A stretch of DNA of 45,594 nucleotides from Nostoc sp. T09 (GTDB lineage Bacteria; Cyanobacteriota; Cyanobacteriia; Cyanobacteriales; Nostocaceae), in assembly GCF_002154695.1 (NCBI RefSeq), contig NZ_MTAV01000006.1, positions 1 through 45,594 of the forward strand, read 5' to 3'. This document shows positions 1 to 45,594 of this stretch, piece after piece. The translations under genes and the position numbers were made by a program. The stretch's first letter is position 1, and each line of letters opens with the position of its first letter. The notes under the pieces were generated by a model. That model was not told where the DNA came from. It saw only the letters and a program-made list of their open reading frames with translations, and did not search any database.

Positions 1-154
1 TTGGTTTGTGTAGCCGCGAATTCCATTCGCCAGATGTTTCTTCCAAAGTGGGATGCTCCCAGGGCGTGTCATCAATTAAAGTGCTGACTACGAACGCCGA
101 TTCAGTAAGAAACTTCTTGGATAAGTCGATAAATACCACAATACAATTAATGAA

Positions 155-190
155 GAAGAAAGAAGCAAAGTCTCCTTCTTTCTTTTTTTT
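155..190 (+). terminator. Rho-independent terminator of a gene left of the window
   Basis: The arms 155-165 (GAAGAAAGAAG) and 175-185 (CTTCTTTCTTT) pair over 11 bp, with one G-T wobble at the base, around a 9-nt loop. The second arm runs into a T tract that continues to about 190. It probably ends a plus-strand transcript whose gene lies at or before the window edge. Confidence 0.55.
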
Positions 191-346
191 GATACAGAGG
201 TTTTCCTCCAGATTCAATACGATTTTATCTGTATTTATCTGGAGTTGAATTTTATTCTTGGTATACACAATTCACCTGTTCAATATACAAAAATCATTTT
301 AAGTAAGCTTCTTTAAATATAGATGTACAATACAAATAAATGCCGA

Positions 347-447
347 TAGACCACTCAAGCGTTTACCCCAAAGGAATGTGAACGCATTGAATGCTGCATT
401 TTCTGTGCAAAGCCAACAGTTAGCAGTATTGGGTTTATAGTGGTCTA
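347..447. repeat. Inverted repeat, possible MITE-like or foldback element
   Basis: TAGACCACT (347-355) is perfectly inverted as AGTGGTCTA (439-447), enclosing about 83 bp without a gene. Similar AT-rich words (TTAAATATA) lie just outside both ends. This could be a small non-autonomous element or an extended hairpin; no target-site duplication was established. Confidence 0.3.
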
Positions 448-662
448 TTTAAATATATTGGGGATATTTCGATAAATCTGTCTCGATACCAGTCAAAAAC
501 TCAGGCTTTTCAATTTGAAATCTGCACAATCAACAGTAGTGCGGTTTATTAGCAGTAATTAACAGCATGGGATTTTTTGCTAGGCTAATAAATCAGCACA
601 AAGTCTTTAGTGCTAATTTGCCCAATAACTCTTTGTGATCGAAAATCTAGAGGTATCAAACA

Positions 663-1373
663 ATGGATATGAATACATTTACGAAAGAAAAAGATAAAGA
701 TAAACCCCTTAACGAGGTGACAGCTTGGCAAGGGCAACAGTTAATGAATCATAATAACGAATCAGAAGAAATTAAACAACAAGATTCTGCGGTATCAAGT
801 TTACTTTTTCAAGGTATTCACCGTGGCAGAGTGGCTATTTTTATTGATGGAATAAACTTATTTCATGCAGCTTTGCAAATTGGTTTAGAAATTGATTATC
901 TCAAATTACTTTGTTGTTTAACCGAAAATTCGCGGCTATTGCGTGCCTTTTTCTATACGGGAATTGATATCTCACGACCACCTGCTATTCGTCTACGTTC
1001 CCATGAAAAGCAACAAGGTTTTCTCTTCTGGATGCGTCGGAATGGCTATCGTGTAGTTACTAAAGAATTCCAACTTTCCGAGCATTATAAAAAACCTAAT
1101 TTGAATGTAGAAATTGCTGTAGATATGATCAATTTATCTCCTTATTATGATACGGCGGTCTTAGTAAGTGGAGATGGAGATTTAGCTTATGCAGTGAATG
1201 CTGTTAGCAGCACAGGAGTCCGGGTAGAAGTTATCAGTTTACGGACAATAACCAGCGATAGCTTGATTGATGTAGCTGACTATTTTATTGACTTAGATAG
1301 CATTAAACAATACATCCAAAAGGATTCTAAGTTTGGCTACAATTATCGCACTCTATCAAATTCTGGTGTTTAA
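663..1373 (+). CDS. NYN-domain (LabA/DUF88-like) protein
   Basis: This 236-residue protein carries a PIN-like NYN domain of the LabA/DUF88 family. Visible acidic signature residues are D62 and N65 in VAIFIDGINLF, D154 in the IAVDMI segment, and D171 and D173 in LVSGDGDL. These form the usual metal-binding cluster of NYN ribonuclease-like domains. The first 53 residues are polar and low in complexity. The family includes LabA, which modulates circadian output in Synechococcus elongatus; most others are presumed RNA-acting enzymes, and nothing here decides which role applies. A second in-frame ATG lies two codons downstream. The gene stands alone, about 210 bp before a two-component pair on the same strand. 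Confidence 0.85.
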   Translation: MDMNTFTKEKDKDKPLNEVTAWQGQQLMNHNNESEEIKQQDSAVSSLLFQGIHRGRVAIFIDGINLFHAALQIGLEIDYLKLLCCLTENSRLLRAFFYTGIDISRPPAIRLRSHEKQQGFLFWMRRNGYRVVTKEFQLSEHYKKPNLNVEIAVDMINLSPYYDTAVLVSGDGDLAYAVNAVSSTGVRVEVISLRTITSDSLIDVADYFIDLDSIKQYIQKDSKFGYNYRTLSNSGV

Positions 1374-1583
1374 ACTTCAATGCTATATTCATGAGATAGA
1401 GTACATAAATATCTTGAGAGTTAGTTATTACTAATTGCTCATTGGGTTGGTGTATACTCTGCAAGTAAAGTATTACAACTTACAAATAACTGTTAGTAGG
1501 CTACTGGCATACTATTAGCAAGTTTCTGGAGTAAAATTACAAGCCAGGAAATAACTCTGCGTATTCTGCTCCCCTTAATTGAC

Positions 1584-2294
1584 ATGGATATTTTAATTGT
1601 TGAGGATGAACCAGAAATTGCTCAATTAATCCAACTTTCTTTAGAAAAAGAAGGATTTATTTGCCGGATTAGCCGTGATGGTATAAATGCCTTGCGGATG
1701 TTTCAAGAGCTACCACCAGATTTAATCATTTTAGACTTAATGATCCCTGGTTTGGATGGGCTAGAGGTTTGTGCCAGAATTCGCCAGAAACCAGGTGCAA
1801 AAGACCCTTATATTTTGATGCTCACAGCTAAAGGTGAGGAAATCGATCGCGTGATTGGCTTATCCACTGGTGCTGATGATTACATGGTCAAGCCCTTCAG
1901 CCCTAGAGAATTAGTTGCGAGAGTGCGGGCCTTGTTACGGCGTAGTCTCCGCCAAGGTGGACAACATCAAGTTAATCGCAGCCAACACTTTATTGTAGAT
2001 ATAGACCAGCGCACTGCCAGTCGCCAGTTAGATTCTCAGCCACCAGAAATGTTGGACTTAACGACTTTAGAATTTAACTTGCTAAGTACCTTTGTGAGCA
2101 ATCCTGGTCGAGTTTGGAACCGCACCCAACTAATTGACAAACTTTGGGGTGATAACTTTTTTGGTGATGAGCGCGTAGTTGATACTCACATAGCTAGGTT
2201 GCGTAAAAAAATTGAGCCTGATCCTGCTAATCCTACTTTTATTAAAACTGTGGTGGGAGTAGGCTATAAATTTGATGACTCAACTATGGCGTAA
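1584..2294 (+). CDS. OmpR/PhoB-family response regulator
   Basis: This is a 236-residue two-domain response regulator. The N-terminal receiver has the acidic pair in IVEDEP, phospho-acceptor D51 in LIILDLMIPG, T81 and K103 (MVKPFSP). The C-terminal winged-helix DNA-binding domain covers roughly residues 130-232 and includes the helix ending RVVDTHIARLRKKIE. It should bind DNA as a dimer when phosphorylated and act as a transcription factor. Its stop lies 5 bp before the start of the histidine kinase that follows, so the two form an operon and the kinase is its likely phosphodonor. The target genes cannot be read from the sequence. Confidence 0.93.
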   Translation: MDILIVEDEPEIAQLIQLSLEKEGFICRISRDGINALRMFQELPPDLIILDLMIPGLDGLEVCARIRQKPGAKDPYILMLTAKGEEIDRVIGLSTGADDYMVKPFSPRELVARVRALLRRSLRQGGQHQVNRSQHFIVDIDQRTASRQLDSQPPEMLDLTTLEFNLLSTFVSNPGRVWNRTQLIDKLWGDNFFGDERVVDTHIARLRKKIEPDPANPTFIKTVVGVGYKFDDSTMA

Positions 2295-2299
2295 AGATT

Positions 2300-3412
2300 A
2301 TGAAAAAAGGCTGGCGTTGGACAAAGTCCTTGCCTTTAGCATCGCGCCTATTATTCTCCCACTTGGTGGTGATGATAGTAGGGGTCTTTAGCCTGGTAAT
2401 CATTAGTAAAATCTCTTCTCCCCGTTTCTTTGTGCTCCACTTAGAACGGCTAGAAAATGAAGGGTTGGATTTGATTGATATCCGCACTGAACTAGTACAA
2501 GGATTTGAGACCGCTTGGCAAAGAAGCACTCTCTGGTCGGTGATAGTTGGAACTACTGCTGCTGGCGGATTGAGTTACTGGGTATCGAAACGGATTATGC
2601 AGGGATTGACCGAGATGGAACAAATTACCCGACAGTTTGCGGCGGGTCATTTTGAAGCACGGCTCCCCATGTCTGATATTCCAGAAATTAACCAACTAGG
2701 TGCTAGTTTTAACCGCATGGCAGCCAGTATAGAAGGGGTGGAAGCGCGGCGACGGGAACTGATTGGAGACATGACCCATGAGTTACGAACACCTCTAACA
2801 GTTGTACGCGGTTACTTAGAGCAACTGGCTGATGGGGAAATTGAACCATCTCCTGATGTTTATCGACGGCTAGCAAAAGAAACTAAGCGCTTAGAGCGGT
2901 TAGTCAATGATTTGCAAGAACTATCTAAGGCAGAGGCTGGTTATTTAGCAATTAATATACAGCGCGTAAATTTACGCCCTTTGTTAGAGTCATTAGTAGA
3001 AAAATTTACAGACCAGTTATTAGAAGATGGCCCGGTTTTGCGTTTGGAATGTCCATCTTCATTGCCTTTTGTCTTGGCAGATTTGGATCGCACAGAACAG
3101 GTATTAGTGAATCTCCTTGGTAATGCCGTGCGTTACACTACCAAAGGCTCAATTACCATTCGTGTTTGGGCTGACTCATTCCAACTCTGGATTGTTGTTG
3201 TGGATACAGGTATTGGTATCGCTCCAGAAGAACTACCTCACGTATTTGAACGTTTTTGGCGTGCTGACTCATCCCGCGATCGCCATTCGGGGGGAACAGG
3301 TATTGGTTTAACTATTTCTAAGCGCTTAGTTGAACTACAAAGCGGTCAGATTCAAGTTGAAAGCCAGAAAGGATCGGGTAGTAAATTTCAATTTTCTTTG
3401 CCTTTGGCTTAA
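2300..3412 (+). CDS. Membrane-bound sensor histidine kinase (HAMP-HisKA-HATPase)
   Basis: This 370-residue sensor kinase has a first membrane helix at about 14-37, a short external loop of about 40 residues, and a second helix at about 78-95. HAMP, HisKA (H160 in MTHELRTPL) and an HATPase domain with N and G boxes (DTGIGIAP, GGTGIGL) follow. The small external loop leaves little room for a folded ligand-binding domain, so the signal may be sensed in the membrane or through a partner. It starts 5 bp after the response regulator stop, so this is a cognate pair. Architecture resembles BaeS-type kinases, but I do not assign an orthologue. Confidence 0.92.
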   Translation: MKKGWRWTKSLPLASRLLFSHLVVMIVGVFSLVIISKISSPRFFVLHLERLENEGLDLIDIRTELVQGFETAWQRSTLWSVIVGTTAAGGLSYWVSKRIMQGLTEMEQITRQFAAGHFEARLPMSDIPEINQLGASFNRMAASIEGVEARRRELIGDMTHELRTPLTVVRGYLEQLADGEIEPSPDVYRRLAKETKRLERLVNDLQELSKAEAGYLAINIQRVNLRPLLESLVEKFTDQLLEDGPVLRLECPSSLPFVLADLDRTEQVLVNLLGNAVRYTTKGSITIRVWADSFQLWIVVVDTGIGIAPEELPHVFERFWRADSSRDRHSGGTGIGLTISKRLVELQSGQIQVESQKGSGSKFQFSLPLA

Positions 3413-3596
3413 TCGTTTGATCGCGTAACTGACCAATTTCGGATAAATTTTTGGCAAATTCGATTATCTATGCAGACAAGCAAGCTCTAACGCTGAATTT
3501 AAAGATTATTTGTTGCTGCTTAATTTTACCGTTACGCCCCCAAAGTTTCTGGGAAAACTAGTCTTAATTAATAAATTAGTATATTCCTAGACTTTT

Positions 3597-3944
3597 ATGA
3601 CAATTCCTCTGTTTTCCAGAGATGCTAGGCGAACGGATAGCTACGCTGAAGCAACTGTTCAGATTTCCGACTATCAAATCACTAAAGAAGTTGATTGGGC
3701 AGTTTGCAATTCTCACCAATTCCTTTTTGTCATCACACAGTCTACAGAAGCTTTTAATAGCGATCGCATGTCCCTAAAAAATGCACAGATCGATCAAAAG
3801 ATAAGACAGCAACAAGTGCAAACAAAGATAATGTTCGCCTTAGAAAACTTAGTGGTAGGGGTAGCGGATGCAACTAATAACTCGATTAGTTTGAATCCGG
3901 TTATGCAACCTGCTCTAGATGAGGTGTTTCATGTCCGCAGTTAA
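3597..3944 (+). CDS. Hypothetical protein, first gene of a phosphorelay cluster
   Basis: This encodes 115 residues that I do not recognise. There are no membrane segments, cysteines or obvious motifs. The predicted protein is polar, with a central charged helix rich in Q and K at about residues 58-80. Its stop lies 13 bp past the likely start of the GAF-histidine kinase gene (3931), so translational coupling is plausible. It may be a small partner of the downstream kinases; this is inference from position only. No clear Shine-Dalgarno precedes the ATG. Confidence 0.5.
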   Translation: MTIPLFSRDARRTDSYAEATVQISDYQITKEVDWAVCNSHQFLFVITQSTEAFNSDRMSLKNAQIDQKIRQQQVQTKIMFALENLVVGVADATNNSISLNPVMQPALDEVFHVRS

Positions 3945-5949
3945 CCTCAGAAGGATTCTCAATAAAAAAGAATTGCCGTCTCTACTGCAAAATTTAGTCT
4001 CTCATCTCAACATCGCAATTAGTGTTGAACTGGTAGATGGTACGAAGCTGATCAGTATGGGACAGCAAACCTCAGGAAACCGCTATCCCATCGAGGTATC
4101 AGGAGAAATCATCGGTTGGGCTATTGGGGAAGAACAGGCAACTCTAGTAGCAGACTTGCTCTCATTTTTAGCAAAACAGGAAGCTGAAAAGAAAGAACTC
4201 GCTAAAGAACTACTGGAGAGATACCAGGAAATTGATTTGTTTGAGGATATTTCGACTCAACTGACAACAAGCTTGGATACACGACATATTGCCCAACTCG
4301 TGCTTCAGGAAATGAGTCAATTGATGGAATCGTCTGCGGGAATGATTCTACTCCTCAGTTCAGATGGAACTGCATTTGAAATCATTGGCGAATTTGGTCA
4401 GTTTTTTGACCAAAATCAGCCGGAACCAGGCAAGGGTATTATTGGCGACATTGTACAATCTGGCCGGGCAGAACTGGTCAATGATGTGCAAGCCGATCCG
4501 CGATTAAGAGGGCAGAAAAACATTAATGCTCTAATTTGTGTACCGTTAAGAGCAAAGGAGCGAGTACTGGGAGCGATCGCCATTGGAACGCCCAAAACTG
4601 ATGCCTACAAGGCCGAACACCTCAAACTTGTAAGTATCTTTGCCTCGCAAACTGCGATCGCCATTGAAAAAGCTTTACTTTACGAGCAAAGCACTGATGC
4701 AACCGCCCAAGCAAAAGCCCAGACAGAAAAGCTTCAGCAAGCTCTGCATGATTTACAACTGGCACAAACCCAGTTAATTCAAAGTGAGAAAATGTCGAGT
4801 TTAGGGCAACTCATTGCCGGAGTTGCTCACGAAATCAACAACCCAGTGAATTTCATTTGCGGCAATTTAAAGTATGTTGCCGATTACTCCCAAGACTTGT
4901 TGCACCTGCTGCAAGAATATCAGAAATTTCTATCTGTGACTCCGCCAGATCTGGAATCAGAGCTAGACAGTATCGATTTGGAATTTATCATGGAGGATCT
5001 CCCCAAGCTGCTGGATTCGATGAAAGTAGGCAGCGATCGCATTGTGGAAATTGTCCAATCCCTGAAAAACTTCTCTCGCCATGATGAATCTCGAATGAAA
5101 GCAGTCAACATCCACGATGGCATCGATGGTACGTTGATGATTCTTCGCCATCGCCTGAAAGCAGCTATTCGCCGCCCGGAGATTGAAATCGTTAAAGACT
5201 ATGCAGAACTTCCCCTAATTGAATGCTACCCGGGACAGTTGAATCAGGTGTTTATGAACATCTTGGTAAATGCTATTGATGCTTTAGAAGAGTCATCAGT
5301 TATTGGTGATTCGTCATTGGCAAACGAATCACCAATGACACTTCCGATGATTACCATTCGCACCGAAGTCCTCGACAACCAGCAGATTGTGATTCGGATT
5401 GCCGACAATGGTCCAGGGATGAAGGAGGAAGTAATCCGACGCATTTATGACCCTTTTTTCACCACAAAAGAAATTGGCAAAGGAACCGGGTTAGGCATGG
5501 CAATTAGCCACCAAATTGTTGTGGAAAAACACCAAGGAGTTCTTAAGTGTCGTTCTCAACTAGGTAAAGGCACAGAATTCTGGATTCAGATTCCGGTGAA
5601 TTGTTCAATGGTGGAAGCTGTTGAAGAGCAGAGTAGTACGATTTCTGCCCCTGCGTTCCCCAAAGGGGTTGTCGAAGACATCGCTCCGCCAATTTCCACA
5701 ACTGAGTCATCTCCCACTCCCGATGCAGACGGCTTCATTCCCTCAACAACTCCCATGCTCAAACCGACGGAGTTGCTACTGCGCCATACTCAACTGCTGC
5801 GACGACTTTCGCAGCAGAATCCAGAGGTTAGCACTGCATCACCCGCTCAAATTTACTACATGTTCCAACGCCACCCAATTTCTTTAAAACTTTACGCCAC
5901 CTTATTGTCCTGGTTCTGTTGCCCTCACCCTAGCCAACTACACCACTAA
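3931..5949 (+). CDS. Soluble GAF-domain sensor histidine kinase
   Basis: The ATG at 3931 is preferred because GAGGTG lies 4 nt upstream; an in-frame ATG at 3919 is the alternative. The 672-residue protein has an unassigned N-terminal region (1-100), a GAF domain at about 111-251, a coiled coil at about 255-290, and HisKA with H300 in GVAHEINNP. An HATPase domain follows (NGPGM and GKGTGLGMA boxes). No membrane helix is seen, so it should be cytosolic. After the HATPase ends (about residue 560) comes an unusual tail of about 100 residues rich in P, S and T, which includes a CCCCAAAGGGG palindrome at 5658-5668. It lies in a run with the hybrid kinase and lone receiver, and they probably share one relay. 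Confidence 0.88.
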   Translation: MSAVNLRRILNKKELPSLLQNLVSHLNIAISVELVDGTKLISMGQQTSGNRYPIEVSGEIIGWAIGEEQATLVADLLSFLAKQEAEKKELAKELLERYQEIDLFEDISTQLTTSLDTRHIAQLVLQEMSQLMESSAGMILLLSSDGTAFEIIGEFGQFFDQNQPEPGKGIIGDIVQSGRAELVNDVQADPRLRGQKNINALICVPLRAKERVLGAIAIGTPKTDAYKAEHLKLVSIFASQTAIAIEKALLYEQSTDATAQAKAQTEKLQQALHDLQLAQTQLIQSEKMSSLGQLIAGVAHEINNPVNFICGNLKYVADYSQDLLHLLQEYQKFLSVTPPDLESELDSIDLEFIMEDLPKLLDSMKVGSDRIVEIVQSLKNFSRHDESRMKAVNIHDGIDGTLMILRHRLKAAIRRPEIEIVKDYAELPLIECYPGQLNQVFMNILVNAIDALEESSVIGDSSLANESPMTLPMITIRTEVLDNQQIVIRIADNGPGMKEEVIRRIYDPFFTTKEIGKGTGLGMAISHQIVVEKHQGVLKCRSQLGKGTEFWIQIPVNCSMVEAVEEQSSTISAPAFPKGVVEDIAPPISTTESSPTPDADGFIPSTTPMLKPTELLLRHTQLLRRLSQQNPEVSTASPAQIYYMFQRHPISLKLYATLLSWFCCPHPSQLHH

Positions 5950-5959
5950 GGAAATCATC

Positions 5960-8900
5960 ATGTCTAGCCAAGAGGAATACAATCGTCAGCTATTGGAAAA
6001 ATGCCCCGTTGGTCTGGTACTTTGCCGGATAGATGGAACGCTGATTGACATCAACCCCGCCTATGCTGCGATTTTGGGGCGTACTGTCCCGGAATCCCTA
6101 AATCTTAGTTACTGGCAGATGACTTCTGAAAATTATACAGTCAAGCAAGCCATACTCGAGAACCTAGAACGGACTGGTCGCTACGGGCCTTATGAGCAAG
6201 AATACATTCACAAAGACGGGCATTTAGTTCCAGTTAGGGTCTCCGGACAGATAATTGAGCAGGATGGGCAAAAACTGATCTGGTCAAGTGTCGAGGACAT
6301 CAGCGACCTCAGACGTGCTCAACTAGAGCACCAACACTCCGAAAAAATTTTAAAACAGAGCGAAGCAAGATACCGCTCTCTGATCAAAACTAACACGCAA
6401 ATTATCTGGGTTAGCACACCAGAAGGAATTTGCTTTGAACTTAAAGACTGGATAGCCTACACAGGGCAAACTTTAGCTGAAGCTGAGAACGGAGGCTGGA
6501 TTGAGGCCGTTCATCCCGATGATCGTGGCTATACCGGAGAAGCTTGGAGTATTGCTGTAGCAAACCTGAGCCAATATCAAATCGAATACCGAATTCGTGG
6601 CAAGGATGGCAACTATCGCTACTTTTGGGTATGGGGTGCCCCTGTCATCGAAGAAGATGGCAGCGTTCGGGAGTGGATTGGCACCTGTACTGATATTCAA
6701 GATCGCAAGCTAGCAGAAGCTGAGAATCAGCGACTTAAAGAACGATATCGCTCTTTAGTGACTGCCACATCACAAATTGTCTGGGGGGCTACTCCCGAAG
6801 GATTGGGGATCAGCAGTGAAATGCTCACCTGGATCGCCTACACAGGTCAGACTGAAGAGGAAGTTGCTGGTTGGGGCTGGATCGATCCGATTCACCCTGA
6901 CGATCGTCCCCATTCCTTTGAAGCCTGGAGTACGGCTGTAGCTAATCGAAGTATCTATGAAACCGAATATCGGCTACGTGGCAAAGATGGCACCTACCGC
7001 TACTTCTCGGTTTGTGGTGCCCCCGTTTTGGAAGAAGATGGCAGCATCCGCGAGTGGATTGGCACCTGTACTGATATTCACGAACGGCTAGCCGCGCTAC
7101 GCGAACGCAAGTTGGCAGAAGCCGAAAATCAACGTTTATTAGATATGTTGAATCATTGCAGCGATGCCATCATTGTGCGTGACATGAGCGACAAAATTTT
7201 GTACTGGAATCAAGGTGCTGAAAGGCTCTACAGTTGGATGCGTGAAGAAGTTAAAGACCAATACATTTACAAATTTATCAAAAAAACCTTTCCCAAACCG
7301 AAGGAATTAATCGTAGCTGAGTTATTAGAACAAGGAAATTGGGAAGGAGAAGTACAACACCTCACCCATGATGGCATACAGATTACTGTACAGAGCCGCT
7401 GGACATTGCAACGAGACATCGATGGTCAGCCCAGCGCCATACTGGAAATCAATACTGATATTACTGCCCGTAAACAAGCAGAAATCGCTCTACGCCAACT
7501 AAATCAAGAACTGGAAGCCAGAGTTGCAGAACGAACTGCTGCTCTGCAAAATACTCTGGCAGAAGCGCAGGGTTTAAATGCTATTTTGGATAACTTAGCG
7601 GATGGTCTATTGGTGACAGATATCACCGGACAAATCACTCACTTCAATCCTGCCTTTATAGCTATGCATGGATTGACAGCCACCGCCATCAACGGGCATT
7701 ACCGAGAACTGCCGATATCCGGTTTAGCCAATCTGATTGAACAAACCCAGTCTCATCCCCAAGAGGTGTTCGCTGCCGAAATTGCACTGGCAAAGGAACG
7801 TATTGGTCAGGCAGTAGCGACCGCTATCTTCAAGAAAGCGGTAGAGAACGAACCCGCCGCTTGCTTCGGTTCGGCGTTATTAATTCGGGATATAACGGCG
7901 GAAAAGGAAGTTGACAAGATGAAGACCGATTTCATTTCCACAGTTTCCCACGAACTGCGAACACCGCTAACTTCTGTCCTCGGTTTTGCCTCCATTATTA
8001 AAGAAAAGCTAGAAACTGATGTGTTTCCCATAATTTCTACCGAAGACCGCAAGCTTCAGAAAACGATCAAGCGGGTGGGTGATAATCTCACCATTATTGT
8101 GTCAGAAGCAGAACGGCTGACATCTTTGATTAACGATGTTTTAGACATCGCCAAGATGGAAGCAGGTAAGGTGGAATGGCAGATGCAACCCCTCGATCCC
8201 ACCGAGTTACTGGATTGGGCAACCACTTCCACATCGGCGTTGTTTGAAACTAATGGCTTGCAGTTGGTCAGCGAGATTGAACCTGGACTGCCGCAAATAG
8301 TAGGCGATCGCAACCGTCTGTTGCAAGTCTTGATCAACTTGATTTCTAATGCCGTTAAGTTTACCAAATCTGGTTCTGTTACCTGTCGCATCAAACAAAG
8401 GAATGATGGTGTTTGCATCAGTGTCATCGACACAGGTATAGGCATTGCACCTGAAGACCAGCCCAAAGTGTTCGAGAAATTCCGTCAAGTTGGCGATACT
8501 CTTACCGACAAACCCAAAGGCACAGGCTTAGGATTGCCCATCTGCAAACAAATTGTCGATCATCATGGCGGTAGAATCTGGGTGGAGAGTGAACCAGGCA
8601 AAGGCAGCACATTCTCGTTCCTCATTCCCACCTACACCAGTGATCGCAAAGCCAGTACCAATCTGAATCTGGATGCGTTAGTCAAACAACTCAAAGAACA
8701 CGTCATCACCACAAACACTGTACTGAACGAAAACCGTAAAACTATTCTGGTAGTTGATGATGATGTCAATATTCGGGAACTGCTCCGTCAACAACTGGAA
8801 AACGAAGGCTATAACGTTCGGGAAGCAAAAGACGGTATGGATGCAATTCATCAAATCAAAACAAACCGTCCAGATTTAATTCTCCTGGATGTGATGATGC

Positions 8901-9346
8901 CCCAAATCAACGGCTTCGACGTAGCAGCAGTCCTTAAAAACGATCCTCATACCGCAGATATTCCGATCATTATTCTGTCAATTATTGAAAATAAGGAACG
9001 GGGCTATCACATTGGTATCGATCGCTATCTCACCAAGCCCATCAACACAGAGCAACTCCGCAATGAAATTGGCTCACTGCTTTCTCAGGGTACTTCTAGT
9101 AAAAAGGTATTGGTTGTAGATAAAAATGCATCAACATTAAAAACCATATCGGATGTACTGCAAACTCAAGGATATAGCGTAATTGAAGCCTCCAATCCCC
9201 AGGAATGCATTAATAAAGCCCTCTCAGCCAAACCTGACATGATCATCATCGATTCTATCTTTTCTCAAGAAGCCGACTTGGTGAAAACTCTCAGGTTTGA
9301 GAAGGAGTTGGAGAATGTATTCTTTATTATGCTGTCCGATCGCTAA
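5960..9346 (+). CDS. Five-PAS hybrid histidine kinase with one full and one truncated receiver
   Basis: The start has AAGGA upstream and lies 10 bp after the preceding kinase. Of 1128 residues, PAS domains fall at about 5-120, 135-250, 262-388, 395-508 and 535-650. They are followed by HisKA (H664 in VSHELRTPL), HATPase (N798 region, DTGIGIAP, GTGLGLP) and a receiver at about 927-1042 with phospho-acceptor D977. A second receiver-like segment starts at about 1049 (D1098) but stops at 1128, before the conserved K-P switch region, so it is truncated. PAS2 and PAS3 are close tandem duplicates even at the DNA level. No membrane helix is seen. A separate receiver gene follows 63 bp downstream. Confidence 0.93.
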   Translation: MSSQEEYNRQLLEKCPVGLVLCRIDGTLIDINPAYAAILGRTVPESLNLSYWQMTSENYTVKQAILENLERTGRYGPYEQEYIHKDGHLVPVRVSGQIIEQDGQKLIWSSVEDISDLRRAQLEHQHSEKILKQSEARYRSLIKTNTQIIWVSTPEGICFELKDWIAYTGQTLAEAENGGWIEAVHPDDRGYTGEAWSIAVANLSQYQIEYRIRGKDGNYRYFWVWGAPVIEEDGSVREWIGTCTDIQDRKLAEAENQRLKERYRSLVTATSQIVWGATPEGLGISSEMLTWIAYTGQTEEEVAGWGWIDPIHPDDRPHSFEAWSTAVANRSIYETEYRLRGKDGTYRYFSVCGAPVLEEDGSIREWIGTCTDIHERLAALRERKLAEAENQRLLDMLNHCSDAIIVRDMSDKILYWNQGAERLYSWMREEVKDQYIYKFIKKTFPKPKELIVAELLEQGNWEGEVQHLTHDGIQITVQSRWTLQRDIDGQPSAILEINTDITARKQAEIALRQLNQELEARVAERTAALQNTLAEAQGLNAILDNLADGLLVTDITGQITHFNPAFIAMHGLTATAINGHYRELPISGLANLIEQTQSHPQEVFAAEIALAKERIGQAVATAIFKKAVENEPAACFGSALLIRDITAEKEVDKMKTDFISTVSHELRTPLTSVLGFASIIKEKLETDVFPIISTEDRKLQKTIKRVGDNLTIIVSEAERLTSLINDVLDIAKMEAGKVEWQMQPLDPTELLDWATTSTSALFETNGLQLVSEIEPGLPQIVGDRNRLLQVLINLISNAVKFTKSGSVTCRIKQRNDGVCISVIDTGIGIAPEDQPKVFEKFRQVGDTLTDKPKGTGLGLPICKQIVDHHGGRIWVESEPGKGSTFSFLIPTYTSDRKASTNLNLDALVKQLKEHVITTNTVLNENRKTILVVDDDVNIRELLRQQLENEGYNVREAKDGMDAIHQIKTNRPDLILLDVMMPQINGFDVAAVLKNDPHTADIPIIILSIIENKERGYHIGIDRYLTKPINTEQLRNEIGSLLSQGTSSKKVLVVDKNASTLKTISDVLQTQGYSVIEASNPQECINKALSAKPDMIIIDSIFSQEADLVKTLRFEKELENVFFIMLSDR
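7085..7105 (+). repeat. Small dispersed repeat inserted in frame in the hybrid kinase
   Basis: Comparing the PAS2 and PAS3 linkers, the PAS3 copy has 21 extra nucleotides containing the perfect palindrome CGGCTAGCCG and the word CGCTACGCGAA. They add seven residues (within HERLAALRERK) without breaking the frame. The word CCGCTACGCGAA recurs in intergenic DNA at about 10869. Such short GC-rich repeats are common in Nostoc-type genomes. Confidence 0.55.
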
Positions 9347-9382
9347 TCTTTTGGGTACTAGAACAGAATTATTCTCATCCCT

Positions 9383-9405
9383 AATCCAAAATCCAAAATC
9401 CAAAA
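9383..9405 (+). repeat. Heptameric tandem repeat (AATCCAA)3, STRR type
   Basis: Three exact copies of AATCCAA and a partial fourth end four bases before the ATG of the receiver gene at 9410. Heptameric short tandemly repeated repetitive sequences are characteristic of heterocystous cyanobacteria. The array fills the place where a Shine-Dalgarno would lie. Confidence 0.8.
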
Positions 9406-9409
9406 TTGT

Positions 9410-9787
9410 ATGACTCAGAAAATTCTGATTGTTGATGATGAACCAAATATCGTGACTTTGATGGAACAAGCTCTAGAAGCATTAGAAGATGAGGGAGTTG
9501 AACTCTTAACTGCCAGAAATGGAGAAGAAGCTCTTGAAACTATTAAAACTGAAAAACCAAACCTGGTTTTTCTCGATGTGATGATGCCTAAAATGAATGG
9601 TCTAGAAGTTTGCCAGACCGTTAAACACGGCCTGCAAATGACGGACGTTTACATCGTGATGTTAACAGCTAAGGGACAGGAATTTGATAAACAAAAAGGA
9701 ATTGATGTTGGTGCGGATCTATATCTGACTAAACCATTTCGCCCAAAGGAAGTACTAGAAAAATCAATGCAGGTGTTGGGCTTTTGA
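9410..9787 (+). CDS. Single-domain response regulator (CheY-like receiver)
   Basis: This is a 125-residue stand-alone receiver with the acidic pair D9-D10 (IVDDEPN), phospho-acceptor D56 (LVFLDVMMP), T86 in MLTAKG and K108 (LTKPF). No output domain is present. It follows the five-PAS hybrid kinase by 63 bp and may take phosphate from it, perhaps standing in for the truncated second receiver at that kinase's C terminus. No Shine-Dalgarno is visible because a heptameric repeat occupies the leader, so its translation may be weak or may depend on another mechanism. Confidence 0.92.
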   Translation: MTQKILIVDDEPNIVTLMEQALEALEDEGVELLTARNGEEALETIKTEKPNLVFLDVMMPKMNGLEVCQTVKHGLQMTDVYIVMLTAKGQEFDKQKGIDVGADLYLTKPFRPKEVLEKSMQVLGF

Positions 9788-10395
9788 AAGAGCTTCTGTT
9801 GGGACTTACAGCATAATAAAAATGCTAGAATCCAGAATTCAGAAGTAAAACAGGCTTGATGCTTGGGTTCGTGGTTGATGCTCTGTACTTAACTAACTTG
9901 AAATTCGCTGTAAAAAATGGGCGATCGCTCTTACACCCAAAATCAGCTGTTAGTTACCGAAGTCCCTCTGTTAAGAGCATTAGGGTAGAAGGATTGGCGG
10001 TTTTTTCCAAAATCAAAAATAGGCACCATGAGCTTAGTAGGATAGACTACCACAAATGCATTTGTGCAGTTTGCCTAGCTGATGACTCGTACAAATTGAT
10101 ACACATACAATAGATTGACACAAGGTAGTCATGGCTGTGTCATATCCAATTGCTAGCTTAAAAATCAGAAAAATATAGTTTTCCTAATGAATACTGAAAT
10201 ATGAAGGATAGTTTCACACTGAACTCTGATTCTGAGCTTAGTATAAGCCTGCTTTGCCTTGTAAGCAGCGGCTCTTGAGCGGACATATCACTGTAAATAA
10301 TCACAGTCTTACACTATGTCTGTGTTCACCATGACACCAAATAACAGACAGACATTGCGTAATTGCTATACAAATACAAAAAACTAATTATTGAT
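9788..10395. other. Intergenic region, no supported gene
   Basis: An 85-codon open frame at 9856-10113 has no recognisable motif, no Shine-Dalgarno and a HIP1 site inside it; I do not support it. Nothing else was seen apart from an ATTCAGAATTC-like repeat near 9829. Confidence 0.5.
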
Positions 10396-10497
10396 ATGTC
10401 TACTTTTATCTTGGCTGCATTTTTGGTTAGCTTAGTAACTGTCTCTGGTTGTGCTGCGATCGCCTACCTCTTCCCTGACAATAATTCCCCAGACTAA
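10396..10497 (+). CDS. Possible 33-residue small membrane or lipoprotein-like peptide
   Basis: The ATG at 10396 opens a 33-codon frame with one hydrophobic segment (about residues 4-25) ending in the polar tail PDNNSPD. VSGC at residues 16-19 resembles a lipobox, although the mature part would be only 15 residues. Composition is protein-like and the size fits the small single-helix proteins common in cyanobacteria, but I cannot match it to a known photosystem or cytochrome b6f subunit. There is no clear Shine-Dalgarno. An alternative is a chance frame containing a HIP1 site. Confidence 0.4.
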   Translation: MSTFILAAFLVSLVTVSGCAAIAYLFPDNNSPD

Positions 10498-10983
10498 GTA
10501 AATACACTGTGCAAGTACCAAAGAATTTATATACTTTTGAAACTAATTTCTACTAACTATGACCAGCTGCGATGGAGATGTCTATCAATATCTACTGTGC
10601 GGCAATTCCAACTCCTGATATCGGAGTGATATTTATTTGATTAAGTGAAATTACTAGTTTGCATATTTTCTGACTTAGCTTAATATTTATTTTATTGAGA
10701 AATATCTTTTTAATATCAGATTATAAAAACTAATACTTGTCTTTTTACTAGATGAGCGTTTCACCTTCAGGTCGCTATAAGGTAAGTAACAGGCTAATTA
10801 GGGATTTAGGATAACGAGCTATAGTAGCGTATTCTATCTATATGAAATCCGCTTATCGGTAACTAGTACCGCTACGCGAAATTAGTAATTTTTGATTTAT
10901 AATTGCCTGTTCGTAAGGGTTTCAGACATTTTCAATGGATAATTTACTTACGCCTTGCTGTACTAGCTGAAGGAGTGTTTGCA
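10498..10983. other. Intergenic region with a small dispersed repeat
   Basis: No gene is supported. A CCGCTACGCGAA repeat word lies at about 10869-10880. A TTG-started N-terminal extension of the next gene (from 10903) is open but has no Shine-Dalgarno. Confidence 0.45.
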
Positions 10984-11268
10984 GTGAGTCAGATACAATT
11001 AGCTGTAGTTATCAGTTACCTACTTATCTCGTGCTATTTTTTTGGTAGTTGGTTTGTATTTTCCCTTCGTCATCCTACCTCTTCTCCAGAAGATAAACTT
11101 TTATCTTTTGTAATGTTTTTGATTACTACTGTCTTCTGGCCGTTGATGATTCCCATATCTTGTTTAGAAATGCTAAAACAACGAAAAATGGAGTTGAGTA
11201 CAGTGATTCCTCTGCTCTTAGCAATGTTCGCTTTTAGCATCTCATACTATTTGGGGGATAGATATTAG
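10984..11268 (+). CDS. Small integral membrane protein, unknown function
   Basis: I chose the GTG at 10984 because GAAGGAG lies about 8 nt upstream; an earlier TTG at 10903 has no ribosome binding site. The 94-residue product has three likely membrane helices (about 4-23, 38-60 and 73-89), separated by charged loops. It has no enzymatic motif. I do not recognise the family and the neighbours do not suggest a role. Confidence 0.55.
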   Translation: MSQIQLAVVISYLLISCYFFGSWFVFSLRHPTSSPEDKLLSFVMFLITTVFWPLMIPISCLEMLKQRKMELSTVIPLLLAMFAFSISYYLGDRY

Positions 11269-11633
11269 GTAAAATTGGCTTGAGCGATGAGAGATGAGTC
11301 AAGAAACAAAATACTGCAAGTATGTATAAGTATTGCATTAGCCGGATAAAGCTGGAATTAAGAGAAGATTAAACTATTATCTATCTCTTAAAAGCTTGTT
11401 GCAGTTCGCAGCAGTTTAATTGAGATCTAAAGCACTATAGTGTAGGCGATCGCAATTATTTTGTATTGTTTCTTTATATCAATTTTAAGTGAATAATATT
11501 TAAGAAAGACTAACTTAATTTATCTAAAAATAAGTTTTATATTACCTATTGTATAAAAATAAATTAACCCTTAGGATATTGACTGTCTTAGCAGTGATTG
11601 CAATGGCAAAATATTTAACATGGAGGCTAAATT
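11269..11633. other. AT-rich intergenic region, nothing recognised
   Basis: No coding frame or structured element is convincing. One HIP1-like site lies near 11446. The last part contains GGAGG upstream of the TTG start at 11634. Confidence 0.5.
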
Positions 11634-12014
11634 TTGGAAGCACAATGGGGATTTAATGCCTTATCTAAATTTATTCAAGTTGAGATTTGGCTATTTCTTG
11701 TAGGCTTGATGTCCTCTATTTTTTTTCTCATAATCAAAAAGAAAATAAATCTGAGAGGATTATTGTATGACAAGACAGGTAATCACAAATATAGTCCAGA
11801 GCGATTGCAGCTATTGATATTTAGTTTGATATTCGTTGTTTACTACCTATTTGACGTTAGACATAACTTGAATTTATGCAAAGCTCCCAATGTTCCTTGT
11901 AGCCTGCCAAGAATCCGAACAGAATTTCTGTTTGCATTAGGAGGAAGTAACTTTGCTTATCTTTGGGCTAAGTTATCTTCAATTCTTAAAGAACGGAGGT
12001 CAGAGCGTGCTTAA
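11634..12014 (+). CDS. Membrane protein, first of a related pair
   Basis: The TTG at 11634 has GGAGG 7 nt upstream, which supports this non-ATG start. The 126-residue protein has a first membrane helix at about 16-34, a basic cytoplasmic loop, a second helix at about 58-74 starting in the motif PERLQLLIFSLIF, and a third near LFALGGSNFAYLWAK. The next gene overlaps it by 8 nt and shows the same order of elements (RFQLLIF helix, then an LGISSTSYVLGKA segment). The two look like divergent paralogues working together. Function is unknown. Confidence 0.65.
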   Translation: MEAQWGFNALSKFIQVEIWLFLVGLMSSIFFLIIKKKINLRGLLYDKTGNHKYSPERLQLLIFSLIFVVYYLFDVRHNLNLCKAPNVPCSLPRIRTEFLFALGGSNFAYLWAKLSSILKERRSERA

Positions 12015-12447
12015 CATTAACGATATTTTTGTAATCCTGGCGCTGGTTATCGGTTGTGCTATTACTATTTTTGTGGCAGTTTTAGAAATATTCATTCTCA
12101 TATTTATTTGGGAAGGGACTTGGAATTACAAGCCTGATAAGAGAAGAGGAATTAATCTTGATATGTTGATTAGTGAAAGCTCAGGTGATGCAAGCCTGGC
12201 ACGCTTTCAACTGTTAATATTTACCTTTGTCATTTCAATGAGTTTAGTATTGATTATTACCAGTAATAAACCACCAGCGTTTCCAACCGCTATTCCAGAT
12301 CAGATTTTGGGATTACTGGGTATCAGCAGTACTTCCTATGTATTGGGTAAAGCTCTGCAAACTCAAGTCAAAGCTCCTCCCATCGAGCCACCAGCAACTG
12401 AACCACCACCACTCCCACCAGAACAACACTCCGATCCTTATTCTTAG
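12007..12447 (+). CDS. Membrane protein, second of a related pair, proline-rich tail
   Basis: The GTG at 12007 has GGAGG 7 nt upstream and overlaps the previous stop, indicating translational coupling; an upstream in-frame ATG at 11953 lies inside the first gene and is less likely. The 146-residue protein has a membrane helix at about 6-32, a loop, then ARFQLLIFTFVISMSLVL as the second helix. A segment resembling LGISSTSYVLGKALQ follows, then a C-terminal tail rich in P and E (about 120-146). I recall similar RxQxLIFT / GISxxSYxxxK membrane proteins of unknown role in bacteria, but cannot name a family. Confidence 0.65.
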   Translation: MLNINDIFVILALVIGCAITIFVAVLEIFILIFIWEGTWNYKPDKRRGINLDMLISESSGDASLARFQLLIFTFVISMSLVLIITSNKPPAFPTAIPDQILGLLGISSTSYVLGKALQTQVKAPPIEPPATEPPPLPPEQHSDPYS

Positions 12448-12582
12448 TCTTGGCGAGTCAAATAAACCAACAATTCCTGTATTAAGCAGGAGTATCAGTC
12501 CTGAAACTAATTTTGCTAATCTGCTAGACTAGCCTAAATTTGCAATTATAAAAACTAGTAGCTCAGGGCTGATAATTAATAT

Positions 12583-14253
12583 ATGAGTGAAGCCTTATTT
12601 AGTGTCGAAAATTTACGAGTTGCCTATCCTCAACCTAGTGGAGAAGAACTCACTTGGGCAGTTGACGATGTATTTTTCACACTGCAAGCAGGTGAAAGGA
12701 TGGGATTGGTAGGAGAGTCAGGTTGTGGTAAATCAACCTTAGGACGCGCTGTTATGCGTTTGCTGCCGTCATCTAGCCGGATTGAAGGTCTAGTGACATT
12801 TCAGGGACAGAAAGTGTTTGATTTAACACCCCAGCAGATGCGGAAATTTCGTGGGGAAGTAGTGGCGCTGATTTTCCAAGATCCGATGACACGCCTCGAT
12901 CCGTTGATGACCATTGGCAACCATTGTCTAGAAACACTTCAGGCACACTCACCAGAATTATCAGCACGACAAGCGAAAGAAAAAGCGATCGCCACTTTAG
13001 AAAAGGTGAAGATTCCTGCTAGTCGGTGGAACCAGTATCCCCATGAATTTAGCGGTGGAATGCGACAACGAGTTGCAATCGCCTTGGCTTTACTTCTCAA
13101 CCCGAAGTTAATTGTTGCGGATGAACCAACTACCAGCTTAGATGTTACTGTTTCCGCCCAAATATTGCAGGAATTAACGCGTCTATGCGGTGAAGAAAAC
13201 ATGGGGTTGCTGTTGATCTCCCATGATTTGGCGATGGTTGCAGAGTACTGCGATCGCATTGGTGTAATGTACAAAGGCAAAATGGTAGAAATGGGTTCTA
13301 CCCAATCAGTATTTCGCCAACCTCAACATGAATACACGCGATCGCTTTTACAAGCAGCGTTGCATATTCAAGCAGTAGATGAGAGTGGAGAATTAATCCT
13401 TGCCAATGATGGACAACACAATTTACCAAACCCTAAAGAACAATCGCCAATTTTGCGACTTACTGAACTCAAGCAGCATTACACAATAGAACCAAACTTT
13501 ATTGAACGACTATTTAAAGGGCAAAGTCAGACAATTAAAGCCGTAGATGGTATTGACTTGGATCTGTATCCTGGAGAAATTCTCGGATTAGTGGGAGAAT
13601 CAGGCTGTGGCAAAAGTACCCTTTCACGGACTATTTTGCAATTAATTCGTCCTACTGCTGGCAAAGTTGAGTTTTTGGGACAGGAATTAACTACTTTGTC
13701 ACGCCAAGAAATTCGCTCTTCACGACGACAAATGCAGATGGTGTTTCAAGATCCCCACGCTTGTCTCAATCCAGCAATGACAGTCGGGCAAAGTATAGGC
13801 GATCCTTTATTAATTCACAATCTTGCCGATGCTGCTAAAGCAAAGGAAGAGGTATTGTCGATGTTGCAAAAAGTGGGTTTAACACCGCCAGAAATTTATT
13901 ATCAGCGCTATCCTTCAGATTTATCTGGTGGACAACAGCAACGAGTAGCGATCGCCCGTGCTTTAATTACCCGTCCTAAACTGTTAATCTGCGATGAACC
14001 CGTGAGTATGTTAGATGCCAGCGTGCAGTCGCAAGTACTAGATTTAATGTTGCAATTAAAAGAAGAATTTGAGTTGACGTATTTGTTTATTACTCACGAT
14101 CTCTGGTTAGCAAGATTTTTGTGCGATCGCATTGCAGTCATGAATGGGGGCAAAATTGTGGAACTTGGCCCCACAAAACGAATTTTTGTCAATCCTCAGC
14201 ACCCTTACACAAAAACTCTACTAGCTGCTGCTCCCTTACTAGCACGAGCTTAG
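12583..14253 (+). CDS. Fused two-ATPase ABC transporter protein (peptide/nickel type)
   Basis: This 556-residue protein joins two ABC ATPase domains in one chain, as in GsiA or YejF. Domain 1 has Walker [10 protein letters not shown] (44-52), signature FSGGMRQRV and Walker [13 protein letters not shown]. Domain 2 repeats Walker [10 protein letters not shown], signature LSGGQQQRV and Walker [13 protein letters not shown]. Each ATPase has the C-terminal Q/H-P-Y-T element ([16 protein letters not shown]) typical of the oligopeptide/dipeptide family. It should power uptake of peptides or similar solutes. The permease and binding protein are not in this window, so the transporter is encoded at scattered loci. 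It is a monocistronic ATG start on the plus strand. Confidence 0.92.
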
Positions 14254-14325
14254 TCAATCAATTTTGAATTTGAGAACACACCACACAATCATCTATTTCT
14301 ATTTTTATTCTGTATAAAGTTGTAG

Positions 14326-14380
14326 TTGTAGGGTGGGCAATGCCCACCATATCCGAGTTTTTGTGGGTAATGCCTACCCT
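14326..14380. repeat. Palindromic dispersed repeat (GGTGGGCAATGCCCACC)
   Basis: Positions 14332-14348 form a perfect 17-bp palindrome. A second, weaker copy (GGGTA ATGCC TACCC) lies at 14365-14379. Related words occur at about 19315-19335 and 39690-39711, so this is a small dispersed family, common as intergenic hairpins in Nostoc-like genomes. Confidence 0.6.
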
Positions 14381-14433
14381 TCAAGATGTTTTCATACCAA
14401 TCGCAAAACTTACACACTTTTGTTAACGGATAG

Positions 14434-14763
14434 GGCTTCGGTTTTAATTGGTTCTTTGCTTGCTTAGTAGTACTTTTACATGTGAGCGATCGCAAAACAC
14501 CCGCAAACTTGGTAGAAAAATTTGCCTCTCAATTGTCTGATATTGCTGCTAAAAGCCAGTTACAAGTTAAAACAAATATTCAGACAATTAAGGATGATGA
14601 TATTGCTAGAGCGATCATTCAGGAAGCTCAGAAATTTGATTTAGCAGTGTTACGTTCTGTTCGTTATCGTACCGCAGGCGGATTAGCTGTTAGCCATGTG
14701 ACAAACCAGGTAATTAGAGAATTGAAATGCTCAATTGTGTTGCTGGGCGAGCCTCACTCGTAA
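14434..14763 (+). pseudogene. C-terminal fragment of a cation/proton antiporter (universal-stress-like domain)
   Basis: A GTG at 14482 would give 93 residues, but homology-like sequence continues upstream in frame (CLVVLLHVSDRKTPANLV) to a stop at 14431. The segment matches the universal-stress-protein-like tail found after the membrane domain of cyanobacterial CPA2-type Na+/H+ exchangers: QTIKDDDIARAII, FDLAVLRSVRYRTAGGLAV and a final LLGEPHS. The membrane domain is absent, and intergenic repeats lie upstream. I read it as the remnant of a deleted antiporter gene; a free-standing small regulatory protein is less likely but possible. Confidence 0.65.
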
Positions 14764-14982
14764 TCAAGCAGTCAACGCAAGTAAGAAGAAGCCCTGAGTA
14801 CCAACTGCTGAGTATTTAATCTGGATTACCAATTAATCGCTCTGGTAAATTGCGATCGCTTTTGGCTCAGTTGATGAGGACATAAACCGCAATCGCTCTA
14901 CAAAATATTCATAGGTAGTCAGAAGCAAGGTGGAGTAGTTTCTGACTAGCTGAAAAAAAGGTGGATTTTTCTAATGATGAAT

Positions 14983-15345
<363 letters not shown>

Positions 15346-15442
15346 TTAAGAGCATTTAGTTGAACTTTGAGGTGCTGGCACTACAGCATTTAACCTACAG
15401 TAAATCATTTTTTGGCGATCGCATCACTTGTTGTAAGATAGC

Positions 15443-15535
15443 TCACTTTTGGCTTCGACAGGTTACCTTCTCGCCGAGCAATGCAGCTAACAGCCCTACC
15501 AACCCCGCCGATAATGCAACTACATTTTTTCTCAT
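15443..15535 (-). CDS. Possible 30-residue single-helix membrane peptide
   Basis: On the minus strand an ATG at 15535 opens MRKNVVALSAGLVGLLAALL, a clean hydrophobic helix with a basic start, followed by the basic end GEKVTCRSQK and a stop. The frame stays open upstream to a GTG at 15577, giving 44 residues. The codon pattern looks protein-like, but the Shine-Dalgarno is weak. It lies in a region with three HIP1 sites. A chance frame cannot be ruled out. Confidence 0.35.
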   Translation of the reverse strand: MRKNVVALSAGLVGLLAALLGEKVTCRSQK

Positions 15536-15868
15536 CAGGCGATCGCTCTCAACAGCATCTAGCTTATTTGAATACACCTGTATCTTGATGTTTTACAAAA
15601 TTAAACCCCTTTTTTACCACTGGTGATAAGCGATCGCATCTCAAGATAAAATACTCAAAGCCTAGCTATGCACTAATTTTAAAAATGTCGAAAAGTTTTT
15701 GCCAACTTGTGGAATCTAGGTTTTAACTTAATTTTCTGCCTAAAACGATAATTTGTGTGTCCCTCTCCGCATCGAAGAGGGGTTGGGGAAAGGTTCGTTG
15801 AACTTACCTAAATACAAATTTTTACAACCGAGTAATTTGCATAATTACAACAGGCAAGATCCCAACGC

Positions 15869-17704
15869 CTACTCAATTTTGAGGTTAAAGGGTAAGCGTG
15901 CGTAAACTCCTTGGGGATCGTTCATCTTTTGCAGCACTGCTAATTCCTGTTGCAGTTTTTGGAATTCAGCTGTGAGGGGATTAGATGGTTTGATTTCTGT
16001 TCCTTTGATCCCTAAAAGACTCCGCGTCTGTTCAGTTGCTTTGCCAAAAAAGCGCTCTTCAAAGCTGCTAGTTTGAGGATACTCTTTTACTTGCCAATCT
16101 TTTCCCAGCTTTGCTTGTTTAGCAGCATATTCTATAGCAGTACTCAAACCGCCAATTTCATCTACTAAACCAATTGCTTTGGCGGCTGTACCTGACCAAA
16201 CTCTTCCTTGGGCAATCTCTGCAACTTTGGTTTCTGGGAGTTTGCGACCTTGAGATACTTTATTGAGAAACATATTGTAAATCCGATTAACACTACGCTG
16301 GTAAAGTGCTAACTCTTGGGGTGATTTTGGGCGAGAAACGGTTTGACTGTCAGCATAGCGTCCAGTTTTCACCGAATCCCAGGTAACACCATTATCGTTT
16401 GCTAACTTTTGACCGTTGAATAATAACCCAAATACACCAATAGAACCTGTAATTGTATTTGGTTCAGCAAAAATTCGGTTGGAGTCGCTAGAAATCCAGT
16501 AACCACCAGAGGCGGCGACATCTCCCATTGAAACTACAACTGGTTTTACTGCACGAGTGAGTCGTACTTCTCGTTGCATCACCTCAGCGGCTGTAGCGCT
16601 ACCACCAGGACTGTTAACTCGCAAAATTACAGCCTTGACATTATCATCTTGTCGCAGTTTGCTGAAGATTTTAGCAAAGCGATCGCCTCCTATTTCGCCA
16701 TCGTCGCCTTTGCCATCAACAATCTCGCCTTCAGCATAAACAACAGCTATTTGATTTTTTGATTTGCGTTCTACATCCAGGGATTTACCGGAAACTTGGG
16801 CGTAGTCGCTCAAGCTAATTTGGCGGAAGGTTTTATCATCTTTATCGCTAGCGGTTAACTTTTTCAGGTCACTAACCACCTCATCAACATAAGCTACCCG
16901 ATCTACCAAACCGCTAGATTTTGCTTCTGGTGCTTCCAACACTGCTTGATTATCTGCGATCGCCTGCAACTTATCTGCGCCAATTTTGCGACTTGCTCCC
17001 ACAGATGTGCGCCACTCTGCCCAAACATCATCTAACAATTTCTGCGTTTGTTCGCGGTTCTCTGGACTCAACTTTGTCAGGATAAACGGTTCGACTGCGC
17101 CTTTAAATTTTCCGACTCGCACAACCTGCACACCAATACCATATTTCTGCAATGCACCTGCCAAAAACATTGGTTGCGAACTTAAACCGTTGACTTCCAT
17201 CATCCCCAGAGGATTGAGTACAACAGTATCTGCTACTGAACTGAGATAATATTCCCGTTCGTCCCAGTCCTTACCATAGGCTACAACCTTTTTCCCCGCA
17301 GCGCGAAACTTCTCTATTGCTTGCCGAATTTCTTTGATGGATGCATACCCTGCGCTGTTAGTTGTATTGGTGCGTGTTGCATCCAGATAAATACCCACAA
17401 TTCGGGGATCGCGCCGCGCCTTTTCCAATGTATTCAGAACATTGCGGAGTGCCATTCTGTTTTCATCAACACCTGATAATGCCTTCTGAAAGAAGTCAGC
17501 AGACTGAGGTTCGCCATCGGTGATGTTCATTGATAAGTCAAACACCACAACGGACTTATCTTTTACTTCTGGCCCCGTATCTTTGGATGTAGCGGCCGCA
17601 AATAACAGCAATAATAGTCCAGTAGCTCCAATACCGCTGAAAATAATCAGTCCTAGTAAGCTGCCTAGTAAGCTGGCAAAAGTTTGTTGAAAAAAATTAC
17701 GCAT
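15869..17704 (-). CDS. sppA: Signal peptide peptidase SppA, long (67-kDa) type
   Basis: This 611-residue membrane serine protease degrades signal peptides left after secretion. An N-terminal membrane anchor lies at about 10-38. Two tandem ClpP/crotonase-like halves follow. The lysine of the Ser-Lys dyad is K201 in FKGAVEPF and the nucleophile is S399 in MGDVAASGGYW, matching the E. coli arrangement, where the two residues come from different halves. RVNSPGGSATAAEVM and the TGSIGVFG element are also present. Length fits the long form. The ATG is the first codon after AT-rich DNA with TAATAGT repeats. In cyanobacteria SppA homologues have been linked to thylakoid light acclimation. Confidence 0.95.
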   Translation of the reverse strand: MRNFFQQTFASLLGSLLGLIIFSGIGATGLLLLLFAAATSKDTGPEVKDKSVVVFDLSMNITDGEPQSADFFQKALSGVDENRMALRNVLNTLEKARRDPRIVGIYLDATRTNTTNSAGYASIKEIRQAIEKFRAAGKKVVAYGKDWDEREYYLSSVADTVVLNPLGMMEVNGLSSQPMFLAGALQKYGIGVQVVRVGKFKGAVEPFILTKLSPENREQTQKLLDDVWAEWRTSVGASRKIGADKLQAIADNQAVLEAPEAKSSGLVDRVAYVDEVVSDLKKLTASDKDDKTFRQISLSDYAQVSGKSLDVERKSKNQIAVVYAEGEIVDGKGDDGEIGGDRFAKIFSKLRQDDNVKAVILRVNSPGGSATAAEVMQREVRLTRAVKPVVVSMGDVAASGGYWISSDSNRIFAEPNTITGSIGVFGLLFNGQKLANDNGVTWDSVKTGRYADSQTVSRPKSPQELALYQRSVNRIYNMFLNKVSQGRKLPETKVAEIAQGRVWSGTAAKAIGLVDEIGGLSTAIEYAAKQAKLGKDWQVKEYPQTSSFEERFFGKATEQTRSLLGIKGTEIKPSNPLTAEFQKLQQELAVLQKMNDPQGVYARLPFNLKIE

Positions 17705-18119
17705 TTTAGTTAATAGTTAATAGTCAACAAAAAGGGAACAGGGAAGAGGTGAAGCAGTGCGGTCTTGGGGGTTTCCCCCATGAGCAACTGCTGAACCCGA
17801 AGGGGAACAGGAAACAGGGGATAGAAAATACACCAATTAAGGTTATTGAGGTAAAAGTTCCCCGCTTCTATTAGCGATAAGTTCAGGTGAGGTAAAAATC
17901 CCCTTCTGACATACCTCTGTGTTCCCTGTTGCTCGTTAATAGTTCCTTTGTTAATAGTCAGTCATTATTCGTGAGCAATCAGACTTTTGATGTTTTTGAT
18001 ATTTTTAGCTAATTTCTCATACTTCACGCCCCAATAGCCGAAAGCCTTTATATATTTCAGCTACGAAAATTTTCTGTTTCACCTAGCAAATTTGATTCTG
18101 TTTGTTAAACAATTAATAA
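17705..18119. other. Intergenic region with dispersed repeats
   Basis: No gene is seen between fni and sppA. The stretch contains TAATAGT direct repeats next to the sppA start, the hairpin repeat at 17754-17791, and several similar GGGAACAGG words. Confidence 0.55.
17754..17791. repeat. Hairpin small dispersed repeat (GGGGGTTTCCCCC core)
   Basis: A GCAGT ... ACTGC frame encloses a strong GGGGG-TTT-CCCCC hairpin. I recognise this repeat type as widespread between genes of Nostoc species. It lies just upstream of sppA. Confidence 0.65.
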
Positions 18120-19169
18120 CTATTGTATGCGTTGTAAACTTCCAGAATGCTTTAATTGTTCTAAAGTTGCGTTACCAGTACAGAATAAAACTGTAGTGAT
18201 TTCTGCAATTAATACCTCAACCAAATCAACAAGTGCTGCTTCCGATACCACTGCTGCTTGCAGAAATGGCATAGCTAAACCAGCGATATCTGCTCCCAAG
18301 GCGATCGCCATTGCTACATCCAGTCCATGACGCAACCCGCCTGAGGCAATTAACGGCACAGTCGGTGCGATCGCTCGAATAGTTGTAATACACTCTGCTG
18401 TTGGTAAACCCCAATCAGCAAACGTCTTCCCCAAACGGCGTTGCAAGTCATTATCCGCACGTTCGCTTTCTACTTTTGCCCAAGAAGTTCCTCCCGCACC
18501 CGCCACATCAATCGCCGTTACCCCAGCTGCAAGTAGTTTCTTTGCCATTACAGAGGAAATCCCATTTCCTACTTCCTTAGCAATTACTGGCACTGGTAAT
18601 TTACAGCACAATTTATAAATCTTGTCAAGTAAACCCCTAAAATTAGTATCACCTTTAGATTGAATACATTCTTGTAAAGGGTTGAGATGCAAAATCAAGG
18701 CATCAGCTTCTAGAATCTCAACTACTCGCAGACATTCATCTAAACCATACTTATAGTTAAGCTGCACAGCACCCAAATTGGCTAATAAAAGAACATCGGG
18801 GGCATACTTGCGGATAGCAAAGGTATCAGCTACCTGGGGTTTTTCCACTGCTACGCGCTGAGAACCAACGCCCATTGCAATTTTATAGTCTTGGGCAACC
18901 TGCGCCAAACGCTGATTAATGATTCCTGCTTGTTCAGTACCCCCAGTCATGGAAGAGATTAACAAAGGTGCGCCTAGGCGTTTTGCCAAAAAATTTGTAC
19001 TGATATCTATATCATTGCGATCTAGTTCTGGTAAGCAACAATGGGTGAAACGATAGCGCTCTAGTCCATTGGTTATTTGGTGACATTGAACATCTTCCTC
19101 TAGACAGATGCGAATATGCTCGGCTTTACGAGACTGGGTTTGTGCTGAGATGCTGTTGGGGATGTTCAC
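18120..19169 (-). CDS. fni: Type 2 isopentenyl-diphosphate delta-isomerase
   Basis: This 349-residue FMN-dependent enzyme interconverts isopentenyl and dimethylallyl diphosphate, balancing precursors for carotenoids, phytol and quinones made by the MEP pathway. Signatures seen are RKAEHI (14-19, substrate binding), SSMTGGT (72-78, FMN), GVGSQR (100-105), the HLNPLQE segment with the conserved Q and E, and GGTSW and ASGGLR for FMN phosphate. Length is typical. It is not related to the type 1 Idi enzyme; cyanobacteria commonly use type 2. It is separated from sppA by 415 bp and probably has its own promoter. Confidence 0.95.
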
Positions 19170-19341
19170 TGGTATGTAGGAATGAAAGCGGTTGCGATCG
19201 CTATTGTTACAGGTTCAGGGATTCTGGGAAACGGTATATATCAGGTATTGGGTGTTGGGCATTGCGATGAGTTTCTATTTGAGGTTGGGTGTGGCATTGC
19301 TCAGTAAAACCCGGATATGGTGGGCAGTGCCTATCCTATTA

Positions 19342-22300
19342 TCAATTTTTACCTACTAAGTCAGTAATGGCTTCAACAAGTCTAACAGGATCGACTGGTT
19401 TGGAAATATGCTTTTGAAAGCCTGCGGTAAGCGCTTGCTGATAGTCAATTTCTCCGGCATAAGCTGTCAGAGCGATCGCGCTAATCTGTCCTCCTTGTTC
19501 TGGCGGCAGAGATCTCACCTGTCGCATTAACATATATCCATCCATTTCTGGCATTCCAATATCGCTCAACAGTATGTCTGGCTGGAACTGAGTAAAAGCG
19601 CTGAGTGCCTCGTTAGCGGAGGCGACTGCTGTGATAGTTGCGCCATGCTGTTCTAGCAAGAAGGCAATAAATTCTCGTGTATCTGTGTCGTCATCCACGA
19701 CTAAAATTTTTACATCCTTTAAATCTCGGGATGGCTGAGATTGTTGGGGATCTTGATGGGTCTGAGATTGATTGTGCATGAGTGGCAATCTCACCGTAAA
19801 GGTTGCACCCCGATCGACGCCTAGACTTTCTGCTTGGACTGTTCCACCATGCAATTCGACTAACTGACGGACGATCGCCAGTCCCAACCCCAACCCCCCA
19901 AATTTACGGGTTGTGGCTGCATCTGCCTGACGAAAGTAGTCAAATACATAGGGGAGGAAATCAGGCTCGATCCCCTTACCTGTATCGCTGACGGTAATTT
20001 GAGCAACAGAGCCAATTTGTTCGAGTCGAATGTCTACCCGCCCCCCTTCTGGCGTAAATTTGACGGCGTTGGAGAGGAGATTCCAGATTACTTGCTGCAA
20101 TCGATTGGCATCACCGGAAACTTGCCTGATATTTGCTGCCAATGTCGTCTGTATTTGAATTGACTTGGCTTCAGCAGCCAGTCGCACCGTGTCCATTGCT
20201 GCTTTAATTGTCGAAACCAAATTCACAGGGCAGACATTGAGGTTAAGTTTACCTCGTAGAATCCGGGAAATATCCAGCAGGTCATCAATGAGATCGGCTT
20301 GTAATTTGGCATTGCGTTCAATCACAGCCAAGGCTTGATTCGTCTTGGCGGCATCCAGTTTTTGGGTTTGTAGTAACTTTGACCAGCCTAAGATGGGGTT
20401 AAGTGGCGATCGCAACTCGTGAGACAGTACTGCTAAAAATTCATCTTTGATACGATTTGCTTGCTGAGATGCTTCGTAGAGCCGAACATTGTCAATTGCT
20501 GAGGCTGCCATCTGAGCCAGTTGTACCAAAATCGCTTCGTCTTCTGCGGTGAATTCGCCCTCATATTTATCAGAAAGCTGAATCAAACCAAGATTTTTAC
20601 CATTACGGCTGGTGAGAGGTACAGCTAGCCAACCACGCATTGGGGGATGTTTAGCTGCGGCCTTACTAAATTTGCACCAATTAGGATGTGCTTCTAGTTC
20701 AGCTTGAGTCAACCGCATCGGCTTTTGTGTGCGGCAAATTAACGTATAAATCCCTGAGCTATCAGGGTTCTCGTTGTAGTTGCGCCACTGGGCATATTTA
20801 TCTGAAAGCGAGACTGTATGAATTCCTTGGGTCCAGTCATCATCAACCGTCATACTGGTGACGGACTGGTGTGCACCAATAATATCGCGGGTTTGGTCTG
20901 TAATTATTCGCAGTCTTTCGTTTAGTGATAGCGTCGAGTTGATACTCAGGGATGCCTCAGTCAACTTTTGTAACCGGGTTGTCTGCTGCTGCTCGCGCAA
21001 GAGTAACCTAGCACGTTCTGCCTCACTGCGTTTCCGTTCAGTGATATCCAGCACGATCGCGATCGTGGACTGGGGTTTGCCTAATGTATCACAGATGGCT
21101 GCTACACTACTGCTCACCCATACTAGGGAACCATCTTTGCGGATGTAACGTTTTTCGATTGTGAAGTCATTTCCTGACGTAGCCAAGCTGTGAAAAAGCT
21201 CTCTTTGCAAAGGCAAATCATCGGGATGAATAATTTCTTCTAGGTGCTTTTGGAATAATTCTGAGTTTGAATAGGCAACTATGTCGCAATACTGCTGGTT
21301 CACCAGGAGGAACCGACCTGTTAAATCTGTTTGCGCAATGCCCACTGCTGCTTGGTTGACGATCGCCCGGAATCGCTCCTCACTGGCACTGAGTGCTTCC
21401 TCTGCTCGTTTGCGTGCCGTAATGTCTCGAAAATAAACGGCAACACCGTCTGGGGATGGGTAAGCGTGGATTTCTAGCCACTTACCCATCGGTTGAACAA
21501 ACTCTTCAAAGACAACGGAAACCTTGTCTTTAACAGCATAGTGAAGTTTCTGGTAGCCCAAACTTCCTACTAATTCGGGAAACACTTCTTGCCATACCTG
21601 CTTACCGAGCAATTCTTCCCGGGATTTTTGCAATAGTCTTGTAGCTTGTTCATTAAAGTAGGTGTAGCGCCACTGGCGATCGAAGGCTACAAAAGCATCG
21701 GTAATACTTTCTAAAATGTTGCTGATTTGACTGCGGGCTGCTTCTGTTTGAATTCGTAAGTCTTGCTCCCGCCGCACTGCTTCTTGACGCATCTGAGCCA
21801 TCTTCAGATTTGCCTCGACCCGAGCCAGCAACTCCCTTGCCGAAAACGGCTTGATTAGATAATCGTCGGCTCCTGCTTCTAGTCCTTCAATACGGGAATC
21901 TTCTCCAGCACGGGCAGAAAGTAGAATAATCGGCATTTGTCTGGTATTAGGGTCAGCCCGTAGCTCCTGTAACAAACCTAAACCATCTAGCCTAGGCATC
22001 ATAATATCAGTCAGTACGAGATCGGGCAGATGCTGACGCACAGCAGTTAAAGCTGCTAACCCATCCGATACCACCTCTACCTCATACCCTTGAGTTAACA
22101 GCAAGCGCTGCACATATTCGCGCATATCAGCGTTATCGTCAGCCAGCAGGATACGGGCAGTGGAAGACGCCGAGACAGGGAGGCTGGGAGACGCAAAGAA
22201 AGTATTAAAAACATTCCCCGTGTCCCCATATGCCTGCGTCCCCGTGTCCTCTTGAGGTAGCCAGCGCAACGCTTCTTCGATGTAGGCAGCTGCATCTATT

Positions 22301-24072
22301 GCAGTTGATGCCAATGGACGAATTGTCTTAATGCGAGCGCTTGGTAAATGAGCCGACCCTGTAGGAATTGATACTTTAAAGCTACTACCTTGGTTGACAA
22401 TACTGGTGACTTTGATAGTACCGCCATGCAGTTGCACTAGTTCTTGAACTAAGGAAAGACCAATTCCCGATCCTTCATAAGTCCGTCCCTTAGCCCCCTG
22501 TACCCGATGAAACCGCTCAAACAAATGGGGTATTTCTTCAGGGGGAATACCTGTACCTGTATCTCGCACCTCCAGTTCAACATCTTTACTGCCATAACGC
22601 AAGGCAACGGTGATATCTCCCGCAAAAGTGAACTTAAAAGCGTTAGAAAGCAAGTTCAGAACAATTTTTTCCCACATTTCCCGGTCTACATACACGGGTT
22701 CAGGTACTGGGGGGCAGTCTACCACAAGGCGCATACCTGCCCGTTCGATGGCGGATCTAAATACTCCTGCCAAGTCTGTTGTCAACATTGCCAAGTCTGT
22801 TGGTTCATAGACCGCTTGGACGCGACCTGCCTCAATCCGGGAAAAGTCCAGCAGTGTATTAACCAGCTTCAGCAACCGCAGGGAGTTACGATGTACAATT
22901 TCCAGTTGTTCGCGATCGCTTGGTAAGGGCCCAGAAGAATCGGCTAGGATATCCTCCAAGGGGCCGAGCATCAAGGTGAGCGGAGTACGGAATTCGTGGC
23001 TGACATTGCTAAAGAAAACAGTTTTTGCTCGATCTAGTTCTGCTAATGCTTCACTGCGCTTGCGCTCTTCTTCGTATGCTTGGGCGTTGGCAATGCTAGC
23101 TCCAATCTGAGATGAAACTAAATCGATAAATCTTTGATAGTTGTCATCAAAGATCCTAAACGGGTTCAAGCCAGCAATCAAGATACCAGCTTTTCCTGTC
23201 TGTCCCGATGGTGCGATCGGTACAGCCACCGCTTGGTGCGGAGGACGCTTCCAAGCGCCTGTTGGCAGGTTGGCAAAAGACGCTTCCAAATTAGAAACCA
23301 GGCATGGCTTCTGGGTTTTGATGATTTCCGCAAAGGGCCAAACTGAATCGGCATCAATATCGACTTTTTGCGGAACTGCTGCATTGTCTGGTTCGATACC
23401 GCAAGTCCCAGTTAACAAAACGCACTGTTGATCTGGATCGACCAGATAAATCATCGCAAAAGGTAGATCGTAAGGGTTAGTTACCAAACAACTCGCACTT
23501 AAAGAGCAGGCTGTATCAAATGTGCGCGCGTCTGCTGTCCTAGCCGCTAATTCCCGCAGTAGTGCCAACTGACGTTCGCTAATAATTCGCTGCGTGTCGT
23601 CTGAGTTGGCACAAATAATGCCACCTGTACCGCCTTGATCGTTAGGAACTGGGCTATATGAAAATGTATAATATGTTTCCTCTGGGTAGCCGTTGCGCTC
23701 CATGATTAATAGCAGCGCTTCATCGTAAGTGCCCTCATTCTGCAACAGCGCTGATTCTGCACGCGGTCCAACCTGATCCCAAATTTCCCGCCACACATAG
23801 GCAGCTGGCTGTCCTAGGGCAGAAGGATGTTTGCCACCAACAATCGCTTTGTAAGCGTCATTGTAAAGGTTAATGAGTTCTGAACCCCACCAGACAAACA
23901 TCGGTTGGCGGGATGTCAACATAATTCGCACGCAAGTCTTGAGGCTCTGCGGCCATGCTGATACTGGACCCAAAGACGTTTGTGACCAATCGAAAGATTG
24001 CATGAGCATTCCCATTTCTCCACCACCAGCAAAAATGTCTTCGATGGTAGTGGCTTTCTTCTCTTGAGTCAC
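19342..24072 (-). CDS. Giant hybrid kinase with two complete histidine kinase modules
   Basis: I prefer the GTG at 24072, because GAGGAG lies 9 nt upstream; a TTG at 24081 sits directly against it. The 1576-residue protein reads, with approximate residues: PAS-like (20-150), GAF (165-335), HisKA-1 (VSHEFRTPLTL, 355-420), HATPase-1 (460-575), receiver-1 (DLVLTDIMMP, 645-765), PAS (785-905), PAS (915-1040), GAF (1055-1215), HisKA-2 (LSHELRSPLNP), HATPase-2, receiver-2 (ILLSDIGMP, to the C terminus). Both kinase modules keep their phospho-accepting histidine and ATP-lid glycines. No membrane helix is seen. It could run an internal phosphorelay. It ends 172 bp from the fni start and no separate regulator is adjacent. 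Confidence 0.92.
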   Translation of the reverse strand: MTQEKKATTIEDIFAGGGEMGMLMQSFDWSQTSLGPVSAWPQSLKTCVRIMLTSRQPMFVWWGSELINLYNDAYKAIVGGKHPSALGQPAAYVWREIWDQVGPRAESALLQNEGTYDEALLLIMERNGYPEETYYTFSYSPVPNDQGGTGGIICANSDDTQRIISERQLALLRELAARTADARTFDTACSLSASCLVTNPYDLPFAMIYLVDPDQQCVLLTGTCGIEPDNAAVPQKVDIDADSVWPFAEIIKTQKPCLVSNLEASFANLPTGAWKRPPHQAVAVPIAPSGQTGKAGILIAGLNPFRIFDDNYQRFIDLVSSQIGASIANAQAYEEERKRSEALAELDRAKTVFFSNVSHEFRTPLTLMLGPLEDILADSSGPLPSDREQLEIVHRNSLRLLKLVNTLLDFSRIEAGRVQAVYEPTDLAMLTTDLAGVFRSAIERAGMRLVVDCPPVPEPVYVDREMWEKIVLNLLSNAFKFTFAGDITVALRYGSKDVELEVRDTGTGIPPEEIPHLFERFHRVQGAKGRTYEGSGIGLSLVQELVQLHGGTIKVTSIVNQGSSFKVSIPTGSAHLPSARIKTIRPLASTAIDAAAYIEEALRWLPQEDTGTQAYGDTGNVFNTFFASPSLPVSASSTARILLADDNADMREYVQRLLLTQGYEVEVVSDGLAALTAVRQHLPDLVLTDIMMPRLDGLGLLQELRADPNTRQMPIILLSARAGEDSRIEGLEAGADDYLIKPFSARELLARVEANLKMAQMRQEAVRREQDLRIQTEAARSQISNILESITDAFVAFDRQWRYTYFNEQATRLLQKSREELLGKQVWQEVFPELVGSLGYQKLHYAVKDKVSVVFEEFVQPMGKWLEIHAYPSPDGVAVYFRDITARKRAEEALSASEERFRAIVNQAAVGIAQTDLTGRFLLVNQQYCDIVAYSNSELFQKHLEEIIHPDDLPLQRELFHSLATSGNDFTIEKRYIRKDGSLVWVSSSVAAICDTLGKPQSTIAIVLDITERKRSEAERARLLLREQQQTTRLQKLTEASLSINSTLSLNERLRIITDQTRDIIGAHQSVTSMTVDDDWTQGIHTVSLSDKYAQWRNYNENPDSSGIYTLICRTQKPMRLTQAELEAHPNWCKFSKAAAKHPPMRGWLAVPLTSRNGKNLGLIQLSDKYEGEFTAEDEAILVQLAQMAASAIDNVRLYEASQQANRIKDEFLAVLSHELRSPLNPILGWSKLLQTQKLDAAKTNQALAVIERNAKLQADLIDDLLDISRILRGKLNLNVCPVNLVSTIKAAMDTVRLAAEAKSIQIQTTLAANIRQVSGDANRLQQVIWNLLSNAVKFTPEGGRVDIRLEQIGSVAQITVSDTGKGIEPDFLPYVFDYFRQADAATTRKFGGLGLGLAIVRQLVELHGGTVQAESLGVDRGATFTVRLPLMHNQSQTHQDPQQSQPSRDLKDVKILVVDDDTDTREFIAFLLEQHGATITAVASANEALSAFTQFQPDILLSDIGMPEMDGYMLMRQVRSLPPEQGGQISAIALTAYAGEIDYQQALTAGFQKHISKPVDPVRLVEAITDLVGKN

Positions 24073-24539
24073 AAGTCTCAACTCCTCATGCTCGAAAATA
24101 TTTATTTTGCAGATCCTGAGTGCGATCGCTCATTGGTATAGTAACCCTTAAATTTGCTCCAATGTTCAGAATAAAAGTTTTATTAGTCAGGTTTTCCAGC
24201 GTTTCTCTGGAATGAAACCGCTAGCTTAACTGCGAACTTTACTTGTGACAGTTCGAGGCGCTATGAGGTCTGGCGAAATAACTCCGCGAATCTCGCTGTT
24301 TGATTGGGGAGATAAAGCGCGGCTAACTTTGCTTTTATAGGCCAGACTTTACCACGTGCTATATTGCTCGTTGTATCTGCCAGAAGATACATAAATTTAC
24401 AAAAAATCCCCTAAAGTTTGGGGTATAGCATCAAATATATGTAGGGGCACAGCATCAGTAAGTTGAGTTACTTAACCCAGACATTATGGATGCCCTGCCC
24501 TTATCAGAAATTATATTGTCTACTTCTTGATTCCTGCCT
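24073..24539. other. Intergenic region, no gene seen
   Basis: This holds one HIP1 site (24122) and a spaced inverted word (GGTCTGGC near 24268, GCCAGACT near 24340). It includes the upstream region of the giant kinase gene. Confidence 0.5.
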
Positions 24540-24830
24540 TTATCTTCTGCCAAACAGCCTAGCAAAGCCTGAAAAGAAGCTCATAACATCGCTAACCGAT
24601 TCAAAGCCCAAACCAATCACTTGAAACGCAGCAGAAGATATAGAAGAAGATCTAAAAATAGAATTGCTGCCAAAACCCCTTCGCCTTGAACTTGTTCGCA
24701 CAGATGACAACATATCTCTCTGCTCAAACATCGACCCTGATAAGAAAATATCAATTCCACCCGAAACTTTGTCGAGTTCTTCGTTTGATAATTCAACGGG
24801 AGCGTTATTTATATCTTTCTCATTAGACAT
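24540..24830 (-). CDS. Double-glycine-leader peptide (orphan bacteriocin/RiPP-type precursor)
   Basis: This encodes 96 residues with AAGGA 7 nt before the ATG. The N-terminal 25 residues form a typical double-glycine leader: acidic and helical, with ELSNEELDKVSGG (13-25) ending at the GG cleavage site recognised by peptidase-containing (C39) ABC exporters. The predicted released part of about 71 residues is rich in serine and arginine (SSVRTSSRRR, RSSSISS), has no cysteine, and ends in an amphipathic basic segment (FFSGFARLFGRR). No cysteine argues against lanthipeptide or sactipeptide rings. No exporter, maturase or immunity gene lies nearby, so any processing enzymes are elsewhere. It may instead be an exported signalling or structural peptide. 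Confidence 0.7.
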   Translation of the reverse strand: MSNEKDINNAPVELSNEELDKVSGGIDIFLSGSMFEQRDMLSSVRTSSRRRGFGSNSIFRSSSISSAAFQVIGLGFESVSDVMSFFSGFARLFGRR

Positions 24831-25210
24831 GATTTTTTCCTTATCAATAGCTATTGATACTTAGATATCTCTCTTGGGCGAGAACTTATGCCGTATTGCC
24901 TTACATCATGAAAAAAATTATCAGGATAAAGGCTGGGGAAAGCTTTGCAGTTACTTTCAGTAAATTGCAAAGTTTTCCTGACCAAGAACTAATACCAAAA
25001 ATTTGTAACTTGAGATACAACTTACCGCTTAACTACCTTAACTATTAGGTTAAAATATATTAGATTTACTTATAGTAAAGCGATAATTATTTCTTGGTAT
25101 TAACGAGATCAAATATAGATACAATCACCTGGTTGAGATTTCCGTTTAACAGCTTTGGCAAAACTTTGCGATTTACTAAAATATACTAATAAAACTTTAA
25201 AAGTGGCTTT
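24831..25210. other. Divergent intergenic region, nothing else recognised
   Basis: The region lies between the leader-peptide gene (minus) and the Uma2 gene (plus) and must hold both promoters. A 64-codon frame at 24854-25048 has no supporting feature. Confidence 0.45.
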
Positions 25211-25930
25211 ATGACCACCACTATTCCTAACTCTCCTAAATCGGAAATTATTTACCCCAGCAGCGATGGAGAACCTGTGGCGGAAACTTACGACCATCTA
25301 TATGCAATTTTAACTACACTAGAAGTTCTCAGACAGTATCTTCAAGGTCGTCGCGCCACAGTTTTAGCCAATCAATTCTTGTATTATGCACAAAGTTTCC
25401 CAAAATTGCGAGTTGCACCTGATGTCATGGTTATCTATGACGTTGAACCAGGGGGACGCGATAACTACAAAATTTGGGAAGAACAACAAGTGCCAAAAGT
25501 GATTTTTGAAATCACCTCTAAAGGGACTCAGGAAGAGGACAAAAACACTAAGAAAAATCTTTATGAAGGACTAGAAGTACAGGAGTATTGGTTATTTGAC
25601 CCGAAGGGAGAATGGATTGAACAGAAGTTGCAAGGGTATCGGCTGCGAGGAGATATTTATGAGCCAATTACCGATAGTTGCAGCCAACAACTACAATTAC
25701 GTCTTGCTGTAGAAGGAAAACTAATTGGCTTTTATCGCTTAGATAACGGAGAAAAATTGTTAGTGGCGGATGAGTTGGTTGAAGCACTCAGACAAGAGAC
25801 TCACAAACGTATAGAGGCTGAAAGACAGGCAGAACAGGAACGTCAACGTGCAGAACAAGAACGTCAACGCGCCACGGAACTCGAGTCGCTACTTTCTCGT
25901 TATCGAGAACAGTTTGGCGAATTGCCATAA
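25211..25930 (+). CDS. Uma2/DUF820-family PD-(D/E)XK protein
   Basis: This 239-residue protein belongs to the large cyanobacterial Uma2 (DUF820) family of nuclease-fold proteins. Seen are the conserved opening segment, APDVMVIYDVEPGGRD (the D of the fold), KVIFEITSKGTQ (the E-x-[ST/K] part) and the late element YEGLEVQEYWLFDP. The last 45 residues form a charged coiled coil built on ERQRAEQERQRA repeats. Most family members have no proven activity and are present in dozens of copies per genome. It converges with the ferrochelatase-like gene across a shared hairpin terminator. Confidence 0.88.
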   Translation: MTTTIPNSPKSEIIYPSSDGEPVAETYDHLYAILTTLEVLRQYLQGRRATVLANQFLYYAQSFPKLRVAPDVMVIYDVEPGGRDNYKIWEEQQVPKVIFEITSKGTQEEDKNTKKNLYEGLEVQEYWLFDPKGEWIEQKLQGYRLRGDIYEPITDSCSQQLQLRLAVEGKLIGFYRLDNGEKLLVADELVEALRQETHKRIEAERQAEQERQRAEQERQRATELESLLSRYREQFGELP

Positions 25931-25975
25931 CTGCAAAGACAGTGCCAATGTCACGCTAACAGCACTCATCAGGAA

Positions 25976-26005
25976 AATGTAGGGCAGCATTACCTACCCT
26001 ACATT
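25976..26005. terminator. Bidirectional hairpin between convergent genes
   Basis: AATGTAGGG (25976-25984) pairs with CCCTACATT (25997-26005), 9 bp with a 12-nt loop. It sits between the Uma2 stop (25930) and the ferrochelatase-like stop (26011). Its symmetry suits termination from both sides, although T tracts are poor. Confidence 0.5.
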
Positions 26006-26010
26006 CTCAC

Positions 26011-27129
26011 TTAATGATGATGATGGTGATGGTGATGCCCATCTAGTTGGGGGTTAACCGTGATTGCTTCTTCTGACCTCAACTCACTAATATGAGACTC
26101 TGCCCATTGTGCTACCATTGCCAAAAATTCTGGATGGTCATTAACGCAAGGCATTTGTACATAATCCACATCAGGATGCTTTTTCTCTACAGCATGGATA
26201 ATGTGGTGTACATCCAATAGAGTTTCGTGATTTTCTGTAGCAAAACCAATTGGCATAAAAATTACTACTTTGGCACCCAATTGAATCAGGTTATTAGCAG
26301 CTTGCTCAGCGTTAGGTAGAGTCCATTCAATTAGGGGTGTGTCATGGTTGAGCCAACCTACCGAAATTAAAGGATAGCGGTTAATCAACTTTTCCCGTAC
26401 CAATTCATATAATGCTTGACTTTCGGCAATCCCTGAGGTGAATCCTTTCGCTTTGTGAGGACAACCATGATTCATCAGGATAATGCCGATTTGAGAAGGT
26501 AGGTAAGTTGCTGCTAAGTCAGCATTAATTTTCTCCTCTACTATATGAGCCATCAAATCAATGTAGGCTGGCTCGTTGTAGAAAGAAGGAATGTAACGCA
26601 TTCCTTTTACCCAATGTTCATCACCCTCAGCCAACTCGGCTAAAGCATTATTCACCTGCTCGATCGCAATCCCACTAGTAAAGATAGAATCAACCACTAG
26701 TAGGGGATAGATTAAGATTTTGTCGAAGCCTTGGTTTTTAATCTCTGCCAAAACTTGTTTAGGTAAAAAAGGCGCGCAGAAGTTAAAAGCCTTGAAAACT
26801 TGAACGCCCTCACCCCACTTTTCTTGTAAAAGCTTCTCAATCCCAGCGCGTTGCTTTTCAAAGATGGCGTTATGTGGGGAAATAAAATCGTGGTGTGTGT
26901 GTCCCCACTCATGACGGTCAAATAACGCCAAAAGCTTGGCTAGCGGCGGGTAAATCCAAGTTGGGACTGGGGCAAATTTTGCTGTCAGTAGATTTAAAGC
27001 CTGTTCGTTATAGTTAGCGAAATCTTCGTAGCTTTCGACTTCGCCGTAGCCCATGAGCAATACGGCTACTCGGTCTTGACGTGATGATTGCTCGTGGGTG
27101 TGTTGTACTTTTTCCGGCGTGGCTACCAC
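26011..27129 (-). CDS. Ferrochelatase-family protein with natural C-terminal His8 tail
   Basis: The GTG start has GAGG 8 nt upstream. The 372-residue protein follows the ferrochelatase fold: the N-terminal VAVLLMGYGEVESYEDF element, the IYPLLVVDSIFTSG strand, IGIILMNHGCPHKAKG at the position of the catalytic histidine, and VVIFMPIGFATENHETL with the conserved glutamate. Family members insert Fe2+ into protoporphyrin IX, or metal into related tetrapyrroles. It lacks the chlorophyll-binding (CAB) tail of the main cyanobacterial HemH and differs at the usual GGP loop, so it may be a second chelatase or act on another metal or ring. It ends in GHHHHHHHH, which could buffer Ni, Co or Zn. Confidence 0.75.
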   Translation of the reverse strand: MVATPEKVQHTHEQSSRQDRVAVLLMGYGEVESYEDFANYNEQALNLLTAKFAPVPTWIYPPLAKLLALFDRHEWGHTHHDFISPHNAIFEKQRAGIEKLLQEKWGEGVQVFKAFNFCAPFLPKQVLAEIKNQGFDKILIYPLLVVDSIFTSGIAIEQVNNALAELAEGDEHWVKGMRYIPSFYNEPAYIDLMAHIVEEKINADLAATYLPSQIGIILMNHGCPHKAKGFTSGIAESQALYELVREKLINRYPLISVGWLNHDTPLIEWTLPNAEQAANNLIQLGAKVVIFMPIGFATENHETLLDVHHIIHAVEKKHPDVDYVQMPCVNDHPEFLAMVAQWAESHISELRSEEAITVNPQLDGHHHHHHHH

Positions 27130-27404
27130 AGTGAGTTCCTCAATATAACCAGAATGGAGAGATTAAGTATCAAAGAAATAACTGAATTATTCCTCTGCTT
27201 AGTAAACTTATATCCCATCCGGGGGGATAGGATAATTACAATCATCATAACGAGACATGGCATTACATACCCCTACCATTAGGATGTAGACAAAAAAATT
27301 TACTTAACTGTAGATATGTAGATTCAAAGTAGTGTAATCAATAGCACAGAACTGCCTTACGATCACTATAATTGCAGATCACCCTTCCTGGCTGACGGTA
27401 CTTG

Positions 27405-27467
27405 TCTTGAGGCTGAAACAGTATATTGTTACACTTAGCTACTCCATCAGCTTAACAGGCCTCAAGA
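27405..27467 (+). promoter_or_regulatory. Leader inverted repeat 1
   Basis: CTTGAGGC (27406-27413) is perfectly inverted as GCCTCAAG (27459-27466), and the flanking T27405-A27467 extends the pairing to 9 bp around a 45-nt loop. An in-frame ATG begins at 27467, right at its edge. It could be an operator or an RNA structure affecting the helicase start. Confidence 0.4.
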
Positions 27468-27526
27468 TGGGTTGGGATAGCTCTAAGTTATATACAATTT
27501 GCAATAATTGCACATTCTTAACCCAA

Positions 27527-27571
27527 ACACCTCTGAAAGAAGTTGAGTTTTGTTACTTTTTTCAGAGGTGT
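27527..27571 (+). promoter_or_regulatory. Leader hairpin with 16-bp arms upstream of the helicase
   Basis: ACACCTCTGAAAGAAG (27527-27542) pairs with CTTTTTTCAGAGGTGT (27556-27571): 15 Watson-Crick pairs and one G-U, with a 13-nt loop. No T tract follows, so it is not a normal terminator. It is the strongest hairpin noticed in the window. It lies 115 nt before the preferred ATG and may be a repressor operator or a translational control element for the operon. Confidence 0.6.
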
Positions 27572-27685
27572 ACTCATTGCAGAAATAAAATTTTTCGATG
27601 TAACGCTGAGAAGTTTCATTCTCATAGATTAATTATTAGTTGGCTAATCATCTTAGGTTTTAACTTTACTAAGCTCATCAGGTAT

Positions 27686-30600
27686 ATGGAAAAAATCTTA
27701 AAAGAATACTGTAAACAAGCTAATTCTGGACTGCTTCTATTGAGTATGCCGACTGGTTTTGGCAAAACGTACAATGTCCTAAACTTTATTTATTCTAATT
27801 ATCAAGAATTTGCTGCTCAACATAGAAAAATTATTTTTATTACTAACCTCAAGAAGAACCTACCAGTAGATGAACTACAAGAGCGTTTTATTCAAGATGG
27901 TAAAGGACATGAATTCAACAAATATGTTCTTCGCATTGATTCTAACGTTGATACAGTTATTGATAATCTTCTAGAAAATGATAACAAAATACCTGAACAG
28001 TTTAAAACAGAAATTTATAAGCGTTTAAAATCTCGAATAATAACGTGCCAAAATAGGTCACTTCCAAAAGAAGTTCAATTGATGCTAAGAACCGAAATTC
28101 GGAAAGAAATAGAGCCAGCATTCCGAAAAAATATTAAAAAAATCTTGAAAGAAAGTTTTAACAATAAAAAAGCCCGTTTGTTAGCCATACAGAATCAACA
28201 AGACTATCAATGGATTGGCAATTTATATCCCGCAGTATTTACAGATGAAAAAACTGTTTTATTTATGAGTATGGATAAGTTTATTGCTCAAAACACGACA
28301 CTGGTTGAGCAATCATATTACTTCACTGAAAGGTTGATTGATAAATCTCTGATTTTTATTGATGAGTTTGATACTACGAAAGATGCTGTCCTCAACAATA
28401 TTATTCAAACAGGCTTGCGCCATAGAGTAGATCTTCTTGATTTATTCTTGAATATTCATAACCACCTTATGCAAAACGAATTTCCTGAAAGGCTGCTTCA
28501 GGAATCTGGATGGCTCAAGAAAAAATCGTCCAGAAAAGATTGGTTATCTCCACGACAAAAGATTGAATCATTTCGAGATAAAGCTAGTTACATATTTAAA
28601 ACATATCAATTACAACATATCTGTAAATCTCATGATGACTTTTTGACAAAGACAAGAAACTTTCTGTTCTATGACTACCAATTCCATAATGTACTAAATC
28701 GTCATCAGCTTATCAAGATTATTGAAGATATAGAAAACCGTACAAATTGGATTAAGTCTTTTGATATTAAAACAACAGAATCTGGTGTAGACATACAAGA
28801 GTTGCTGAGTAAGATTACCGGATTTCTAACCTATTTTCAGACAGGAATTAAGTATTTAGCTAATAATTATCGACGTTTAAAAGAAGAAAATAAAAGTAAT
28901 CAGGAAGGCTTTCCGCTCGAATCGGCCATTAAAACAGTTCTGAATAATTTTCTCCTTGACGAGCAAGATGTCGCATTTTTGACCAATAAAATTTTAGAAG
29001 ACGATTTGCAGTATGGCTTGCAAGCTGACAAAGGAACAATCCAAAGTCAGATTTTCTATGATACAGGCTTTCGGTATCACGATATCGTCGATAGTGATGA
29101 GCATGATACATTATCGAAGATATATATGTTCAACTTTAGCCGTACACCCGAATCTTTTTTGGCGGGAGTTTGCTCACAGGCTATGGTCGTTGGCATTTCT
29201 GCAACTGCTGGACTTTATACAAACATTGGCAATTACGATCTAGAGTATCTCAAATCCCGTTTAGGAGATTCATTTATAAGTCTTAAAGAAGATGCTCTTA
29301 TTAAGCTCAAAAACGCATATTTTAAAGCAACTCAAGGATACGATCAAGTAGTTATAAAAACCGAATTTATTGGAACAGACTCACAGCAGGAAGCAATCAA
29401 ACAGCTTGAAGAACTTTTGCGTGACCGAGAAGCAGCACAAGCTTTATGGAACGAACTTAGCCATCAAATAACTAATGATGATGATAAGAAGAGTATTGAA
29501 TTTTCATTTTGCCGTTATGTCAGGGCGTTAACTGCATGGAAATATTTTCTAGATCATTCTGATTGTCATGCCTTTCTTTGTCTCTTCAGTAAATTACCAA
29601 AGCCTGCCGATCCGAAGTTCGATCTGGATATATTGTATAAATACGCGAAATACTTATTGGATGACAACAAAGATGTCATTGATGGTAGTGTAGAAGATAC
29701 GATTTTCTTACTTAGTGGAGATAAGTTTGAAGAAAATAAACAGAAACTTCTGAATGATCTGAAAGCTCACAAACGCAGATTCATCATCTCTGCCTACCAA
29801 ACAATCGGAGTTGGACAAAATTTACAATTTCCTATCCCTTGTGAATTAGAGGCAATACACATTAACAACTTGCCAAAGCATTCGGATATGGATATTAATG
29901 GCATTTATCTAGATAGCCCAACAAATCTACTAGTTAATATTTATAGGAATAATATCGAAGATGATGATTTTATAAAATACATTTTTCAATTAGAATTCCT
30001 GCGGGAAAATGGAGCTTTTTCACTTAACACATTTAAGACCAAGTTAGATACAGCATTTCAGAGATACATAGGAAGATATCAGTCTAAGCAAAAGGCTGAA
30101 GACTTCATCAGCTTATATAATACAGGTGCTTATTCACTCTTCTTGAATAAAACAATTATCCAAGCAATAGGTCGAATATGTCGAACTAATATGAAGGCTC
30201 CAAAAATCCATATTATTGCTGATGCTTCAATCCAAAAACATTTAACTGGTTTTGCTTTACCAAAAGATGTAATTCCTGTTCGTGAATATGCTGCTCTTTT
30301 AAAATCAGCAGGTGAATCGATGCGCCCATCTGAAGATTTAAGAGAAGTGCAAAACCGAGCATCTAATAGAAGTAATCAGAATTCTGCCACCATACGCCGC
30401 CAACTGAATAACCCGTGGACACTTAAGAGTATTCAAACATGGCAGGATCTGAGAGAGCAAACTCTTCGTCAACCCGCTATTGAAAAAGAGTCAGAATGCA
30501 ATCCTAACTGGAATAGTATTTACCTGCAATTACCAAAACCTGCCGATTCATATTATTTTTCACATGAAAATGATTATGATGAGATTGAAGTTTTCTTTTC

Positions 30601-31141
30601 TGATGGGTACGGGAAAAAAGAAGTTAAAGAAGTGAGTGAACGAAGTGCCCGTCTTTCCGAGTTAATGAAAATTGATGTACTACATAAATTGTTTATTGAT
30701 TCTGGCTGGGCAACAGCATTTCCTAAATCTAAACTTATGCTAACACCCCCGATGTTCAACAATATTTATAAAGGGGCGTTAGGTGAAGTATGCGGAAAAC
30801 ATATTTTTCAAAACTTCTTAAATATTCATTTGCTAGAACTGGATGTGAATGAATTTGAGTGTTTTGACTTTAAAACAGAACAGAAAGTTTATATAGACTT
30901 CAAGTTATGGAACGATCAAGTTGCAGTTGCATCTGAGGAATTACTTGATAAAATCATGGAAAAAATGGCGTTTGTCGGAGCAGAAAGGGTTTTTGTCATC
31001 AACATTCTTGGTACTTCAAACACACCTTTTCGCCCGATTTCGTCATTTGGCGGGAAAATTGTCGAAGTTCCTTATCTCTGTAAAAATGGTAAAATCGATA
31101 ATTCAGCAATTAATTTTATTCAGGATGAATTTTGTAAATGA
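27686..31141 (+). CDS. ddmD: DdmD-like SF2 helicase with C-terminal PD-(D/E)XK nuclease
   Basis: From the ATG at 27686 the protein has 1151 residues. Walker A is PTGFGKT (22-28), Walker B DEFD (226-229), the SAT motif 505-507 and motif VI QAIGRICR (826-833). The wide spacing points to large insertions between helicase motifs. The C-terminal 120 residues carry a nuclease-like pattern: E1034 in GALGEV, D1061, and D1071-x-K1073 in YIDFK. DdmD of Vibrio cholerae is a similar-sized helicase-nuclease that degrades plasmid DNA after recruitment by DdmE. The next gene overlaps by 4 nt. The region is AT-rich with no HIP1 site seen, suggesting transfer. Alternative starts are the ATG at 27467 and the TTG at 27407, which would add a cysteine-rich N terminus. 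Confidence 0.75.
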   Translation: MEKILKEYCKQANSGLLLLSMPTGFGKTYNVLNFIYSNYQEFAAQHRKIIFITNLKKNLPVDELQERFIQDGKGHEFNKYVLRIDSNVDTVIDNLLENDNKIPEQFKTEIYKRLKSRIITCQNRSLPKEVQLMLRTEIRKEIEPAFRKNIKKILKESFNNKKARLLAIQNQQDYQWIGNLYPAVFTDEKTVLFMSMDKFIAQNTTLVEQSYYFTERLIDKSLIFIDEFDTTKDAVLNNIIQTGLRHRVDLLDLFLNIHNHLMQNEFPERLLQESGWLKKKSSRKDWLSPRQKIESFRDKASYIFKTYQLQHICKSHDDFLTKTRNFLFYDYQFHNVLNRHQLIKIIEDIENRTNWIKSFDIKTTESGVDIQELLSKITGFLTYFQTGIKYLANNYRRLKEENKSNQEGFPLESAIKTVLNNFLLDEQDVAFLTNKILEDDLQYGLQADKGTIQSQIFYDTGFRYHDIVDSDEHDTLSKIYMFNFSRTPESFLAGVCSQAMVVGISATAGLYTNIGNYDLEYLKSRLGDSFISLKEDALIKLKNAYFKATQGYDQVVIKTEFIGTDSQQEAIKQLEELLRDREAAQALWNELSHQITNDDDKKSIEFSFCRYVRALTAWKYFLDHSDCHAFLCLFSKLPKPADPKFDLDILYKYAKYLLDDNKDVIDGSVEDTIFLLSGDKFEENKQKLLNDLKAHKRRFIISAYQTIGVGQNLQFPIPCELEAIHINNLPKHSDMDINGIYLDSPTNLLVNIYRNNIEDDDFIKYIFQLEFLRENGAFSLNTFKTKLDTAFQRYIGRYQSKQKAEDFISLYNTGAYSLFLNKTIIQAIGRICRTNMKAPKIHIIADASIQKHLTGFALPKDVIPVREYAALLKSAGESMRPSEDLREVQNRASNRSNQNSATIRRQLNNPWTLKSIQTWQDLREQTLRQPAIEKESECNPNWNSIYLQLPKPADSYYFSHENDYDEIEVFFSDGYGKKEVKEVSERSARLSELMKIDVLHKLFIDSGWATAFPKSKLMLTPPMFNNIYKGALGEVCGKHIFQNFLNIHLLELDVNEFECFDFKTEQKVYIDFKLWNDQVAVASEELLDKIMEKMAFVGAERVFVINILGTSNTPFRPISSFGGKIVEVPYLCKNGKIDNSAINFIQDEFCK

Positions 31142-33246
31142 GCATTATCACAAACAGACTAAAGATAGATTTTCATATTGATACTATTGAACGAGACTTT
31201 GTTTTTATTCGCTTAAAACGAGAAAAAAATGGTAAATGGTGGGGGGCGGAAGAACTAGACTGCATTATTGGTGACGATTATAAAGCTATGGCAGTTGGGT
31301 ATGCTCAATATGCCTATGCTATGTTTGAAAAAAAATCAAATAATACTTATGAATTACTTCAAAAACTGAGAACCGATCCTAAATTTGCTAGTGTATCTGC
31401 AATTGAAGTAAAGCCCCACGCTGTTTATAACGGAAATGATGAGTGCATATGTGAGGTAACACTTGCCCGATTATTAATGAATTCTCTAGGTTCATCACGC
31501 TCAAGATTTAAGGATTTACATTTCTCAAATCTCACCGGTACATTACTGAAAGTGCCAGCATTAACAGATAAGCTTTATGATCCAATTGGTGTAGCTGAAA
31601 TAACTCTTAGTCGTGTCGATAGTAAAAAAAACGAATTCTTACTGAATGTTAGTGTAGCTAGTTATCGCAAAAAAGTTTCTATCTTAAAAGAATACAAAGG
31701 TGCAGAATTAAAAAAGATTCTTAAAAGACCTGAATATATCTTCCATAGTGGTACAGCATCTCTTAGAAGGTGGCTTCCTTCTGACGGGAAAGAGACAGAT
31801 GCTACTAAGTCTTATATAAAATGCAGTATCCAAGGAAAAAGGCGTCATACTAATTTTATTGAATTTGGAAGTATTAAAGACTTTGAAAACAGCCGAGTCG
31901 GCATTTTGCATCAAGTTTTCAAAAGTATTCAAGAACATTTATCTGAATATATGAGCGTTGATTTTGCCAATATTGAAATTGACGACAGCGTTGAACTGAC
32001 GAACACCTTGCTTAAAAAGCCACAACAGCTTCATTCAGTACTTGATGGGCAACCAATAAACATAATAGACATAGTTAAGGATGAAGATTCTGCTGAGTTA
32101 GCAAAAAGTTTGAAAGCATCGCTTCTTCCTTACATTACTGATGAAAAGCTAATTACTTTTGGTAAACAAGATAAGAAAGGCGCTCTCAATTTTAGAATTA
32201 TACATGATGCCGACTTTTACGAAAGAATGAGGCAGGATGACGAATATCTTGCTTCTACAGATATATTTCAACGGCAACATCTTACCATTGAATCAGCTAG
32301 AAATGCCTTTGATACTATTGTTAAAACAAGTATTAAAGAACTGCTTATAAAGCGGGATATTAGCATTAAAAAATTAAATCTTTTTGATTGGTCTAAACTT
32401 GAATTGAAAGGAGTTTGGACTTTTGCTGCTTGGGATGAAGAAGCAAGTCATGTTATTTTTATGGAAATTCAGCCAAATGGGAATTTTGAATTTCATAAAA
32501 TTGATGAACAAACTCTATTCAATTGGGAAAAATTTGATAAATATAAAGAATTAATGACCGAGAGTGAGTCTGAAGATAAAATTAAAACCTTGGAAGGTCT
32601 TGTTATTTCTGATACTGGTGATATAAATCAGATATTCCGTACTGATGAAATCACCATTCCCGATCTTTCCAAAATTGAAGCTATTATCAACGAAGTCGAA
32701 ACAAAGCTTCCTGAAGATAAGCGAACTGGAAATGCTTTGGCAGAGCTGCTTCAAGAATTTATGACTGAAGTTTCTACGAAAGATAACGATAAACTTATAT
32801 TATTCGGTGAAGAATTACGCATATTAGGTAACAATGAACTAGATAAAAGCAGTTTCCGAAAACTGATAAATAGCTATTTAGGAAAAAGCTCAAATGTTAC
32901 CGATGCATTACGCAATTATCTTCTGAACAGATATGATATTAGGCTAATTTTTTCAAAGCACAAGGAAAACCTCGAAGATTTATTTAATGCTTCTCTCCAT
33001 ATAAATTATTTTGGCGAAACTGAAAAAGAAGCATATTATTTTGTGGGAGATAGAAATGTAAAAGATTATTCTTTCAAGGATGCTTGCCATCTTCGTAAAA
33101 TCGTTGCAGTGAATGACTCAAAACTGATATTTAGACAACTCCTTAAAACTATGGATGTTGATTTTGTCCGTACAGGGCAAAGTACCGTAGTCCCTTTTCC
33201 ATTTAAGTACATTAGAGAGTATAAGAATTTCGACGTTGCTCTATAA
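31138..33246 (+). CDS. ddmE: Candidate DdmE: divergent Argonaute-like partner of the helicase
   Basis: The ATG overlaps the helicase stop (ATGA), so translation is coupled and equal production is likely. The 702-residue protein has no membrane segment, zinc motif or common enzymatic signature. Size, position after a DdmD-like gene and shared base composition match DdmE, the catalytically inactive, DNA-guided prokaryotic Argonaute-like protein that locates plasmid DNA and loads DdmD. I cannot see a canonical DEDX catalytic tetrad, which fits an inactive PIWI domain, but absence by eye is weak evidence. It ends in the hydrophobic FDVAL; Argonautes often end with a hydrophobic C terminus buried in the MID-PIWI interface. 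The identity is inferred mainly from context. Confidence 0.6.
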   Translation: MSIITNRLKIDFHIDTIERDFVFIRLKREKNGKWWGAEELDCIIGDDYKAMAVGYAQYAYAMFEKKSNNTYELLQKLRTDPKFASVSAIEVKPHAVYNGNDECICEVTLARLLMNSLGSSRSRFKDLHFSNLTGTLLKVPALTDKLYDPIGVAEITLSRVDSKKNEFLLNVSVASYRKKVSILKEYKGAELKKILKRPEYIFHSGTASLRRWLPSDGKETDATKSYIKCSIQGKRRHTNFIEFGSIKDFENSRVGILHQVFKSIQEHLSEYMSVDFANIEIDDSVELTNTLLKKPQQLHSVLDGQPINIIDIVKDEDSAELAKSLKASLLPYITDEKLITFGKQDKKGALNFRIIHDADFYERMRQDDEYLASTDIFQRQHLTIESARNAFDTIVKTSIKELLIKRDISIKKLNLFDWSKLELKGVWTFAAWDEEASHVIFMEIQPNGNFEFHKIDEQTLFNWEKFDKYKELMTESESEDKIKTLEGLVISDTGDINQIFRTDEITIPDLSKIEAIINEVETKLPEDKRTGNALAELLQEFMTEVSTKDNDKLILFGEELRILGNNELDKSSFRKLINSYLGKSSNVTDALRNYLLNRYDIRLIFSKHKENLEDLFNASLHINYFGETEKEAYYFVGDRNVKDYSFKDACHLRKIVAVNDSKLIFRQLLKTMDVDFVRTGQSTVVPFPFKYIREYKNFDVAL

Positions 33247-33323
33247 GTATATAAGTTGTATTTATAACTAGTAGGGACTTAGCAATGCTAACCCCTAGTG
33301 TTGACCCAGAGACTAAAGTATAG

Positions 33324-33896
33324 ATGAACATCATCATTTGCCCTGGAATCCACGATCCAGCGTTAACTGAAAGTTTTATCTCAGAGTGCTTAAATTTAAA
33401 TATTGATAGCCCAAGTGCTAAAGAAGCAGTAAATATACTAGTCTACCCAGAACAGGGTGTACTGACCCTATCGCCATTGCATATTTTACAATTTCTACAC
33501 GATCGCTTGGGTAATGAGTTAGAATCGCCCGTGATCTTCATTAGTTTTAGCGCAGGTGTAGTCGGAGCGATGCTCGCTGCGAATTCGTGGCGACTCTTAG
33601 GAGGTAAAGTCATAGCTTTTATTGCTATAGATGGATGGGGGGTGCCACTATGGGGTGATTTTCCCATTCATCGAATGAGTCATGATTATTTCACCCATTG
33701 GAGTTCATCTTTACTGGGTGGTGGGAAGAATAACTTTTATGCAGAGCCAGCTGTTGAGCATTTATGCATGTGGCGATCGCCTCAAACCGTCCAAGGTTTT
33801 TGGGTAGACCTATCCGAGGAATTTTACCCCAAAAGCGATCGCTTGAGTGCATCTGAATTCTTACGCCTGCTGTTAAAGCGCTATGAAGAAAAATAG
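33324..33896 (+). CDS. Alpha/beta-hydrolase-like protein
   Basis: This 190-residue protein begins with the strand IIICPGIHDP, an oxyanion-type start, and contains SFSAGVVGA in place of the usual G-x-S-x-G nucleophile elbow, with serine at the first glycine position. A conserved tryptophan-rich middle (AIDGWGVPLWG) and a histidine in the HLCMW segment follow. It resembles short alpha/beta-hydrolase-fold proteins conserved in cyanobacteria. Whether it is an active esterase is uncertain because of the changed elbow. A HIP1 site is present, so the composition returns to that of the host after the DdmDE-like genes. Confidence 0.6.
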   Translation: MNIIICPGIHDPALTESFISECLNLNIDSPSAKEAVNILVYPEQGVLTLSPLHILQFLHDRLGNELESPVIFISFSAGVVGAMLAANSWRLLGGKVIAFIAIDGWGVPLWGDFPIHRMSHDYFTHWSSSLLGGGKNNFYAEPAVEHLCMWRSPQTVQGFWVDLSEEFYPKSDRLSASEFLRLLLKRYEEK

Positions 33897-34044
33897 TCCG
33901 GAAATTAAAGTTGGCAAGCAGGAGTGAGAAATAGGGAAGATTTTAAAATGGAGTGATGAGCGTAGTTTCGCCCAACTCTCCAATTCCCAAATCCCACACT
34001 CCCCAACTACCCATCTACCCTAGTCACTATCTCTTAAGTATCTA

Positions 34045-35307
34045 ATGTTTCCAACGGAACCTGCTGCTGTTAATAACGGGTTTGGCGCACTGCTGAAAAA
34101 CCGTGGTTTTATGCTCCTGTGGATTGGGCAACTGGTTTCCCAGTTAGCAGATAAGGTGTTCTTCGTTTTGATGATTGCCTTACTGGAAAATTACCCACCG
34201 CCACCAGGATTGGCAGAGAATTCGATGTACTCAACTTTGATGGTGGCCTTTACAGTACCAGCCGTTTTATTTGGTTCTGCGGGTGGCATTTTTGTTGATC
34301 GCTTTCCCAAAAAGCTGATTATGGTTGGTTCTGATGTGGTGCGTGGATGCTTAACTTTATTAATTCCGTTTTTACCACGTGAATTTTTAATTCTTTTGAT
34401 ACTCACCTTTGCCATCTCCACAGTGACGCAGTTTTTCGCTCCCGCTGAACAAGCTGCCATTCCCCTACTGGTGCGGCGTGAAAATTTAATGGCAGCGAAT
34501 GCACTATTTAGCAGCACAATGATGGGTGCTTTAATAATTGGCTTTGCCATAGGAGAGCCATTGTTGAGTTGGGCGAAGAGTTTGCTGGGAGAAGAATACG
34601 GTCAAGAGTTGGTAGTTAGCACACTATATCTTTTATCGGGTGCCATTATGCAGCCGATTAATTTTAAAGAAGACAAACCTACTGTTGAGCATCGGGGATC
34701 AAATCACCTGTGGTCTGAATTTACAGAGAGTTTGCGCTATCTCAAGAAAAACCGTCTGGTGTTAAATGCCATGTTGCAACTCGTAACTCTATATTGCGTA
34801 TTTGCAGCTTTAACAGTACTGACAATCAGATTAGCGGCAGACTTTGGCTTAAAAGAGAAACAGTTTGGCTTTTTCTTGGCAGCAGCTGGGGTAGGGATGG
34901 TATTGGGTGCGGGAATTTTAGGACACTGGGGCGTAAAATTGCATCGCAAGCCTTTACCCTTAATCGGATTTTTGATGATGGCGCTGGTGTTAGGAGTGTT
35001 TACTTTTACCCACAATTTATTATTGGCGCTAGGACTCTGTGCACTATTAGGTGTAGGTGCTTCCTTAATTGGCGTGCCGATGCAAACTTTAATTCAACAA
35101 CAAGCACCTCCCAACATGCACGGTAAAGTTTTTGGCTTTCAAAATCATGCCGTCAATATTGCGCTTTCCTTACCTTTGGCAATTACTGGCCCATTAACTG
35201 ATATTCTAGGGTTGCGGATTGTACTTGTAGCTATGAGCCTGATAGTCGCTGCTGTGGGCGTTTGGGCTTGGCAAAATACCCGCCGGGTATTGCAAGATGT
35301 AATTTAG
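34045..35307 (+). CDS. MFS transporter (MFS_3/EntS-like)
   Basis: This 420-residue membrane protein has about 12 hydrophobic helices. It opens with LLKNRGFMLLWIGQLVSQLADKVF, the start typical of the EntS/MFS_3 branch of the major facilitator superfamily. Between helices 2 and 3 lies a GGIFVDRFPKKLIMVGSD motif, the MFS motif A. A central cytoplasmic loop lies near residues 210-240. Members export siderophores, macrolides or metals; the substrate here cannot be predicted. It is probably monocistronic, with intergenic DNA on both sides. Confidence 0.88.
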   Translation: MFPTEPAAVNNGFGALLKNRGFMLLWIGQLVSQLADKVFFVLMIALLENYPPPPGLAENSMYSTLMVAFTVPAVLFGSAGGIFVDRFPKKLIMVGSDVVRGCLTLLIPFLPREFLILLILTFAISTVTQFFAPAEQAAIPLLVRRENLMAANALFSSTMMGALIIGFAIGEPLLSWAKSLLGEEYGQELVVSTLYLLSGAIMQPINFKEDKPTVEHRGSNHLWSEFTESLRYLKKNRLVLNAMLQLVTLYCVFAALTVLTIRLAADFGLKEKQFGFFLAAAGVGMVLGAGILGHWGVKLHRKPLPLIGFLMMALVLGVFTFTHNLLLALGLCALLGVGASLIGVPMQTLIQQQAPPNMHGKVFGFQNHAVNIALSLPLAITGPLTDILGLRIVLVAMSLIVAAVGVWAWQNTRRVLQDVI

Positions 35308-35441
35308 CGATACAAAGTCTTAGCTGAACCTAAATATTAAATATAGAAATTTCCGTAAGGATTTAATTAAACTTTTCTATTAAAATGAAATCTTAACTAC
35401 AGAATTCAAGCATTAACTTAGCTATTCTCAGAGGTTTGACA

Positions 35442-37337
35442 GTGCGATCGCCAACCCGAATCAGTCCCCCCCAAACCGAGAATCACATCCAGCCTAATAC
35501 GACTATCCAAACCGTCGTAGTAAGCCCTAAAAGGGCATCCGGCGGTTTTGCTCTCCTTGACAGCCTCCAGCGCCACGGTGTTGAGTATATTTTTGGTTAT
35601 CCCGGTGGAGCAATTCTGCCCATTTATGATGACCTTTATAAAGTGGAAGCAACTAGTGGCATTAAGCACATTCTTGTGAGACACGAACAAGGTGCATCTC
35701 ATGCTGCTGATGGTTATGCCCGCGCTACAGGTAAGGTAGGAGTGTGCTTTGGTACTTCGGGTCCAGGGGCGACTAACTTGGTAACAGGTATCGCCACCGC
35801 CTACATGGACTCGATTCCGATGATTGTGGTCACAGGACAAGTAGCACGAGCGTCTATTGGTACGGATGCATTTCAAGAAACTGATATTTATGGAATTACC
35901 TTGCCAATTGTCAAACACTCTTATGTAGTGCGCGACCCGAACGATATGGCACGGATTGTGGCCGAAGCGTTCCACATTGCTAGCACAGGACGCCCAGGAC
36001 CAGTTTTAATTGATGTTCCTAAAGATGTCGCTTTAGAAGAATTTGACTATGTGCCTGTGGAACCAGGTTCTGTAAAATTACCTGGCTATCGTCCTACAGT
36101 CAAAGGCAATCCAAGGCAGATCAACGCCGCCATCCAGTTAATCAGCGAAAGTAGCAGACCGCTATTGTATATCGGTGGCGGTGCGATCGCGTCTGGGGCA
36201 CACGAAGAAGTTAAAGAACTAGCTGAGTTATTTAATATTCCCGTCACTACAACTTTGATGGGTATCGGTGTGTTTGACGAACATCATCCCCTAGCCTTGG
36301 GTATGTTGGGGATGCATGGCACCGCTTACGCCAACTTTGCTGTGACTGATTGTGACTTGTTGATCTGCGTCGGCGCGAGATTTGATGACCGGGTGACCGG
36401 GAAGTTGGATGAATTTGCCTCCAAAGCAAAGGTAATTCACATCGACATCGATCCCGCAGAGGTTGGCAAAAACCGCGTCCCAGAAGTGCCCATCGTTGGT
36501 GACGTGCGGAATGTGTTAGTTGACTTGTTGCGTCGTTGCAAGCAAACAGGTACCAAGGCTAAACCTAACCAAAATCAAGAGTGGTTGAGCCTGATTAATC
36601 GCTGGCGCGAAGATTACCCCTTGATAGTGCCTCAGCATTCTGACAGTATTTCACCCCAAGAGGTAATTGTCGAAATTGGTCGCCAAGCACCCCACGCTTT
36701 CTACACCACCGATGTCGGTCAACATCAAATGTGGGCAGCACAATTCCTCAAAAATGGTCCGCGGCGCTGGATTTCCAGTGCTGGTTTAGGAACGATGGGT
36801 TTTGGCGTGCCTGCGGCAATGGGTGCGAAAGTGGCGTTTCCCGATGAAGAAGTTATTTGTATCAGTGGCGATGCCAGTTTTCAAATGTGTTTGCAAGAAT
36901 TGGGTACACTTGCACAATATGGCATAAATGTCAAGACTTTAATTCTCAATAACGGCTGGCAGGGGATGGTGCGCCAGTGGCAGCAAGCCTTCTACGGTGA
37001 GCGTTACTCCTGCTCCAACATGGAAGTAGGAATGCCAGATATTGAGTTTTTGGCCAAAGCTTATGGTATCAAAGGCATGGTGATTAGCAAACGGGAAGAA
37101 CTCCAAGATGCGATCGCCGAAATGCTGGCACACAATGGCCCAGTAGTTGTAGATGTGCGCGTTACCAGAGATGAAAACTGCTATCCAATGGTAGCTCCAG
37201 GCAAGAGTAACGCCCAAATGATTGGCTTACCCAAGCAACTGCCAACAACTGCTACAGAACCAGTTTATTGTAGCCACTGCGGCACTAAAAACCTTCCCAA
37301 CCATAATTTCTGTTCTGAGTGTGGCACGAAACTATGA
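35442..37337 (+). CDS. ilvB: Acetolactate synthase large subunit with C-terminal zinc ribbon
   Basis: The GTG at 35442 is chosen because AGAGG lies 7 nt upstream; a TTG at 35436 is too close to it. The 631-residue ThDP- and FAD-dependent enzyme condenses pyruvate (or pyruvate with 2-ketobutyrate) in the first common step of branched-chain amino acid synthesis. Seen are the [12 protein letters not shown] element, catalytic glutamate near residue 82 in [13 protein letters not shown], the FAD region, and the ThDP motif starting GDASFQM and ending NNGW. The last 25 residues add YCSHCGT-x-CSECGT, a zinc ribbon absent from enterobacterial enzymes. The regulatory subunit ilvN/H is not in the window. 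A strong terminator follows. Confidence 0.95.
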
Positions 37338-37420
37338 AGAGTTCTGAATACCGACTGCTGAGTATTTTTTACTTTACTCAGCACTAAACTCGGTAAATTT
37401 TTGGTTTTAGAAAGTTAGAT

Positions 37421-37451
37421 ACGCAGGGGATTGTATCCTCTGCGTTTTTTT
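37421..37451 (+). terminator. Rho-independent terminator after ilvB
   Basis: ACGCAGGGGA (37421-37430) pairs with TCCTCTGCGT (37436-37445), with one G-U, around the loop TTGTA. It is followed directly by seven T residues (37445-37451). Confidence 0.9.
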
Positions 37452-37570
37452 GTGCGGAGAAATTGCAGTAAAAATCACAGATGTGTGTTTTTCTTGATTT
37501 TTTTGGGAATCCTAAATCTCAGGAAAAAAGATTGCTTTCCCATCAATCACGGAACCTTTAAAGGATAATT

Positions 37571-38038
37571 ATGTTTCAGCGTAAGTTGCCCAACAGACGT
37601 AGCAGCAGTTCAGTCGCCTTAGAACCAGAAGTAGCGATCGCAGTTATTGGACTGTTTTCCGCAGCATCTGATGATGAAGGTGTTAGCAGAACCGAAGAAT
37701 TTGCTTTGAGTGAAATGCTAGCTGGTATTTCTCAATTTGAAGATTTCTCTGAGAAAGACTTTGAAAAATTGACAGAGAAAGTTTATACCTTGCTAGAGGA
37801 AGAAGAACCAGAAGATGTCATCGAGCAAGCGATAGCTTCTTTACCAGATGAAGAATCTCGAGAAGCAGCCTACATTACCGCGCTGTTGGTAGTCGGGATT
37901 GACGGTGAAGTACCCGACAGCGAACAGGATTATATATCTGAGCTTCAGGACGCCTTGAATATTACAAACAGGCGCGCACAACAGATTATAGACCACATCT
38001 TTGGAGAAGATGATGAAGAGGAGTACGAAGAAGAATAA
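37571..38038 (+). CDS. TerB-family tellurite-resistance-like protein
   Basis: This 155-residue, mostly helical acidic protein resembles the TerB family. It has a helix starting ALEPEVAIAVIGLFSAASDDEGVS, a second repeat-like helix ending TALLVVGIDGEVPDSEQDYI with the acidic residues expected of TerB metal-binding sites, and a very acidic C terminus (EDDEEEYEEE). TerB domains bind divalent metals at the membrane or in stress complexes. In cyanobacteria such single-domain proteins are common and of unknown role. The first about 12 residues are basic and low in complexity. It has its own promoter region after the ilvB terminator. Confidence 0.75.
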   Translation: MFQRKLPNRRSSSSVALEPEVAIAVIGLFSAASDDEGVSRTEEFALSEMLAGISQFEDFSEKDFEKLTEKVYTLLEEEEPEDVIEQAIASLPDEESREAAYITALLVVGIDGEVPDSEQDYISELQDALNITNRRAQQIIDHIFGEDDEEEYEEE

Positions 38039-38056
38039 CTCTTTTTGTACTTAATT

Positions 38057-38090
38057 CCCGATATTGTAAGCTGGGTTACTTGATATCGGG
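38057..38090. terminator. Hairpin between convergent genes
   Basis: CCCGATAT (38057-38064) and ATATCGGG (38083-38090) pair perfectly over 8 bp with an 18-nt loop, 19 bp after the TerB-like stop. There is no strong T tract, so termination is only plausible. Confidence 0.4.
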
Positions 38091-38199
38091 CAAAACGTTT
38101 ATGTATAACAATTGCAGAATCAATAAAATTTATGGCTCATGATAGCGTTGAAATTGCTACTCATGAGCTTTTTGTTGGAAAACCTGCCTCTTGCTGATG

Positions 38200-38667
38200 C
38201 TAAGGTGAAGAAATCTCTTCAAAAGGCTTGAGATCTGGAGCCACCCAACTTTGACGAGCTTCCCAAGACATAATTAACTCATGACTGTAGTATTCGTAGA
38301 ATAAAGTTTTTTGCTCTCCATAAGTAGAGATGAAGTCATTGATCAATGCTGAGATAGAGGCGTTGTGATTGGTAACAGCGAGGAAACGACAGGCGATCGC
38401 AATCCAAAACAGAGTCAAAGTTTCATGATACCCACTATTAATGGTAGTTGCGATACCGTTGCACTGGTTGTAATGTTGAATCCCTGTACGGATACGTGCG
38501 ATCGCTTCTGCTTTAGAGCATATAGATAAATACCACACAGCAATAGTGAGATGAGCAGCGTGGTTCCAGCCACTTCGAGCTAACGTACAAGCTTCAAATT
38601 GCTGGACTAACCTAATTACATCCTTATCAGTTTGGTAGAAGTCAGTTTTAGGCTTGTTTTGTTGCAT
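38200..38667 (-). CDS. Conserved hypothetical protein (WxHxAHL / GYHET type)
   Basis: This is a 155-residue helical protein. It carries FEACTLARSGWNHAAHLTIA, AVWYLSICSKAEAIARIR and GYHETLTLFWI. I recall this histidine- and tryptophan-containing pattern in short uncharacterised proteins across bacteria. The histidines (WNHAAH, YHET) might form a metal or active site; this is inference. No membrane segment is seen. It converges with the TerB-like gene. Confidence 0.65.
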   Translation of the reverse strand: MQQNKPKTDFYQTDKDVIRLVQQFEACTLARSGWNHAAHLTIAVWYLSICSKAEAIARIRTGIQHYNQCNGIATTINSGYHETLTLFWIAIACRFLAVTNHNASISALINDFISTYGEQKTLFYEYYSHELIMSWEARQSWVAPDLKPFEEISSP

Positions 38668-39490
38668 GACAATTTTGAATTTGAAGTAGAAGGCAGTCCT
38701 AATAAAAAAGTTTCTTCCTTGAAATGATTTCTATACTAACAGATGCTGTTCAGTGCGCTCTATTGTCGGGTCGTCTAGGGTACAAAAAAAGTATTTGATG
38801 ATAGTAAGCTAATGTGCCTTTAAGTTGCATAATTCGTAGCATCAGAAAGACGCGGGTACGCGGAGACTGAGAGACGCAAAGATGCAGTTTGAATGATTAT
38901 TAGCTTATCGTCAAAGATTGGGGTCATAAGTAAGTAAGTCGGCGTAAAAATTTCAACGTATGTCCACCGCGAGTGTAACGAAGTGAAACGTAGACAAGAA
39001 GTGGCTTCCCGTAGGGTAGCAATTGCAAGAGTTTTGTGATTCGTAGATTCTGTTACATAGTTCGGTTTATTTGTGTCGGCTTACTTAGTACGTGCAGCGA
39101 TACCTGAGGTGATGAATTAGTCTATTCTCAATATATTTATCACCTAGTTCAAGCTCAATATTTAAGAATCAGCCTCAGTACTGCATAGATTATTACAATA
39201 CAAGTTGCCTGTCACAATAAAGCCAGCGTTAAGAATCTTCTCAAAATAGTGATAGTTAGTTTTGTTAACAATAAACCATGAGAAAATATATTGAGGTTAA
39301 CAAATATTTTTTTATAACTTTAGGTAGTGATGGCAGCGGGGAAAGCATTAATTGATTTAAAAGTCAGTTAGTTATTCTCTACAAGTGAACAGACCCAGGC
39401 GAATTTTCTCCAAAATAAACTTCTCTTGAATTAGTGCAGGCTCAATTAATAGAGTTTAGTAAATCAAAGATAAAAATTGGAGGTTATAAA
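38668..39490. other. Long intergenic region with dispersed repeat fragments
   Basis: No gene is supported over about 820 bp. A GC-rich repeat-like stretch (CCACCGCGAGTGTAACGAAG through CCCGTAGGGTAGC) spans about 38964-39020. The remainder is AT-rich and presumably holds the promoter of the 47-residue membrane protein. Confidence 0.5.
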
Positions 39491-39634
39491 ATGGCTTTTC
39501 GGAAGAATGCTGGCACCAATTTATGGCAAAAAGTACAACAGGATTCAGTAAGTTGGGGATCTCTAACGCTATGGATCAGTGGGTTAGTTGTACTGTTAAT
39601 AACTTTGGGATTGTTTTCTAACATTTTAGATTAA
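39491..39634 (+). CDS. 47-residue single-helix membrane protein
   Basis: The ATG at 39491 has a perfect GGAGG 7 nt upstream; an open frame extends further up but is not needed. The product has a basic amphipathic N terminus (MAFRKNAGTNLWQKVQQD) and one membrane helix at about 25-43, ending NILD. It is a plausible small thylakoid or plasma-membrane protein. I do not recognise it as a named photosynthetic subunit. A dispersed repeat cluster follows directly. Confidence 0.6.
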   Translation: MAFRKNAGTNLWQKVQQDSVSWGSLTLWISGLVVLLITLGLFSNILD

Positions 39635-39688
39635 CTATAGGAATGCGGTTTGATTTTTGAAAAAATTCTGTAAACTTGAAACTTAATT

Positions 39689-39830
39689 GTAGGGTGGGCA
39701 AGCGCCCAACGCCAGATGCTAAGAAACCGGAAACCCGTCCAACGCACTGGCTCCTCAAAGGGGTGAACCCCACACAGAACTGTCCTCCTCTTGGCGGTAG
39801 CCTGCGGCAAGCCGCTACGCCTGTGCAATA
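39689..39830. repeat. Cluster of small dispersed repeats
   Basis: GTAGGGTGGGCAAGCGCCCAAC (about 39690-39711) is a member of the GTGGGCA palindrome family. A GC-rich repeat with GCGGCAAGCCGC and flanking GTAGCC/GCTACGCC words lies at about 39794-39822. Such repeats are common in Nostoc intergenic DNA. The minus-strand open frames across it (to 39845) are products of the repeat sequence. Confidence 0.65.
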
Positions 39831-40151
39831 ATTTTCATAAGTCAAATAGGATTACTGGGCAGTCATTGCTCTTAAAATTGGCTGTAATGGCTAAACAGCA
39901 AAGTCTTGTCTGAGAATTAGATAAAATCAAATCTGCGTTAAATAAAAAGGTAAGGAAGCAGTAAAAAACTAAGATGTTTAGATACATTGTTATCTCTGCT
40001 TCTTTCTCCTTTTCCTTCTAATTCTAAGTTGTAAACTAGTTTTGTTAGGATGGCCCTGTAACTTCCAATTAGTAAAAATTTTTTATAAAATTCAGTGGAT
40101 TACCTTCTTTAAAGAATTACACTAAAGATATATACATCCATACTTCATTTG
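39831..40151. other. Intergenic region, nothing recognised
   Basis: AT-rich DNA upstream of the secreted SLH-like protein gene; presumably its promoter region. Confidence 0.45.
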
Positions 40152-40466
40152 ATGAACATAAAAATTCTGCTATCAGTCTTATTACTAGGCACTATTGGTT
40201 TAGTTAATCCTGTTAAAGCTCAAGAGCCTAGCAATAGTGAAACAGTTAAATCTAATCCAGTTATCAATGCTTGTGTTCAAAACAAAGCAGAGACTTTACC
40301 AAATACTTTTAGCGATGTACCATCTGACCATTGGGCTTTCAAAGCAGTTATGACTATGCACTATTGCGGAGCCTTCCGGCAAGCTACACCACCTGCTTTA
40401 TTTCAGCAACTAAAACCCACTGAAAATCTACAGAAACCACCGAAAGAACAGCAATCTCAACAATAG
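40152..40466 (+). CDS. Secreted small protein with a partial SLH motif
   Basis: From the ATG at 40152 the product has 104 residues. A signal peptide (basic start, hydrophobic 5-18, probable cleavage after VKA near residue 23) leads to a short mature protein. The segment FSDVPSDHWAFKAVMTMHYC matches the first half of an S-layer homology domain, and two cysteines (about 40 and 76) could form a disulphide. The C terminus is rich in Q, P and K. Full SLH proteins anchor the outer membrane to peptidoglycan in cyanobacteria. This half-repeat protein may bind cell wall alone or be a degenerate remnant. Confidence 0.65.
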   Translation: MNIKILLSVLLLGTIGLVNPVKAQEPSNSETVKSNPVINACVQNKAETLPNTFSDVPSDHWAFKAVMTMHYCGAFRQATPPALFQQLKPTENLQKPPKEQQSQQ

Positions 40467-41049
40467 AGAATAAATAATAAAAATATGGGAAAAGTTGGGC
40501 TACCAAGTAAATCTCTGTCCATAGTTCCTAGAATTAAGGTTAGCGCTCAATAAATCCATAAATTAGCCAATTCGGTGCAAGTAGCAAACCACAAGCTACA
40601 AGCGTAGAAGGTGGGGTATAACTTCTTCGGCAAAGCGAGTCATTTCTCTCACAATAGAGATTGAATTGCAGCATGAATTTATCAATATTTGCATTAACAA
40701 AAGCTGCGATCCTAGTGCTGGTGACAACTAATAGTATCGTAGCTACCAACTAAGCCGACGGTTGTACCCCCAAAATCGAAGTCAAGGATACGGAAAAAAT
40801 ATAAAGAAATATAACGAATAAAATTTTTAGTAGTATATGTACTATTCTTAAAATGTTAATACTACGTTAAATTTGTATTACGTCACTAGGATTAAGGGTA
40901 AAGCGTTCCTAGACAATAATTCACTTTTTTAGCTTTAATTAGAAGCCACAATCATTTAAGAGCACAGCTTACAAAGATATCTACTAGTGGTTATAACGAC
41001 CTGTAGAGTTCCAAAAATCTCATTCCATATTCAACTGTTATGTTTAGAT
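40467..41049. other. AT-rich intergenic region, no supported gene
   Basis: A minus-strand frame (40540-40749) and a 26-codon plus-strand frame (40674-40754) overlap each other, and neither is convincing. Confidence 0.4.
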
Positions 41050-41127
41050 CAACGAGAAATATTCTCGGCTATGTGAATAAGCCGGTGACAGCTTCCCGAA
41101 TCTAAATCTCTACACTGTATTTATGAA
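41050..41127 (+). promoter_or_regulatory. Orphan copy of the rbp leader element
   Basis: This stretch repeats the upstream sequence of the first rbp gene: CGAGAAATATT, a GTGA word, then CCGAATCTAAATCTCTACAC in the same order as at 41408-41471. The hairpin's right arm and the Shine-Dalgarno are lost, and no RRM gene follows. A perfect CGAGAA-ATA-TTCTCG palindrome (41053-41067) lies at its start. It is most likely a relic of a duplicated rbp gene. Confidence 0.5.
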
Positions 41128-41449
41128 GTGGAAAAAACTTGTGGATTCAACTACAAATTTCTGTTGTTTCTAGTTAAACTGTAAACTTCAAAATACTTTG
41201 TTGAGCAAAAATTGTAGAAATTAAAAATTCTACTAAACTTTGTAAATTCTCTATTGCCCATTCTAAGAACAAGTAAGTCTACCAGATTTGTGTAAGTGAG
41301 TCTTATTTTTTGCTTTTGATAAAGGCTAAAGCTGGAAATGCAATCTACTACAGACTCATACCGATTTAACTATGTTTCAATTTTAAAACTATGTTATTAT
41401 TAACTTACCGAGAAATATTTTTGGTCAAGTGACTGACTATATAGACGCC

Positions 41450-41488
41450 TCTCCAAATTTAAATCTCTACATTCTGTTAATTCGGAGA
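41450..41488 (+). promoter_or_regulatory. rbp 5' leader hairpin covering the Shine-Dalgarno
   Basis: TCTCCAAAT (41450-41458) pairs with ATTCGGAGA (41480-41488), with one A-C mismatch, around a 21-nt loop containing TAAATCTCTACA. The right arm contains GGAG, which lies 7 nt before the ATG at 41495. Folding would block ribosome binding. The 5' UTR of rbpA1 is known to take part in cold regulation in Anabaena variabilis. Confidence 0.6.
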
Positions 41489-41494
41489 TATTCT

Positions 41495-41749
41495 ATGTCA
41501 GTTTATATTGGTAATCTATCCCATGAAATTGAAGATGAGGATATCAGACAGGTCTTTCTAATGTATGGGGCTGTTAGGAGAATTCTAGTATCTACAAACC
41601 AAAAATCTGGTGAGAAGAGAGGATTTGCAGTTGTAGAAATGGAAACAGATACTGAAGAGGTAGCAGCAATTAATGGATTAAGAGGTACTGAATGGATGGG
41701 TTATAGCCTCAAAGTTAATAGGGCTAAGACCGTTGTAGACGTAGCTTAA
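41495..41749 (+). CDS. RNA-binding protein, single RRM, no glycine-rich tail
   Basis: The ATG at 41495 is set by the rbp-type leader and GGAG; an open frame back to 41429 covers that leader and is not coding. The 84-residue product is one RRM with RNP2 VYIGNL (3-8) and RNP1 KRGFAVVEM (41-49). It ends just after the domain, without the glycine-rich C terminus of cold-induced cyanobacterial Rbp proteins. Tail-less Rbp proteins are often less cold-dependent, yet this gene has the same leader as the tailed paralogue at 42801. It differs from that paralogue at several otherwise conserved positions (STNQKSGEK for PTDRETGRV). Confidence 0.88.
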   Translation: MSVYIGNLSHEIEDEDIRQVFLMYGAVRRILVSTNQKSGEKRGFAVVEMETDTEEVAAINGLRGTEWMGYSLKVNRAKTVVDVA

Positions 41750-42066
41750 TCGTACCTGTAATGCATATATTACAATGAAGCGTTGAAATTCTCGTGGTGG
41801 TTATATACATTTACTCTGCTGCTAACAAAAATGTCTAATATTTTCCTTGTTGCCTTAAAATAATATTAGGCAAGCTACGCCATGATTTTTTGACCGCAGA
41901 ATATGGAGAATTTGACTGCTTAACCTAGCACGAGAACATGAGATCGAAGGTAATACAAGGTAACCGATAAGCTAAAACATACAAAAAACATCCCAACAAC
42001 AAAGGAGAAAACACACCCAAAAAGATATGTCAGTTTAAATCAACAAAATGTAGTAGTGAGTAAAAA
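41750..42066. other. Intergenic region upstream of a small conserved gene
   Basis: No gene is seen. ATGTCAGTTTAA at 42027 copies the first codons of the rbp genes but stops after three codons; an AAAGGAG lies upstream of it. The relation is uncertain. Confidence 0.4.
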
Positions 42067-42276
42067 TTGAAAATTAAAGCGTTAGATGTTAAAGCTGGCG
42101 ATCGCATCATTGCGTACTACAAGAACAAAAGGCAAATCTGCAAGGTTAAACAAATTTTAGATCTAGGGCAGACAAGTGTCACACTTTCAGTTTTCACAAG
42201 TGAGCATTATCGCGGCTGCTTGGTCTCATGCGTAGTCCGGTTCCAGGGGGATGCTTTAGTTGAATTAGTCACCTAA
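42067..42276 (+). CDS. Small conserved cyanobacterial protein, SH3-like
   Basis: A TTG at 42067 gives 69 residues beginning MKIKALDVKAGDRIIAYYKN and ending VRFQGDALVELVT. The pattern of short beta strands with a GDRI turn suggests a small beta-barrel of SH3/KOW-like type. I recall close relatives as hypothetical proteins of filamentous cyanobacteria. It lies between two rbp genes and could bind RNA, but that is inference from context. There is no strong Shine-Dalgarno, which makes the start uncertain. Confidence 0.65.
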   Translation: MKIKALDVKAGDRIIAYYKNKRQICKVKQILDLGQTSVTLSVFTSEHYRGCLVSCVVRFQGDALVELVT

Positions 42277-42753
42277 AAATTATATCCAACTGCAAAAAAA
42301 ATTTTGCAATGATTGGATTTGTCTTTATTATTTTAATTGCAGCTTTTTCAAGGCAAGCATTCCTCGATTTGTAGAGAAACTTGAGAATTCGATGTAAATT
42401 TTTGGACATTATCGGATCAAGCTTGGTTCATCTAGAGCCTATAATTAAATTTATCTGGTGGTGATTATGGTAATTTTCTAAGAACGTCTGGCTTTAAAAT
42501 TAAAAAGTACCTAAATAATCAACTTTGTCTAAATGAATGTTTACATTGCAGTCAGGCTTTTACAGCCTGGCTCCAAAAAGCATTATTACCCTTAATTAGA
42601 TATAAATGGCTCACATGAATTTATATAAAGTTTTTTCCCGTCTTCCCCAAAAAGTTAATTACTTATGTCATAATAGAAACTGAGAATTAATTCGGTTAAC
42701 AGCGTTTGTTTTTAGTATTGAAAGGCTTTTTGTTTTTGGTATTTACAAACTTT
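42277..42753. other. AT-rich intergenic region upstream of the second rbp gene
   Basis: No gene is seen. A CAGGC ... GCCTG hairpin lies near 42556-42573 without a T tract. The last 100 bp should hold the rbp promoter. Confidence 0.45.
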
Positions 42754-42794
42754 TCTCCGAAATCTAAATCTCTACACATTTATAATTTCGGAGA
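42754..42794 (+). promoter_or_regulatory. rbp 5' leader hairpin covering the Shine-Dalgarno
   Basis: TCTCCGAAAT (42754-42763) pairs perfectly with ATTTCGGAGA (42785-42794) over 10 bp around a 21-nt loop that includes TAAATCTCTACA. GGAG in the right arm lies 7 nt before the ATG at 42801. Loop length and sequence match the element at 41450, although the arms differ, which suggests conserved structure. Confidence 0.7.
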
Positions 42795-42800
42795 CAATCT

Positions 42801-43109
42801 ATGTCAGTTTATGTAGGCAATCTTTCTTACGAAGTTACAGAAGAGAGCTTAAATGCCGTGTTTGCAGAATATGGTTCTGTCAAGCGGGTTCAGCTACCTA
42901 CCGATCGGGAAACAGGTCGTGTGCGCGGCTTTGGTTTTGTGGAAATGGGTACCGATGCTGAAGAAACTGCCGCCATTGAGGCTCTTGATGGAGCAGAGTG
43001 GATGGGACGAGACCTAAAAGTGAATAAGGCTAAGCCCAAAGAAGATAGAGGAGGTTCTTTTGGCGGTGGTGGTAACCGTGGTAATTACGGTGGGCGTAAC
43101 CGTTACTAA
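42801..43109 (+). CDS. Cold-type RNA-binding protein: RRM plus glycine-rich tail
   Basis: This 102-residue protein has one RRM with RNP2 VYVGNL (3-8) and RNP1 RGFGFVEM (42-49), followed by a glycine- and arginine-rich tail (GGSFGGGGNRGNYGGRNRY). This is the standard plan of the cyanobacterial Rbp family, which accumulates in the cold and is thought to act as RNA chaperones. The start is fixed by GGAG 7 nt upstream within the leader hairpin. A terminator follows, so it is monocistronic. Confidence 0.95.
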   Translation: MSVYVGNLSYEVTEESLNAVFAEYGSVKRVQLPTDRETGRVRGFGFVEMGTDAEETAAIEALDGAEWMGRDLKVNKAKPKEDRGGSFGGGGNRGNYGGRNRY

Positions 43110-43172
43110 GCTTTACTGGTGTAGCTATTTGACCTCACCCGTTAGTTTAACAAATTAACTTGATGTATTAGC

Positions 43173-43201
43173 GGCTCAGGCATTTCTGCTTGAGCCTTTT
43201 T
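43173..43201 (+). terminator. Rho-independent terminator of the rbp gene
   Basis: GGCTCAGGCA pairs with TGCTTGAGCC (10 bp, one G-U) around a 4-nt loop, followed by five T residues ending at 43201. Confidence 0.9.
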
Positions 43202-43349
43202 GCTACATAATTTGGATAACGTAGAAGCTTTTTATTAATAAACTCTTTTTCACCAATTTGTAGGTACAATAATTGAATCTTCGTTGGCTATAATGTCGTC
43301 GAAAATTTATTGTTTTGGAAATTTTAGTTTAATACTGAGGAATTAAAAA

Positions 43350-43682
43350 ATGTCTACTAATACTGATGTTGTTTCTTATATTCAAGAAAGTGAATTTGAG
43401 ACTCTTTTAAGTGAAGAAAAAGTTGTTGTAGTTGACTTTACTGCTACTTGGTGTGGACCTTGTCGCCTGATCAGTCCATTAATGGATCAACTCGCCCAAG
43501 AATACAAAGGTCGCGCTAAAGTCGTTAAGGTAGACGTGGATAGCAACAAACCGATGTTCAAAAAATTCGGTCTTCGCAGTATTCCAGCGGTTTTAATTTT
43601 TAAGGATGCTGAGTTAGCAGAAACTATTGTAGGAGTTTCTCCTTACGAGCAATTCAGCAGTGCTGTTCTTAAGCTTCTTTAG
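43350..43682 (+). CDS. trxA: Thioredoxin
   Basis: This 110-residue thioredoxin has the active-site motif WCGPC at residues 34-38, VVDFTATWCGPC before it, and the cis-proline segment SIPAVLIF. It reduces disulphides of target proteins, in cyanobacteria with electrons from ferredoxin- or NADPH-thioredoxin reductase. There is no signal peptide, so it is cytosolic. The first about 20 residues extend slightly beyond E. coli TrxA but fit the m/x-type range. It has an ATG start and its own terminator downstream. Confidence 0.95.
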   Translation: MSTNTDVVSYIQESEFETLLSEEKVVVVDFTATWCGPCRLISPLMDQLAQEYKGRAKVVKVDVDSNKPMFKKFGLRSIPAVLIFKDAELAETIVGVSPYEQFSSAVLKLL

Positions 43683-43692
43683 CTTATTTTCG

Positions 43693-43720
43693 GGGAGATT
43701 CTTAGTTCTCCCATTTTTTT
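43693..43720 (+). terminator. Terminator after trxA, with a competing hairpin
   Basis: GGGAGA (43693-43698) pairs with TCTCCC (43707-43712) around 8 nt and runs into A plus seven T. The same CTCCCA can instead pair with TGGGAG (43720-43725), extended by CTTAGT/ACTAAG, forming a larger hairpin at 43701-43733. Confidence 0.75.
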
Positions 43721-43801
43721 GGGAGGTACTAAGCCATCATTCCATTGCCCCTGAAAATTCTTCTATACATACAATCTACACAATAATCAGGTGTAGTAAC
43801 C

Positions 43802-44311
43802 ATGACCCCAGAAGCCAAACACATTGTTAGCGAACTTAGGCGTGAATTCTACTCTCTGTTCGCTACTGCTATGAGAACGCCAGTGCTTATAACTGGTACA
43901 TCTTATAGTAGTAATTCCCCTATTGCATCATGGATAGATAATAGGCAGCAACTGAATTATGTAAATATATATGCTTATACAGCACCTGACGAATTTAACC
44001 CATTGCGCCCGTTCGTTCTTCGATTGGCTATTAATAAAAGTGCTCTTCAATTCATGATGGGAAAAAAGTGGCAACAATATCGAGGACTCAATCTGGTATG
44101 GGACTTTGAGTTAACTGTATTACCAAGAGAAATTTTAGACTTTCTTCCTTGGATAGTTAGCTTAGTTGAAGCTCACGATCAAGTTGCACCTTTGCTACTA
44201 CAGTCACCACCTCATCCATTTGAATTAAAAATGCCAGCAGTCGGGTTATGTAATAATGCATGGACTCTTGAAGCCTGCATCCTAACAAAAATGATGCAGC
44301 CAGCTTTTTAG
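43802..44311 (+). CDS. Hypothetical protein, unknown function
   Basis: This 169-residue protein is not recognised. It has no cysteine motif or membrane helix and appears mixed alpha/beta, with a tryptophan-rich middle (KKWQQYRGLNLVWDFELTVL) and a leucine-rich helix (REILDFLPWIVSLVEAH). The ATG start is clear of other genes, and the trxA terminator lies between, so it is transcribed separately. Composition is like its neighbours. Confidence 0.6.
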   Translation: MTPEAKHIVSELRREFYSLFATAMRTPVLITGTSYSSNSPIASWIDNRQQLNYVNIYAYTAPDEFNPLRPFVLRLAINKSALQFMMGKKWQQYRGLNLVWDFELTVLPREILDFLPWIVSLVEAHDQVAPLLLQSPPHPFELKMPAVGLCNNAWTLEACILTKMMQPAF

Positions 44312-44337
44312 TTAATGCGATCAAACACAACTAATTA

Positions 44338-44751
44338 TTACTGCAAGTTTTCTGTGCGTACATCTTCCTTAATATCTACTGAGCCGTTGCCATCAACACT
44401 TATTCCTTCTTTCGTAAAATACTTTAAAGTTGAAGCTAAAGCTAGTTGAGAAGCTACTTGATAAGCTACTTCTTTCGGAATTTCCTTTTGTTGGTTCAAC
44501 AACTCAACAAAGCTTTCAAAATCACGCATCACGCAATATCTGTGTAATGCAGATTTTTTTTCTATTAAGTTGAATTTTTCGTCAATCTTCCCTTTTGCTT
44601 CTTTTTCTGCCTCAGAAATTGAATTAACAAATCCACCGGTATGACACAATTCACCAGAAATTTTATAATAATAAGCTTTTCCGCTTAATGATTCCTCTTC
44701 AATATGAATTGAATGAAACTTGTATTCAATTTTGTATTTTTTAGATTCCAT
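44338..44751 (-). CDS. Hypothetical protein, unknown function
   Basis: This encodes 137 residues. The N-terminal half is beta-rich and charged (KYKIEYKFHSIHIEEESL). A lysine/glutamate helix at about 45-65 and a helical region with alanines (VAYQVASQLALASTLKYF) follow. Two cysteines (about 36 and 73) are not in a metal motif. It converges with the preceding plus-strand gene, with 26 bp between their stops. No family is recognised. Confidence 0.55.
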   Translation of the reverse strand: MESKKYKIEYKFHSIHIEEESLSGKAYYYKISGELCHTGGFVNSISEAEKEAKGKIDEKFNLIEKKSALHRYCVMRDFESFVELLNQQKEIPKEVAYQVASQLALASTLKYFTKEGISVDGNGSVDIKEDVRTENLQ

Positions 44752-44943
44752 AAACAGATGACATCACATGATTAACTATAAATAATCTTGAATTTGTAAG
44801 ATTATTTTGTTAAGCGCTCCAACGATAACTTTCCCACACATGGGTAGTGTGAAGGATTTCTGACTTTATCACGTTAAGGTTGCAATTTTTAATCTGCTTC
44901 TTAAGTAGTTATAATGGTAGAGAAATGGTACAAATGCTTAGAC

Positions 44944-45132
44944 TCATTTACGGAAATTTCCCTTACGCTGTCTGTGCCTTGCAACTTCCTTACGCTTACG
45001 TTTTTGCTCTGGCGTTTCAAAATGGCGATTTTTCTTCATATCTGGAAAAATACTAGCCTTGGAAACTTTTCGCTTAAAACGACGCAGAGCCGATTCAATT
45101 CCTTCATTATCATCTACTATTATTTGGGTCAT
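44944..45132 (-). CDS. rpsU: 30S ribosomal protein S21
   Basis: This 62-residue basic protein matches S21: [20 protein letters not shown] at the N terminus, the [20 protein letters not shown] middle and a long basic C-terminal helix ([16 protein letters not shown]). S21 helps 30S subunits engage mRNA. GCGAGGA lies upstream of the ATG. It follows an rbp gene on the same strand by 119 bp; this rbp-rpsU order is known from Anabaena, where the pair is linked to cold response. A terminator-like hairpin lies between them. Confidence 0.95.
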
Positions 45133-45188
45133 ACTCTGTCCTCGCTTAATTATTACTGGCTAGTATTAACCTATCCAGTAAATCTGAG

Positions 45189-45215
45189 AAAAAAGGACAG
45201 ACTCATTGTCTGCCC
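45189..45215 (-). terminator. Terminator/attenuator between rbp and rpsU
   Basis: Read on the minus strand, GGGCAGAC pairs with GTCTGTCC (8 bp, one wobble) around a 5-nt loop and is followed by six U residues. It lies 37 nt after the rbp stop and 56 nt before rpsU, so part of the rbp transcripts should end here and the rest continue into rpsU. Confidence 0.75.
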
Positions 45216-45251
45216 TTAAGACGTTAGAGTTTAAATTTTTGAGTTCAAAGT

Positions 45252-45594
45252 TTAGTAGCGGTTCCGAAAGCTTGAGTTACCTCGATTTCCGCCAAATGAA
45301 CCTCTATCTTCTCTCGGCTTAGCTTTGTTCACTTTCAGGTTACGTCCCATCCACTCAGCACCATCAAGGGACTCAATTGCAGATGCTGAGGAAGCATCTG
45401 TACTCATTTCTACAAAAGCAAAGCCACGTACACGACCTGTTTCACGGTCAGTAGGTAGAGAAACCTGCTTTATAGAACCATATTTTGCAAAAACAGTATT
45501 TAGAGTCTCTTGTGTAACTTCATATGAAAGGTTACCAAAAGTGTTGAATATTAAGAAAAATCGGATAAAAACAGCCCAAAATATGTTAAATTTT
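45252..45594 (-). CDS. RNA-binding protein with RRM; 5' end disrupted or cut by the window
   Basis: The stop is at 45252. Reading inward from the C terminus the protein ends SFGGNRGNSSFRNRY and carries RNP1 RGFAFVEM, TDRETGRV and EWMGRNLKVNKAKP, so it is a tailed Rbp close to the gene at 42801. Towards the N terminus homology holds to GNLSYEV, but the expected MSVYV is replaced by NTF, preceded by an unrelated hydrophobic stretch (FWAVFIRFFLIF) that stays open to the window edge without a good start codon. The start is therefore missing, either through an insertion or deletion, or through an assembly junction. rpsU lies downstream. Confidence 0.75.
   Translation of the reverse strand, partial: KFNIFWAVFIRFFLIFNTFGNLSYEVTQETLNTVFAKYGSIKQVSLPTDRETGRVRGFAFVEMSTDASSASAIESLDGAEWMGRNLKVNKAKPREDRGSFGGNRGNSSFRNRY

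What the first reader, a model, noticed from the sequence alone, without database searches (positions are those of the whole stretch)
27686..33246. A DdmDE-like plasmid-elimination system in a cyanobacterium
Two overlapping genes encode a large SF2 helicase with a C-terminal PD-(D/E)XK-like motif (E1034, D1061, D1071-x-K1073) and a 702-residue partner. Helicase motifs are seen directly (PTGFGKT, DEFD, SAT, QAIGRICR). Established knowledge: V. cholerae DdmD (helicase-nuclease) and DdmE (inactive DNA-guided Argonaute-like) are encoded in this order and destroy plasmids. Identity of this pair is inference from order, size and domain plan. Such a system would matter for plasmid maintenance in Nostoc-type strains.
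Basis: partly seen in the sequence, partly recalled or inferred. Interest (0 to 1): 0.9.

Follow-up and report, generated by a model that had tools for sequence, protein, structure and literature searches.

The report
Cyanobacterial DdmDE plasmid-destroying gene pair
This cyanobacterium carries a two-gene system, related to one known from cholera bacteria, that probably uses an Argonaute-like guide protein and a helicase-nuclease to destroy plasmids, and the front third of the guide protein looks like a part that strains exchange.

Summary
Window 27686-33246 (+) holds two genes overlapping by 4 nt. The first (1151 aa) matches PADLOC DdmD (E 1.2e-47) and solved DdmD chains. The second (702 aa) matches DdmE, and its predicted fold finds Lactobacillus and Vibrio DdmE first, then other Argonautes. 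Helicase and nuclease motif residues are invariant in 20 aligned homologues. Plasmid elimination itself is inferred, not shown.

Beyond identity: the pair is an AT-rich cassette between conserved genes, and six of six other genomes of the genus that lack it have those genes adjacent. PADLOC DdmD occurs in 8 of 386 cyanobacterial genomes sampled, and DdmDE also in three archaeal genomes (Methanosarcina and relatives). In Nostoc sp. UHCC 0926 it lies on a 291-kb plasmid. Four of the 23 loci are broken.

Newest observation: DdmE is mosaic. Residues 1-235 exist in two cyanobacterial versions (median 45% identity between them), which do not follow the rest of DdmE or DdmD; Hassallia's copy is a clear recombinant. 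I rate this a new member of a known kind, with the exchangeable N-terminal part as the point worth following.

The parts
27686..31141 (+). ddmD: SF2 helicase with C-terminal PD-(D/E)XK-like nuclease, 1151 aa
   Evidence: PADLOC DdmD 1.2e-47; PDB DdmD 4.8e-56, profile 3.4e-93; motif columns invariant in 20 homologues
31138..33246 (+). ddmE: Argonaute-like partner, 702 aa, overlapping ddmD by ATGA
   Evidence: PADLOC DdmE 3.8e-07; PDB DdmE 2.5e-11, profile 2.6e-24; Foldseek 7.0e-26
31138..31842 (+). DdmE residues 1-235: N-terminal part that exists in two cyanobacterial versions and is exchanged
27308..33254 (.). approximate extent of the AT-rich cassette absent from six genus-mates
   Evidence: left homology to empty sites ends at 27307 in 6 of 6; right homology resumes at 33235 (1), 33255 (4) or 33320 (1); GC 34.0% against 41.7% in the rest of the window
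27527..27571 (.). inverted repeat, 17-nt arms, 11-nt spacer, in the leader; role unknown
   Evidence: one place in the genome at up to 3 mismatches; same letters in NIES-22 (by eye)
26011..27129 (-). ferrochelatase-family neighbour, left flank of the insertion site
   Evidence: Pfam PF00762 2.8e-39
33324..33896 (+). 190-aa conserved protein without a Pfam match, right flank of the insertion site

Best explanation
The locus is a DdmDE system. Inferred from V. cholerae and L. casei DdmDE: DdmE, an Argonaute without target cleavage of its own, loads a short DNA guide, pairs with plasmid DNA and opens it; it then recruits DdmD, otherwise a silent dimer, which loads on the displaced strand, translocates as a helicase and cuts with its C-terminal nuclease, so that plasmids are lost. 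Shown here: the two protein families, intact helicase and nuclease motif residues, an Argonaute-type fold for DdmE, strict co-occurrence and coupling of the two genes, and spread as a small cassette. Not shown: guide type, interaction, cleavage, plasmid loss.
For: Family matches. Foldseek: for DdmE the first six hits are L. casei and V. cholerae DdmE (7.0e-26 to 3.6e-20), then Marinitoga, Aquifex, Pseudooceanicola, Thermus and Rhodobacter Argonautes; for DdmD all 13 hits at E <= 0.001 are from DdmD or DdmDE entries. Motif columns invariant in 20 sequences. DdmE follows DdmD in 22 of 22 loci examined, with no other gene cluster shared by more than 2 of them. In the 21 loci without the large deletion the two genes lie within -11 to +10 nt, 15 with a 4-nt overlap (counted by hand). 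Cassette absent, flanks joined, in 6 of 6 DdmD-negative genus-mates.
Against: No functional evidence. PADLOC's DdmE model matches only 6 of 20 DdmE members at E <= 0.01, so the partner is far from the V. cholerae type. Model quality limits the fold argument: DdmE pLDDT 71, TM-score about 0.38 and rmsd 13-14 A against known DdmE; DdmD pLDDT 59, TM about 0.19. The hosts of intact copies keep several extra replicons: NIES-22 has eight extra contigs of 21-208 kb, and one copy is itself on a plasmid, so the system does not clear all plasmids. The PIWI active site was not settled.
Confidence: 0.9

Rival explanations
1. It belongs to the ApsAB branch (nuclease-helicase plus a different Argonaute-like protein, known from E. 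coli) rather than to DdmDE.
For: The ApsAB paper states that ApsAB-like systems occur in some cyanobacteria and that ApsA and DdmD form one wide family (PMC11096173, passages).
Against: The second protein matches DdmE by sequence and DdmE first by fold, while that paper found no similarity between ApsB and DdmE. The ApsB motif Y-x3-K...QG...K is not found: no invariant Tyr of alignment A1 has Lys four residues later (by inspection). The nuclease residues lie at 1034-1073 of 1151 aa here, at 1420-1435 in ApsA. ApsA and ApsB sequences themselves were not compared.
Confidence: 0.05
2. It is a DdmDE relative whose main target in cyanobacteria is phage or conjugative DNA rather than resident small plasmids.
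For: Hosts with DdmDE keep extra replicons, so the plasmid repertoire is not emptied; targets in cyanobacteria are untested.
Against: V. cholerae DdmDE and E. coli ApsAB act on plasmids, and ApsAB showed no effect on eight phages (PMC12409362 and PMC11096173, passages). No DdmD was found in phage records or viral contigs, which says nothing about targets.
Confidence: 0.15
3. The copy in the window is decayed or silent.
For: Four of 23 loci are broken (L019, L020, L021, L023), and the closest genome, G006, lacks the cassette.
Against: Both window genes are full length, with all motif residues, and 91% and 88% identical to the intact NIES-22 pair. Expression is not known.
Confidence: 0.08

Closest known systems
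Lactobacillus casei DdmDE (PDB 9ix4, 9iw3, 9ixm)
   Same: Closest solved relatives of both proteins by sequence and by Foldseek; same gene roles
   Different: Only moderate sequence identity (Foldseek 17-20%, on poor to moderate models); the N-terminal ~225 residues of DdmE give no significant profile match. That 9ix4 and 9iw3 are L. casei comes from the Foldseek titles
Vibrio cholerae DdmDE (PDB 8u0u, 8u3k, 9ezy, 9bgk and others)
   Same: DdmD matched along most of its length, Walker and PD-(D/E)XK lysines aligned; DdmE matched in its middle and C-terminal parts
   Different: Different genomic setting: there on VPI-2 beside other defence genes (PMC12409362, passages), here alone between housekeeping genes; DdmE far diverged
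Escherichia coli ApsAB
   Same: Helicase-nuclease plus Argonaute-like protein acting on plasmids; one wide family with DdmD (PMC11096173, passages)
   Different: ApsB has a MID motif not found here, ApsA is larger; its authors found no sequence similarity between ApsB and DdmE

Membership tests
DdmDE | DdmD: SF2 helicase motifs, intact | tested here: met
   G24, G26, K27, T28, D226, E227, S505-T507, Q826, G829, R830, R833 invariant in 20; PADLOC DdmD in 20 of 20
DdmDE | DdmD: C-terminal PD-(D/E)XK nuclease residues | tested here: met
   E1034, D1061, D1071, K1073 invariant and aligned with V. cholerae DdmD D1100-S-K1102; no Pfam nuclease match; activity untested
DdmDE | DdmE: Argonaute fold related to known DdmE | tested here: met
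   Foldseek 7.0e-26 to 3.6e-20 to six DdmE chains, then Argonautes; profile 2.6e-24. Model pLDDT 71, TM about 0.38, so whole-chain geometry is not secured
DdmDE | ddmD directly followed by ddmE | tested here: met
DdmDE | Catalytically inactive PIWI (no DEDX tetrad) | tested here: inconclusive
   No canonical motif recognised by eye among the invariant columns; no residue-level structural superposition was available
DdmDE | DNA guide loading and DdmD recruitment | not testable with these tools
   needs biochemistry or a complex structure
DdmDE | Elimination of plasmids | not testable with these tools
   extra-contig sizes in eight genomes do not discriminate
ApsAB | ApsB MID motif Y-x3-K...QG...K | tested here: not met
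   no invariant Y with K at +4 in 20 sequences (by inspection); motif from PMC11096173
ApsAB | Sequence similarity to ApsA and ApsB | not tested
   sequences not fetched

The most novel reading that the evidence does not exclude
The N-terminal part of DdmE (about residues 1-235) is an exchangeable module. Cyanobacterial DdmE proteins pick up one of at least two versions by recombination, independently of DdmD and of the MID-PIWI part, because that part faces something that varies outside the system, such as plasmid-encoded inhibitors or the way a target is first engaged. DdmE would thus diversify like the specificity parts of restriction enzymes. The exchange is shown by sequence; the reason for it is a guess.
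Probability: 0.3. Interest if true: 0.75.

Novelty: new member of a known kind. Interest (0 to 1): 0.5.

Why it matters
DdmDE has been studied in Vibrio cholerae and Lactobacillus casei. Here is an intact family in plasmid-rich cyanobacteria and in methanogenic archaea, where it could limit which plasmids persist and which vectors can be kept, a practical matter for cyanobacterial genetics. It sits on plasmids too, which suggests competition between plasmids. PADLOC's DdmE model misses 14 of the 20 partner proteins at E <= 0.01, so surveys that ask for both genes may undercount it. The swapped N-terminal part gives a concrete, testable handle on what that part of DdmE does.

Tried and rejected
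Rejected: another defence family for the helicase (only weak Cas3c, 0.0052; ResIII below its cut-off). A conserved third gene: no cluster besides D and E occurs in more than 2 of 22 loci; the upstream UvrD/PD-(D/E)XK gene of two archaeal loci is absent beside the third archaeal locus. Phage or viral carriage: none in 50,697 phage records nor confirmed in viral contigs.

Led nowhere: replicon sizes as a test of plasmid clearance. I looked at four genomes with DdmD (G001, G174, G315, G126) and four without (G002, G007, G075, G132), picked for few contigs; smallest extra contig 21.3 kb with and 13.1 kb without. Too few, contigs not proven to be plasmids. Rooted trees with three distant plasmid-borne pairs had very long outgroup branches and weak deep forks, so no root or direction of transfer is claimed.

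Mended: three AU tests named their groups without L020, which is a close sister of L013, so they were unfair. One search repeats them with L020. Result: on residues 262-702 the ten type-A rows held together are still rejected but less strongly (p 0.0034, not 5e-08); the Hassallia group is rejected on residues 1-235 (p 8.7e-56) and no longer rejected on 262-702 (p 0.096). My note gave 75-90% identity within a type; one search shows 45-90% (median 65) in type A and 46-92% (median 73) in type B.

Rows left out: L021 and L023 (large deletions) from all alignments and trees except L023 once; L020 from DdmD (split gene); L019 from A1. L001-L010, L031, L033, L034, L037, L047, L048 duplicate loci used under other ids. 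The 'group named beforehand' condition of the AU test holds only in part: groups came from the other gene or the other half, on the same strains.
Full report
What is there. The window encodes, on the + strand, a 1151-aa protein at 27686-31141 and a 702-aa protein at 31138-33246 that share ATGA. The start at 27686 is preferred to TTG 27407 because 14 of 18 homologues have Met at that column (by inspection).

Identity. PADLOC gives DdmD 1.2e-47 (160.5 bits) and DdmE 3.8e-07 (26.8 bits) and nothing better. Pfam and NCBIfam give nothing above cut-off for either. Against solved structures by sequence, the first protein finds L. casei DdmD at 4.8e-56 and V. cholerae DdmD at about 4e-45, the second L. 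casei DdmE at 2.5e-11 and V. cholerae DdmE at about 2e-05. Profiles from 20 homologues raise this to 3.4e-93 and about 3e-73 for DdmD, 2.6e-24 and about 2e-09 for DdmE, with no other molecule below E 0.1 and 1 respectively. The DdmE model (pLDDT 71) finds six DdmE chains first, then Argonautes; of 20 hits at E <= 0.001, six are DdmE, eleven are titled Argonaute, two come from one entry titled only 'protein-DNA complex', and one (9.3e-04) is a yeast kinase module. TM-scores are low (about 0.38) and rmsd high (13-14 A), so the fold family is supported but not the detailed geometry. The DdmD model is poor (pLDDT 59); still, all 13 hits at E <= 0.001 come from DdmD or DdmDE entries.

Conservation. 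In 20 DdmD sequences the Walker, DEFD, SAT and motif VI residues and the nuclease residues E1034, D1061, D1071 and K1073 are invariant. In V. cholerae DdmD the aligned lysines are K55 and K1102 (their published mutation is recalled).

Distribution. By PADLOC DdmD, 2 of 8 genomes of the genus, 8 of 386 cyanobacterial genomes including this one and 2 of 392 of the archaeal phylum of Methanosarcina sp. DH2 have it; 0 of 14 control genomes in each. With the window protein, 2 of 111 genomes of the archaeal family match, giving three archaeal genomes in all (G393, G436, G601). The DH2 copy is on a real archaeal contig: a gene beside it has matches in 25 of 111 family genomes, the best at 83% identity outside DH2. 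A scan of genome contigs gave 13 loci. In all I have 23 distinct loci, 20 cyanobacterial and 3 archaeal.

Mobility. In six of six DdmD-negative genomes of the genus the ferrochelatase-like gene and the 190-aa gene that flank the cassette are neighbours, 373-515 nt apart (6194 nt in the window). Homology on the left ends at 27307 in all six; on the right it resumes at 33235, 33255 (four) or 33320. The sites also hold unrelated filler sequence, so this is not a clean insertion with target repeats. The closest genome, G006 (98% identical flanking proteins), lacks the cassette while the more distant NIES-22 has it at the same place, so it was lost in G006's line or passed between strains by recombination in the flanks. 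GC of the cassette is below that of its flanks in 19 of 19 loci tabulated (four broken loci not tabulated). In Nostoc sp. UHCC 0926 both genes are on plasmid pn2, 291,576 bp, each called hypothetical protein; another copy is on a 30.7-kb contig with a relaxase gene. Distant DdmD-like genes, each followed by a gene of 606-761 aa, are on plasmids of Cetobacterium, Lactobacillus intestinalis and Persicobacter, the last directly after parA and parB; their partners were not tested as DdmE.

Mosaic DdmE. Residues 1-235 fall into two cyanobacterial versions. Version A: window, NIES-22 and eight others; version B: eight others, including Hassallia (L019) and the plasmid copy. Identity between them is 34-54% (median 45) over residues 1-235, 40-75% (median 54) over 262-702; within a version the medians are 65 and 73 against 57 and 61. 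Archaeal copies are about equally far from both (medians 47 and 51). Hassallia is the clear case: DdmD 76-78% and DdmE 262-702 72% identical to the window, but DdmE 1-235 only 54% identical to the window and 77% to a version-B protein; DNA identity drops from about 83% to 55% and returns to 80-84%. The window itself shows a milder sign: against Limnofasciculus 82.5% over 1-235 but 61.0% over 262-702 and 68-70% in DdmD, whereas NIES-22 shows no such step. Formal tests: DdmD data reject version A as a clade (AU p 0.0015) and whole-DdmE data reject the DdmD grouping of Hassallia (p 6e-28); DdmE 262-702 rejects all ten version-A rows as a clade (p 0.0034), 1-235 rejects Hassallia with the window group (p 8.7e-56), 262-702 does not (p 0.096) (replacing unfair tests). 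My own version of the PHI test on 11 loci gave 0 of 200 permutations at or below the observed value for DdmE (0.319 against 0.386 +/- 0.0036) and for DdmD (0.349 against 0.363 +/- 0.0030), so DdmD recombines too, less strongly.

How it probably works. By the published mechanism (review PMC12409362, passages): DdmE with a DNA guide finds plasmid DNA and recruits DdmD, which leaves its dimer, runs along one strand and cuts. The window proteins have the parts for this. Guide use, recruitment and cleavage are inferred. The leader repeat at 27527-27571 might bind a regulator; that is a guess.

What is known. Full-text searches found one paper with DdmD, DdmE and cyanobacteria and two with DdmDE, defense systems and cyanobacteria; the relevant one, PMC11096173, reports ApsAB-like systems in cyanobacteria (passages). 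For DdmDE and archaea 16 papers were counted and 15 listed; I looked into passages of three of the listed ones (PMC12409362 and PMC12259885; PMC12205087 was only listed) - that is, two opened - and 13 were not opened. A 2026 survey of archaeal immunity has no word beginning Ddm in its main text (PMC12988326). The structural papers and the discovery paper were not held. So I claim no more than that I did not find archaeal or cyanobacterial DdmDE described in what I could read.

Verdict. The finding is right and the system is a new member of a known kind. Interest 0.5: host range, plasmid-borne copies and the exchanged DdmE part are worth following.

Noticed in passing
L021:8700-8900 and L023:7100-7260: Two decayed copies (Nostoc MAGs JL34, JL33) have lost different lengths of ddmD but both rejoin ddmE near residue 233-238, the same place as the edge of the exchanged part. 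Hot spot, shared history or assembly fault not settled.
   Followed up: partly
L035:4083-7148 and L036:6271-9579: In two of three archaeal loci a UvrD-like helicase with a PD-(D/E)XK nuclease domain is encoded directly upstream of ddmD on the same strand.
   Followed up: partly
L032 (NZ_CP117770.1), 20001-25564: DdmDE carried by a 291-kb Nostoc plasmid, a plasmid-borne anti-plasmid system.
   Followed up: partly
L058:2337-8341: Persicobacter plasmid pPP11 has a DdmD-like gene and a 761-aa partner directly downstream of parA and parB.
   Followed up: no
window:27527-27571: Inverted repeat with 17-nt arms in the ddmD leader, conserved in NIES-22, single in the genome, no T-run after it.
   Followed up: partly
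window:24540-24830 (-): Small protein with a GG-like leader end and a weak, below cut-off lantibiotic-type match; a copy 94% identical is in G006.
   Followed up: no
L019:9121-11238, L020:1424-4874: Broken copies: Hassallia ddmE interrupted after residue 588, Nostoc S4 MAG ddmD split near residue 711.
   Followed up: partly
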